Part shown: piece after piece, positions 1 to 42,274 of the stretch
Position numbering within the stretch: position 1 is the stretch's first letter
How the letters are laid out: each line of letters begins with the position of its first letter
Notes under the pieces: generated by a model
Seen by the model: only the letters and a program-made list of their open reading frames with translations
Database searches by the model: none
What the model was told of the DNA's origin: nothing
Source of the DNA: Ectothiorhodospiraceae bacterium
Lineage (GTDB): Bacteria > Pseudomonadota > Gammaproteobacteria > Nitrococcales > Aquisalimonadaceae
Reading direction: 5' to 3'
NCBI GenBank assembly: GCA_007117515.1
Contig: SKGQ01000031.1
Coordinates: forward strand, 1-42,274
DNA length: 42,274 nucleotides
Position numbers and translations under genes: made by a program

Positions 1-207
1 GGCGCACCGCGCCTTGCAGGCCAGCGAATCCGACGGTCACGCGGCGGCGTGCGACGGTGCATGCTTGCCTCCGGTTGGGCCGCATTTTCCCCGACTGCTG
101 CGTTGCGCTGCTTGACCGCAGAATGACTGCGGCGCTGCGCAGCGCGCCTTGCCTCGGGAAAAATGCGGACACCAACGCAGATGCGGAAGCCGGTCAGCGT
201 TGCCTCC
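1..207. mobile_element. Partial copy of the palindromic-module repeat element, cut by the window edge
   Basis: This stretch is the reverse complement of about 13295-13470 in the large copy further on, with few differences. It contains part of the outer arm of the GC-rich module, which includes GCATGC, and then the complete module bounded by GCCGCATTTT and GGAAAAATGCGG. The expected terminal repeat is degenerate here: at about 190-207 the usual AATAAATCAGTGTTTCCC is only weakly recognisable. The copy continues to the left of the window. Open reading frames in it are by-products of its GC-rich palindromes, not genes. Confidence 0.8.
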
Positions 208-210
208 CCG

Positions 211-239
211 GGGGTGTCCCGCAAGGGCATCCCCTTTTT
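211..239 (+). terminator. Rho-independent terminator reading rightward
   Basis: GGGGTGTCCC and GGGCATCCCC pair around a GCAA tetraloop with one bulged T on each side, followed by five T residues. It would stop rightward transcription entering from outside the window, just past the edge element. It is not placed to serve the leftward metallothionein gene, because there is no T run on that side. Confidence 0.6.
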
Positions 240-301
240 CATTGAAATAACGCCGGGGTTCGAACCCCCGGACAGACAAGTCGGTTCGATTGCCGCATTC
301 G

Positions 302-475
302 TTATTTCCCGGCGCAATCGCAACCGGAATGACCGCAACCGGCACCATCATCATGTCCCCGGGCGCAGCGTTCGCCGCAGTAAAGATGCCCGTTTCGTTC
401 GATTGCCTTGTCTTTCTGCATGGTACAAACGCAGTCATTGCAGGCACATGCAACACGTTCGGTCGAGGTATTCAT
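302..475 (-). CDS. bmtA: Small bacterial metallothionein (SmtA/BmtA family)
   Basis: A 57-residue cysteine-rich protein with nine cysteines, at about C10, C12, C15, C17, C33, C37, C47, C52 and C54, plus histidines at 41 and 49. The spacing CACxxCxC, then YCxxxCAxGH, then GCGHSGCDC is characteristic of the bacterial SmtA/BmtA metallothioneins, which bind zinc and cadmium as a cytoplasmic cluster. The start at 475 is chosen because AAAGGAGGT lies six bases upstream; the longer reading frame to 601 adds unrelated residues. It is transcribed away from the aldehyde oxidoreductase operon. The stop codon lies inside one arm of a 9-bp inverted repeat (244-308). The gene was probably acquired or kept for metal storage; no metal regulator gene is beside it. 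Confidence 0.9.
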   Translation of the reverse strand: MNTSTERVACACNDCVCTMQKDKAIERNGHLYCGERCARGHDDGAGCGHSGCDCAGK

Positions 476-515
476 GACTCCACCTCCTTTCGTCGTCGGC
501 GATTGGATCTCGGTC

Positions 516-545
516 GGCCCTTGTTTGCCAGGGCATGCAAGGGCC
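516..545. promoter_or_regulatory. Perfect 8-bp inverted repeat upstream of the metallothionein gene
   Basis: GGCCCTTG at 516-523 and CAAGGGCC at 538-545 are exact inverted copies separated by 14 bases. They begin 40 bp upstream of the metallothionein start, in the region between that gene and the divergent aldehyde oxidoreductase operon. The position suits an operator for a metal-responsive regulator, but the sequence is not a match I can assign to SmtB, CueR or ZntR. An mRNA leader hairpin is the alternative. Confidence 0.35.
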
Positions 546-740
546 TTATCTCCTGCAGGGGGTATGGTAGCGTTTTCGCCCTTTGGCCGCAGATTGGCCA
601 TGCGGACGGCTTCCCCGGTCTACCGCTTGCGAGTACTATGTTAATGGTAGCGGCCCAGAAGAAGACGCCAGGCGCCATAGACCGAAAGGACCATTCAGAG
701 TCCAGGCAGGCGCAACGACTCAAATGAGGGAGGAAGTTCC

Positions 741-1277
741 ATGCTCAAGGCGCTCAAGCTTGAGCCGGAGAAGTGTACCGGTTGTCTCCAGTGTGAGATG
801 GCCTGTTCCTTCGAGAATACCGGCGCATTCAACCCCGCCAAGTCCCGCATCAAGGTGTTCACATTCCACGACGAAGGGCGTTTCGCGCCTTATACGTGTA
901 CTCAGTGTGACGAAGCCTGGTGCATGCACGCCTGCCCGGTGGAAGCGATCGTTCTGAATATGGCCACCGGTTCCAAGGACGTGCTGTCCGACGTCTGCGT
1001 TGGCTGCAAGGTCTGCACGATTGCCTGTCCGTTCGGTACGGTCAATTACGAGGCTGACAGCGGCAAGGTCGTTAAGTGTGACCTCTGTGGAGGCGATCCA
1101 TGGTGTTCCAAGGCCTGCCCCACCGGTGCCATCACCTACGTCGCTGCCGACGATACGGGCATGGAACGGATGCGTGCCTGGGCGCAGCAGTCGCCTCAGG
1201 GCGCCGGCGCTCATGCGAACCCGCCGAAAGCGAAGGAAGTGCAGGTATTCAACGTTCCCCAGCAGGGAGGGCTCTGA
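741..1277 (+). CDS. aorA: Aldehyde oxidoreductase electron-transfer subunit, four [4Fe-4S] clusters
   Basis: A 178-residue polyferredoxin subunit. Sixteen cysteines form four groups: C12/15/18/22, C53/56/61/65, C86/89/92/96 and C113/116/122/126. This is the pattern of HycB/DmsB-like four-cluster proteins. In the Aromatoleum-type aldehyde oxidoreductase (AorABC) this subunit passes electrons between the tungsten subunit and the FAD subunit. The next two genes match those partners in the same order, which supports the assignment. The start is set by AGGGAGGAA a few bases upstream. The C-terminal 45 residues, rich in Ala, Pro and Gln, carry no cysteines and are probably a flexible tail. It is cytoplasmic, as there is no signal peptide. 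Confidence 0.88.
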   Translation: MLKALKLEPEKCTGCLQCEMACSFENTGAFNPAKSRIKVFTFHDEGRFAPYTCTQCDEAWCMHACPVEAIVLNMATGSKDVLSDVCVGCKVCTIACPFGTVNYEADSGKVVKCDLCGGDPWCSKACPTGAITYVAADDTGMERMRAWAQQSPQGAGAHANPPKAKEVQVFNVPQQGGL

Positions 1278-1279
1278 TC

Positions 1280-3130
1280 ATGTCCTGGACTGGAAAAGTA
1301 CTTCGCGTGAATCTGACCGAGGGTACCTGCAAGGCAGAGCCCCTCAACATGGAATGGGCCCAGCAGTATCTGGGTCAGCGTGGCCTCGCCACCAAGTATC
1401 TGGTGGAAGAAACCGATCCGAAGGTGGATCCCCTGTCGCCGGACAACAAGATGATCATGACCACCGGGCCGCTCACCGGCACGATGGCCTCAACCGGTGG
1501 TCGTTACTCGGTGGTCACGAAAAGTCCGCTGACCAACTGCATTGCTTGCTCGAATTCCGGCGGCTTCATCGGCGCCGAGATCAAGGCGGCCGGTTGGGAC
1601 ATGATCATCTACGAGGGCAAGTCGCCGACGCCGGTGTACCTGTACCTTGAGAACGAGAAAGCCGAACTGCGCTCGGCGGATCATCTGTGGGGCAAGTCGG
1701 TCTGGGACACCCATGAAATCCTGCACAAGGATAATCAGGATCCCGAACTGAAGATTGCCTGCGTCGGGCGTTCCGCCGAGAAGGGCAATCTGTACTCGGC
1801 CATCGTCAACGACATGCACCGTGCCGCCGGCCGTTCCGGCGTCGGCACCGTGATGGCGTCGAAAAACCTGAAGGCGCTTGCCTGCCGCGGTACTCGCGGT
1901 GTCGGCAACTTCAAGGATCCGATGCGTTTCATGCAGGCCACGGAGCAGGGCAAGAAGGTGCTGGCCGATAACGCCGTTACCGGACAGGGCCTGCCCACCT
2001 ATGGCACCCAGGTGTTGATGAACGTGATCAACGAGATGGGCGCCATGCCGACGCGCAACATGCGTGAGGTGCAGTTCGAGGGTGCGCACAAGATCTCGGG
2101 CGAAGCCATGCACGAACCGCGGGACAGCGACGGCCAGCCGAACCTGAGCACCAACGGTGCCTGTTTTGGCTGCACCATTGCCTGCGGTCGTATCTCCACC
2201 ATCGATCCCCAGCATTTCACGGTCAAGGATCGGCCTGAATATCAGAAAGCGTCGGGTGGCCTGGAATACGAAGCAGCCTGGGCCCTGGGGTCGAATACCG
2301 GCGTGGACGACATCGATGCACTGACCTATGCGCAGTTTCTCTGCAATGAGGACGGCATGGATCCGATCACCCTCGGTGCTACCATTTCGGCAGCCATGGA
2401 GCTGTACGAGACCGGCAAGCTCACCAAGGAGGACACGGGTGGTCTGGAGCTGCGCTTCGGCTCTGCTGAAGCACTGGTCAAGCTGACCGAGCTGACGGCT
2501 ATCGGTGAGGGCTTCGGTCTCGAAATGGGGCTGGGTTCGAAGCGTCTGTGCGAGAAGTATGGCGATCCGGATCTGTCCATGAACGTCAAGGGGCAGGAGT
2601 TCCCCGCCTACGACCCGCGGGCCATTCAGGGCATGGCGCTGGCCTACGCCACCTCCAACCGCGGTGCCTGCCATTTGCGTGGGTACACGGTGTCCTCCGA
2701 GGTTCTGGGGATTCCGGAAAAGACCGATCCGCTGACCACCGATGGCAAGGCCGAATTGGTGAAAGCCTTCCAGGATGCCACCGCTGCCGTTGATTCAGCC
2801 GGTCTTTGCGTGTTCACCACTTTCGCCTGGGGCATGGACGATATTGCGCCGCAGATCGATGCCGCCTGCGAGGGTGACTGGACCACCGAAAAGCTGCTGG
2901 AAGTCGGGGAGCGCATCTGGAACATGGAGCGCGATTACAACCTCAGGGCCGGAATGACCGCCGCCGACGACACGCTGCCCAAGCGCCTGCGCAAGGATGC
3001 AGCGAAGGTCGGTCCGGCAGAAGGTCGGGTTGCCGATCTGGATGTCATGCTGCCGAAGTACTATGAACTTCGTGGCTGGACGCCGGCCGGTGAGCTCACG
3101 CCTGAAACCCGTTCGCGGCTGGGGCTCTGA
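1280..3130 (+). CDS. aorB: Tungsten/molybdopterin aldehyde:ferredoxin oxidoreductase large subunit
   Basis: A 616-residue AOR-family protein, the usual length for the family. These enzymes interconvert aldehydes and carboxylic acids at a bis-pterin tungsten centre. The N-terminal AOR domain has the TGGRYSVVTKSPLTN region (72-86). The [4Fe-4S] ligands are C295-x2-C298-x3-C302 and C510, matching the CxxCxxxC...C pattern of Pyrococcus AOR. E331 and H465 lie where the active-site Glu and His are expected. The start at 1280 is preferred over an upstream in-frame ATG at 1100 because the standard N-terminus MSWTGKVLRVNL begins there, two bases after aorA, with AGGGAGG upstream. Substrate cannot be read from sequence; Aromatoleum AOR takes many aldehydes and can also reduce acids. 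Confidence 0.92.
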   Translation: MSWTGKVLRVNLTEGTCKAEPLNMEWAQQYLGQRGLATKYLVEETDPKVDPLSPDNKMIMTTGPLTGTMASTGGRYSVVTKSPLTNCIACSNSGGFIGAEIKAAGWDMIIYEGKSPTPVYLYLENEKAELRSADHLWGKSVWDTHEILHKDNQDPELKIACVGRSAEKGNLYSAIVNDMHRAAGRSGVGTVMASKNLKALACRGTRGVGNFKDPMRFMQATEQGKKVLADNAVTGQGLPTYGTQVLMNVINEMGAMPTRNMREVQFEGAHKISGEAMHEPRDSDGQPNLSTNGACFGCTIACGRISTIDPQHFTVKDRPEYQKASGGLEYEAAWALGSNTGVDDIDALTYAQFLCNEDGMDPITLGATISAAMELYETGKLTKEDTGGLELRFGSAEALVKLTELTAIGEGFGLEMGLGSKRLCEKYGDPDLSMNVKGQEFPAYDPRAIQGMALAYATSNRGACHLRGYTVSSEVLGIPEKTDPLTTDGKAELVKAFQDATAAVDSAGLCVFTTFAWGMDDIAPQIDAACEGDWTTEKLLEVGERIWNMERDYNLRAGMTAADDTLPKRLRKDAAKVGPAEGRVADLDVMLPKYYELRGWTPAGELTPETRSRLGL

Positions 3131-3165
3131 TGCCCCGCGGCCGCGGCTAGCGGAGAGGTTGAATC

Positions 3166-4443
3166 ATGCGACATGTGATCATTGGCGCAGGTCCGGCGGG
3201 CGTCGTTGCCGCCGAAACCCTGCGCAAGCTCGATCCCGAAAGTAGCGTTACCATGCTCAGTCATGAGCCGGAGCCACCTTATTCGCGGATGGCCATCCCG
3301 TATTTCCTGGTGGAGCAGGTGGGAGAGAAAGGCACCTGGCTGCGCAAGGGTGACGGTTACTTTCAAAACAACGGCATCACGGTCCGGACCGGGGTTACCG
3401 TCGAAGGGCTGGATAGCGACGGCAAGCAGGTCAAGCTGGCCGGTGGTGACACCGTGCCCTATGACAAGCTGCTGATCGCCACCGGCTCTCATCCCGTCGT
3501 GCCGCCCTTGCCGGGGGTCGATCGGGAAGGGGTGCACACCTGCTGGACGCTGGAAGACTCCCGTCACATCATCGAGCGGGCCAAGGATGGGGCGCGCGTG
3601 GTGCTGATTGGTGCCGGTTTCATCGGCTGCATCATCCTGGAATCTCTGGTCATGCGGAAAACGCGGCTCACGGTCATCGAGCAGCAGAACCGCATGGTGC
3701 CGCGAATGATGGATGATCGTGCCGGTGGGCTGATCAAGAAATGGTGTCAGGACAAGGGCGTTACCGTTCATACCTCGACCACCGTCGAGAGTGTTGATGA
3801 GGGCAGCGATGGCCATCCGCTGGCCGTGCGCATGGATAACGGCGAGTCCGTCCAGGCGGATCTGGTCATCGTCTGTGTCGGCGTGAAGGCGAATACCGCG
3901 TTCCTGGAAGGATCCGGGGTCAAGACCGACGAGGGTATCCTGGTCGATCGGCATCTCCAGACCTCGGCGCCGGATGTCTACGCCGCGGGCGATGTGGCCC
4001 AGGGGCTGGACTTCAACACCGGCGAGTACACGGTCCAGGCCATCCAGCCGACGGCAGCGGATCATGGGCGGTTGGCGGCCAACAACATGGCCGGTTATCC
4101 GCTCAGGCACCAGGGCAGTGTCAACATGAACGTGCTCGATACCCTGGGGCTGATCTCGACGTCCTTCGGCCTGTGGATGGGTGTCGAAGGCGGTGATTCC
4201 GCCGAGCTCTACGATGGGGACCGCTTCCGTTACATCAATCTGCAGTTCCAAGATGATGTGCTGGTCGGCGGCAGCAGCCTGGGCATGACCGATCACGTCG
4301 GCGTCATGCGCGGGTTGATCCAGAGCAAGGTCCGACTGGGCAAATGGAAGGAAAGGCTCAAGAGTGATCCGACCCGGATCATGGAGGCCTACATTGCCTG
4401 CACCCAGGCGCTGGGTCATAACGCCCGCGTCCTCTCGGCGTAA
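3166..4443 (+). CDS. aorC: FAD-dependent NAD(P)H oxidoreductase subunit of the AOR complex
   Basis: A 425-residue pyridine nucleotide-disulfide oxidoreductase fold. The first dinucleotide motif GAGPAG is at 7-12 (FAD), the second GAGFIG at 149-154 (NAD(P)H), and the second FAD contact is VYAAGDVAQG near 270. There is no CxxC redox disulfide, so it resembles NADH oxidase/rubredoxin reductase relatives. Placed 35 bp after the AOR large subunit, it fits the AorC role of coupling aldehyde oxidation to NAD+ reduction. A terminator follows the gene. A standalone reductase is possible, but the gene order argues for a complex subunit. Confidence 0.85.
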   Translation: MRHVIIGAGPAGVVAAETLRKLDPESSVTMLSHEPEPPYSRMAIPYFLVEQVGEKGTWLRKGDGYFQNNGITVRTGVTVEGLDSDGKQVKLAGGDTVPYDKLLIATGSHPVVPPLPGVDREGVHTCWTLEDSRHIIERAKDGARVVLIGAGFIGCIILESLVMRKTRLTVIEQQNRMVPRMMDDRAGGLIKKWCQDKGVTVHTSTTVESVDEGSDGHPLAVRMDNGESVQADLVIVCVGVKANTAFLEGSGVKTDEGILVDRHLQTSAPDVYAAGDVAQGLDFNTGEYTVQAIQPTAADHGRLAANNMAGYPLRHQGSVNMNVLDTLGLISTSFGLWMGVEGGDSAELYDGDRFRYINLQFQDDVLVGGSSLGMTDHVGVMRGLIQSKVRLGKWKERLKSDPTRIMEAYIACTQALGHNARVLSA

Positions 4444-4454
4444 GCGGCGCATGA

Positions 4455-4491
4455 ACCGGGTGACGGCCGTTGCGGCTGTCACCCGGTTTTT
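4455..4491 (+). terminator. Rho-independent terminator after aorC
   Basis: CCGGGTGACGGCC pairs with GGCTGTCACCCGG (one G-T wobble) around a short loop and is followed by five T residues. It closes the structural aorABC unit 12 bases after its stop codon. The MoaD-like gene begins only 32 bases later, so it is either expressed by read-through or has its own promoter. Confidence 0.85.
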
Positions 4492-4523
4492 CCTTTGCTG
4501 TAGAAAGTTACGGACAGTACCGA

Positions 4524-4778
4524 ATGCAGATTCGAATCAAGCTCTACGCCAGCCTCAGCAAACTGCTGCCGGAAGGCGTGAAACCCCATGAAGGTTTCCT
4601 GCTGGAAATCGACGACGACATGACGCCGAACAGGCTCGTCGACACGCTCAACATACCGCGGCCGATGGCACATCTGATTCTCCGCAACGGTACCTACATC
4701 AAACCGGAGCACCGGGACAGCGCCCTGTTCGAGGAGGACGACGTGTTCGCGGTCTGGCCTCCGGTCGCGGGCGGTTGA
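4524..4778 (+). CDS. MoaD/ThiS-like sulfur-carrier protein of the AOR operon
   Basis: An 84-residue beta-grasp protein ending in PPVAGG. The C-terminal Gly-Gly is the site where MoaD and ThiS carry thiocarboxylate sulfur for dithiolene formation in molybdopterin. A dedicated copy beside an AOR suggests a role in making or selecting the tungsten-pterin cofactor. MoaD-like genes do accompany AOR operons, including that of Aromatoleum. The start at 4524 (MQIRIKLYASL) fits family alignments; the in-frame ATG at 4470 would begin inside the terminator. The stop codon nearly touches the next gene. General MoaD function cannot be excluded, as no other moa genes are in the window. Confidence 0.82.
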   Translation: MQIRIKLYASLSKLLPEGVKPHEGFLLEIDDDMTPNRLVDTLNIPRPMAHLILRNGTYIKPEHRDSALFEEDDVFAVWPPVAGG

Positions 4779-4783
4779 GGGCA

Positions 4784-5083
4784 ATGTCGGGTGAGCGGCA
4801 TTACGTGAAAAAGACCATGGGTTTGGATCACGCCGATTTCTGGCGCGTCGCCCCGGCCTTGATGGCGGATTACGACTGGCACAAGTTGGGACCGGATCGG
4901 CTGGTGGGCGACCTCGGCGACGGCCGCGTCGAAGTCCATCTGGCTCCCGAGACCCGACGTCGCATCGCCATGTTCGATCTGCCGAACACCGAATTGACGA
5001 TCGAGTTCATCAACCTGGATCAATCCCAGCGACAAGCATTCATGGAGAACTTTGACCGTCGCTTCCGCCGTGGCGGCGGTTAG
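4784..5083 (+). CDS. Unknown 99-residue protein at the end of the AOR operon
   Basis: I do not recognise a family. The protein is soluble, charged, without signal peptide, membrane segment or cysteine. The middle (about 45-80) looks like alternating strands (RVEVHLAPETRRRIAMFDLP, then TELTIEFINL), and the C-terminus is a basic helix ending RRFRRGGG. It starts six bases after the MoaD-like stop codon, so the two are almost certainly cotranscribed and perhaps coupled. An alternative TTG start at 4775 would overlap the upstream stop. Position suggests an accessory role in AOR assembly or cofactor delivery, which is inference from context only. Confidence 0.7.
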   Translation: MSGERHYVKKTMGLDHADFWRVAPALMADYDWHKLGPDRLVGDLGDGRVEVHLAPETRRRIAMFDLPNTELTIEFINLDQSQRQAFMENFDRRFRRGGG

Positions 5084-5098
5084 GCGATAGATCGGCGC

Positions 5099-5122
5099 GC
5101 CCCCGGCGGCAGGCCGGGGCGT
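5099..5122. other. GC-rich hairpin between convergent genes
   Basis: GCCCCCGGC and GCCGGGGC pair around a short loop between the convergent end of the AOR operon and the DUF3299 lipoprotein gene. Without a T run on either strand it is at best a weak or Rho-assisted terminator. Confidence 0.4.
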
Positions 5123-5163
5123 CGGAAGGTCTGCGGCGCGGCTTTCATCGACCGCGCCAGCAG

Positions 5164-6069
5164 CTATTCCAGCGTGGCGTTGTCCAGACGATAGAAAAGC
5201 CCCATGTCGCTGTCCTCCATCAAGGCCAGGCGGCCTTTCAGGATGACCGGGTCGAAGCTGAACTCCAATGGCTTTGAGGCGTTGATTTCGACAACACTCT
5301 CAGGCCCGCCCGGCAGGCAGAAGAAGCAGCTCGGCGGGCTGCGGGTGACGATGAAATGGCTGTGCCTGTCGTCGTTTTCCAGCGGCAGCATGAAGCCCTG
5401 GACTTTCACCTCGGTACCGTCAAGCGCGCGCAGGCTGTCATCAAAGTGCGGCTTGAGCAGACCGTAATCGCCTTCCTCGGTTTCCACGCTGCTGAGCCGA
5501 TCCCAGGCAATGACGCCGTCCACCTCGGGCAGCTCGACCGCGCGCTCCTCCAGATGCTCCATCGAATGCCCATAGGCGTCGTCGGTGATATAGAGCGTGA
5601 CCTGCCGGCTGACGCCATCGGCGGTAAAAGTCAGCACATCGTCGCCGGGAAGCACCGGCTTGATGCGCAACTCGGCATCACCATCGGCATCGGTGGCAAC
5701 CACGCTTTCGCTGAGTTCGTTGCCGATCAATGAGCTGATTTCGATGTTGGCGGCAGGCAGTGGCGTGCCATCGGCCGACTCCATGCGCAGGGTCAGATCG
5801 ACGAACTCGTCCGAGGCGGCGGTAATGCCCGCCACTTCGCCGTAGTCCCGCAGCCGGGTTATGTAGATGCGCAGGGCCGGCTTGCTGGCCTCGGCCGGGT
5901 CGATCGTTTCAAGCTGTCGTGGCTCGCCTGCCGGCTCCGAATCCGCTGTCTCCGTGCCGTGCCCGGTCTCGTCGCCACATGCAGCGAGGCCCAGTGCCAG
6001 CAGCAGGGCCGGCAGGGCAAGGCGCCACCTCGGCAAGCCGGATCCGTTAAGTGATTGCAATGGCTTCAT
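5164..6069 (-). CDS. DUF3299 lipoprotein of a zinc-linked ABC module
   Basis: A 301-residue predicted lipoprotein. The signal peptide ends in a lipobox LAAC at about residue 31, followed by an acidic linker. A middle immunoglobulin-like stretch (about 70-160) precedes the C-terminal DUF3299 domain, recognised from VKVQGFMLPL, a histidine pair, and PPSCFFCLPGGPESVVE, which contains a CxxC-like FFC pair. DUF3299 proteins commonly sit beside LolD-like ATPases and FtsX-like permeases, as here: the permease gene ends nine bases upstream. A Zur-type operator precedes the whole operon, so a periplasmic or outer-membrane zinc-handling part is likely. Exact function is unknown. Confidence 0.8.
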   Translation of the reverse strand: MKPLQSLNGSGLPRWRLALPALLLALGLAACGDETGHGTETADSEPAGEPRQLETIDPAEASKPALRIYITRLRDYGEVAGITAASDEFVDLTLRMESADGTPLPAANIEISSLIGNELSESVVATDADGDAELRIKPVLPGDDVLTFTADGVSRQVTLYITDDAYGHSMEHLEERAVELPEVDGVIAWDRLSSVETEEGDYGLLKPHFDDSLRALDGTEVKVQGFMLPLENDDRHSHFIVTRSPPSCFFCLPGGPESVVEINASKPLEFSFDPVILKGRLALMEDSDMGLFYRLDNATLE

Positions 6070-6078
6070 CCCGTCATG

Positions 6079-7383
6079 CTACCGCTTCGTGAGGGCACTC
6101 GCGACCGGCGTTCGATACGCCTGCCAGGCCGGGATCAGGGCGGCGACAAGGCCGATGCCGAGTACGCCGAGCAGCAGATACAGTTCCTCGATCAGCAGCA
6201 GACGGCCGTCCATTGCCATCTGGCGGGCCTGATTGAAGCCCTCGCCGAGCAAATCCATGGCCAGATGACCGAGGGCCAGGCCGAGCAGGGCGCCAAGCAG
6301 GCTGATCAGGAAGGCCTCGAGCAGAATCTGGCCGACCAGGACCCGCTTTGCTGCACCCAATGCCCGCATGATCATCATGTCCTGCCGTCGCTGGCGCAGG
6401 GCGTTGTACAGGCCGACGAACAGGCCGAGTCCCGCGGCGCCCAGCAGGATGCCGCCGAACAGGCGCAGCGCATCCAGACCCACCCCGAGCAGGCCGATCA
6501 GGCGATTGGTTTCCTGGGCTGGGGAGGCCGCTTGCAGTCCGGGGCGGCTGTTGACCATCCTGGGTAGCGTGACCGCCCCGAGTGGCGAGCGATAGCTGAC
6601 CAGCAGGGCGGTAATCTCAGGCGTTTCGTCGCCGTGCTCAGCCTCACCCTCGGGATCGTCTCTGTGGCCATGCTCATGGTCGTGATCATTGTCGTGTTCG
6701 TGGCCATGGCCATCGGCGTGGTCACGGCCATGGGCCTCGTCTGAATCATGTGTGTGGCCGTGCACATGCCAGACGCTTTCCACGCTTCCCAGAATCAGGC
6801 GATCGATGACCCGCCCACGTCGCTCGAGAATGCCGGCGACTTCGTAGACATGGTCGTCATGCACCTCGCCCCGGACCGGTCCGTCGCCGCTGGCTATGCC
6901 GTGAACGCCATGAAAGGTATCGCCAACCGCCAGGCCAGTGACCGATGCAACATCGGCACCGATGGTCACCTGATGGTGACCTTCCCACAGCTGGCCCTTA
7001 TGCAGCTCTGCCCCGTAGTGCGCGACCAGGTCATGCTGCGTGCCGATGATGCGAAAGCCGCGGTAACTGTCACCCATGGCCAGCGGAATGGTGCTGGCCA
7101 CCAGCGGGTGCTCGCGCAGCCATTCCAAGTCGTGATAGGGGATGTTGCCGGTCGGGGTGTCAATGTGGAAGACGCTGGAGAGAATGATCTGCAACGGACT
7201 GCCGTTGGCGCCCACCACCATGTCGATGCCGCGCGTCTCTGCGCGGCCCCGGTCATCGAGCTGATGGCCAAGCAACAGCAGGACGGTGATCGTGGCAACG
7301 CCCAGCGCGACGAGCAGCACATGGAGGGAGGCACCGAGGGCGTTGCGGCCCAGGTATGCAAAGGTCAGACGCCAGATGTTCAT
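6079..7383 (-). CDS. FtsX/MacB-type ABC permease with a histidine-rich periplasmic loop
   Basis: A 434-residue permease. It has one N-terminal membrane helix (about 20-40), a long periplasmic domain, and three C-terminal helices (about 290-320, 345-375, 390-415), the FtsX/LolE topology. Residues 207-250 form a remarkable stretch with about fifteen histidines alternating with Asp and Glu, typical of zinc- or nickel-binding loops. Its ATG overlaps the stop codon of the upstream ATPase gene (ATGA), so translation is coupled. With a Zur-type operator in front of the operon, zinc binding or transfer is the best guess. LolCE-like lipoprotein transport is the alternative, but the His loop is not part of that family. 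Confidence 0.82.
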   Translation of the reverse strand: MNIWRLTFAYLGRNALGASLHVLLVALGVATITVLLLLGHQLDDRGRAETRGIDMVVGANGSPLQIILSSVFHIDTPTGNIPYHDLEWLREHPLVASTIPLAMGDSYRGFRIIGTQHDLVAHYGAELHKGQLWEGHHQVTIGADVASVTGLAVGDTFHGVHGIASGDGPVRGEVHDDHVYEVAGILERRGRVIDRLILGSVESVWHVHGHTHDSDEAHGRDHADGHGHEHDNDHDHEHGHRDDPEGEAEHGDETPEITALLVSYRSPLGAVTLPRMVNSRPGLQAASPAQETNRLIGLLGVGLDALRLFGGILLGAAGLGLFVGLYNALRQRRQDMMIMRALGAAKRVLVGQILLEAFLISLLGALLGLALGHLAMDLLGEGFNQARQMAMDGRLLLIEELYLLLGVLGIGLVAALIPAWQAYRTPVASALTKR

Positions 7384-8030
7384 GCCGTCTCCAGGCCAAG
7401 TTCCAGTACTGTCGGGAACGCCTCACGCAAACGTCGGTCATGGCTGGCAACGACCAGGCTGGCGCCGCATGCCCGTGCCTGGTCCAACAGCAGCGCCGCT
7501 GTCTGTTCGGCGCTGGCGTCATCGAGTGCGGCGGTGGGCTCATCGGCGAGAATAAGCTTCGGTCGCGTCACCAGCGCGCGTGCGATCGCTACCCGCTGGG
7601 CCTGACCCTGGGACAGCGTTTCCGGCATGCGATTGATCATCGATGCCATGCCGACGGCCGCCAGGAGACCGTGGATGCGCTTCCGGTCAACGGACTGGCC
7701 GGCCGTGTATTGCGCCAGCGCCAGGTTGTTGCCGACATTGAGGGCCGACACCAGGTGCAGCGTCTGGAACACCAGCCCGACAAGGCGGGCACGTAGCTGG
7801 TCGCGTCGGCCTTCGGCAAGGCCAGAAATTATCCGACCGTCAAGGGTTACCGTGCCACTGTCCGGAGTCAGCAGTCCGCCGGCAAGTGCCAACAGGGTGC
7901 TCTTGCCGCAGCCGGAAGGCCCCAGGACCAGGCAATGGGCCTCGTGGGCGAGCTGCCAGTCCGGCAACAGGATAGGAGCCTGGTGGGGGTAGTGTTTGCT
8001 GACGCCTTCAAAGCAAAGAAGTGAAGACAT
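7380..8030 (-). CDS. LolD-like ABC transporter ATPase
   Basis: A 216-residue ATPase with Walker A GPSGCGKS (37-44), signature LSQGQ (139-143), Walker B LILADEP (159-165) and a D-loop ALDD. It is the size of LolD/MacB-N ATPases. The start at 8030 is preferred because AGGA lies eight bases upstream; the in-frame ATG at 8072 has no ribosome site and is close to the predicted operator. It is the first gene of the three-gene minus-strand operon and energises the neighbouring permease. As MacB-type systems do, it probably drives movement of a periplasmic factor rather than transport across the inner membrane. Confidence 0.88.
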   Translation of the reverse strand: MSSLLCFEGVSKHYPHQAPILLPDWQLAHEAHCLVLGPSGCGKSTLLALAGGLLTPDSGTVTLDGRIISGLAEGRRDQLRARLVGLVFQTLHLVSALNVGNNLALAQYTAGQSVDRKRIHGLLAAVGMASMINRMPETLSQGQAQRVAIARALVTRPKLILADEPTAALDDASAEQTAALLLDQARACGASLVVASHDRRLREAFPTVLELGLETA

Positions 8031-8085
8031 GCCGTCGTCCTGATAAAGGGTAATGGCGGATTGCCCGGGCATCCGTCGCGCCAGT

Positions 8086-8104
8086 GATGTTATACGATAA
8101 CGTC
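8086..8104 (-). promoter_or_regulatory. Predicted Zur (zinc uptake regulator) operator
   Basis: GATGTTATACGATAACGTC is an almost perfect palindrome with GTTAT and ATAAC arms around three bases. It matches the gammaproteobacterial Zur consensus core TGTTATANTATAACA closely. It lies 56 bp upstream of the ATPase start, where a repressor would block the promoter. The downstream permease has a His-rich loop, so regulation and content agree on zinc. Confidence 0.72.
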
Positions 8105-8172
8105 GCTGTCCGCGCGCTTTTCAATGCATTGCACCCAGGCCATAACAGGGCAATAGTAGGGTGTAGCAGTTA

Positions 8173-8251
8173 CGGAAACACTGATCCATTCCCACGTCTG
8201 GGCCCGAGACCGGTTTTGGTCATCTGGCAAGGCGCGGTGCCGGTTCGGTAA
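8173..8251. mobile_element. Truncated repeat element copy (left end and half of one module)
   Basis: GGAAACACTGATCCATTC is the left terminal repeat with a few changes. It is followed by CCCGAGACCGGTTTTGGTCATC and the inner core CAAGGCGCGGTGCCGGTTCGGTA. The copy stops abruptly in the middle of the module, directly before the ribosome site (AGGAGGAG) of the DUF3185 gene. The rest of the element is deleted. Confidence 0.8.
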
Positions 8252-8266
8252 TAGGAGGAGGGGATC

Positions 8267-8464
8267 ATGCGTATTCTGGGAATTGTACTGCTCGTCATTG
8301 GCGCGGTGTTGCTGTTGTTTGGTTATAACGCCAGTGAATCGGTTGCCGACCAGGTCAGCGAGACCTTCACCGGCCGCTTCACTCAGGAAACCATGAATTA
8401 CATTATCGCTGGGGTGGCCTGCGTTGCCGCAGGCGGGGCGATGTTACTGTTTGGTCGCCGCTGA
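8267..8464 (+). CDS. DUF3185 small membrane protein
   Basis: A 65-residue protein with two hydrophobic helices (about 1-20 and 44-62) separated by a polar ASESVADQVSETFTGRFT segment, the DUF3185 pattern of two-helix inner-membrane proteins with the FTG motif. Function is not known. AGGAGGAG sits just upstream of the ATG. The 5' region is occupied by a truncated repeat element, so the native promoter is either to its left (about 8105-8170, where TGCATTGCA occurs at 8125) or provided by the repeat. Confidence 0.8.
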   Translation: MRILGIVLLVIGAVLLLFGYNASESVADQVSETFTGRFTQETMNYIIAGVACVAAGGAMLLFGRR

Positions 8465-8488
8465 CTCCGGTCCGCCGGGCATCCCGGT

Positions 8489-8507
8489 CGGCAGCAGGTT
8501 GCTGCCG
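8489..8507. other. Hairpin between the DUF3185 and LOV genes
   Basis: CGGCAGCA and TGCTGCCG are exact inverted copies around a three-base loop, 24 bases after the DUF3185 stop codon. There is no T run. It may weaken read-through into the LOV gene or stabilise the upstream mRNA end. Confidence 0.45.
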
Positions 8508-8539
8508 GGGACTGCGCGAGGGGTGACTTGTCAGATACA

Positions 8540-9007
8540 ATGGGGCTGGTCAAAACAACAGATTACTTCATGAATGATTTGAACAATATTCCTCCGTACC
8601 TGCTGCGCCTGCTGGTCGATTCCTCGAACGACGGTATCGTGATCGCGGAGCAGGAAGGGGATGACAATGTGCTCATCTATGTCAATCCGGCATTCGAGCG
8701 GCTGACCGGCTATGTCGCCGAAGAGATCCTCTATCAGGACTGTCGATTCCTGCAGACCGGGGATCGGGATCAGGAAGGCCTCAATGAGATTCGCAAGGCG
8801 ATCCGTGAGGGTCGCGCAACACGGCAGACGATCCGGAATTATCGCAAGGACGGATCCATGTTCTGGAACGAGTTGAGCATCACGCCGGTCTATAACGACG
8901 AAGATCAGCTGACCTACTACATCGGCATCCAGAAAGACGTGACGGTGCAGAAGGAACTGGAACTGCGACTGCAGGAAGTACGCGACGGCGGCGCAAGTCC
9001 GCGCTAG
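8540..9007 (+). CDS. Short LOV-domain blue-light photoreceptor
   Basis: A 155-residue protein made almost entirely of one LOV (PAS) domain. YQDCRFLQ (66-73) holds the flavin-adduct cysteine C68. IRNYRKDGSMFWNELSITPV and the end YYIGIQKDVT are the FMN-contacting strands. It closely resembles the short LOV proteins of Pseudomonas putida, which lack an output domain and signal through a C-terminal helix, here ELELRLQEVRDG. The start is uncertain: ATG 8540 is used, TTG 8528 is closer to GAGGGGTGA, and ATG 8570 matches the P. putida N-terminus. The UAG stop codon is formed at the edge of a repeat element. Partner proteins are not visible nearby. Confidence 0.88.
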   Translation: MGLVKTTDYFMNDLNNIPPYLLRLLVDSSNDGIVIAEQEGDDNVLIYVNPAFERLTGYVAEEILYQDCRFLQTGDRDQEGLNEIRKAIREGRATRQTIRNYRKDGSMFWNELSITPVYNDEDQLTYYIGIQKDVTVQKELELRLQEVRDGGASPR

Positions 9008-9281
9008 GGAGACGCTGATTTATTCGCGCGTCTGCGCCCGAGACCGGTTTTGGTCATCTGGCAAGGCGCGGTGCCGGTTCGGTAGCCATAGCTACCGGGC
9101 CGGTAGCGCAACGCCGCCAAGGGCCAAAACCGGCCGGGCCCTTCGGGTTGGGCCGCATTTTTCCCGACTGCTGCGTTGCGCTGCTTGACCGCAGAATGAC
9201 TGCGGCGCTGCACAGCGCGCCTTGCCTCGGAAAAAATGCGGACTCCAACGCAGACGTGCGAATAAATCAGCGTCTCCCTAG
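9004..9281. mobile_element. Complete MITE-like element (two modules) in the LOV gene stop codon
   Basis: The left end is C-TA-GGGAGACGCTGATTTATTC and the right end GAATAAATCAGCGTCTCCC-TA-G, about 20-bp perfect terminal inverted repeats flanked by TA inside CTAG. Inside are two palindromic modules. The first is bounded by CCGGTTTTGGTC and GGCCAAAACCGG, with core CAAGGCGCGGTGC ... GCGCAACGCCGC. The second is bounded by GCCGCATTTTTCCC and CGGAAAAAATGCGG. There is no coding capacity. The TA duplication and CTAG target are the behaviour of IS630/Tc1-mariner elements, so a transposase supplied elsewhere in the genome is inferred. Confidence 0.85.
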
Positions 9282-9345
9282 GGAGACGCTGATTCATTCG
9301 TGCGCGTGCGTTGGAGTTCGCATTCGACGTTCTCCCGAGCTTCAC
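9281..9345. mobile_element. Truncated second element joined head-to-head to the previous one
   Basis: Directly after the right end of the preceding element, sharing a single TA, comes GGGAGACGCTGATTCATTCG, then a sequence resembling the start of the second module (GCGTTGGAGTTCGCATTC). It then degenerates. The junction CCCTAGGG itself contains CTAG, so the first insertion created a new target. The right boundary is approximate. Confidence 0.65.
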
Positions 9346-9412
9346 TAATCTGGATTTCCTTTCATGCCCGGTGCTGCCGGCGCTCGGGCCATTTTGGACA
9401 TAGAAACGATTC

Positions 9413-9547
9413 ATGAATCTGAAGAAACTGACGCTGGAGCAGTTATCAAGCCTGCGGCAAGATATCGAAAGAGAACTTGAAAACAGACAATTCGAAGAGC
9501 GCCTTCGCTGGGAGATTCGGCGCCGCGGGCAACAGCCTTCGGCGTAA
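9413..9547 (+). CDS. Small 44-residue helical protein, unknown
   Basis: The reading frame encodes a 44-residue peptide, strongly amphipathic and charged (LTLEQLSSLRQDIERELENR, then QFEERLRWEIRRRGQQ), almost certainly one long helix or coiled coil. An in-frame TAG lies just upstream, so the ATG at 9413 is the only ATG start. A ribosome site is weak. I do not recognise a family. Coding is supported by the heptad-like composition and low proportion of odd residues, not by homology. It points toward the convergent crcB genes. Confidence 0.5.
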   Translation: MNLKKLTLEQLSSLRQDIERELENRQFEERLRWEIRRRGQQPSA

Positions 9548-9582
9548 GGCCGGTCGCTCCCATGACAGTCGGCGCTTCGCCC

Positions 9583-9975
9583 TCAGCGTTGCTCCTGCTC
9601 CGTCGTCAGCCGCATTCCTGCCCACGCGCCCGCCACGGCCACCGTCATGGTAAGCCCGATGTAAAGCAGGAATGCCAGCGGCCGACCGTCGTCCAGTAGC
9701 GTGATGGACTCGAGGCTGAAAATGGAGAATGTCGTCAGGCCGCCGCAGAAACCAGTGAGTAGAAAGGGCGCCATCAGTGGCCCGTAGTCCGGTCTCTGGC
9801 GTGACAGCCTGTCTGCCGCCAGGCCCATGAGGAAGGATCCCGCCAGATTTGCGATCAGCGTCGGCCAAGGGAACGTGCTGGCCTGCAGCAGGGGCCACGA
9901 GGACACTGCCAGTCGAAGTCCTCCGCCGAGAATGCTTCCAAGGGCGACTGCAACCAATTCGTGAATCGCTCTCAT
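9583..9975 (-). CDS. crcB: CrcB/Fluc fluoride channel subunit (second of a pair)
   Basis: A 130-residue four-helix membrane protein of the CrcB (Fluc) family, which exports fluoride as a dual-topology dimer. GFCGGLTTFSIFSLE carries the phenylalanine-box region and TLIANLAGSFLMG the conserved Asn. The start at 9975 overlaps the stop codon of the upstream crcB (ATGA), so the two are coupled. Two unequal neighbouring copies suggest a heterodimer in which each subunit has one fixed orientation. Confidence 0.85.
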   Translation of the reverse strand: MRAIHELVAVALGSILGGGLRLAVSSWPLLQASTFPWPTLIANLAGSFLMGLAADRLSRQRPDYGPLMAPFLLTGFCGGLTTFSIFSLESITLLDDGRPLAFLLYIGLTMTVAVAGAWAGMRLTTEQEQR

Positions 9976-10340
9976 GCTGCCAGCCGTCCAAGATTGAGCC
10001 CCAGCACCGCCGCCAGCAGGGAGCCAAAAAGCGACAGCATGACGTTGAGCGCAGCAATGTGCGGGGCACCGAGGCGTGCCAGGCGAACGGTCTCCAGGCC
10101 GAAGGTGGAAATGGTCGTATAGCAACCACAGAAGCCGATCAGTAGAAGTAGCCGCAACGTGTCTCCTTCCACGCTGGTGTAGATCAGGCCGGCAAGGAAG
10201 GCACCGCTGAGATTGACCACCAGGGTCGGCAGCGGAAAGGTCCCCTGGTGTCGTCCCGAGATCAGGCGAGTCAGCAGAAAACGGCCTGCCCCACCCAGCG
10301 CGCAGGCGGCGGCAAAGGCGGCCAAATGTGTCAGTGTCAT
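9972..10340 (-). CDS. crcB: CrcB/Fluc fluoride channel subunit (first of a pair)
   Basis: A 122-residue CrcB-family membrane protein with GGAGRFLLTR near the start, TLVVNLSGAFLAG with the conserved Asn, and GFCGCYTTISTFGLE. In this copy the first Phe-box position is Ile rather than Phe (TTISTF against TTFSIF in the partner). The start at 10340 is chosen because AGGA lies seven bases upstream; the nearby in-frame ATG at 10346 is too close to that site. No fluoride riboswitch could be recognised in the 5' region. The next gene overlaps it by four bases. Confidence 0.85.
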   Translation of the reverse strand: MTLTHLAAFAAACALGGAGRFLLTRLISGRHQGTFPLPTLVVNLSGAFLAGLIYTSVEGDTLRLLLLIGFCGCYTTISTFGLETVRLARLGAPHIAALNVMLSLFGSLLAAVLGLNLGRLAA

Positions 10341-10519
10341 CGACATGTCCTGTTCATGGCGTATCCATTGGCAATCCGGAAGGGCCGTGTCTGGTGTCTG
10401 TGCGCTCGGGGCGGCCGCGGCCACGGCAGTGACGGTATGGATTTGCCCCGGCATCATGGCAGGGCCGTCTCCGTGAGACTACATCTTGAAATTCCGGCAC
10501 CCGGCAGTGATAGTTCGGT
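10341..10519. other. Intergenic region upstream of the crcB pair
   Basis: The region between the crcB start and the degenerate repeat. I compared it with the fluoride riboswitch consensus and found no match. There is no clear promoter, terminator or gene. A minus-strand reading frame that continues the crcB frame upstream is probably untranslated. Confidence 0.4.
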
Positions 10520-10618
10520 AGTTAAACGCCGATTTATTCGCAGGGCTGCGCAGCAGTTTCCTGCCTCTGAAGAGGTGCGGCCTCCAACGCAGACGCGCGA
10601 ATAGGTCAGTGTTTACCG
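10520..10618. mobile_element. Degenerate short copy of the repeat element
   Basis: The left end GTTAAACGCCGATTTATTCG and the right end CGCGAATAGGTCAGTGTTTACC are recognisable but mutated terminal repeats. Between them are only about 55 bases, which include CCAACGCAGACGCGCGAATA of the usual right side and a short palindrome CCTCTGAAGAGG. TA flanks are lost. It appears to be an old deletion derivative lying directly upstream of the PA2779-type gene. Confidence 0.65.
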
Positions 10619-10654
10619 CGGAACTTCACAATGATTGCCAAGGAGAAGCTGCAA

Positions 10655-11065
10655 ATGTCCAAAACGAACCGGTTTCGTCAGACTATTGCCCTGGTTCTGG
10701 GCTGCGTGTTCCTGCTGACGTCCATCGCGGTCCCGGCGGCGCAGGCGACGATGATCGACACTCAGAGTTTTGCGGCCTCTGAAGAGGTCGAAACCCAGCG
10801 TCAGGAAATAACGGAGTTCCTGGCCCGGGATGGCATTCAGGGACAGTTGGTGGGCTGGGGCGTGGATCCCACCGAAGCCGAGCAGCGCGTTGCAACCATG
10901 ACCCCGGCGGAGGTTCAGGCGACTCATGAGCGAATGAACGATCTGCCTGCCGGTGCCGGTGTTGGCACCGTGGTTGGTGCCGTCGTGCTGGTCTTCCTGA
11001 TCCTGCTGATCACCGACCTGCTTGGCGCAACCAACGTCTTTCCGTTCACCAACCCGCAGCGTTAG
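10655..11065 (+). CDS. PA2779-family secreted/membrane protein
   Basis: A 136-residue protein with an N-terminal signal or membrane segment (about 8-32), a soluble helical middle (TRQEITEFLARDGI-like with GVDPTEAEQRVATMTPAEVQ), and a C-terminal helix (VGAVVLVFLILLITDLLG). This layout is typical of the PA2779/DUF6627 family, often found next to a PA2778-type cysteine peptidase that is absent here. Start 10655 uses AAGGAG nine bases upstream; the ATG at 10631 has none. Function is unknown. A clean terminator follows. Confidence 0.78.
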   Translation: MSKTNRFRQTIALVLGCVFLLTSIAVPAAQATMIDTQSFAASEEVETQRQEITEFLARDGIQGQLVGWGVDPTEAEQRVATMTPAEVQATHERMNDLPAGAGVGTVVGAVVLVFLILLITDLLGATNVFPFTNPQR

Positions 11066-11118
11066 TCGCCGCCGGGCATGGAATTGCCGGGGGGCCGCGC
11101 AGCGGGCTCCGGCAAGCC

Positions 11119-11153
11119 GAAGCCGACAGTCCGCAAGGGCTGTCGGCTTTTTC
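11119..11153 (+). terminator. Rho-independent terminator after the PA2779-type gene
   Basis: AAGCCGACAG and CTGTCGGCTT form a perfect stem around TCCGCAAGGG and end in a run of five T residues. It also lies at the convergent end of the acetyltransferase gene. Confidence 0.88.
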
Positions 11154-11155
11154 GT

Positions 11156-11770
11156 TCAGGGCATCTGCCGGCAGTCCCGGGTGATGTCCGGGCCTGATCC
11201 ACGCACGGTATGAATGGTCAGGCCCTCGACGGCGATGCGCATGATTCCCTCGAAACCGGCGCGCTGGAACAGGGCCTGACTACCCGCGTGGTCAGTGTGC
11301 GCCAACCAGGTCAGCGCCGGGTCCCGGTGACACAGCGTCTGTACCAGACGTAAGCCGATATGCTGACCTTGCCAATCGGGATGCACGGCCACAGCCAGCA
11401 CATAGCCGTCATGGGCGGTTGGCCTCTGGTAGGCAGGAGAGGCCAGCAGGCGCCGTAGTGGGTCCGGCATACGGGCTGGCCAATGCCAGCTGTGCCACAA
11501 CCGCTGGGCCAAGCCGGCACTGCGGCCCCGGTTCGTCTCGGCCAGTAACAGGCCGACCAGGCGCGAACCGTCCCACGCCGTCACACGACAGGTCGCGGCC
11601 CGCGGCAGGCCAGACAGGATGCCGGCCAGACCGCGGACCCGCTGGCGCTGTGGCAACAACGCCGGCCAGCCCGGTGCGCCTTCGTGGGCAAGTGTCAGCA
11701 AATGCCGCTGTTGGCGGATTGACGGCGTCGCCTCGGCGCTGATCCGGACATCGGTTTGCGGTCTACCCAT
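11156..11770 (-). CDS. GNAT-family N-acetyltransferase
   Basis: A 204-residue acetyltransferase. The acetyl-CoA motif is VLAVAVHPDWQGQHIGLRLV (about 124-143, Q/R-x-x-G-x-G/A variant QGQHIG), followed by TDHAGSQALFQRAGF, the typical GNAT C-terminal strand-helix. Substrate is unknown. It overlaps the end of the upstream transglycosylase gene by eight bases, so they are probably one operon. The start at 11770 (MGRPQTDV) is taken because longer frames run back into the transglycosylase. Confidence 0.75.
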   Translation of the reverse strand: MGRPQTDVRISAEATPSIRQQRHLLTLAHEGAPGWPALLPQRQRVRGLAGILSGLPRAATCRVTAWDGSRLVGLLLAETNRGRSAGLAQRLWHSWHWPARMPDPLRRLLASPAYQRPTAHDGYVLAVAVHPDWQGQHIGLRLVQTLCHRDPALTWLAHTDHAGSQALFQRAGFEGIMRIAVEGLTIHTVRGSGPDITRDCRQMP

Positions 11771-12965
11771 CGCGTTCCTGTCGGCGCAGTCGATCCAGCA
11801 GGGCGCGATTGGGATGGCCATCCGCCGGCAGGCCCGCCTGGCGCTGGTACTCACGCACCGCACCGCGGGTCATTCGTCCGGCAATGCCATCCGGTCGGCC
11901 ACTGTCGTGGCCCAGCGCGTTCAACCGTCCCTGCAGTTCCCGCACCTGCTCGCGGGAGAGAGGTTCCTCGTCGGGCGGCTGACGCACCAGCCCATCACCA
12001 CCGGCAATCTGGTCAGCGAGCAGACCCACTGATAGCGCATAGGCGGTGGAAGGATTCCAGCGCATGATGATGTGAAAGTTCGGATAGACCAGGAACGCAG
12101 GTCCGGTAAAGCCTGAGGGCAGAAGTAGTGCCGCCCGGATCTCCGTATCAGGCAATGACTGGCCATCGGCCCGGCGGATGCCCAGAACCGACCACTCTCG
12201 TAGTGGCTTGCGCGTATCGATGCCACTTTCCTGTAGCGGAAAGTCATCCGGTAACCGTACTTCACGGCCCCACCGCTCGCCCTCGTTCCAGCCCATCGCC
12301 CGCAGGTAATTGGCCGCCGACGCCATGGCATCGGGCAGGCTGTTCCAGAGGTCGATGCGACCGTCGCCGTCGTAATCTATTCCATGTCGGCGGGCGGTTT
12401 CGGGCAGGAACTGGGTATGACCCATGGCGCCTGCCCAGGAGCCGCGCATCTGTTCCTGGCGCATCTGGTCGCGATCAATCAGCGCCAGTGCCTCCACGAA
12501 CTGGGCCGAGAAGAACTGGGAGCGACGCGTATCACAGGCCAGCGTTGCCAGCGCATCAAGCACCGGAAAGTCGCCAAAGTAGCCGCCGAAGTTCGTCTCA
12601 AGCCCCCAGAAAGCAACCAGGTAGGGGGCCGGGATACCGAACTCCTGCTGCACGGACCGGAGAAGCTCGGCGTGCTCATCGAGCAGTTCGCGACCGCGCC
12701 GGATACGCTGCTGGCTGAGCCGTGTTTCGAGATAACGACCAAAGGTCTGCAGAAACTCCGGTTGCTGGCGGTCAAGTTCCAGCACCCGCTCATTGCGACT
12801 GACGGAGGCGATGGCATTGTTGATGGTTCCCTGGCCCACGCCGGCGACACTTGCTTCGGAACTCAATCGATCCAGGCAGGCGTCGAAATCGGTGGCCCCG
12901 GAGTGACCCGCGGCAGTCAATGCCAGAAGGAAGACGCTTGCTGGAAAATAACGGGCACGGCGCAT
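11763..12965 (-). CDS. MltB-type lytic murein transglycosylase with peptidoglycan-binding domain
   Basis: A 400-residue periplasmic enzyme with signal peptide (1-24), an SLT_2/MltB catalytic domain (about 30-330) and a C-terminal peptidoglycan-binding_1 domain (about 338-395, REQVRELQGRLNALGHDSG). The catalytic Glu is E123 in WGLETNFGG, and GAMGHTQFLPET is the family motif following it. It cleaves glycan strands to 1,6-anhydromuropeptides. There is no lipobox cysteine at the signal cleavage site, so it is soluble rather than a lipoprotein like E. coli MltB. GAGGAG lies upstream of the ATG. Confidence 0.9.
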   Translation of the reverse strand: MRRARYFPASVFLLALTAAGHSGATDFDACLDRLSSEASVAGVGQGTINNAIASVSRNERVLELDRQQPEFLQTFGRYLETRLSQQRIRRGRELLDEHAELLRSVQQEFGIPAPYLVAFWGLETNFGGYFGDFPVLDALATLACDTRRSQFFSAQFVEALALIDRDQMRQEQMRGSWAGAMGHTQFLPETARRHGIDYDGDGRIDLWNSLPDAMASAANYLRAMGWNEGERWGREVRLPDDFPLQESGIDTRKPLREWSVLGIRRADGQSLPDTEIRAALLLPSGFTGPAFLVYPNFHIIMRWNPSTAYALSVGLLADQIAGGDGLVRQPPDEEPLSREQVRELQGRLNALGHDSGRPDGIAGRMTRGAVREYQRQAGLPADGHPNRALLDRLRRQERDG

Positions 12966-13253
12966 GGGGCAGTTCTCCTCGGCGCATCGGGCATGGTGCG
13001 CTTATTGCAATTTTTTTCAGGATACCGAGACCATGGGCATCCTGAGTTGTCGCCGGCAGTCGCCGGTCTGGTTCCGATCTTTGATCGTTTCTGGTCACGG
13101 GACAAGGGGTTGCCTGTCAGAGACGATCGGCACGCCGTCGGCGTTTTAGCGTACCTGAATATCGGAGCCGTGCGCGGTTCCGGTGCGCGTCGGGGCCTGC
13201 GGAACCATGGTGGTGCGGGCGCGCTCACCACGGGAGCCGAGCGCAGGAATTGT
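12966..13253. other. Intergenic region, no gene seen
   Basis: About 290 bases upstream of the transglycosylase gene. Apart from that gene's ribosome site and an eight-T tract at about 13010, I see no terminator, operator or plausible gene. The last bases before the element (13254-13265) are a remnant of a second right terminal repeat. Confidence 0.4.
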
Positions 13254-13267
13254 CCAGTGTCTCCCTA
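13254..13267. mobile_element. Remnant right end of a lost element copy
   Basis: CCAGTGTCTCCCTA matches the right terminal repeat and abuts the left end of the large element with one shared TA (CTCCCTAGGGAAAC), the same head-to-head junction as at 9278. The rest of the older copy is gone. Confidence 0.5.
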
Positions 13268-13812
13268 GGGAAACACTGATTTATTCGCACGCCTGCGTTG
13301 GAGTCCGCATTTTTTCCGAGGCAAGGCGCGCTGCGCAGGGCCGCAGTCATTCTGCGGCCAAGCAGCGCAACACAGCATTCGGGAAAAATGCGGCCCAACC
13401 GGAGGCAAGCATGCACCGTCGCACGCCGCCGCGTGACCGTCGGATTCGCTGGCCTGCAAGGCGCGGTGCGCCGCGCGAGGGTGATTCCCTCGTCCAGCGC
13501 CGCAACGCCGCAGGGCGGTGAATCCGGCGGTCACCCGCAGGGCTCGGGCCGTTCTTCCGCCTGGCGGTGTCGCAGGCCACCCCGGGTAGCAACACTACCC
13601 GAGGCGCCCTGCTCCTGGCCAGCCGGAAGAACGGCACACGAGCGCGGCGGCGTACGACGGCGCATGCTTGCCTGAGGCCCGGCCGGTTTTGGCCCCTGTC
13701 GGCGTTGCGTCACCGGCCCGGTAGCTACGGCTACCGAACCGGCACCGCGCCTTGCCAGATGACCAAAACCGGTCTCGGGCGCAGACGCGGGAATAAATCA
13801 GTGTTTCCCTAG
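13265..13812. mobile_element. Largest repeat element copy, with four palindromic modules
   Basis: A 548-bp element bounded by C-TA-GGGAAACACTGATTTATTC and GAATAAATCAGTGTTTCCC-TA-G. Modules in order: A (13305-13393, arms CCGCATTTTTTCC / GGGAAAAATGCGG); C (13399-13677, outer arms around GCATGC, inner arms GTGACCGTCGGATTC / GAATCCGGCGGTCAC); D nested inside C (13546-13636, arms GCCGTTCTTCCG / CGGAAGAACGGC); B (13681-13780, arms GGCCGGTTTTGG / CCAAAACCGG). Modules A, B and C contain GCAAGGCGC and GCAACGC-type cores flanking a small stem-loop, and D a diverged version. The right CTAG supplies the stop codon of bamC. There is no transposase gene. Confidence 0.85.
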
Positions 13813-14876
13813 CGCAATTGTTCCTCGATCAGTGCCAGCAGCTGCTCCGCCAGTTCCGGCGACACCGATCGTTCTTCTTCCTCCGCGGCAACGCCAAGGA
13901 TCGTACGACCCCCGTCCGACCGCACCCGAATCACGTAATTACCGGGCTCCAGCTCTTCCTCCCGATCACGCCAGAAGGCCAGCCGCGAGAAGAGGCCGGG
14001 GCCCCGGCGTTCTGCCTCGGCTGCCGGATCGTAGCGCACCACGTAGCGCCCGGATGAACGGTCCCTGTCTTCAACCGTAAAGCCGGCGCGGTCCAGCGCC
14101 AGACCGGTACGCCGCCATCCCTGCAGATAGGGCTCGTCGATGATCAGGCGGGGGGAGCCATTATCGCTCTCCATCGCGGTGAGGATCGGTCCGGCGTCCG
14201 CTGCCGCGCCAGCGCGCGCCGCCTCGGCTTCGGCCATTCCCAGGTGCACCATGAAACCACGCAGGGCCTCGGCTTCCCTTCCTCGTTCGGCGTCCCGTGG
14301 TTCCCAGCGCAGGTCACCGTTGCGTTCGACCTGCACCGCGCGACGATGGGTGACATACAATTCCGTGCCACCACCGCTACTCAGCGGTTCCAGTCGGAAT
14401 AGATACTGCTCGCGTACCGGGGCGTCAGCGTCCAGCGGGATGGGCATGAAGATCCCTCCACTGACACCCAGCGGCCGCGGCAACCAGTCCGTCTCGACCA
14501 CACCCAGACTCTGGGAGCGGCGCACCACCTCCACGTCGTTATCGTCCAGGTACCGGTTCAGCCAGCGCCAGACCTGATCCGGCCCGGCTTCCAGCTCGAG
14601 CCAGCGATCCGAGCCATAACGCTGGATTTGCATGCCGGGTGCCTCGGCCAGCAGGCCGCCACCGCGTCCGGCAGCAAGATCCGACAAGCGCGCCGATTGC
14701 CGCCCCTGGGTATCCGGCACGGAACCGATCCGCTCATCGGACAGATCCGGCGGGATGGTCAGCCGCTCGGCCTCGTCCACGGGTTCGTCGCCGCCGCGGC
14801 CAAACATGGAACAGGCACCGAGCCCGGCTGCGAGCAGCAGGACCAGAAAACACTTCACAGCAGAAAATCGCGTCAT
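13809..14876 (-). CDS. bamC: Outer-membrane assembly lipoprotein BamC
   Basis: A 355-residue lipoprotein with lipobox LGAC (Cys about 22), an unstructured N-terminal segment that in E. coli threads along BamD (here EAERLTIPPDL), and two helix-grip domains (about 95-215 and 235-350, TELYVTHRRAVQVERN and NYVIRVRSDGGRTILGVA). It is part of the BAM complex that inserts outer-membrane beta-barrels. It follows dapA with a 12-base gap, the conserved gammaproteobacterial order. Its UAG stop codon lies in the CTAG edge of the large repeat element, so the 3' end of its mRNA runs into element DNA. Confidence 0.9.
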   Translation of the reverse strand: MTRFSAVKCFLVLLLAAGLGACSMFGRGGDEPVDEAERLTIPPDLSDERIGSVPDTQGRQSARLSDLAAGRGGGLLAEAPGMQIQRYGSDRWLELEAGPDQVWRWLNRYLDDNDVEVVRRSQSLGVVETDWLPRPLGVSGGIFMPIPLDADAPVREQYLFRLEPLSSGGGTELYVTHRRAVQVERNGDLRWEPRDAERGREAEALRGFMVHLGMAEAEAARAGAAADAGPILTAMESDNGSPRLIIDEPYLQGWRRTGLALDRAGFTVEDRDRSSGRYVVRYDPAAEAERRGPGLFSRLAFWRDREEELEPGNYVIRVRSDGGRTILGVAAEEEERSVSPELAEQLLALIEEQLR

Positions 14877-14888
14877 TGGTTCTCAGAC

Positions 14889-15767
14889 TCACTTGAGAAC
14901 GCCGGCCAGGATCATCGCCTGGCGAACCGTCTCGTGATGGTGTTCGGAAAGTGGGGTCATCGGCAGCCGGATTGCCGTCCCGGCCAGACCAAGCTGAGCC
15001 ACCGCCCACTTCACCGGAATGGGATTGGATTCAACAAACAGTGCCTTGTGCAGGGCCGCGAGCCGGGCATCGATCGCCTCGGCCTCCTCCCGGTTGCCAT
15101 CCAACGCCGACATGCACATCGCATGCATCAGCGCCGGCGCAACGTTGGCGGAAACGGAGATAACGCCCTTGCCGCCGGCCAGGATGATCTCCCGGGCGTT
15201 TCCATCGTCGCCGCTGTACACGTCCATCCGGTCACCGCAGCGCTCAATGATTTCGCGCGGCCGCTGAACGGTGCCATGCGCCTCCTTGATGGCAACAATG
15301 TTGGGAATGTCGGCCAGACGCTCCACCGTTTCCGGCAGGATGTCACAGGCCGTTCTACCCGGCACATTATAAAGGATCTGCGGCATCGGCACCGCGTCCG
15401 CAACCGCCTTGAAGTGCTGGTACAGCCCTTCCTGGGTCGGCTTGTTGTAATACGGCGTCACCAGCAAGGCTGCATCGCACCCCCCCTCCATGGCACAACG
15501 CGTCAGCTTGATGGCTTCCCAGGTGGAGTTCGCCCCGGTGCCGCCAATCACGGGCACGCGGCCGGCGGCGAATTCCACCACCCGCCGCATGACCTGGCAA
15601 TGCTCGTCGTAATCGAGGGTAGCGGATTCCCCGGTGGTGCCGACGGCAACGATCGCATCGGTGCCCTGATCGACGTGGAACTCCACCAGGCGTCCCAGCG
15701 CATCCCAGTCCACCGCGCCGTCTTCGTGCATGGGGGTGACCATGGCCACCATGCTTCCCCGGAACAT
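14889..15767 (-). CDS. dapA: 4-Hydroxy-tetrahydrodipicolinate synthase
   Basis: A 292-residue TIM-barrel enzyme condensing pyruvate with aspartate semialdehyde, the first committed step of lysine and diaminopimelate synthesis. K161 (VAIKEAHG) forms the Schiff base, Y133 (ILYNVPGRT) and T44/T45 (VGTTGES) complete the proton relay, all at E. coli positions. The second of two adjacent ATGs is used because AGGGGG is six bases from it. It heads the dapA-bamC operon and is divergent from gcvR, as in many gammaproteobacteria. No lysine riboswitch was seen. Confidence 0.95.
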   Translation of the reverse strand: MFRGSMVAMVTPMHEDGAVDWDALGRLVEFHVDQGTDAIVAVGTTGESATLDYDEHCQVMRRVVEFAAGRVPVIGGTGANSTWEAIKLTRCAMEGGCDAALLVTPYYNKPTQEGLYQHFKAVADAVPMPQILYNVPGRTACDILPETVERLADIPNIVAIKEAHGTVQRPREIIERCGDRMDVYSGDDGNAREIILAGGKGVISVSANVAPALMHAMCMSALDGNREEAEAIDARLAALHKALFVESNPIPVKWAVAQLGLAGTAIRLPMTPLSEHHHETVRQAMILAGVLK

Positions 15768-15951
15768 CATCCGCCCCCTGGCTCAAAACGAAAGCTGCAT
15801 ACTACGTTTGCACCTTGACTCAGACAAGCGCAAAGGGCGGCGAAAACGCGGCCTCGTGCTAGACTCGCGGGCCATCGATCTGGAGCGATTCCAACCCCGC
15901 GGCCGCTACCCCGCCGGGCCTTGCAACAACCAGCGCGGAGTCCGCCGCCTC

Positions 15952-16482
15952 ATGCAGAACATGCTCGTCATCAGCGCCCTGGGGGAGGACCGCCCCGGCA
16001 TCGTCGATGCCTTGTCGGGCATCATTGCCAACGCGGGTTGCAGCATTCTGGACAGTCGCATGACAGTGCTCGGCGGAGAGTTTGCCGTTATCCAGCTGGT
16101 TTCGGGCAAATGGAATCAATTGGCCAAACTGGAAAGCCTGCTGGGCAACGCCGGCTCCGACCTGGATCTGGAAATCTTCTGGAAACGCACCAGCGCCCCC
16201 CGCAGCAGCGGTGATCTGCTGCCTTACGCAGTGGATGTGGTCGCCATGGACCACCCGGGGATCGTCCACCAGCTCGCGCATTTCTTCTCCGAGCGGCGCA
16301 TCAATATCCGCGACCTGCAGACAAGCCGTTACCCGGCGGCGCACACCGGTACACCGATGTTCGCCGTGCATATGACGCTGGACGTGCCAGCGAGCACCCA
16401 GATTTCGGTGCTGCGCGAGGAATTCCTGGACTTCTGCGACCAGTTGAATCTCGACTCCATGTTCGAACCCGTCAAGGGCTGA
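15952..16482 (+). CDS. gcvR: GcvR-like two-ACT-domain regulator
   Basis: A 176-residue protein with two ACT domains: MLVISALGEDRPGIVDALSGIIANAGCSI (about 4-80) and VDVVAMDHPGIVHQLAHFFSERRINI (about 95-175). GcvR binds glycine and GcvA to control the glycine cleavage system. Position divergent from dapA and just before bcp is the standard arrangement. Start 15952 uses GGAG eleven bases upstream; a longer frame from 15730 would overlap dapA and add unrelated residues. Confidence 0.85.
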   Translation: MQNMLVISALGEDRPGIVDALSGIIANAGCSILDSRMTVLGGEFAVIQLVSGKWNQLAKLESLLGNAGSDLDLEIFWKRTSAPRSSGDLLPYAVDVVAMDHPGIVHQLAHFFSERRINIRDLQTSRYPAAHTGTPMFAVHMTLDVPASTQISVLREEFLDFCDQLNLDSMFEPVKG

Positions 16483-16501
16483 ATCGACAAGAGGACCTTC
16501 A

Positions 16502-16978
16502 ATGAGCAAGTCTGCGTTGGATCAACCAGTGGTGGACTTCAGTCTGCCGGCAACCGGCAACCGGACAGTCAGCCTTTCGGAACTGAAGGGCAAGCAGGTT
16601 GTGCTGTTCTTCTACCCAAAAGCGAACACGCCGGGCTGTACCCGCGAGGGCCAGGATTTCCGCGATCTGCATGACCGCTTCGCTGCCGTGAACACGGTCC
16701 TTCTGGGCGTCTCCCGGGACGGCCTGAAAGCGCAGGAGAATTTCAGCGCGAAATACGACTTCAACTTTCCGCTGCTGTCGGACAAGGATGAGGTCCTGTG
16801 CCGTCAGTTTGACGTCATCCGCGAAAAGAACATGTACGGGCGCAAGGTCATGGGCGTCGAGCGCAGCACCTTTCTGATCGATGCCGAAGGCGTGCTGCGC
16901 AGGGAATGGCGTGGCGTGAAAGTCCCGGACCATGCCGGGGAAGTGCTGGCCGCGGCGACGGAACTGAACGGCCGCTGA
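16502..16978 (+). CDS. bcp: Thioredoxin-dependent peroxiredoxin (BCP/PrxQ)
   Basis: A 158-residue peroxiredoxin. The peroxidatic cysteine is C46 in NTPGCTREG. The usual resolving cysteine five residues later is missing (Gln at 51); the only other cysteine is C100 in DEVLCRQFDV. The enzyme is therefore either a one-Cys type or uses C100 as resolving residue, as in some PrxQ proteins with a distant partner. It follows gcvR by 19 bases with AAGAGGA upstream of its ATG. The stop codon is two bases from the convergent PerM stop. Confidence 0.9.
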   Translation: MSKSALDQPVVDFSLPATGNRTVSLSELKGKQVVLFFYPKANTPGCTREGQDFRDLHDRFAAVNTVLLGVSRDGLKAQENFSAKYDFNFPLLSDKDEVLCRQFDVIREKNMYGRKVMGVERSTFLIDAEGVLRREWRGVKVPDHAGEVLAAATELNGR

Positions 16979-16980
16979 GT

Positions 16981-18075
16981 TCAGACGGCCGGCGCCTGCT
17001 CTTCTGAGTCCGTCTGCGGGTGATGTTCCGCGGCCACCGGCCAGGCCTTGAGAATGGCCTGGATCACGGTGGCGAGCGGTATCGCGAAGAAGATGCCCCA
17101 AAAGCCCCAGATCCCGCCGAAGACCAGAATGGCGACGATAATCGCCACCGGGTGCAGGTTCACTACCTCCGAGAACAGAATCGGCACCAGCACGTTGCCG
17201 TCCAGCGCCTGAATCACTCCGTAGGCCACCATGATCCAGACGAACTCGCTGCCAAAGCCGAACTGGAAATAGGCAATCAGCCCCACCGGCACGGTCACCA
17301 CGGCCGCGCCGATGTACGGAATGATCACGGACAGACCGACCATTACCGACAATAACATCGCGAAGGACAGGCCGAGCATCTGGAAGGTGACGTAGGTGAC
17401 CGCCCAGACGATCAGGATTTCGAGAAACTTGCCGCGAACGTAGTTACCGATCTGCGCGTCCACATCCCGCCAGACGGTTTGCAGCAGCTGCCGGTCCCTG
17501 GGCAGGTAACTGCTGAACCATTTAACCAGCGGTTTCTTGTCCTTGAGAAAGAAGAACACCAGAAACGGCACCAGCAGCAGATAGACGAGCAGTGTGATCA
17601 GCACCACCAGGGATTGCATCGAAAACGAGGTCAGCAGGCGTTGCCCCAGGTCCAGTGCCTCCCGCCGAATGGCCAGGATCAGATCCGTGATCTGCTCCTG
17701 CGAGAACAGCTGCGGATACTGCTCGGGAAGCTGGAGCAGAAGGGCCTGGCTAGCGCTGAGGATCTTGGGTAGTTCGTCTACCAGCTGCGAGACCTGGCGA
17801 ATCAGTACCGGTATCAGCAGGAAAAACACCAACAGCAGGCCGGCGAAAAAAACCGAGAACACCAGAACCACCGCAGGCATGCGGGGCAATCCGTGTCGCT
17901 CGAGCTGACGCACCACGCCCTCCAGCAGATACGCCAGCACCACCGCGGCGATAACCGGCACGAGCATGCCGCCGAAGAACAGGAAAAAACCGAAGCCGAG
18001 CAACAGCACCACCGCCAGCCCCATGACCTGGGGATTGTTGAAGTGGCGTGCGAACCATTGGCGGATTTGCTGCAT
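16981..18075 (-). CDS. perM: AI-2E transporter/PerM family membrane protein
   Basis: A 364-residue protein with about seven or eight membrane helices. An N-terminal pair (about 20-60) is followed by a soluble loop (90-165) with SQLVDELPKIL, then C-terminal helices including GLSVIIPYIGAAVVTVPVG and the conserved Pro/Gly-rich GGIWGFWGIFFAIPLA, the family signature. Members export diverse substrates, or act as Na+/H+ antiporters in halophiles; specificity is not readable. The start at 18075 (MQQIRQWF) is chosen; the long upstream extension runs across a perfect palindrome. Confidence 0.85.
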   Translation of the reverse strand: MQQIRQWFARHFNNPQVMGLAVVLLLGFGFFLFFGGMLVPVIAAVVLAYLLEGVVRQLERHGLPRMPAVVLVFSVFFAGLLLVFFLLIPVLIRQVSQLVDELPKILSASQALLLQLPEQYPQLFSQEQITDLILAIRREALDLGQRLLTSFSMQSLVVLITLLVYLLLVPFLVFFFLKDKKPLVKWFSSYLPRDRQLLQTVWRDVDAQIGNYVRGKFLEILIVWAVTYVTFQMLGLSFAMLLSVMVGLSVIIPYIGAAVVTVPVGLIAYFQFGFGSEFVWIMVAYGVIQALDGNVLVPILFSEVVNLHPVAIIVAILVFGGIWGFWGIFFAIPLATVIQAILKAWPVAAEHHPQTDSEEQAPAV

Positions 18076-18140
18076 AGCCCCGAGGGTTCCATGGCGCCGG
18101 TTGACAAGGCGCTTGTGCGGACTTGATGAACCAAGGATAC

Positions 18141-18185
18141 CCGCGGCATGCAGAACCCGCCAAGAACGGGTTCTGCATGCCGCGG
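18141..18185. repeat. Perfect 19-bp stem palindrome between divergent perM and bepA
   Basis: CCGCGGCATGCAGAACCCG (18141-18159) is the exact reverse complement of 18167-18185, separated by the seven-base loop CCAAGAA. There is no T run on either strand, so it is not a classic terminator, and it lies in the promoter region of two divergent genes. It shares only GCATGC with module C of the repeat family and is probably a different repeat. Confidence 0.8.
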
Positions 18186-18309
18186 CTGGCGGCCGCATTG
18201 GCCAATCGCCTTGCCGGCACAACATGGCCCCTCCCCCCCTACCGACAGAGCGTGCCGGACCACACTGCTGATATGATGCCGGGATCAGCGCGCATGCCCC
18301 GAGGACAGC

Positions 18310-19773
18310 GTGAAAAGCTTATTGACACATCTCACCGTTTTTCTGATTGCGCTGGCGATCGGCATCACCGCGGTCGGCGCCGACAGCGAGCGGTCACCGA
18401 TTCGGCTGCCGGACATCGGCGACCCCGCCGGACGCACCCTCACCGTGTCCCAGGAAAAGCGGCTTGGCGACAGCTTGATTCGCGAGGTGCGCCAGCGCAT
18501 TCCGCTGAGTGACGACCCGGAACTTCGGCACTACATTCAGGATCTGGGTAATCGGCTGCTCGCCAGCGCCGATAACCCCGGATTCGACTTCGAGTTCTTC
18601 GTCGTCGACAGCGGCACGGTCAATGCCTTCGCCATGCCGGGCGGCAATATCGGCATGAACAGCGGCTTGATCATGCGCACGCAGAGCGAAAGCGAGCTGG
18701 CCGCAGTCATGGCCCACGAAATCGCCCATGTCACCCAACGGCATATCGCGCGCACGCTGGACGCCACCCGGGGCAGCGGGCTGCGTACGCTGGGCATCAT
18801 CATGGCTGCCATCCTTCTGGGTATGCAGGATCCGGAAATGGGTCAGGCCGCGGCAATGACAGGTATCGCCGGTTCGATTCAGGAACAGATCAATTACACG
18901 CGCGCCCATGAACGCGAGGCGGACAACATCGGCATGCAGATTCTCGCCGGCGCTGGCCTTGACCCGCACGGCATGCCGCGCTTTTTCGAGCGTCTGCAGC
19001 AAGCCACCCGCTTCCTCGATCGGCCCCCGGAATACCTGAGCACTCACCCCGTAACCGATAATCGCATCTCCGATTCCCGGGCACGGGCCCAGGCCTACGG
19101 TGAACGGGAGAGCACCGAAAGCCCGATGTTCGACTTCATGCGGGCCCGGCTGATCGCACAGAAGGCGGATTCCGGCGAGGCGGCAGAGCGTCACTTTCGC
19201 GCGGCGATGGAAAATGCCGAATCCGATGAGCAGCGCGCCTACGCGGAATACGGGTATGCGCTGGCCCTGATGCGGAAGGATCGGTTCACGGACGCCGAAC
19301 AGACGCTGGAGCGGGTGATGGATACACTCGGTGAGCATGTGCCGATATTCAGCGCCATGGCGACTGCAGCACGAGAGGATGGACGATTGTCCGAGAGTAT
19401 CTCCCGGTATGAACTGGGTCTTAGCCTGTTCCCGCACAATTACCCGCTGACGGTCGGTCTGGCGGCGGCGTTGCTGGAGGCTGACGAACCGATGGAAGCA
19501 CGCGAACTGGTCCGTCGCCAATTGCAACGCAGCGGCCCGGATGCCCATCTTTACCGACTGCACGGACAGGCTGCGGCGGAAGCCGGTCGGCCACATGAGG
19601 GGCGACTGGCCATGGCCGAGCACTATCAAATGTACGGCAGACTGCAATTGGCCGTGGAACAGCTTAACCAGGTGATTGACGCATCCGATGCCGATATCAA
19701 TACACGCTCCCGCGCCATCTCGCGGCGGGACCAGCTGGTGCAACTTTTCGAAACGCAGAGCGAGTTCCGCTGA
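18310..19773 (+). CDS. bepA: Periplasmic M48 metalloprotease/chaperone BepA
   Basis: A 487-residue protein starting at GTG with GAGGA five bases upstream. Signal peptide 1-24; M48 domain with zinc motif HEIAH (136-140, E137 catalytic) and third ligand in EREAD (E201-D205); C-terminal TPR array (about 290-480). BepA assists LptD assembly and degrades stalled outer-membrane proteins, matching the envelope theme of BamC and Tol-Pal nearby. It ends two bases before phaE, which may share its transcript. Confidence 0.92.
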   Translation: MKSLLTHLTVFLIALAIGITAVGADSERSPIRLPDIGDPAGRTLTVSQEKRLGDSLIREVRQRIPLSDDPELRHYIQDLGNRLLASADNPGFDFEFFVVDSGTVNAFAMPGGNIGMNSGLIMRTQSESELAAVMAHEIAHVTQRHIARTLDATRGSGLRTLGIIMAAILLGMQDPEMGQAAAMTGIAGSIQEQINYTRAHEREADNIGMQILAGAGLDPHGMPRFFERLQQATRFLDRPPEYLSTHPVTDNRISDSRARAQAYGERESTESPMFDFMRARLIAQKADSGEAAERHFRAAMENAESDEQRAYAEYGYALALMRKDRFTDAEQTLERVMDTLGEHVPIFSAMATAAREDGRLSESISRYELGLSLFPHNYPLTVGLAAALLEADEPMEARELVRRQLQRSGPDAHLYRLHGQAAAEAGRPHEGRLAMAEHYQMYGRLQLAVEQLNQVIDASDADINTRSRAISRRDQLVQLFETQSEFR

Positions 19774-19775
19774 TC

Positions 19776-20603
19776 ATGCAGGGCAACTTCCTCGACCAGT
19801 GGCTGACCTGGCTGCAGCACGCCGGTGGTGAAACCGGCGGCGGCCCGCCACCCTGGCATGCGGGCCTGCGTGACACCATGGAGCATCTGGCGCGGCACCT
19901 TGGCGAGCAGGCGGACTGGCAGGAGGCCCTTGGACGACAGACCAGCGGCCTGCTGGATGGTCTGCGCCGCTATCTTGCCGAGGCGGACCAGGTCAGTCAG
20001 CGCACGGCCGAATGGCTGCAACAACTGACTCGCGGCAGGGAAGACGGCGCGGCGCCGGAACCCGCCGCCCTGCTCGGTCCACTGCTTTGCCAGTGGCCAG
20101 CGCTCGGGCTGACGGCATGTCGCGATCGCGAATGGCGACAATTGCGGGAGGCATTACCGCAGTTCCAGCGGGCACAGCGAGATTATGCAATCTGCTTGCT
20201 GCAAATGAGCGAGGACGCCGCACGCCGCTGGCGGGACGAAATGAACGCGGATTCCGGGCCACCGGACGCCCAGGCCCTGGAGCAGGCCTGGTTGACTGCA
20301 CTGGAGGCGGCCTGGCAGCAATTACTGCAGGATCCCGAGTACCAGCAATGCCTGCGCCGTCTGAATGCATCCCTGGCCACGCTGCGCGAGGCCGGTGGGC
20401 GATTGCTCGAGGACCTGCTGCAGCTGTTCCGTCTTCCCACGCGACGGGATCTGCTGGCCATCCAGCAACGCCTGCAACAACTCCGTCGGCAGATGCCGGA
20501 CCCGACGCTGCCCACCGAAATGGCAAGCCTGTATACCGAAGTCCAGGAACTGCGCAGCGAGCTTGCTGACCTGCGGCGCCAGGTCGCTGCAGATCAGCCA
20601 TGA
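19776..20603 (+). CDS. phaE: Class III PHA synthase subunit PhaE
   Basis: A 275-residue, Gln/Arg/Leu-rich helical protein. The C-terminal LPTRRDLLAIQQRLQQLRRQ (about 222-241) matches the PhaE signature (family form VPTRTE...). PhaE is required for activity of the class III synthase but has no catalytic residues. It starts two bases after bepA with only a weak ribosome site and overlaps phaC by four bases (ATGA), so the two are translationally coupled. Somewhat shorter than the Allochromatium protein, mainly in the variable middle. Confidence 0.88.
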   Translation: MQGNFLDQWLTWLQHAGGETGGGPPPWHAGLRDTMEHLARHLGEQADWQEALGRQTSGLLDGLRRYLAEADQVSQRTAEWLQQLTRGREDGAAPEPAALLGPLLCQWPALGLTACRDREWRQLREALPQFQRAQRDYAICLLQMSEDAARRWRDEMNADSGPPDAQALEQAWLTALEAAWQQLLQDPEYQQCLRRLNASLATLREAGGRLLEDLLQLFRLPTRRDLLAIQQRLQQLRRQMPDPTLPTEMASLYTEVQELRSELADLRRQVAADQP

Positions 20604-21607
20604 CCTTCATCGGACCGGACATGCTGCAGGCGCTGCGGCGCTGCAGCGCCAGACAGCCGGTGACCCGCGATGCCACGGCCTTTGACATCGTCCTGCAACA
20701 ATCGCCGTTCAGCCTGCGCCGCTATCATCTGCCGGATCGGCAACCGGGTGGCAAGCCGCTGCTGCTGGTCTATTCCACCGTCAACCGCCCCGACCTGCTG
20801 GACCTCTCCCCCCGAAGATCCATGCTGCGTCGGCTGCTGGAGGCGGGCCATGATGTCTATCTGGTGGACTGGGGCCGACCGCTCTCCGCTGACTGCCTTC
20901 TCGATCTCGATGACTACGTAGAGGATTTTCTTGGTCGCGTCGTACGCCGGCTGCGCCCGCTTAACCAGGATCAGCCACTGAATGCCATCGGCATCTGTCA
21001 GGGCGGTATCTTCCTGAGTTGTTATGCAGCTCTGCATCCGGAAGCAATCGGGCGCCTGGTCAACATGGCGGTACCGCTGAACCCGCCCGCCAGCCCTCAC
21101 GGCCTGGGGCATCTGGCAGCCACCTGGCAGTCAACGGCGCCCGCGGATGGCAACATCCCGGGACCGGCGCTGTCCGCCGCATTTACGGCTCTGAAACCCA
21201 CCGACCTGATGATTCGCCGCTACGCCAGCCTGCCCGAGGTAACCGGCAACGACGAGGCACTGGATGATTTCCTGCACCTGGAAGCATGGATGTACGACTG
21301 TCCTGACCAGCCTGCGGCGCTGTTCAATCAGTTCGTGGAAGGTATTTACCAGCAGGGGGCCCTGCTCTCCGGCGACCTCCGGATAGCCGACCGACAGGTA
21401 AATCTGGCGGCGATCCGCGCACGGGTGCTGTCGATCACTGCCGAATCCGACCACCTTGTACCGCCGGACGTAACCACCGGGCTGGAACGCCTCCTGCGGC
21501 CCGAACAGTACACCAGTCACTGCCTGCCTGGTGGGCATCTCGGCCTCTTCACCGGTGGCCGCCAGGGTCGCGCCGCCGTGCAGCATATTGTCGATTGGCT
21601 GCGGTGA
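20600..21607 (+). CDS. phaC: Class III poly(R)-hydroxyalkanoate synthase catalytic subunit PhaC
   Basis: A 335-residue alpha/beta hydrolase-like synthase, a little shorter than the usual 355-365. The lipase-like box GICQGG holds the nucleophile C133; the triad is completed by D284 (AESDHLVPP) and H313 (GGHLGLFTG). It polymerises (R)-3-hydroxybutyryl-CoA into granules. The pairing with PhaE, rather than PhaR-type subunits, defines class III, common in Chromatiales. The other PHA genes (phaA, phaR, phaB) lie opposite, across the ncRNA region. A rightward terminator stands 315 bases after the stop. Confidence 0.93.
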   Translation: MTFIGPDMLQALRRCSARQPVTRDATAFDIVLQQSPFSLRRYHLPDRQPGGKPLLLVYSTVNRPDLLDLSPRRSMLRRLLEAGHDVYLVDWGRPLSADCLLDLDDYVEDFLGRVVRRLRPLNQDQPLNAIGICQGGIFLSCYAALHPEAIGRLVNMAVPLNPPASPHGLGHLAATWQSTAPADGNIPGPALSAAFTALKPTDLMIRRYASLPEVTGNDEALDDFLHLEAWMYDCPDQPAALFNQFVEGIYQQGALLSGDLRIADRQVNLAAIRARVLSITAESDHLVPPDVTTGLERLLRPEQYTSHCLPGGHLGLFTGGRQGRAAVQHIVDWLR

Positions 21608-21740
21608 GCCGATCTTCGGAGAACAGCCCTGACTCGTTCCAGCGCGGCACAACTGATGCGCCGCAACATCAAAAATACTTGCGGCCGAGACTGCATCGCG
21701 TAGACTTCAGGGCAGTTACCCGTTCGGCGGAATGTCGGAC

Positions 21741-21766
21741 AAAAAAAACCCCCTCGGGCGAGGGGG
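21741..21766 (-). terminator. Rho-independent terminator of the candidate small RNA
   Basis: An eight-bp GC stem (CCCCCTCG with CGAGGGGG) followed, on the minus strand, by eight T residues. No minus-strand protein gene lies nearby, as phaB has its own terminator upstream, so it must serve another transcript. Confidence 0.85.
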
Positions 21767-21923
21767 CAAAAGAGGCGGCACGGGTGCCGCCTTGGAGGAG
21801 AAGGTTTCGGGTCTGACGGCCTGAGACCGGGGTCAAGCTTGATCTAGTCAAGCGCTCCGCTGGTTCCAGAGGCCGCGAGGCCGATAATCAAAAAAGCCAG
21901 ACTCAAAGAGAGCGCCGCATAAG

Positions 21924-21948
21924 GGGACCTTCGGTCCCTTTCTTTTTG
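21924..21948 (+). terminator. Rightward terminator downstream of phaEC
   Basis: GGGACC and GGTCCC pair around TTC, followed by TTTCTTTTT on the plus strand. It probably ends the phaE-phaC transcript, which would then carry a long 3' tail antisense to the candidate small RNA. Confidence 0.7.
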
Positions 21949-21967
21949 TCTGCCTTTGTTGCTTTGC

Positions 21968-21996
21968 AGCATATTCAGATATGACTAACCTGTCAA
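21968..21996 (-). promoter_or_regulatory. Sigma-70 promoter of the candidate small RNA
   Basis: On the minus strand TTGACA (21996-21991) is separated by exactly 17 bases from TATGCT (21973-21968). This is the best promoter seen in the window. Start of transcription would be at about 21961. TTGCAATGCA at about 22004-22013 lies eight bases upstream of the -35 box. Confidence 0.75.
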
Positions 21997-22003
21997 CACA
22001 TTT

Positions 22004-22013
22004 TTGCAATGCA
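22004..22013. promoter_or_regulatory. TTGCAATGCA site, possible PhaR operator
   Basis: The palindromic core TGCA-N-TGCA recurs at the phaB promoter (22931-22943) and a related form at the phaR start. PhaR proteins are reported to bind TGC-rich dyads. Assignment is inference. Confidence 0.4.
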
Positions 22014-22033
22014 TTCAGGCGAGCGCTGGAGAT

Positions 22034-22066
22034 AAAAAAAGCCGATGGCCCTGACGACCATCGGCT
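22034..22066 (-). terminator. Rho-independent terminator of phaB
   Basis: AGCCGATGG and CCATCGGCT pair around nine bases, and the minus strand continues with seven T residues. It stands 30 bases after the phaB stop codon. Confidence 0.9.
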
Positions 22067-22095
22067 GACACGTTCAACGCTGCCTGCGAAGGCGG

Positions 22096-22842
22096 TCAGA
22101 AGCTGGTGAACAGCCCGCCGTTGACCGGAATATTCGCGCCGTTGATGTATTCGGCGTCGTCCGCGGCAAGGAAAACCACGGTCCGGGCAATCTCATCGGG
22201 GCGACCCATTCGCCCTGCGGGAACCTGCGCGACGATACCGTTACGCACATCTTCCGGGATGGCCGCAGTCATCTCTGTCTCGATATAGCCGGGCGAGATG
22301 GTATTCGCGGTAATGCCCTTGCGCGCACCTTCTTTCGCCAGCGCCATGCTGAAGCCATGCATGCCAGCCTTGGCCGCGGAATAATTCGATTGACCGAACT
22401 GACCGGTCTGACCGTTCACCGAGGCGATGTTGACGATCCGGCCGAAACCGCGCTCACGCATGCCTTCCACGAACTGCCGGGTGACATTGAAAACGCTATC
22501 CAGGTTGGTCCGGATCACAGCATCCCAGTTCTCCCGTGCCATCTTGTGGGCAAAGGCATCACGCGTAATCCCCGCCGCGTTTACCAGCACCTCCACGGGA
22601 CCAACCTTCTCCGTCACCTGAGCCGCCATGGTGGCGCAGGCATCGAAATCCGCCACATTGCATTCCACCCAGTCAACCTGGGTACCGGCATCCGCCAGTT
22701 CCTTCTGCCAGCCGGCAATGTTTTCGCGCTCGGCATCGACACAGGTCGTAACGACCCGGTATCCGGCTGCGGCCAGTTGCTTGCAGATCTCAGTACCGAT
22801 ACCGCCGTTTCCGCCGGTGACCAGAGCAACACGATTCGTCAT
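22096..22842 (-). CDS. phaB: Acetoacetyl-CoA reductase (NADPH)
   Basis: A 248-residue short-chain dehydrogenase making (R)-3-hydroxybutyryl-CoA, the direct monomer for PhaC. The cofactor motif is TGGNGGIG (9-16) and the catalytic residues are S141, Y154 and K158 (NYSAAKAGMHG). NAAGITRDAFAHKM is the substrate-site stretch typical of PhaB rather than FabG. It lies after phaR with its own promoter and a TGCANTGCA dyad between them. An alternative FabG role is less likely given the neighbours. Confidence 0.93.
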   Translation of the reverse strand: MTNRVALVTGGNGGIGTEICKQLAAAGYRVVTTCVDAERENIAGWQKELADAGTQVDWVECNVADFDACATMAAQVTEKVGPVEVLVNAAGITRDAFAHKMARENWDAVIRTNLDSVFNVTRQFVEGMRERGFGRIVNIASVNGQTGQFGQSNYSAAKAGMHGFSMALAKEGARKGITANTISPGYIETEMTAAIPEDVRNGIVAQVPAGRMGRPDEIARTVVFLAADDAEYINGANIPVNGGLFTSF

Positions 22843-22930
22843 GGTTGAACCCCTTGATTATTAGTTGAATAACAGCACCGACCGGCGCCCATGGTTCAGG
22901 CAGGCGGTCCGTGGAGATAGCGTCGAGAAT

Positions 22931-22943
22931 GTTGCAATGCAAC
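22931..22943. promoter_or_regulatory. GTTGCA-A-TGCAAC dyad, probable PhaR operator of phaB
   Basis: A perfect inverted repeat with six-bp arms and one central base, just downstream of the predicted phaB transcription start. That is a good position for a repressor. The gene for PhaR, a PHA-responsive repressor, is next door. Confidence 0.5.
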
Positions 22944-22954
22944 AATACACGGGC

Positions 22955-22983
22955 ACATTAAAGACAGGTGGGTCACCTGTCAA
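22955..22983 (-). promoter_or_regulatory. Predicted phaB promoter with overlapping inverted repeat
   Basis: TTGACA (22983-22978), 17 bases, TAATGT (22960-22955) on the minus strand. The dyad GACAGGTG-GGT-CACCTGTC (22963-22981) overlaps the -35 box and spacer and could be a second operator. TTGACAGGT is shared with the small RNA promoter. Confidence 0.5.
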
Positions 22984-23031
22984 CTTCCTGCCGGAGATGT
23001 TAGGCGGTCAGCGGGGAAGTGGTGGAAAGCG

Positions 23032-23577
23032 CTACTTGCCGCCCGCCTGGCGTCGCGGGCCCGGCTCCGGTTTGTCTGAGGCGGCCTGATGATCCTGTTT
23101 CGCTGCCGGTGTCCCAGCCTTCGGCGGCTCGGCACCCTTGCCTTCCTCGCCGGCGACGCCACTCATGGCACGCCACATCGCCAGATTGCGCTCGGCAATC
23201 TGGGTCAGCATGGTCATCGGGTTGCCGTCCATGAACTCACGAGTCCGCTCGCGAAAGGCCCGCTGCTGCTCGGACCACATATCCATGCTCTTTTCCAGAT
23301 AACTGGTCAGCAGGTTCTGCATGTTGCCACCGTAGGAACGGATGATCTGCGCCAGCAGGTCACTGCTGAAGATCGGCTCACCGCCCTCTTCTTCCTCACT
23401 GATGATCTGCAGCAGGATTGTCCGCGTCAGATCATCCTTGCTCTTGGCCTCGATGACCTGAAAATCCACACCATCGATAACCAGCCGCTTCACATCCGCA
23501 AGCGTAATGTAGCTGCTGATCGCCGTGTCGTAGAGGCGGCGATTCGGATACTTCTTGATGATACGAACGTCTGTCAT
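23032..23577 (-). CDS. phaR: PHA synthesis repressor PhaR
   Basis: A 181-residue protein. The N-terminal DNA-binding domain (RIIKKYPNRRLYDTAISSYI, about 4-23, through DLTRTILLQII) and the following PHB_acc domain (about 70-120) match PhaR of Cupriavidus and Paracoccus, which represses phasin and phaR genes until it binds PHA granules. The C-terminal tail (about 150-181) is Pro/Ala/Lys-rich and low in structure. TTGCAATATGC occurs 15 bases upstream of the start, suggesting autoregulation. Start 23577 is set by the conserved N-terminus. Confidence 0.92.
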   Translation of the reverse strand: MTDVRIIKKYPNRRLYDTAISSYITLADVKRLVIDGVDFQVIEAKSKDDLTRTILLQIISEEEEGGEPIFSSDLLAQIIRSYGGNMQNLLTSYLEKSMDMWSEQQRAFRERTREFMDGNPMTMLTQIAERNLAMWRAMSGVAGEEGKGAEPPKAGTPAAKQDHQAASDKPEPGPRRQAGGK

Positions 23578-23644
23578 ACCCAGTGTACTCTTGCAATATG
23601 CGTTAACGGATCGCGTCGAAACGACGCGATCCGAGCAGGCAGTC

Positions 23645-24826
23645 TCAACGTTCCACTGCCAGGGCAACGCCTTGACCACCACCAATACACAGCGTGGCCA
23701 GGCCCTTGTGGACGTCGCGCCGGGTCATTTCGTGCAACAGCGTAACCAGAACGCGAGCGCCGGACGCCCCGATCGGATGGCCGAGAGCAATGGCGCCGCC
23801 ATTGACGTTGACCTTGTCCATGTCCCACTTCATCTCGCGGGCAACCGCAAGCGCCTGAGCGGCAAAGGCCTCGTTGGCTTCCACCAGCTCCAGATCCTCG
23901 ACACTCCAGCCGGCGCGCTCCAGGCAGCGGCGACTCGCCGGCACCGGACCGGATCCCATGATGGCCGGGTCGACGCCGGCACTGGCAAAGGCCTTGATCC
24001 GGGCGATCGGCTTCAGCCCCAACGATTCGGCCTTGCTCGCCGACATTACGAGCAGGATCGCGGCGCCATCGTTGATGCCAGAAGCGTTGCCCGCAGTAAC
24101 GCTGCCGCCATCGCGTTTGAAGGCCGGCTGCAGTTTGGCCAGCCCTTCGGCGGTCACACCGCTCTTCGGATATTCGTCCTTGTCGACGATGACCGGATCA
24201 CCCTTGCGCTGAGGCACGCTGATCGGGACGATCTCGGCATCGAAATAGCCGGCCTTGATCGCCGCCTCGGCTCGCTGCTGCGAGGTTGCCGCAAGCTGAT
24301 CCTGCTCCTCCCGGGAAATCTCGTATTTTTCCGCCAGATTCTCGGCGGTCACACCCATGTGATACTGATTGAACGCGTCCCAGAGACCATCCTTGATCAT
24401 GGTGTCTTCCAGCTTCCAGTCACCCATGCGCTGGCCGGTCCGGGATCGCGGCAGTACGTGCGCCGACTGCGACATGCTTTCCTGACCGCCGGCGACCACG
24501 ACTTCCGCGTCACCCGTGGCGATGGCCTGGGCGGCCAGCTGAACGGTCTTCAGGCCGCTACCACAGACCTTGTTGATGGTCATTGCCGGCGTCGTATCCG
24601 GCAGCCCGGCCAGCAGGGTCGTCTGTCGCGCCGGATTCTGCCCCACGCCCGCTGTCAGGACCTGGCCGAGGATCACTTCGTCGACCTGATCCGGTTGCAC
24701 GCCGGTCCGCTCCAGAACGGACTTCAACACCTGTGCGCCGAGCTGGGCGCCACTCAGTGATGCCAACGCTCCATTGAAACTTCCAACCGGGCTGCGACCG
24801 GCGGCAACAATGACGACCTCTTGCAT
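23645..24826 (-). CDS. phaA: Acetyl-CoA acetyltransferase (beta-ketothiolase)
   Basis: A 393-residue biosynthetic thiolase, the standard length. C88 (NKVCGSGLK) is the acyl-enzyme nucleophile; [10 protein letters not shown] and CIGGGQG near the C-terminus hold the catalytic His and second Cys. It joins two acetyl-CoA to acetoacetyl-CoA for PhaB. The second of two nearby ATGs is used because TTGGAGAG is eight bases from it. The gene order phaA-phaR-phaB on the minus strand with phaE-phaC opposite gives a complete PHB pathway. Confidence 0.93.
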
Positions 24827-25122
24827 GTTCATCTCTCCAATTTGCAGCGGTTCGAAACGCGCTATCGGGCTGATCCGCACCTGCCGGGGCGATCACGACG
24901 CGCCTTTCCGCCCGCTGTCTATCTGTTTGTCAGGAACCGCTTCAGCGGTCGGCAAACCGGCCAGCGCGGTGCTCCGCGAAGGTGAAATGAGATGCCTTGC
25001 CGACCGGATGTTGCGCAGCAAACGCTATTGACGCGGCGCAGCATCCCGAGTCAAGAAGATAGGCGGCAGGCGGTCGGGGTGTCAAGCAGAACCGAGCCCT
25101 GCGGGCTTGGCAGGGACTGGCC
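24827..25122. other. Intergenic region between pabB and phaA
   Basis: Both flanking genes are on the minus strand. Only the ribosome site of phaA and some short palindromes are visible. I find no clear promoter or terminator and no further gene. Confidence 0.35.
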
Positions 25123-26490
25123 TCAACCCGCGTTTGCGGCGCGCTCGGCCAACACATAAAAGGCACGTGCCTTGTCCACGGTTTCCTGGAATTCCTCGTC
25201 GACCCGCGACTCGGCGACCAGCCCGCCGCCCGCCCAGTACCGGGCGATGCCGTCATGCCAGACCGCGGTGCGGATGGCGATACTGGTATCCATGGCACCA
25301 TCGACACCGATGTAGCCGATCGCTCCGCAGTAAGGGCCGCGCTCGCGCGGCTCCAGCTCGGCGATTATTTCCATCGCCCGCCGCTTGGGCGCGCCCGTGA
25401 TCGAGCCGCCCGGAAAGCAGGCGCGCAGCAGGTCGCAGGCATCGGCGTCAGCGCGCAGGCGACCGGTGACCGTACTCACGAGATGATGCACGGTGGCATG
25501 GCTCTCGACTCGAAACAGCTCGGGCACGGAAACCGAGCCGGTCTCGCAGATCTGGCCCAGATCGTTGCGCAGCAAATCGACGATCATGACATTCTCTGAC
25601 AGGTCTTTCGGGCTCTCCCGCAGGGAACGCACCAACGCTTCGTCGCTTGCCGAATCGGCGCCACGGGGCCGGGTCCCCTTGATAGGCCGTGTTTCCACAT
25701 CGCCGTTACGCAACAGAAGGAAGCGTTCCGGGGAAATACTCAGGACCGCCGCCTCCGGCAGCAGCAGGCAGGCTCCATGTGCGGCCGGTGACAACGCACG
25801 CAGATGCAGATAGGCGTTGAGCGGATCGCCGCTGCAGGCGGCACGCAGCGGCCGCGCCAGATTCACCTGATAGCAGTCGCCATCGTGGATGTAATCCCTG
25901 ACCCGCTGGAATGCGCGTTCGTAGCCGGCACGGTCCTGCTCCGGCGTAACCGCGTCCAGGCCGAAGCCGGGCAGATCCGGCGGCTCGGTCGCCAGCAGGG
26001 CCTCCATGCGCGAGGGGGTCATGGGTGATTCCGGCAGGAACGCCAGCCAGGCCTGACGCTCGACATGGTCCAGCACCAGAGCCCAGTCATGCAGGCCCAC
26101 CACCATGTCCGGAACGCCGGCGCCGGGGCGGGACTGACGTTGGAGCCGCTGACAGGAATAACCGAGCTCGTAGCCAAAATACCCCACCGCACCGCCGGCG
26201 AACGGTCCACGCACAGCCTGCCGGGGCCAGCGGGCGAGCCGTTCCTGCAGCACCCGCAGCGGGTCGCCCGTGAGCACCGACTGCGCACCCCGCCTGGGTT
26301 TCAGCCGAACCTGGCCATGAGCCGCGACCAGCACCTCGGCTGGCTCGGCAACCAACACGTCGTAACGACCCAGATCGATCGCCGGTCGACCGGAATCGAG
26401 CCATTGCAGACGTGACAGCCCTGCCAGTTGCCGAAAGGCACGGACCGGATCAGGCTGATAGGGCAAGGCATGATAGGAAAAAGCTGACAT
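25123..26490 (-). CDS. pabB: Aminodeoxychorismate synthase component I
   Basis: A 455-residue chorismate-utilising enzyme. The motif RPIKGTRPRG with K271 is specific to PabB (the lysine forms the covalent intermediate); anthranilate synthase has Ala at this position. DLLRNDLGQI, FPGGSITGAPK and the C-terminal GGGLVAESRVDEEF are the active-site segments. Together with PabA (not in the window) it makes 4-amino-4-deoxychorismate for folate. The start at 26490 follows GAGGAA; the in-frame upstream ATG at 26547 has none. Confidence 0.93.
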   Translation of the reverse strand: MSAFSYHALPYQPDPVRAFRQLAGLSRLQWLDSGRPAIDLGRYDVLVAEPAEVLVAAHGQVRLKPRRGAQSVLTGDPLRVLQERLARWPRQAVRGPFAGGAVGYFGYELGYSCQRLQRQSRPGAGVPDMVVGLHDWALVLDHVERQAWLAFLPESPMTPSRMEALLATEPPDLPGFGLDAVTPEQDRAGYERAFQRVRDYIHDGDCYQVNLARPLRAACSGDPLNAYLHLRALSPAAHGACLLLPEAAVLSISPERFLLLRNGDVETRPIKGTRPRGADSASDEALVRSLRESPKDLSENVMIVDLLRNDLGQICETGSVSVPELFRVESHATVHHLVSTVTGRLRADADACDLLRACFPGGSITGAPKRRAMEIIAELEPRERGPYCGAIGYIGVDGAMDTSIAIRTAVWHDGIARYWAGGGLVAESRVDEEFQETVDKARAFYVLAERAANAG

Positions 26491-26655
26491 CGTTCCTCGG
26501 ATCTGGAGACTGGCATCCGCAGCAGCGCGATGCGCGGCCACAGACATCGCGCCAGCGGTGCGCGGCGACGCGCAGCAACCGTCAAAACCCGTGCCGGCGA
26601 CTCGCGCTAGTCTCGAACACAGTCTGATGCGCCGGCCGACAGGAGGTAGCAGAGC

Positions 26656-28371
26656 ATGGCCGACAACGTCGCAGATGCCAAGACAGCTTACTCACAACAG
26701 CCCTGGCGAAAGGTATATGCCAGCGACATCTCGCCCGACTTCGAGGCGCTGCCCGATGCCAACCTGGGCGCGCTGATCCGCCACAGCGGGCAGCGTTTTG
26801 GCGACCGCACGGCCTTCACCACCTGCCTGGACAACGGGCTCAGCGGCTCACTGAGCTTCGCCGAGGTCGAGCGCCTGTCCGACCAGTTCGCCCATTTCCT
26901 GCTCAGCGAACTCGGGCTGGAACCAGGAGACCGGATTGCAATCCAGATGCCGAACTGTCTGGCCTACCCTCTAGCCGCCTTCGGTGTGCTCAAAGCGGGA
27001 CTGGTACTGGTCAACGTCAACCCGTTGTACACCGCACCGGAGATGCAACAGCAACTGAAGGACAGCGGTGCCCGCGCCCTTGTACTCATTGACCTGTTCG
27101 CCGAAAAGCTCGAAGCGGGCCTGGACCGGACCGATGTGGAGCATGTCATCCTGGCCGGCGTTGCCGACCTCTTCCCTCTGCTGTCGCGAGCGCTGATTCG
27201 CACGGTGCTGATGCTGAAACGTGAGTTGCCAGCCCCTGGACGGCCAGTCATCCGATTCATGCGGGCACTGGAGCTTGGCCGGACGCATCTGGGTGGCGCC
27301 CTGCCCGAACCGGACAGCGAGGCGCTCGCCGCGCTGCAATACACCGGCGGCACCACGGGCGTACCCAAGGGCGCCATGCTGAGCCATGCCAATCTGCTGG
27401 CCAATTTGTCGCAGATCCAGGCGATCGCTCGCCCGGCACTGCGGGACCAGGGAGAGACGGTGCTGACGGCGCTGCCGCTCTATCACATCTTTGCCTTCAG
27501 TTTTAACCTGCTCGTTTTCTACATGAATGGTGCGCACAATGTCCTCTGCCCCTCGCCGCGGCCGCCATCGAAACTGCGCAAGGCCTTCGAAAAGTATCCG
27601 GTGACGAAGTTCTCCGGCGTCAATCTACTGTTCCGCGGCCTGCTCAAGGAGGACTGGTTTCGCAATCACCCGCCCGCCATCGACATGAGCATCGCCGGCG
27701 GTACCGCCCTGCACGAAGCGGTTGCCGAGGAATGGCAGCAAGTCGTCGGTAGCCCGATCTGCGAGGGCTACGGTCTGTCGGAAAGCAGCCCCGTGGTTAG
27801 CGCCAATCAGCCCAGTGGCGAAATTCGGCTCGGCACCATCGGCCTGCCGGTACCTGGTACCGAAATCCTCATTCTCGATGATGAGGGCTCGGTGGTCCCA
27901 CCCGGAGAGGAAGGCGAACTGGCGGTGCGCGGCCCCCAGCTTTTCTCGGGCTATTGGCAACAGGAGGAGGAGACGCGCAACGCGATCCGCGACGGTTGGT
28001 TCCTGACCGGCGACATGGCCTGCATGAATGAAGACGGTTTCCTGCGCATCGTAGATCGCAAGAAGGACATGATCGACGTCGGTGGCTTCAATGTGTACCC
28101 GAATGAAGTTGAGCAGGCGCTGGAACGTCACCCGGGCATCGACGAGGCGGCGGTGGTCGGGCATCGCGACGAGGAGGGCAACGAATGCGTGCTTGCCTTC
28201 GTCGTGCGCAATGATTCGGCGCTGGATGAGGATATGGTGCGAGCACATGCCCGCGACAATCTGACTGGCTACAAGCGACCGCAACAGATCGTATTTCGTG
28301 ACGAATTGCCCAAGACCTCGGTAGGAAAGGTGTTGCGCAAGACGCTACGCGACGAGGTGAGCAGCGGCTGA
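26656..28371 (+). CDS. fadD: Long-chain acyl-CoA synthetase (FadD-like)
   Basis: A 571-residue adenylate-forming ligase activating fatty acids to CoA esters. The P-loop is YTGGTTGVPKGA (229-240); GYGLSESSP and GWFLTGDMACMNEDGFLRIVDRKKD are the A5 and A7-A8 motifs; the A10 lysine is in KTSVGKVLRK near the C-terminus. AGGAGGT lies eight bases before the ATG. It overlaps the patatin gene (TGATG), so released fatty acids may be activated by its product. Confidence 0.9.
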   Translation: MADNVADAKTAYSQQPWRKVYASDISPDFEALPDANLGALIRHSGQRFGDRTAFTTCLDNGLSGSLSFAEVERLSDQFAHFLLSELGLEPGDRIAIQMPNCLAYPLAAFGVLKAGLVLVNVNPLYTAPEMQQQLKDSGARALVLIDLFAEKLEAGLDRTDVEHVILAGVADLFPLLSRALIRTVLMLKRELPAPGRPVIRFMRALELGRTHLGGALPEPDSEALAALQYTGGTTGVPKGAMLSHANLLANLSQIQAIARPALRDQGETVLTALPLYHIFAFSFNLLVFYMNGAHNVLCPSPRPPSKLRKAFEKYPVTKFSGVNLLFRGLLKEDWFRNHPPAIDMSIAGGTALHEAVAEEWQQVVGSPICEGYGLSESSPVVSANQPSGEIRLGTIGLPVPGTEILILDDEGSVVPPGEEGELAVRGPQLFSGYWQQEEETRNAIRDGWFLTGDMACMNEDGFLRIVDRKKDMIDVGGFNVYPNEVEQALERHPGIDEAAVVGHRDEEGNECVLAFVVRNDSALDEDMVRAHARDNLTGYKRPQQIVFRDELPKTSVGKVLRKTLRDEVSSG

Positions 28372-29384
28372 TGCGATCCTCTCTGTTGCACCGGGTTCTG
28401 GGCTCACTGCGGCCACCACGGACGCGGCGCCTGTCGCTTGCCCTTCAGGGCGGCGGCAGCCACGGTGCTTTCAGCTGGGGAGTACTGGATCGCCTGCTGG
28501 AAGAGGATATCCAGATCGATGGCCTCAGTGGCGCCAGCGCCGGCGCGCTGAACGCGGCAGCGGTGGTCGATGGCTGGTCGCGGGACGGCCGCGATGGCGC
28601 GCGCGAGGCCCTGGCGAGACTCTGGCAAACGATCAGCCGCACGCTGCAGACCACGCCGGCCAGAAGCACGCCACTGGACCATCTGCTGTCGGGCTGGAAC
28701 CGGGATCTTTCGCCCGGCTTTCTGTTCCTGAACCGACTGACCAACATGGCCTCGCCCTACGAACTGAACCCGTCCGGCTACAACCCGATCATCAGCATCG
28801 TCGAGAGCACATTCGACATGCAGCGCCTGAACCGCCGCGAGGGCCCTCGCCTGTTCGTGTCGATGACCGATGTCCGCACCGGCGAACTGGTGTTGCGCCA
28901 CAATGGCAACATCGACGCAAGGGTTCTGGCCGCCTCGGCCTGCCTGCCGCTGCTGTTCCAGGCTGTGGAAATCGATGGCCGACCCTACTGGGATGGCGGC
29001 TACACCGGAAATCCAGCCCTCTATCCGCTGCTGTTCGAATGCCGCGCAAAGGACATCTACCTGGTGCAGTTCACCCCCGGCGATTGCGGACAGGCGCCGC
29101 GCCGGGTGAATGACATCGTCGCCCGTGCCAGGGAAATCGCCTTCCACGCCAACCTGTCACGTGAGCGGGCCTTCATAGAGCTGTTACAGCAACAGGGAGC
29201 GGGCTGGCGCAGGTTCGGGCAAAAACGCTTGCGCCTGCATGCCATCGAGGCCGGCGAGAGCATGCAAGGGCTCGGCAGTTCCAGTCGACTGAACACCGAA
29301 TGGGGCTTTGTTACCCATCTACGCGATCTGGGCCGTGAACACATGGATGCATGGCTTCGCGAGCGGGCCGGACGCAAGTCCTGA
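28371..29384 (+). CDS. Patatin-like phospholipase
   Basis: A 337-residue patatin domain hydrolase. Oxyanion loop LQGGGSHGAF (25-34), nucleophile S56 in GASAG and catalytic D208 in the DGG motif form the Ser-Asp dyad. There is no clear signal peptide, so it is probably a cytoplasmic or membrane-associated lipid acyl hydrolase. It starts at the last base of the acyl-CoA synthetase stop codon, indicating coupled expression. A role in PHA or lipid turnover is possible but not shown. Confidence 0.87.
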   Translation: MRSSLLHRVLGSLRPPRTRRLSLALQGGGSHGAFSWGVLDRLLEEDIQIDGLSGASAGALNAAAVVDGWSRDGRDGAREALARLWQTISRTLQTTPARSTPLDHLLSGWNRDLSPGFLFLNRLTNMASPYELNPSGYNPIISIVESTFDMQRLNRREGPRLFVSMTDVRTGELVLRHNGNIDARVLAASACLPLLFQAVEIDGRPYWDGGYTGNPALYPLLFECRAKDIYLVQFTPGDCGQAPRRVNDIVARAREIAFHANLSRERAFIELLQQQGAGWRRFGQKRLRLHAIEAGESMQGLGSSSRLNTEWGFVTHLRDLGREHMDAWLRERAGRKS

Positions 29385-29470
29385 AACGGCGCCGCATGAT
29401 ATCCTTGCGCGGTTTTCCGAAGTGCCGGACGGCAAGACCGTCGGGCCACACTGAGTGAGGAACCTGATCC

Positions 29471-30208
29471 ATGGCAGGCCATAGCAAATGGGCCAATATC
29501 CAGCATCGCAAGAAAGCCCAGGACGCCAAGCGCGGCAAGATCTTTACCCGCATGATTCGAGAAATCACCGTCGCCGCGCGCATGGGCGACCCGGACCCGG
29601 CCGCCAACCCGAGGCTGCGGCTGGCCGTCGACCGGGCGCTGTCGGTGAACATGCCCAAGGACAATATCGACCGGGCGATCAAGCGTGCCTCGGGCCAGGA
29701 AGAAGGCGTGGTCTACGAGGAGATCCGCTATGAAGGTTACGGTCCGAACGGCGTTGCCGTGATGGTCGATGTGATGACCGACAATCGCAACAGGACCGTG
29801 GCCGAGGTACGTCACGCCTTTTCCAAGCACGGTGGCAACCTGGGCACGGATGGTTCGGTGGCGTTCATGTTCAGCAAGGCCGGGATTCTGAGCTATGGCC
29901 CGGACACCGACGAGGACAGCCTGATGGAGGCGGCCCTGGAGGCCGGCGCCGAGGACGTGCTGAGTCACGAGGACGGCTCATTCGAGGTGCTTACCGATCC
30001 GGAGCTGTTCATCAACGTCAAGGAAGGCCTGGTGGCGGCCGGCCTTGAACCGGCGGATGCCGAAGTGACCATGCGGCCCGCAACCACTGTGGCGGTTGGC
30101 GGCGACGAGGCCAGCGGCATGGTCAGGCTGCTGGAGGCGCTGGAGGATCTCGACGATGTGCAGCAGGTGTACAGCAATGCCGACATCGATGAAGAAGCGT
30201 ATGCCTGA
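29471..30208 (+). CDS. yebC: YebC/TACO1-family protein
   Basis: A 245-residue protein starting [14 protein letters not shown], the unmistakable YebC N-terminus, with [28 protein letters not shown] following. Proteins of this family bind ribosomes or DNA; recent work links them to relief of polyproline stalling. It precedes ruvCAB by 23 bases, the conserved arrangement. Confidence 0.94.
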
Positions 30209-30231
30209 GCGCGCAACACCGGGGCCCACGC

Positions 30232-30738
30232 ATGCCACGCATACTCGGAATTGACCCCGGCTCCCGCGTCACCGGCTTTGGCCTGATCGATGGCGACGGC
30301 GCCAGGGCGACGTATCTCACCAGCGGCGTGATCCGCACCGCCGGCGATTTCGCGCCCCGTCTGCGCACCATTTTTCTGGAGTTGCAGCAGGTCATCGCCG
30401 CACATGCGCCGGATGCGGTGGCAATCGAGCAGGTCTTCGTGCAACGCAATGTCGCCAGCGCGCTCAAGCTTGGCCAGGCCCGCGGCGCGGCAATCTGCGC
30501 AGCGGCGGTGCTGGACCTGCCGGTGGCCGAATATGCGGCACGCAGCATCAAGCAGGCACTGACGGGCAGCGGCGGTGCCGCCAAGGACCAGGTGCAGCAC
30601 ATGGTCCGGCATCTGCTGGCGCTGCGGGGCGCATTGCAGGAGGATGCCTCGGATGCCCTGGCGGTGGCGCTTTGCCACTCACAACAGTTGCGCCTGAGCG
30701 CCGGGCTGCAACGCGCAGCAGCGAGAGTACAGCGATGA
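30232..30738 (+). CDS. ruvC: Holliday junction resolvase RuvC
   Basis: A 168-residue endonuclease that cuts Holliday junctions at symmetric sites. The acidic catalytic set is D8 (GIDPG), E66 (AIEQVF), D138 and D141 (DASDALAVALCH). Overlaps ruvA by four bases (ATGA). Confidence 0.95.
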   Translation: MPRILGIDPGSRVTGFGLIDGDGARATYLTSGVIRTAGDFAPRLRTIFLELQQVIAAHAPDAVAIEQVFVQRNVASALKLGQARGAAICAAAVLDLPVAEYAARSIKQALTGSGGAAKDQVQHMVRHLLALRGALQEDASDALAVALCHSQQLRLSAGLQRAAARVQR

Positions 30739-31334
30739 TCGGACGGCTACGCGGGCAGTTGCTGGAGAAGGATGCACCACATCTGCTGGTCGAGGTTCAG
30801 GGCGTGGGCTACGAGTTGGACGCGCCGATGTCGACGGTGATCGAACTGCCGGCAACAGGATCCGAGGTCACCCTGCATACCCATCTGGTGGTGCGGGAGG
30901 ATGCGCAGAATCTGTACGGCTTTCTCAGCCTGACCGAGCGCAACCTGTTCCGCAGCCTGATCCGGATCAGTGGCGTGGGACCGAAAATGGCGCTGGCCCT
31001 GCTCTCGGGCATGTCCGCCGAGGATCTCATCCGTTGCGTGGAAAACCAGGACGCAGCGCTGCTGACGCGGCTACCCGGTATCGGCAAGAAGACCGCCGAG
31101 CGGCTGGTCATCGAATTGCGTGATCGAGTACGCGAACTGCCCGCGCGCACGGCGGCGCCTTCCGGGGGCCTGCAACCCGATAACGGTGATGCGCGCACCG
31201 ATGCCATAAGCGGTCTGGTCGCCCTGGGCTACAAACCCGCCGAGGCGAGCCAGCTGCTGCGCAACCTGCCCGACAACGGCCTCGCCAGCGATGAATTGAT
31301 CCGTCAGGCTCTGCAGAAATCGGTCCGCAGATAG
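30735..31334 (+). CDS. ruvA: Holliday junction branch-migration subunit RuvA
   Basis: A 199-residue protein beginning MIGRLRGQLLEK. OB-fold domain 1-64, helix-hairpin-helix motifs (GVGPKMALALL and GIGKKTAERLV, about 72-120) and the C-terminal RuvB-contact domain (about 150-199) are in order. RuvA tetramers hold the junction for RuvB. The start at 30735 overlaps the ruvC stop. Confidence 0.95.
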   Translation: MIGRLRGQLLEKDAPHLLVEVQGVGYELDAPMSTVIELPATGSEVTLHTHLVVREDAQNLYGFLSLTERNLFRSLIRISGVGPKMALALLSGMSAEDLIRCVENQDAALLTRLPGIGKKTAERLVIELRDRVRELPARTAAPSGGLQPDNGDARTDAISGLVALGYKPAEASQLLRNLPDNGLASDELIRQALQKSVRR

Positions 31335-31352
31335 CAGGAAGGTCGCCACTCC

Positions 31353-32402
31353 ATGATCGAATCAGATCGCATTGTCACCGGTGAGGCCGTCCCCGAGGAG
31401 GCCGAGCTGGATCGCGCCATCCGCCCCAGGACCCTGGCAGATTACGTCGGCCAGCCGGCGGTGCGCGAGCAACTCGAGATCTTCATCCCGGCGGCGCGGC
31501 AACGCGGCGAGGCACTGGATCATCTGCTGATCTTTGGTCCCCCGGGGCTGGGCAAGACCACCCTCGCGCATATCGTTGCCAACGAAATGGGCGTCAGTCT
31601 GCGTCAGACCTCCGGGCCGGTGCTGGAGAAGGCCGGCGACCTGGCGGCACTGCTGACCAACCTGGAACCCGGCGACGTGCTGTTCGTCGACGAAATTCAT
31701 CGTCTCAGCGCGCCGGTCGAGGAAGTGCTGTATCCGGCGATGGAGGATCAGACCATCGATATCCTCATCGGTGAGGGTCCGACGGCGCGTTCCATCCGCA
31801 TCGATCTGCCGCCCTTCACGCTGGTCGGCGCGACCACCCGCGCCGGGCTGTTGACCTCACCGCTGCGCGACCGCTTCGGCATCGTGCAACGGCTTGAATA
31901 CTACGATGAGGCAGACCTGACTTCGATCGTGCTGCGCTCCGCTGGACTGATGAAGCTGATCATCGACGACGACGGCGCCCGCGAAGTGGCGCGCCGCTCC
32001 CGGGGTACGCCGCGCATTGCCAACCGGCTGCTACGACGGGTCCGGGACGTGGCGGAGATCCGCGGCGATGGCCGGGTCACCATGGCAATCGCCGACCAGG
32101 CAATGCGCCTGCTGAAGGTCGACGACAACGGCTTTGATAGCCAGGATCGACGTTTGCTGCTGGCGATCATGGACAAGTTCGATGGTGGTCCGGTCGGTCT
32201 CGACAATCTGGCGGCGGCCATTGGTGAGGAGCGCCACACCATCGAGGAAGTGGTGGAGCCATTCCTGATCCAGCAGGGCTTCATGATGCGCACGCCGCGT
32301 GGTCGCATGGCAACGCGAACCGCCTATCAGCATTTTGGCCGGGTTCCACCGCAGCGTCCGGAAGTCGATCTGTTCGACCCGCCCGGTGAGCAGCGCAGCT
32401 AG
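31353..32402 (+). CDS. ruvB: Holliday junction branch-migration motor RuvB
   Basis: A 349-residue AAA+ ATPase. Walker [11 protein letters not shown] (61-70), Walker B VDEIH (about 112-116), sensor 1 GATTRAG and the winged-helix C-terminus ([16 protein letters not shown]) are all present. It drives branch migration on RuvA-bound junctions. It begins 18 bases after ruvA. Confidence 0.96.
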
Positions 32403-32420
32403 GCAGGCGGAGAAGGCAGC

Positions 32421-33845
32421 GTGGCCTATCAGCCAAAATCACTGCGCAAGCTCATCCTTTACGGTTTTGGCACCGTGTCGCTGCCATTGCTGCTGGCGCT
32501 GGCCTACGCCGTGGTGCACATGGACCGGGTCGCGCAGAAAAGCCAGCATGCCGTCTACCAGGCGGTCCAGGCCACCACCAGCAGTCAGCAGTTGCTCGAC
32601 CGCCTGACTGATATGGAACGCACCGCCCGCCAGCACCTCATCCTCGAAGATGAGGGGCTACTGGAGAATTACGGCGAAACCCACGAAGAAACCCTCGAGA
32701 TTGTCCGTCGGCTGCATCGCCTGCCACTGGATGAAAGCCATCGCGAGCAACTGGACGGCTTCGCGATGGCCAATCTGGGTCTGTACCAACAACTGCAGGA
32801 TGACGCGATCGCCGATCAGGACGAGCTGGTACTCACCTTCCAGAATCTGAACAGGCAAGCCCGCCATCTACTCGCCAGCAGCAACCGCATGGTTGACCGG
32901 GAGGCGCTGGCCATGCGCGAGACCGCCGGCGATGCGCGACGCATGCTGCTGCTGACTGCCGCCATCCTGCCGCCGCTGACGGCACTGCTCGCCGTACTGT
33001 TCGCGGTATTGATTACACGCCCGGTGAAACAGCTCGACCAGGCCATACGTCAGCTCGGTGACGGCCGTTTCGGCAAGGAGATCGGCGTTGGCGGGCCACA
33101 GGATCTGCAGGATCTGGGGCGGCGGCTGGACTGGATGAGACTGCGGTTAAAGGAACTGGAAGAACAGAAAAGTCGGTTCCTGCAGCACATGTCCCATGAG
33201 CTGAAAACACCGCTGACCGCGATCCGCGAGGGCGCGGAATTGCTGCAGGACAAGGTGGTCGGTCCACTCAATGTCGAGCAGCAGGAGGTTGCGGCGATCC
33301 TGCAGAGCAACACCCTTTCCCTGCAGCGCCTGATCGAGGACATGCTGAATTTCGGCACGTCGCGTGGCGAGCGCAGCAGCCTGCACCTCCGGCACCTGCA
33401 ACTGGCGCCTCTGATCGACTCGGTCTGCCGCAACCATAAGCCGGTGATGATGAGCCGATCGATTGACCTGCAGACAGACCTGCACGACGTACGTCTGGAA
33501 GCCGACGAAGAAAAACTTCGCGCGATCGTCGATAATCTATTGTCGAACGCAGTGAAATTCTCGCCGGCCGAAGGGATTATTCAGGTCCTGACCGAACGCC
33601 ACGGCAACACCGTTGTCATCGAAGTCATCGATCAGGGCCCCGGGATACCGGAGGCGGAGCGGGAATCGGTCTTCGGCGCCTTCTTCCAGGGCACTCATCG
33701 GGCCAGCGGCTACGTCAAGGGGTCCGGGCTCGGCCTGTCCATCGCCAAGGAGTATGTAGATGCCCATAACGGCAGTATCGAAGCCTTGCCCGGCCAGGAT
33801 GGCGGTACGCGAATGCGCATCATCCTGCCGCTTGGCCAGACCTGA
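32421..33845 (+). CDS. glrK: Sensor histidine kinase GlrK (QseE-type)
   Basis: A 474-residue kinase starting at GTG. TM1 is about 11-33, a helical periplasmic sensor about 34-175, TM2 about 176-198, HAMP about 199-250. The H-box HMSHELKTPL holds the phosphorylated H259; DNLLSNAVKFS and DQGPGIP, GSGLGLSIAKE are the ATP-lid boxes. Followed by a QseG-like lipoprotein and a GlrR-type regulator, the glrK-qseG-glrR order of enterobacteria, which senses envelope stress and activates sigma-54 promoters such as glmY. Confidence 0.9.
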   Translation: MAYQPKSLRKLILYGFGTVSLPLLLALAYAVVHMDRVAQKSQHAVYQAVQATTSSQQLLDRLTDMERTARQHLILEDEGLLENYGETHEETLEIVRRLHRLPLDESHREQLDGFAMANLGLYQQLQDDAIADQDELVLTFQNLNRQARHLLASSNRMVDREALAMRETAGDARRMLLLTAAILPPLTALLAVLFAVLITRPVKQLDQAIRQLGDGRFGKEIGVGGPQDLQDLGRRLDWMRLRLKELEEQKSRFLQHMSHELKTPLTAIREGAELLQDKVVGPLNVEQQEVAAILQSNTLSLQRLIEDMLNFGTSRGERSSLHLRHLQLAPLIDSVCRNHKPVMMSRSIDLQTDLHDVRLEADEEKLRAIVDNLLSNAVKFSPAEGIIQVLTERHGNTVVIEVIDQGPGIPEAERESVFGAFFQGTHRASGYVKGSGLGLSIAKEYVDAHNGSIEALPGQDGGTRMRIILPLGQT

Positions 33846-33869
33846 ACGGGCCAACCCGGGCCATCGCAC

Positions 33870-34412
33870 GTGCTGAGCCGGATCGCGCCGGCATTTCTGC
33901 TGACCTTGCTGCTGCTCGGCGGCTGCCAGCATCTGCCGGACCTGACAGAGAAGCCGCGCGAGCGATCATCGGCCATGGCGCCGCCCCAGGCGGCATATGC
34001 CGACGTGCTGCTGCGCAGCGAACTGGACTGGTTTCACCACGCCGACCTGGACGCCCGGCTTGCCCGCTATGAGGCAATGCGCAGGACTGAACACTTTCAC
34101 CGCTGTGGCCAGGAAAGCCTGGTCATGGCTCTGGTACAGTCAGGCCGTGACCCGGTCCCGGTGGAGGACCGGCCAAGCCTTATTCGTGCGATGGAGCACT
34201 GCCTCGATGACGAACGGCGAGCGGTGCCTGCCGGCATGGCCGTTACCCTCCTCAACCAGCTGCGGCTACGCGAATCGGAACGGCAGCGGCGCGCCGAGCT
34301 GCGCGAAGAGTTAAACGCCTTGCAGCAGCGTGAGGAAACCACCTCCCGCCAGCTGGAGGAGCTAAAGGAGATTGAGCGGAGCCTGCGCGAGCGCAACCAC
34401 TCCGGTGACTAA
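33870..34412 (+). CDS. qseG: QseG-like outer-membrane lipoprotein
   Basis: A 180-residue lipoprotein starting at GTG. Lipobox LGGC places the lipidated Cys at about 20. The rest is helical; the C-terminal third (LRLRESERQRRAELREELNA and beyond) is a coiled coil. In E. coli QseG contacts GlrK/QseE and modulates its activity, and its gene has the same position between kinase and regulator. Sequence conservation of this family is low, so the name rests mainly on context and architecture. Confidence 0.75.
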   Translation: MLSRIAPAFLLTLLLLGGCQHLPDLTEKPRERSSAMAPPQAAYADVLLRSELDWFHHADLDARLARYEAMRRTEHFHRCGQESLVMALVQSGRDPVPVEDRPSLIRAMEHCLDDERRAVPAGMAVTLLNQLRLRESERQRRAELREELNALQQREETTSRQLEELKEIERSLRERNHSGD

Positions 34413-34424
34413 CGAGGTGAGATT

Positions 34425-35780
34425 ATGAAACATGGTGCGATTCTGCTCGTTGACGACGATCCGGGGCTGCTGCGACTGCTTTCCCTGCGCCTCAAGTCGG
34501 CCGGCTATGAAGTCACCGCTGCAGAGAGTGGCGAGCGCGCACTGGCCATACTCGCCACCTGGCGCCCGGACGTGATCATCACCGACCTGCGCATGGACGG
34601 CATGGACGGACTGGCACTGTTCGATGCCGTGCATCGGCAGCATCCCACCCTGCCGGTCATCATTCTGACGGCCCACGGGTCGATCCCTGATGCCGTGGAA
34701 GCGACGCGCAACGGCGTTTTCAGCTTCCTGACCAAGCCATTCGAGAGCCAGAACCTGCTGGAACAGGTCAGCGAGGCCATCGAGGCCGCCGGCGGCGGTA
34801 CCGGTGAAACCTCCGATGCCGTCGACTGGGCGCGGGACGTAATCACGCGCAGCGCGCTGATGAAGGATGTGCTGAGCAAGGCACGCAAGGTCGCGGATTC
34901 GGATGCAAGCGTCTTCATTCGAGGCGACAGCGGTACTGGCAAGGAGTTGCTTGCTCAGGCAGTACACCGTGCCAGCGGGCGCCATGAGGGCCCCTTCGTC
35001 GCCGTCAACTGCGCTGCTCTTCCGGAAGACCTGCTGGAAGCGGAACTTTTCGGCCATGTCAAGGATGCCTTCCCCGGCGCCACCGAGGAGAAATCAGGGC
35101 TCTTTGTCGCCGCCGATCACGGCACCCTGCTGCTGGACGAGGTGGGCGAATTGCCGCTGCCACTTCAAATCAAGCTGCTTCGCGTGCTGCAGGACGGTGA
35201 AGTCCGTGCCCTCGGTGCTCGTCACGCGGTACCGGTGGATGTACGCACCATTTCCGCCACCAACCGCGACCTGGAAGAGGACATGAACGAGGGTCGGTTC
35301 CGAGAGGACCTTTACTACAGGCTGAACGTCGTCTCGCTGGAGTTGCCGCCACTGAGCGAGCGACGCGAGGATATTCCGCTGCTGGCCGCCCGCTTTCTGG
35401 GCGAACTCAACAGCAGGTACGACCGATCGTTACGCGGCTTTGCACCGGACGCCATGGAGCGTCTGGTCAGCGCCCCCTGGCCGGGTAACGTCCGGGAACT
35501 CTACAACGTGGTGGAACAGTGCGTGACGCTGAGCACAACGCCGATGATCAGTGACAAGCTGGTACAAAGCGCACTGCACGACCAGCCTTCTGACATTCTC
35601 GCCTTTGCCGATGCACGCAAGCACTTCGAAAAGGATTACCTTGCCCGGCTGTTGCAAACCACCGGCGGCAATGTCAGCCAGGCCGCACGCCTCGCGAAGC
35701 GGAACCGCACCGAGTTCTACAAGCTGCTGCATCGGCACAAGATCAATCCGTCGCAGTTCAAGAACGCGGACCGCGCCTGA
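34425..35780 (+). CDS. glrR: Sigma-54-type response regulator GlrR with altered GAFTGA loop
   Basis: A 451-residue regulator with receiver domain (phosphoacceptor D54), AAA+ domain (Walker A GDSGTGKE 167-174; GTLLLDEVGELP Walker B) and C-terminal Fis-type HTH (GGNVSQAARLAKRNRTEFYKLL). The loop that touches sigma-54, normally GAFTGA, reads DAFPGA (214-219). Thr-to-Pro and Gly-to-Asp changes there are expected to weaken or alter sigma-54 contact. Everything else, including RDLYYRLNV-type sensor regions, is intact. Regulation independent of sigma-54 or a special contact are both possible. Confidence 0.88.
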   Translation: MKHGAILLVDDDPGLLRLLSLRLKSAGYEVTAAESGERALAILATWRPDVIITDLRMDGMDGLALFDAVHRQHPTLPVIILTAHGSIPDAVEATRNGVFSFLTKPFESQNLLEQVSEAIEAAGGGTGETSDAVDWARDVITRSALMKDVLSKARKVADSDASVFIRGDSGTGKELLAQAVHRASGRHEGPFVAVNCAALPEDLLEAELFGHVKDAFPGATEEKSGLFVAADHGTLLLDEVGELPLPLQIKLLRVLQDGEVRALGARHAVPVDVRTISATNRDLEEDMNEGRFREDLYYRLNVVSLELPPLSERREDIPLLAARFLGELNSRYDRSLRGFAPDAMERLVSAPWPGNVRELYNVVEQCVTLSTTPMISDKLVQSALHDQPSDILAFADARKHFEKDYLARLLQTTGGNVSQAARLAKRNRTEFYKLLHRHKINPSQFKNADRA

Positions 35781-36107
35781 CCCCAACCCCGCCATTGCGT
35801 GCCGCTGCGGCGGGCAATGGCGGCTGACCCGGAACGTCGCCCGATGGCAACGTGTTTCCGACCCCGCAGTGTTTCCTTAACATCCCTTCCAAAATGCCAC
35901 TGGCGCGCCGACAGACTGTCCGGCAAACTAGCATTCGATCGCTTAATGTACATTCTTGGGATGTGCATCTAAGCTTATGAGTTGGATTGCGTTATGGAAG
36001 AACAGATCTGTTCCCGCCTGCCGGCGGTGCGAGCCAGGGCTCTGCCCGCCCACGTGACCAGACCTGCACTTCCCTTTCGAGCCGGCAAGGATCAAAACGA
36101 GGCAAGC
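35781..36107. other. Region between glrR and the Tol-Pal operon
   Basis: A hairpin CCGCCATTGC ... GCAATGGCGG (35789-35823, ten-bp arms) follows glrR and may end its transcript, although no T run follows. The remaining AT-richer part (about 35875-35990) probably holds the tol-pal promoter. From 35994 an in-frame ATG could extend YbgC by 38 residues; I regard this as untranslated leader. Confidence 0.45.
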
Positions 36108-36509
36108 GTGTTTCAATTACCAGTTCGGGTGTACTACGAAGATACCGACAGCGGCGGCGTGGTCTATCACGCCAATCACGTGCGCTTTTTCGAGCGGGCG
36201 CGCACCGAATGGTTGCGCAGCATCGGCTTCGAGCAGGACGAGCTGCTGCGTGACCGACGCCTGGTTTTTGCCGTTCACTCCATGAATATCCGCTATCTGA
36301 AGCCGATCCGTTTCAACGCGATGCTGACGGTAACCAACCGGGTAGCGGGTATGCGACGCACCAGCATTGAATTCGATCAGCGCATCCTCTGCGACCGTCT
36401 GGAGACAACCTATTGTCTGGCCACGGTTCGCGTGGTCTGCGTCGACGCCGACACCTTCAGTCCCTGCCCCCTGCCAGAGGACATGACCGCGGAGTTCGAC
36501 CATGCATGA
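36108..36509 (+). CDS. ybgC: Acyl-CoA thioesterase YbgC (Tol-Pal cluster)
   Basis: A 133-residue hotdog-fold thioesterase. VRVYYEDTDSGGVVYHANH contains the catalytic Asp and the Y/H pair. A GTG start at 36108 gives the same length and N-terminus as E. coli YbgC; GAGG lies just upstream. It overlaps tolQ by eight bases and is the first gene of the Tol-Pal operon. Confidence 0.9.
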   Translation: MFQLPVRVYYEDTDSGGVVYHANHVRFFERARTEWLRSIGFEQDELLRDRRLVFAVHSMNIRYLKPIRFNAMLTVTNRVAGMRRTSIEFDQRILCDRLETTYCLATVRVVCVDADTFSPCPLPEDMTAEFDHA

Positions 36510-37218
36510 CGAGATGTCCATTCTGCGTCTGATTCTCGATGCCAGCCTGCTGGTGCAACTGGTCATGCTGGTGCTGGTGCTGGCCTCGGTGGCGTCATGG
36601 GCCATGATGTTCCGCAAGCGCTCACAGCTGCGCCAGGCAGCCGAGGAAGCCGAGGAGTTCGAGGACCGGTTCTGGTCCGGCGGCAATCTGGCCGAAATCT
36701 ACGCCCGCATCGAACCCACCGAGGAGGCCGATGGCGCGATGGAACGTATCTTCCGCGCCGGTTTCCGTGAGTTCTCGCGCATGCGCAAGCAGACAGGCGT
36801 GCCCGGCGACGCCCAGGTGGAGGCGGCACAGCGCGCGATGCGCATTGCCCTGGCGCGTGAGGAAGACGATCTGGAGCAGCATCTGCCGTTCCTCGCCACG
36901 GTAGGCTCAGTGAGCCCGTACATCGGCCTGTTCGGCACCGTCTGGGGGATCATGAATTCGTTCCGCGCGCTGGGCATGCAGCAGCAGGCCACACTGGCCA
37001 CCGTGGCGCCGGGAATCGCCGAGGCCTTGATCGCCACCGCGCTCGGGCTGTTTGCGGCGATTCCTGCAGTGATCGGCTATAACCGCTATGCCAATGCCGC
37101 AGAGCGTACCGCCGGTCGCTACGAAACCTTCATGGAGGAATTCATCAGCATCCTGCAGCGACATTCCCACAGCGCGCCGGCAACGCCTGAACGGCCCACT
37201 GAGCAGCGGAGCGACTGA
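36502..37218 (+). CDS. tolQ: Tol-Pal proton channel subunit TolQ
   Basis: A 238-residue inner-membrane protein of the ExbB/TolQ family with TM1 about 12-34, and TM2-TM3 about 130-200 (GSVSPYIGLFGTVWGIMNSF and VAPGIAEALIATALGLFAAIPAV, holding the Thr lining the proton path). It works with TolR to energise TolA. It overlaps ybgC and tolR. Confidence 0.95.
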   Translation: MHDEMSILRLILDASLLVQLVMLVLVLASVASWAMMFRKRSQLRQAAEEAEEFEDRFWSGGNLAEIYARIEPTEEADGAMERIFRAGFREFSRMRKQTGVPGDAQVEAAQRAMRIALAREEDDLEQHLPFLATVGSVSPYIGLFGTVWGIMNSFRALGMQQQATLATVAPGIAEALIATALGLFAAIPAVIGYNRYANAAERTAGRYETFMEEFISILQRHSHSAPATPERPTEQRSD

Positions 37219-37670
37219 TGGCAGCGGTCAGCACCACCCGCAGCGCGAGACGAGCTCGGCGCAAACCGATGTCGGAAATCAATGTCGTACCTTACATTGA
37301 TGTGATGCTGGTGCTGCTGGTGATTTTCATGGTCACGGCGCCACTGCTGTATCAGGGCGTGGCCGTGGATCTGCCCCAGGAGGCCGCAGAGCCGCTGCCG
37401 CAGGACGAGCGCGACCCTGTGATCGTCACCGTCAGCCGGGATGGCGAGTACACGCTGAGCATCGGTGACGACCCGGATGCGCCGCTGGGCATGGATGAGA
37501 TCATGGACCTGGTCAGCCGGGTCATGCGCAACAGCCCCGAGACACCGGTGCTGGTGCGCGGCGACCGCAACGTCGCCTATGGACATGTGCTGCAGGTCAT
37601 GTCGACGCTACGTGGTGCAGGAGTACCGCAGGTGGGGCTGATGACGGAACCGCCCCGGGAGCAACAGTAG
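37218..37670 (+). CDS. tolR: Tol-Pal proton channel subunit TolR
   Basis: A 150-residue ExbD/TolR protein with one N-terminal membrane helix in VPYIDVMLVLLVIFMVTAPL; the Asp at about residue 30 is the proton carrier. The periplasmic domain (about 55-148) binds peptidoglycan. Start ATG overlaps the tolQ stop (TGATG). Confidence 0.95.
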   Translation: MAAVSTTRSARRARRKPMSEINVVPYIDVMLVLLVIFMVTAPLLYQGVAVDLPQEAAEPLPQDERDPVIVTVSRDGEYTLSIGDDPDAPLGMDEIMDLVSRVMRNSPETPVLVRGDRNVAYGHVLQVMSTLRGAGVPQVGLMTEPPREQQ

Positions 37671-38575
37671 TGCCGCGTCAGGCATTTCGTCCCAGCGAAG
37701 GCCGCTTTCTGCTCTATTCGTTACTGGTTCATGCCGGGCTGCTGGCAATCCTGCTGATCAACCTCGGCCCCATGACCAGCGTGCAGCAGGCACAGCCGCC
37801 GGAAATCATCCACGCGATCACCGTGGACGAGGACAGCCTGGCCCAGGTGCAGCAGGAGCGGGAGCAACGGGAAGTCGAGCAGCGACGTGCCGAGGAAGCG
37901 GCCCAGCGGCAACGTCAGGCCGAGGAAGAACGGCGTCAGGCGGAGCAGGAACGGCAGCGCCAGGTCGAACAGCAGCGGCGCGCCCGCGAACAGCAGGAAG
38001 CCGAGGAACGGCAACGTCAGGAACAGGCCGAACAACGCCGCGAGCAAGAAGCCGCCCAGCGCCGCGCTGAGGAAGAGGAACGGCGGCAACGCGAGGCAGC
38101 GGAACAACGCCGTCAGGAGGAAGTGGAACGGCAACGCGCCGAGGAAGAGCGACGTCAGGCCGAGGAAGAGGCACGGCGACAGCGCGAAGAGGAAGCGCGC
38201 CGCCAGGCCGAGGCGGAAGCTCAGCGCGAACGCGAGGCGGAACTGCAGCGCCAGCTTGAGGAAGAGGCCGCGCAGCAGGCCGCGGAACGTGCCCGAACAC
38301 GGTTCGTGGATGCTTGGGGTCGAGCCGTACGGCAGGCCTGGACACGGCCGCCGGGATCGGATTCCGGTCTGACCGCCGACGTTCGCGTTCGCGTGCTGCC
38401 GGATGGGGAAGTCACAAGCGTCGAGATCGTACGTAGCAGCGGCGATGCGATCTTCGACCGCTCGGTGGAGTCAGCGATTCGACGCGCATCGCCGCTGCCG
38501 GTGCCCGATGACTCGGCCGCGTTCCGCCGCGCCGGGCTCGATAACATCACCTTCAGGTTCAACCCGGATCAATGA
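37670..38575 (+). CDS. tolA: Tol-Pal energy-transfer protein TolA
   Basis: A 301-residue protein starting at GTG (TAGTG overlap with tolR). One membrane helix about 13-33, a long Glu/Arg/Gln-rich helical domain (about 60-205) and the C-terminal domain (about 210-301, SVEIVRSSGDAIFDRSVESA) that binds Pal and TolB. The helical part uses Arg where enterobacterial TolA uses Lys and Ala, in line with the high GC content. Its bases are repetitive, so assembly slips are possible, but the frame is open. Confidence 0.93.
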   Translation: MPRQAFRPSEGRFLLYSLLVHAGLLAILLINLGPMTSVQQAQPPEIIHAITVDEDSLAQVQQEREQREVEQRRAEEAAQRQRQAEEERRQAEQERQRQVEQQRRAREQQEAEERQRQEQAEQRREQEAAQRRAEEEERRQREAAEQRRQEEVERQRAEEERRQAEEEARRQREEEARRQAEAEAQREREAELQRQLEEEAAQQAAERARTRFVDAWGRAVRQAWTRPPGSDSGLTADVRVRVLPDGEVTSVEIVRSSGDAIFDRSVESAIRRASPLPVPDDSAAFRRAGLDNITFRFNPDQ

Positions 38576-39870
38576 CCATGCGCAAGACAATCGCCCGACT
38601 TCGACCCCTGCTTTTCGGTCTTCTGCTGCTCCCGGTCCTGGGCCGGGCCGAACTCATCATCGAGATCACGGGCGGCGCCGAGGCAGCCATCCCGATCGCC
38701 GTGGTTCCCTTTGCCTGGGAGGGTGATGGCGAACTGCCGGAGGATATGGCCAGAGTCATCGATGCCAATCTGGCACGTTCGGGCCAGTTCGAACCGCTGG
38801 CGCGCAGCGAATTCATAGAAACACCGAACCGGCGCGAGGATGTGCGCTTCCCGAACTGGCGGGCACTGGGCGTCGACAACCTGGTATTGGGTAACGTGGA
38901 GCGGGATGGTAGCGGCTACCGCGTGCGCTACGAGCTGCTCGACGTTTTCACCGGTCAGCGCCAGGAAGGCAAGAGTTTCCGGGTTGCCGGCGACGCACTC
39001 CGCACCCTGTCCCACGTGATCAGCGACGAGATCTACGAGGCCCTGCTGGGACGGCCCGGCGCCTTCAATTCGCGCATCGCCTACGTGACCATGGAGGATC
39101 GCAACGGCGAGCGCCGCTGGCGTCTGCTGGTTGCCGACGCCGACGGCCATGAGCCGCAGACAATCCTGACCTCCCCTGAACCGTTGATGTCTCCGGCCTG
39201 GTCTCCTGATGGAGAGAAGCTCGCCTACGTCTCGTTCGAGGGGCGCCGCTCAGAAGTGTTCGTGCAGAACGTGGGTAGCGGCGAGCGCGACAAGGTCGCC
39301 AGTTTCGAGGGCATCAACAGCGCTCCCGCCTGGTCACCGGACGGCCGTCGCCTGAGCATCACCCGCTCACGTGGCGGCCAGACGGATGTCTATGTGCTGG
39401 ACATGAACAGTCGCGAGACCCGGCAGGTCACCGACAGCATGTCCATTGACACCGAGGCGGTCTGGATGCCCGACGGCCGCAGCCTGCTGTTCACCTCGGA
39501 CCGCGCCGGGGGACCGCAGATTTACCGCGTCAACGCGGATGGCTCCGGCACCCGGCGACTCAGCTACGAAGGCAACTACAATGCCTCGCCCTCCATTTCG
39601 CCGGACGGACGCCAGGTGGCCATGGTCCATCGCAGATCGAACGGGCGCTTCGCGATCGCGGTGCAGGACCTGGATGGTGAGAATTTCCGCGTCCTGACCC
39701 CGGGTGGGCAGGACGAGAGCCCGAGTTTCGCGCCCAACGGTGCCATGGTGCTGTACGCCACCCGCGCCAACGGGCGCAGTGTCCTGGGCACCGTCTCGCT
39801 GTTCGGAGACGCCAGGCAAACCATGTCCACATCCGGTGAGCGCATCCGCGAACCGGCTTGGTCACCCTGA
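38572..39870 (+). CDS. tolB: Tol-Pal periplasmic beta-propeller TolB
   Basis: A 432-residue protein with a signal peptide (about 1-26), N-terminal domain (35-165) and a six-bladed propeller of repeats such as SPAWSPDGEKLAYVSF and APAWSPDGRRLSI. It links TolA and Pal. Start 38572 overlaps tolA (ATGA); an ATG at 38578 is the alternative. Confidence 0.95.
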   Translation: MTMRKTIARLRPLLFGLLLLPVLGRAELIIEITGGAEAAIPIAVVPFAWEGDGELPEDMARVIDANLARSGQFEPLARSEFIETPNRREDVRFPNWRALGVDNLVLGNVERDGSGYRVRYELLDVFTGQRQEGKSFRVAGDALRTLSHVISDEIYEALLGRPGAFNSRIAYVTMEDRNGERRWRLLVADADGHEPQTILTSPEPLMSPAWSPDGEKLAYVSFEGRRSEVFVQNVGSGERDKVASFEGINSAPAWSPDGRRLSITRSRGGQTDVYVLDMNSRETRQVTDSMSIDTEAVWMPDGRSLLFTSDRAGGPQIYRVNADGSGTRRLSYEGNYNASPSISPDGRQVAMVHRRSNGRFAIAVQDLDGENFRVLTPGGQDESPSFAPNGAMVLYATRANGRSVLGTVSLFGDARQTMSTSGERIREPAWSP

Positions 39871-39920
39871 GAACGTCGACACACGACGATACATTGCCAG
39901 TTCATACACCGGAGAACACG

Positions 39921-40478
39921 ATGAACCGCAAAAGTCTTTACCGCTGGCTGCTGATTGCCCTGATGACACTGGTGCTTGCCGCATGTGCAACCACCGACGA
40001 GGAACGGGTCGACGATGACGAAGGCCTGACCGACGAGGAACTGGCCGCCATGGAACGTGATCGGGCGACCGAAGCCCGTGGCCTCGAGGGGCGTCGTTCG
40101 CTGGAAGGATCAGAGCTCGAGGAGCTGCTCAACGATCCCAACAGTCCGCTGTCACGGCGCACGGTCTATTTCGATTTCGACAGCAGCGAAATTCGTGAGC
40201 GGGATGTCAGCATTCTGGAAGCCCACGCTGCGTTCCTGGCGGATCATCCGGATCAGCGCATCACCGTGGAGGGTCACACCGACGAGCGCGGTTCGCCAGA
40301 ATACAACCTGGCACTGGGCGAACGTCGGGCACTGGCCGTAAAGCGCGCACTGGTACTTTACGGCGCCTCGGATGGCCAGATCCGTGTGACCAGCTATGGC
40401 GAGGAAAACTCGGCCGCGTTGGGCAGTGACGAGGAAAGCTGGTCGCGTAATCGGCGCGGCGAACTGGTCTACCGCTAG
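39921..40478 (+). CDS. pal: Peptidoglycan-associated lipoprotein Pal
   Basis: A 185-residue lipoprotein with lipobox LAAC (Cys at 22), an acidic linker, and an OmpA-like domain (about 75-185; TVEGHTDERGSPEYNLALGE carries the diaminopimelate-binding Asp and Arg). The ribosome site GGAGAA is set back six bases from the ATG. The UAG stop codon belongs to the CTAG at the edge of a repeat element, so the insertion separates pal from cpoB while leaving the protein complete. Confidence 0.95.
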   Translation: MNRKSLYRWLLIALMTLVLAACATTDEERVDDDEGLTDEELAAMERDRATEARGLEGRRSLEGSELEELLNDPNSPLSRRTVYFDFDSSEIRERDVSILEAHAAFLADHPDQRITVEGHTDERGSPEYNLALGERRALAVKRALVLYGASDGQIRVTSYGEENSAALGSDEESWSRNRRGELVYR

Positions 40479-40611
40479 GGAAACACTGATTCCCCGACTG
40501 CTGCGTTGCGCTGCTTGACCGCAGAATGACTGCGGAGCGGTACAGCGCGCCTTGCCTCGGAAAAAATGCGGACTCCAACGCAGGCGTGAGAATAGATCAG
40601 TGTTTCCCTAG
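40475..40611. mobile_element. Short repeat element copy between pal and cpoB
   Basis: A 137-bp deletion form: left end C-TA-GGGAAACACTGATT joins directly to CCCCGACTGCTGCGTTGCGCTGC of module A, which continues to GGAAAAAATGCGG. The right end is TAGATCAGTGTTTCCC-TA-G. The left half of module A's outer arm is missing. It interrupts the tol-pal operon exactly at the pal stop codon. Confidence 0.85.
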
Positions 40612-40614
40612 CCT

Positions 40615-40641
40615 CGCCACGCGGGCTTGTCCCGCGTGGCG
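40615..40641. other. Perfect 11-bp stem hairpin after the pal element
   Basis: CGCCACGCGGG and CCCGCGTGGCG pair around CTTGT. Without a T run it could still reduce read-through from pal into cpoB or mark the old 3' end of pal. Confidence 0.55.
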
Positions 40642-40742
40642 ATCCGCCGGTGCCTGTGACAGACTGGGCTCGATGGGAATGGCTGGCTGATGCGTCAGTC
40701 TCCCCTGGGTTGAGCCTCTAATCCACACCTCTCGGTCAGTTG

Positions 40743-41660
40743 ATGCCTATCATGTTCAAGACAACCCTCACCGCCCTTGCCGTTGCAGCATTGATCGCCA
40801 CCGGTTCTGCCCAGGCACAGTCCACCGATGAGCGACTCGAACGGTTGGAACGGAGACTGGAAAGCAGCGCACTGCTGGAACTCAGCAATCAGAACGAACA
40901 GCTTCGCAGGGAGATCCAGCGCCTGACCGGGCGAATCGACGAACTGGAACGTGAGATCGAGGGCACCCGTCGGCAACAGCGTAGCCTGTATCAGGACCTG
41001 GACCAGCGCCTGCAGGCACTTGGCGGTGAAAGCGTCGAAATGCCTGCCGAAGACACCGCCGTTCCGGGCGACGAAGCACCGCTGGTCGCCGACACGCCGA
41101 GGCTGGACCGAGCGCTGGAAGGCGAAATGGAAGCGCCAGCCGAGGTCGAGGAACCCACCGCCCCCGTGACAGGGGAAGGCCCCGAGGACGAACGCGACGC
41201 TCTGGCCGAAGCCGAGGAAATGCTCAGCGAGGCGGAATCGCGGACTGACGCCGAAGACACCCCCCGCGAACCGACCGGGGATGCCGGCGAAGCCTATCGG
41301 GAAGCGTTCAACCTGTTGCGCGATGGCCGTTATGCCCGAGCCGGTGACGGCTTCCGCAGCGTCATCGAGCAACACCCGGATACCACCGAAGCGGACAACG
41401 CACTGTACTGGCTGGCCGAGTCCTATTACGTGGTCCGCAACTTCGATGAGGCCAAGGGCTATTTCACCCAGGTCGCCGAGGACAGCAATAACAACAAGCG
41501 TCCGGATGCGATGCTGAAGCTGGGCTATATCCACTACGAGGAAGGAAACTACGCCGACGCGCGCGGAATCCTCGAGACCGTGCGCGACGAGTTCTCGGGT
41601 ACTACTGTAGCCACCCTGGCCGAGAACCGGCTCAACCGCATGCGTGACGAGGGTCGTTGA
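40743..41660 (+). CDS. cpoB: Tol-Pal coordinator CpoB (YbgF)
   Basis: A 305-residue periplasmic protein: signal peptide 1-23, coiled-coil trimerisation helix (about 26-90), a long acidic Pro/Glu/Ala linker (about 95-180) and a C-terminal TPR domain (YREAFNLLRDGRYARAGDGF and following, about 182-305). CpoB links PBP1B activity with Tol. The start is uncertain (TTG 40740, ATG 40743 or ATG 40752) as no ribosome site is obvious. A repeat element and a hairpin lie between pal and this gene, so it may rely on its own promoter. Confidence 0.88.
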   Translation: MPIMFKTTLTALAVAALIATGSAQAQSTDERLERLERRLESSALLELSNQNEQLRREIQRLTGRIDELEREIEGTRRQQRSLYQDLDQRLQALGGESVEMPAEDTAVPGDEAPLVADTPRLDRALEGEMEAPAEVEEPTAPVTGEGPEDERDALAEAEEMLSEAESRTDAEDTPREPTGDAGEAYREAFNLLRDGRYARAGDGFRSVIEQHPDTTEADNALYWLAESYYVVRNFDEAKGYFTQVAEDSNNNKRPDAMLKLGYIHYEEGNYADARGILETVRDEFSGTTVATLAENRLNRMRDEGR

Positions 41661-41696
41661 CACCCCCGGCACATCCAGTATGATTTCGCGCCGGTC

Positions 41697-41772
41697 GGGC
41701 CGTTAGCTCAGTTGGTAGAGCATCGGACTTTTAATCCGCTGGTCGTAGGTTCGAATCCTACACGGCCCACCA
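41697..41772 (+). tRNA. tRNA-Lys (anticodon UUU)
   Basis: A complete 76-nt cloverleaf with encoded CCA. Acceptor GGGCCGT / ACGGCCC, D-arm GCTCAGTTGGTAGAGC, anticodon arm CGGACTTTTAATCCG with anticodon TTT, and T-arm GTAGGTTCGAATCCTAC. Position downstream of cpoB is common in gammaproteobacteria. Confidence 0.98.
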
Positions 41773-41943
41773 ATTCGCTCTCCTGATATTTCTCGCTTTT
41801 CCTGCCTCGGTCATCCCACTGCCGCAGAAGGTGCCGGAAACCCTGCTGATCCCCGATGTGACGCGGAGGACATGCGCCTGTCGGCGCACTAAACCGGCGC
41901 GCTGAACCCCGAAAATGATTGCCTCCGTTGCCTCCCTTTGTGT
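41773..41943. other. Intergenic stretch between tRNA-Lys and a repeat element
   Basis: About 170 bases without an apparent gene. I looked for an attachment-site repeat of the tRNA 3' end and see none within the window. Confidence 0.4.
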
Positions 41944-41946
41944 CTG

Positions 41947-42218
41947 GGGAAACACTGATTTGTTCGCACGCCTGCGTTGGAGTCCGCATTTTCTCCGAGG
42001 CAAGGCGCGCTGCGCAGCGCCGCAGTCGTTCTGCGGTCAAGCAGCGCAACGCAGCAGTCGGGAAAAATGCGGCCCACCCCAAGGGGCCCGGCCGGTTTTG
42101 GCCCCTGGCGGCGTTGCGTCACCGGCCCGGTAGCCCTGACTACCGAACCGGCACCGCGCCTTGCCAGATGACCAAAACCGGTCTCGCGCGCAGACGCGGG
42201 AATAAATCAGTGTTTCCC
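41947..42218. mobile_element. Complete two-module repeat element near the right edge
   Basis: GGGAAACACTGATTTGTTCG at the left and GAATAAATCAGTGTTTCCC at the right are the terminal repeats. Module A (CCGCATTTTCTCCG ... CGGGAAAAATGCGG) precedes module B (GGCCGGTTTTGGCC ... GACCAAAACCGGTC), so the order and orientation equal those of 9004-9281 read from the other strand. The flanks are CTG on both sides, not CTAG, so this copy either used a different target or has mutated flanks. Confidence 0.85.
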
Positions 42219-42274
42219 CTGGGGATAGCGTTTTTGGTCAACGCTGACTACCATTGCCACAGTGCCAACAAATA

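Follow-up and report, generated by a model that had tools for sequence, protein, structure and literature searches.

A predicted PhaR-controlled anti-Shine-Dalgarno small RNA with a candidate antisense partner in the phaB-phaC intergenic region of halophilic and alkaliphilic gammaproteobacteria

Background

The convergent genes phaC and phaB of an Ectothiorhodospiraceae bacterium enclose a minus-strand stretch that has a promoter and a terminator of its own, which raises the question of what is transcribed there and what the transcript may act upon. An earlier note, made from the DNA alone, had described this stretch as a candidate for an undescribed small RNA (sRNA) that could link the state of the PHA stores to other mRNAs or to the stability of phaEC. 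Here, the unit was analyzed in the window (the whole stretch of DNA under study, 42,274 nucleotides of contig SKGQ01000031.1) and compared with its counterparts in related genomes, with Rfam, and with PhaR operators and regulatory RNAs from the literature. PhaR is the reader of whether the cell holds storage polymer, and its gene lies close by.

The unit and its surroundings

The plus-strand gene phaC (20600..21607), coding for a class III PHA synthase subunit, has TIGR01836 as its best match (E 1.5e-77, below the curated cutoff), while phaB (22096..22842, minus strand; acetoacetyl-CoA reductase; TIGR01829, 358 bits) and phaR (23032..23577, minus strand; PHA-responsive regulator; TIGR01848, 158 bits) both score over their cutoffs. 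Directly upstream of phaE lies an M48 peptidase gene with TPR repeats (18310-19773). Between the ends of phaC (21607) and phaB (22096), the minus strand carries a sigma70-type promoter, TTGACA-N17-TATGCT (21968..21996), and an intrinsic terminator (21741..21767) made of an 8-bp GC stem (21767-21748) and eight T residues. The sRNA gene that they delimit (21741..21961, minus strand) would be about 221 nt long, from an inferred start at 21961 to the end of the U run, based on promoter and terminator scans, sequence and conservation. As phaB has its own minus-strand terminator (22066-22040), the unit serves no visible protein gene, in agreement with the earlier note. On the plus strand, an intrinsic terminator (21921..21948) would end phaEC transcripts and closes a phaC 3' UTR of 314 nt, which the sRNA overlaps. 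The minus-strand unit between phaC and phaB was thus confirmed, with promoter, stem and T run, phaB terminator and opposing plus-strand terminator all in place.

The 222-nt sequence has a folding energy of -89.5 kcal/mol (z -3.35 relative to dinucleotide shuffles). The promoter match taken alone is at chance level, with one found against 0.9 expected per 3 kb, and the case therefore rests on the comparison between genomes.

Conservation across the order

In a DNA search, two genomes of the same genus had the complete unit (81% identity), and the 3' module was present throughout the family of the window. The covariance model built from this 3' module matched at E ≤ 0.01 in 43 of the 54 genomes of the order in which it was searched, with strong matches (E ≤ 1e-5) in 27, including every one of the 12 genomes of family f5 and 13/14 of f1, the family of the window. 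Weak matches distant from PHA genes in genus g9 of family f4 were taken as chance, and a wider class-level search added 26 more genomes, whose matches were weaker and mixed. At 25 of the 29 best loci (L102-L130), phaB and/or phaC stands beside the match within the examined flank, and two of the four exceptions belong to genomes with a further copy at PHA genes. In G004, the phaB-phaC gap holds a tandem pair of copies (L270:2153-2555) and a third lies elsewhere, and in G007 a further copy adjoins phaR (L023). A gene similar to the M48/TPR peptidase of the window also adjoins this last copy. Relatives have the same series of elements, from promoter and operator through UCUCCUCC and the hairpin to the terminator, at the equivalent position between phaB and phaC.

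Neither the window locus nor 14 related loci matched any Rfam family at threshold when gathering and relaxed thresholds were used. Three candidate assignments of the window sRNA were rejected on score, namely RF00519 (13.3 bits, cutoff 41), the Betaproteobacteria toxic sRNA RF02278 (18.0 bits, cutoff 50) and anti-hemB RF02837 (28.7 bits, cutoff 49.5). Two of the checks that the earlier note had proposed, Rfam models and a covariance search in relatives, came out in favor of its claim that the PHA locus holds an undescribed small RNA: there is no match to a known RNA at threshold, and the conserved family is kept mostly beside phaB or phaC. On this comparative evidence we regard the predicted sRNA as real and as undescribed in the sources searched.

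Other loci with similar elements were also recorded. In a different gammaproteobacterial family, L222 and L224 (~1501-1573) have a CUCCUCC-hairpin-terminator directly 3' of a small Ala/Lys-rich ORF with no Pfam match; in L224, both come after phaA and phaR. L221 (1450-1571), where the RNA adjoins phaR, and L220 (upstream of 1501-1586) are loci from beyond the order, each with a CUCCUCC RNA whose TTGAC promoter is accompanied by a PhaR-like box.

Structure and strand of the RNA

The 3' module consists of the terminator stem and of a hairpin, AGGCGGCA...TGCCGCCT (21773..21792, minus strand), placed after the anti-Shine-Dalgarno (anti-SD) stretch described below. Two-sided changes were seen in 14 of its 15 base pairs, i.e., in all seven modelled pairs of the hairpin and in seven of the eight of the terminator, in an alignment of 32 copies that was fitted to the covariance model and hence leans towards its own structure. 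In the same alignment, 98.2% of cells were paired (86.2% in shuffles), and the covariation score of 0.359, against 0.115 in shuffles, was reached by none of 500 shuffles and was destroyed when the pairing partners were slid. Thirteen sequences aligned without the model already had compensatory changes in three pairs. The earlier note had counted four stable hairpins; the two at the 3' end covary strongly, but the others do not share this support. The 5' two thirds of the sRNA are variable and the full-length consensus fold recovered the 3' module only, a GCGCTC/GAGCGC stem that can be seen by eye in most copies being absent from it.

Overall folding energy hardly favours either strand and does not settle which one is primary. 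The cells of the anti-SD hairpin include 12 G-U and no A-C combinations, and for this reason the hairpin appears to be kept in the minus-strand RNA.

PhaR-type operators

PhaR sites of Ralstonia (R.) eutropha follow YTKNTGCRNYGCANMAR (PMC12849132). In the window, a predicted operator of this type, TGCTGCAAAGCAACA (TGTTGCTTTGCAGCA; 21957..21971, minus strand), with about two mismatches to the R. eutropha-derived consensus, overlaps the -10 and start of the sRNA. A second core, TTGCAATGCA (22004..22013), lies upstream of the sRNA -35, resembling the position of BS1 at R. eutropha phaP1, and is not kept in all relatives. This is the promoter motif that the earlier note had pointed out here and at phaB: it is real and corresponds to the core of a PhaR-type box, yet the better box over the start had been overlooked. 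Further operators were predicted in the phaB promoter region (TGTTGCAATGCAACA, 22930..22944) and on the plus strand at 21654..21668 (TGATGCGCCGCAACA), from where it faces the sRNA from the 3' side. The window thus has three exact TGNTGCNNNGCANCA boxes, at 21654, 21957 and 22930.

A predicted PhaR box with at most one mismatch was found upstream of 21 of the 24 phasin genes of the family, compared with 1.3% of shuffled segments, a difference that connects the box with the PHA regulon in this family. In most copies of f1 and f5, as well as in L128, L130 and L265, a TTGAC promoter is again accompanied by a PhaR box, with a constant offset of 25-29 nt between the two. Since PhaR-type operators stand at the sRNA promoter as well as at phaB and the majority of phasin genes, the link to PHA state suggested by the earlier note holds up at the level of predicted operators, and PhaR control of the sRNA is well supported as a prediction.

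Exact PhaR-type boxes elsewhere in the same genome lie upstream of a putative exported protein gene (L037:1501-1515) and of a LysR-type gene (L031:1501-1515). In three sRNA copies of the Aquisalimonas group situated away from the phaB-phaC gap (L105, L107 and L022), the promoter has a TGTACA-type palindrome and no PhaR box, which suggests another regulator.

The anti-Shine-Dalgarno stretch and its candidate targets

Directly 5' of the conserved hairpin lies the stretch UUCUCCUCC (21794..21802, minus strand), unpaired both in the fold and in the consensus structure, within which UCUCCUCC is invariant in 13 of 13 family copies (alignment A2). UCUCCUCC is the complement of GGAGGAGA, and is complementary to strong Shine-Dalgarno (SD) sequences. 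Since it is nearly invariant, and copies occur in tandem and away from phaB and phaC, the sRNA likely acts in trans as an anti-SD RNA; the action on other mRNAs proposed by the earlier note is in this way supported indirectly, by the unpaired stretch and the copies away from PHA genes.

The target search found 12 sites in the same genome with GGAGGAGA before an ATG, few of which are common to relatives. The recurrent candidate was prpE, whose 12 family orthologues all have GGAGGAG before the start, compared with a background of 6/289 sampled ORFs (~2%) in the genome of the window; GAGGAG is often also present before a second acs-like gene. A duplex-energy ranking of 313 genes singled out no PHA gene, nor prpE (prpE at rank 21, the phasin start region at about rank 183). 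We treat prpE as a lead, bearing in mind that a strong SD could be no more than a sign of high expression. In G004, there are 79 GGAGGAGA-N-ATG sites in a 4.0-Mb genome, compared with 12 in the 2.4-Mb genome of the window, and several of them (loci L162-L191) precede transport and dehydrogenase genes.

A candidate antisense RNA on the opposite strand

On the plus strand, downstream of the operator at 21654..21668, a predicted promoter (TTGCGG-N16-TAGACT, 21679..21706) and the plus-strand terminator would delimit an antisense RNA of about 236 nt (21713..21948) that would span most of the sRNA and carry GGAGGAG. The layout of this promoter is fixed across the order, consisting of the PhaR box, 10 nt, TTGC(C/G)N or TTGTCA, 16 nt, and TANAAT. 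Many relatives have TTGCCA-N16-TACAAT, and at 22 loci the -10 departs from TANAAT by no more than one mismatch, at many of them by none; the version in the window is degraded (TTGCGG, TAGACT). Of the 28 related loci at which the sRNA promoter was located, 17 have a plus-strand hairpin with a T run at the 5' end of the sRNA. The earlier note had considered the sRNA as antisense to the phaEC 3' tail; an effect on phaEC stability by this route is possible but would be secondary. The opposite strand has a conserved promoter of its own, which makes a dedicated antisense transcript more likely than the phaEC tail alone. An antisense partner of the sRNA is plausible on these grounds.

Gaps between phaB and phaC in other families (L266, L269, L271, L272, L273 and L276) have two PhaR boxes flanking a similar CUCCUCC element; their minus strands are without the TTGAC promoter and the T-run terminator, and the plus-strand elements largely remain (in g9, the plus-strand -10 is weak too). 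In G017, the PHA locus (L273) has the plus-strand unit only, and a CUCCUCC RNA with a PhaR-like box and a terminator is found elsewhere (L124). Because some lineages lack the minus-strand signals and largely keep the plus-strand elements, the plus-strand RNA could be the older partner, with the order apparently keeping the sRNA/antisense pair in different forms.

Proposed mechanism and alternative explanations

We consider it probable that the minus-strand unit is a PhaR-controlled, trans-acting anti-SD sRNA between phaB and phaC that has an antisense partner. Without PHA, PhaR bound to the operator over the start would block transcription of the sRNA; as granules form and PhaR is titrated, the sRNA would be made along with phasin and PhaB. 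UCUCCUCC would then pair with the strong SD of trans-encoded mRNAs and repress their translation, plausibly that of carbon-entry genes such as prpE. The antisense RNA, with its GGAGGAG and made from the second conserved promoter with its own PhaR box, would sequester the sRNA or aid its degradation. PhaR may work as a reciprocal switch, repressing the sRNA and activating the antisense RNA, given that the box of the latter lies upstream of its promoter -35; this is the least certain step, and the second box may also serve as an auxiliary operator through DNA looping. The full two-RNA switch, in which PhaR senses PHA granules, represses the anti-SD sRNA and activates the RNA that neutralises it, so that polymer state flips a broad translational brake on carbon entry, is put forward only tentatively.

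The roles of the strands might also be reversed, the plus-strand RNA being the primary, ancestral regulator, a PhaR-driven GGAGGAG sponge of CUCCUCC-type sRNAs, to which some families later added the minus unit. The order PhaR box-N10-TTGC-N16-TANAAT and the plus-strand hairpin with a T run are indeed present even where the minus-strand promoter and terminator are not, as at L273 in G017 with its CUCCUCC RNA at L124. We nevertheless hold this to be unlikely, as the excess of G-U over A-C cells in the anti-SD hairpin points to the minus-strand RNA. A complete set of promoter, operator and terminator for this RNA occurs in f5 and in most f1 genomes, whereas the antisense promoter is unrecognisable at several f5 loci and its version in the window is weak. 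That the minus-strand RNA acts in cis only, setting phaEC mRNA stability as an antisense to the 3' tail, would be in keeping with its overlap of the phaC 3' UTR up to the plus-strand terminator; the near-invariant UCUCCUCC and the copies away from phaC argue for action in trans, the overlapped sequence beyond the 3' module is poorly conserved, and we give this reading little credit.

Two further readings have even less in their favor. Convergent genes often have bidirectional terminators and the promoter match is at chance level, so that the minus-strand RNA might be a functionless product of such terminators and spurious promoters. It is hard to reconcile this with the separate terminator of phaB (22066-22040) or with the conservation across families of promoter-operator spacing, anti-SD and covarying hairpin, and we regard it as very improbable. 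A short reading frame would fit within the transcript length; nonetheless, the same-genus copies measure 222, 216 and 223 nt, with scattered indels and lengths that differ by non-multiples of three, no start or frame was seen to be shared among them, and the 60-aa ORF extends through the terminator, which leaves next to no room for a small protein.

Comparison with known systems

The nearest functional parallel is MmgR/alpha-r8 (RF00519) of Sinorhizobium meliloti, which is repressed by PhaR/AniA via a promoter palindrome, lowers phasins and takes part in PHB control (PMC12542648, PMC8401924, PMC12559287). Both RNAs have a PhaR-type promoter palindrome (in the window, the predicted box 21957-21971 over the -10 and start), an anti-SD-type core and a link to PHA/PHB. 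However, MmgR is alphaproteobacterial and 77 nt long, compared with ~221 nt here, and no PhaR-linked antisense partner has been reported for it in the literature surveyed, whereas one is predicted at the window locus. SisA-D of Caulobacter crescentus have an anti-SD 10-mer in common and are countered by the sponge CrfA (PMC12559287), and thus resemble the present case in having sibling anti-SD sRNAs in several copies and an RNA sponge against them; CrfA is a separate carbon-starvation RNA, while the sponge candidate of the window is the opposite strand under a PhaR box. NmsRA/NmsRB of Neisseria meningitidis are sibling sRNAs that use a UC-rich anti-SD to repress carbon genes, prpB and prpC among them (PMC5362039), and offer a parallel for anti-SD regulation of propionate genes; they are tied to the stringent response instead of a PHA locus. 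The Burkholderia toxic sRNA (RF02278) and anti-hemB (RF02837) have, like the window sRNA, a short CU-rich single strand, a hairpin and a terminator.

With its predicted TGNTGCNNNGCANCA-type operator at the promoter, the sRNA locus shares a trait of the PhaR regulon. In R. eutropha, the control of phaP1 is explained by steric repression, with PhaR on a box over the start, and that of phaP3 by activation from an upstream box (PMC12849132); the repression of the sRNA and the possible activation of the antisense promoter are proposed here by analogy. Where that regulon has phaP1-like and phaP3-like layouts, the window has both, head to head on one non-coding element.

Conclusions

In the literature surveyed, PhaR-controlled sRNAs come from alphaproteobacteria only (MmgR), and the present case belongs to halophilic and alkaliphilic gammaproteobacteria. 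A second PhaR-linked sRNA, predicted inside the PHA locus itself and opposed by a candidate antisense promoter with a PhaR box, suggests that the coupling of granule state to anti-SD regulation either has more than one evolutionary origin or goes back further than assumed so far. The locus would offer a compact system for studying how the storage state resets the translation of carbon genes, and may provide a handle for PHA production in halophiles.
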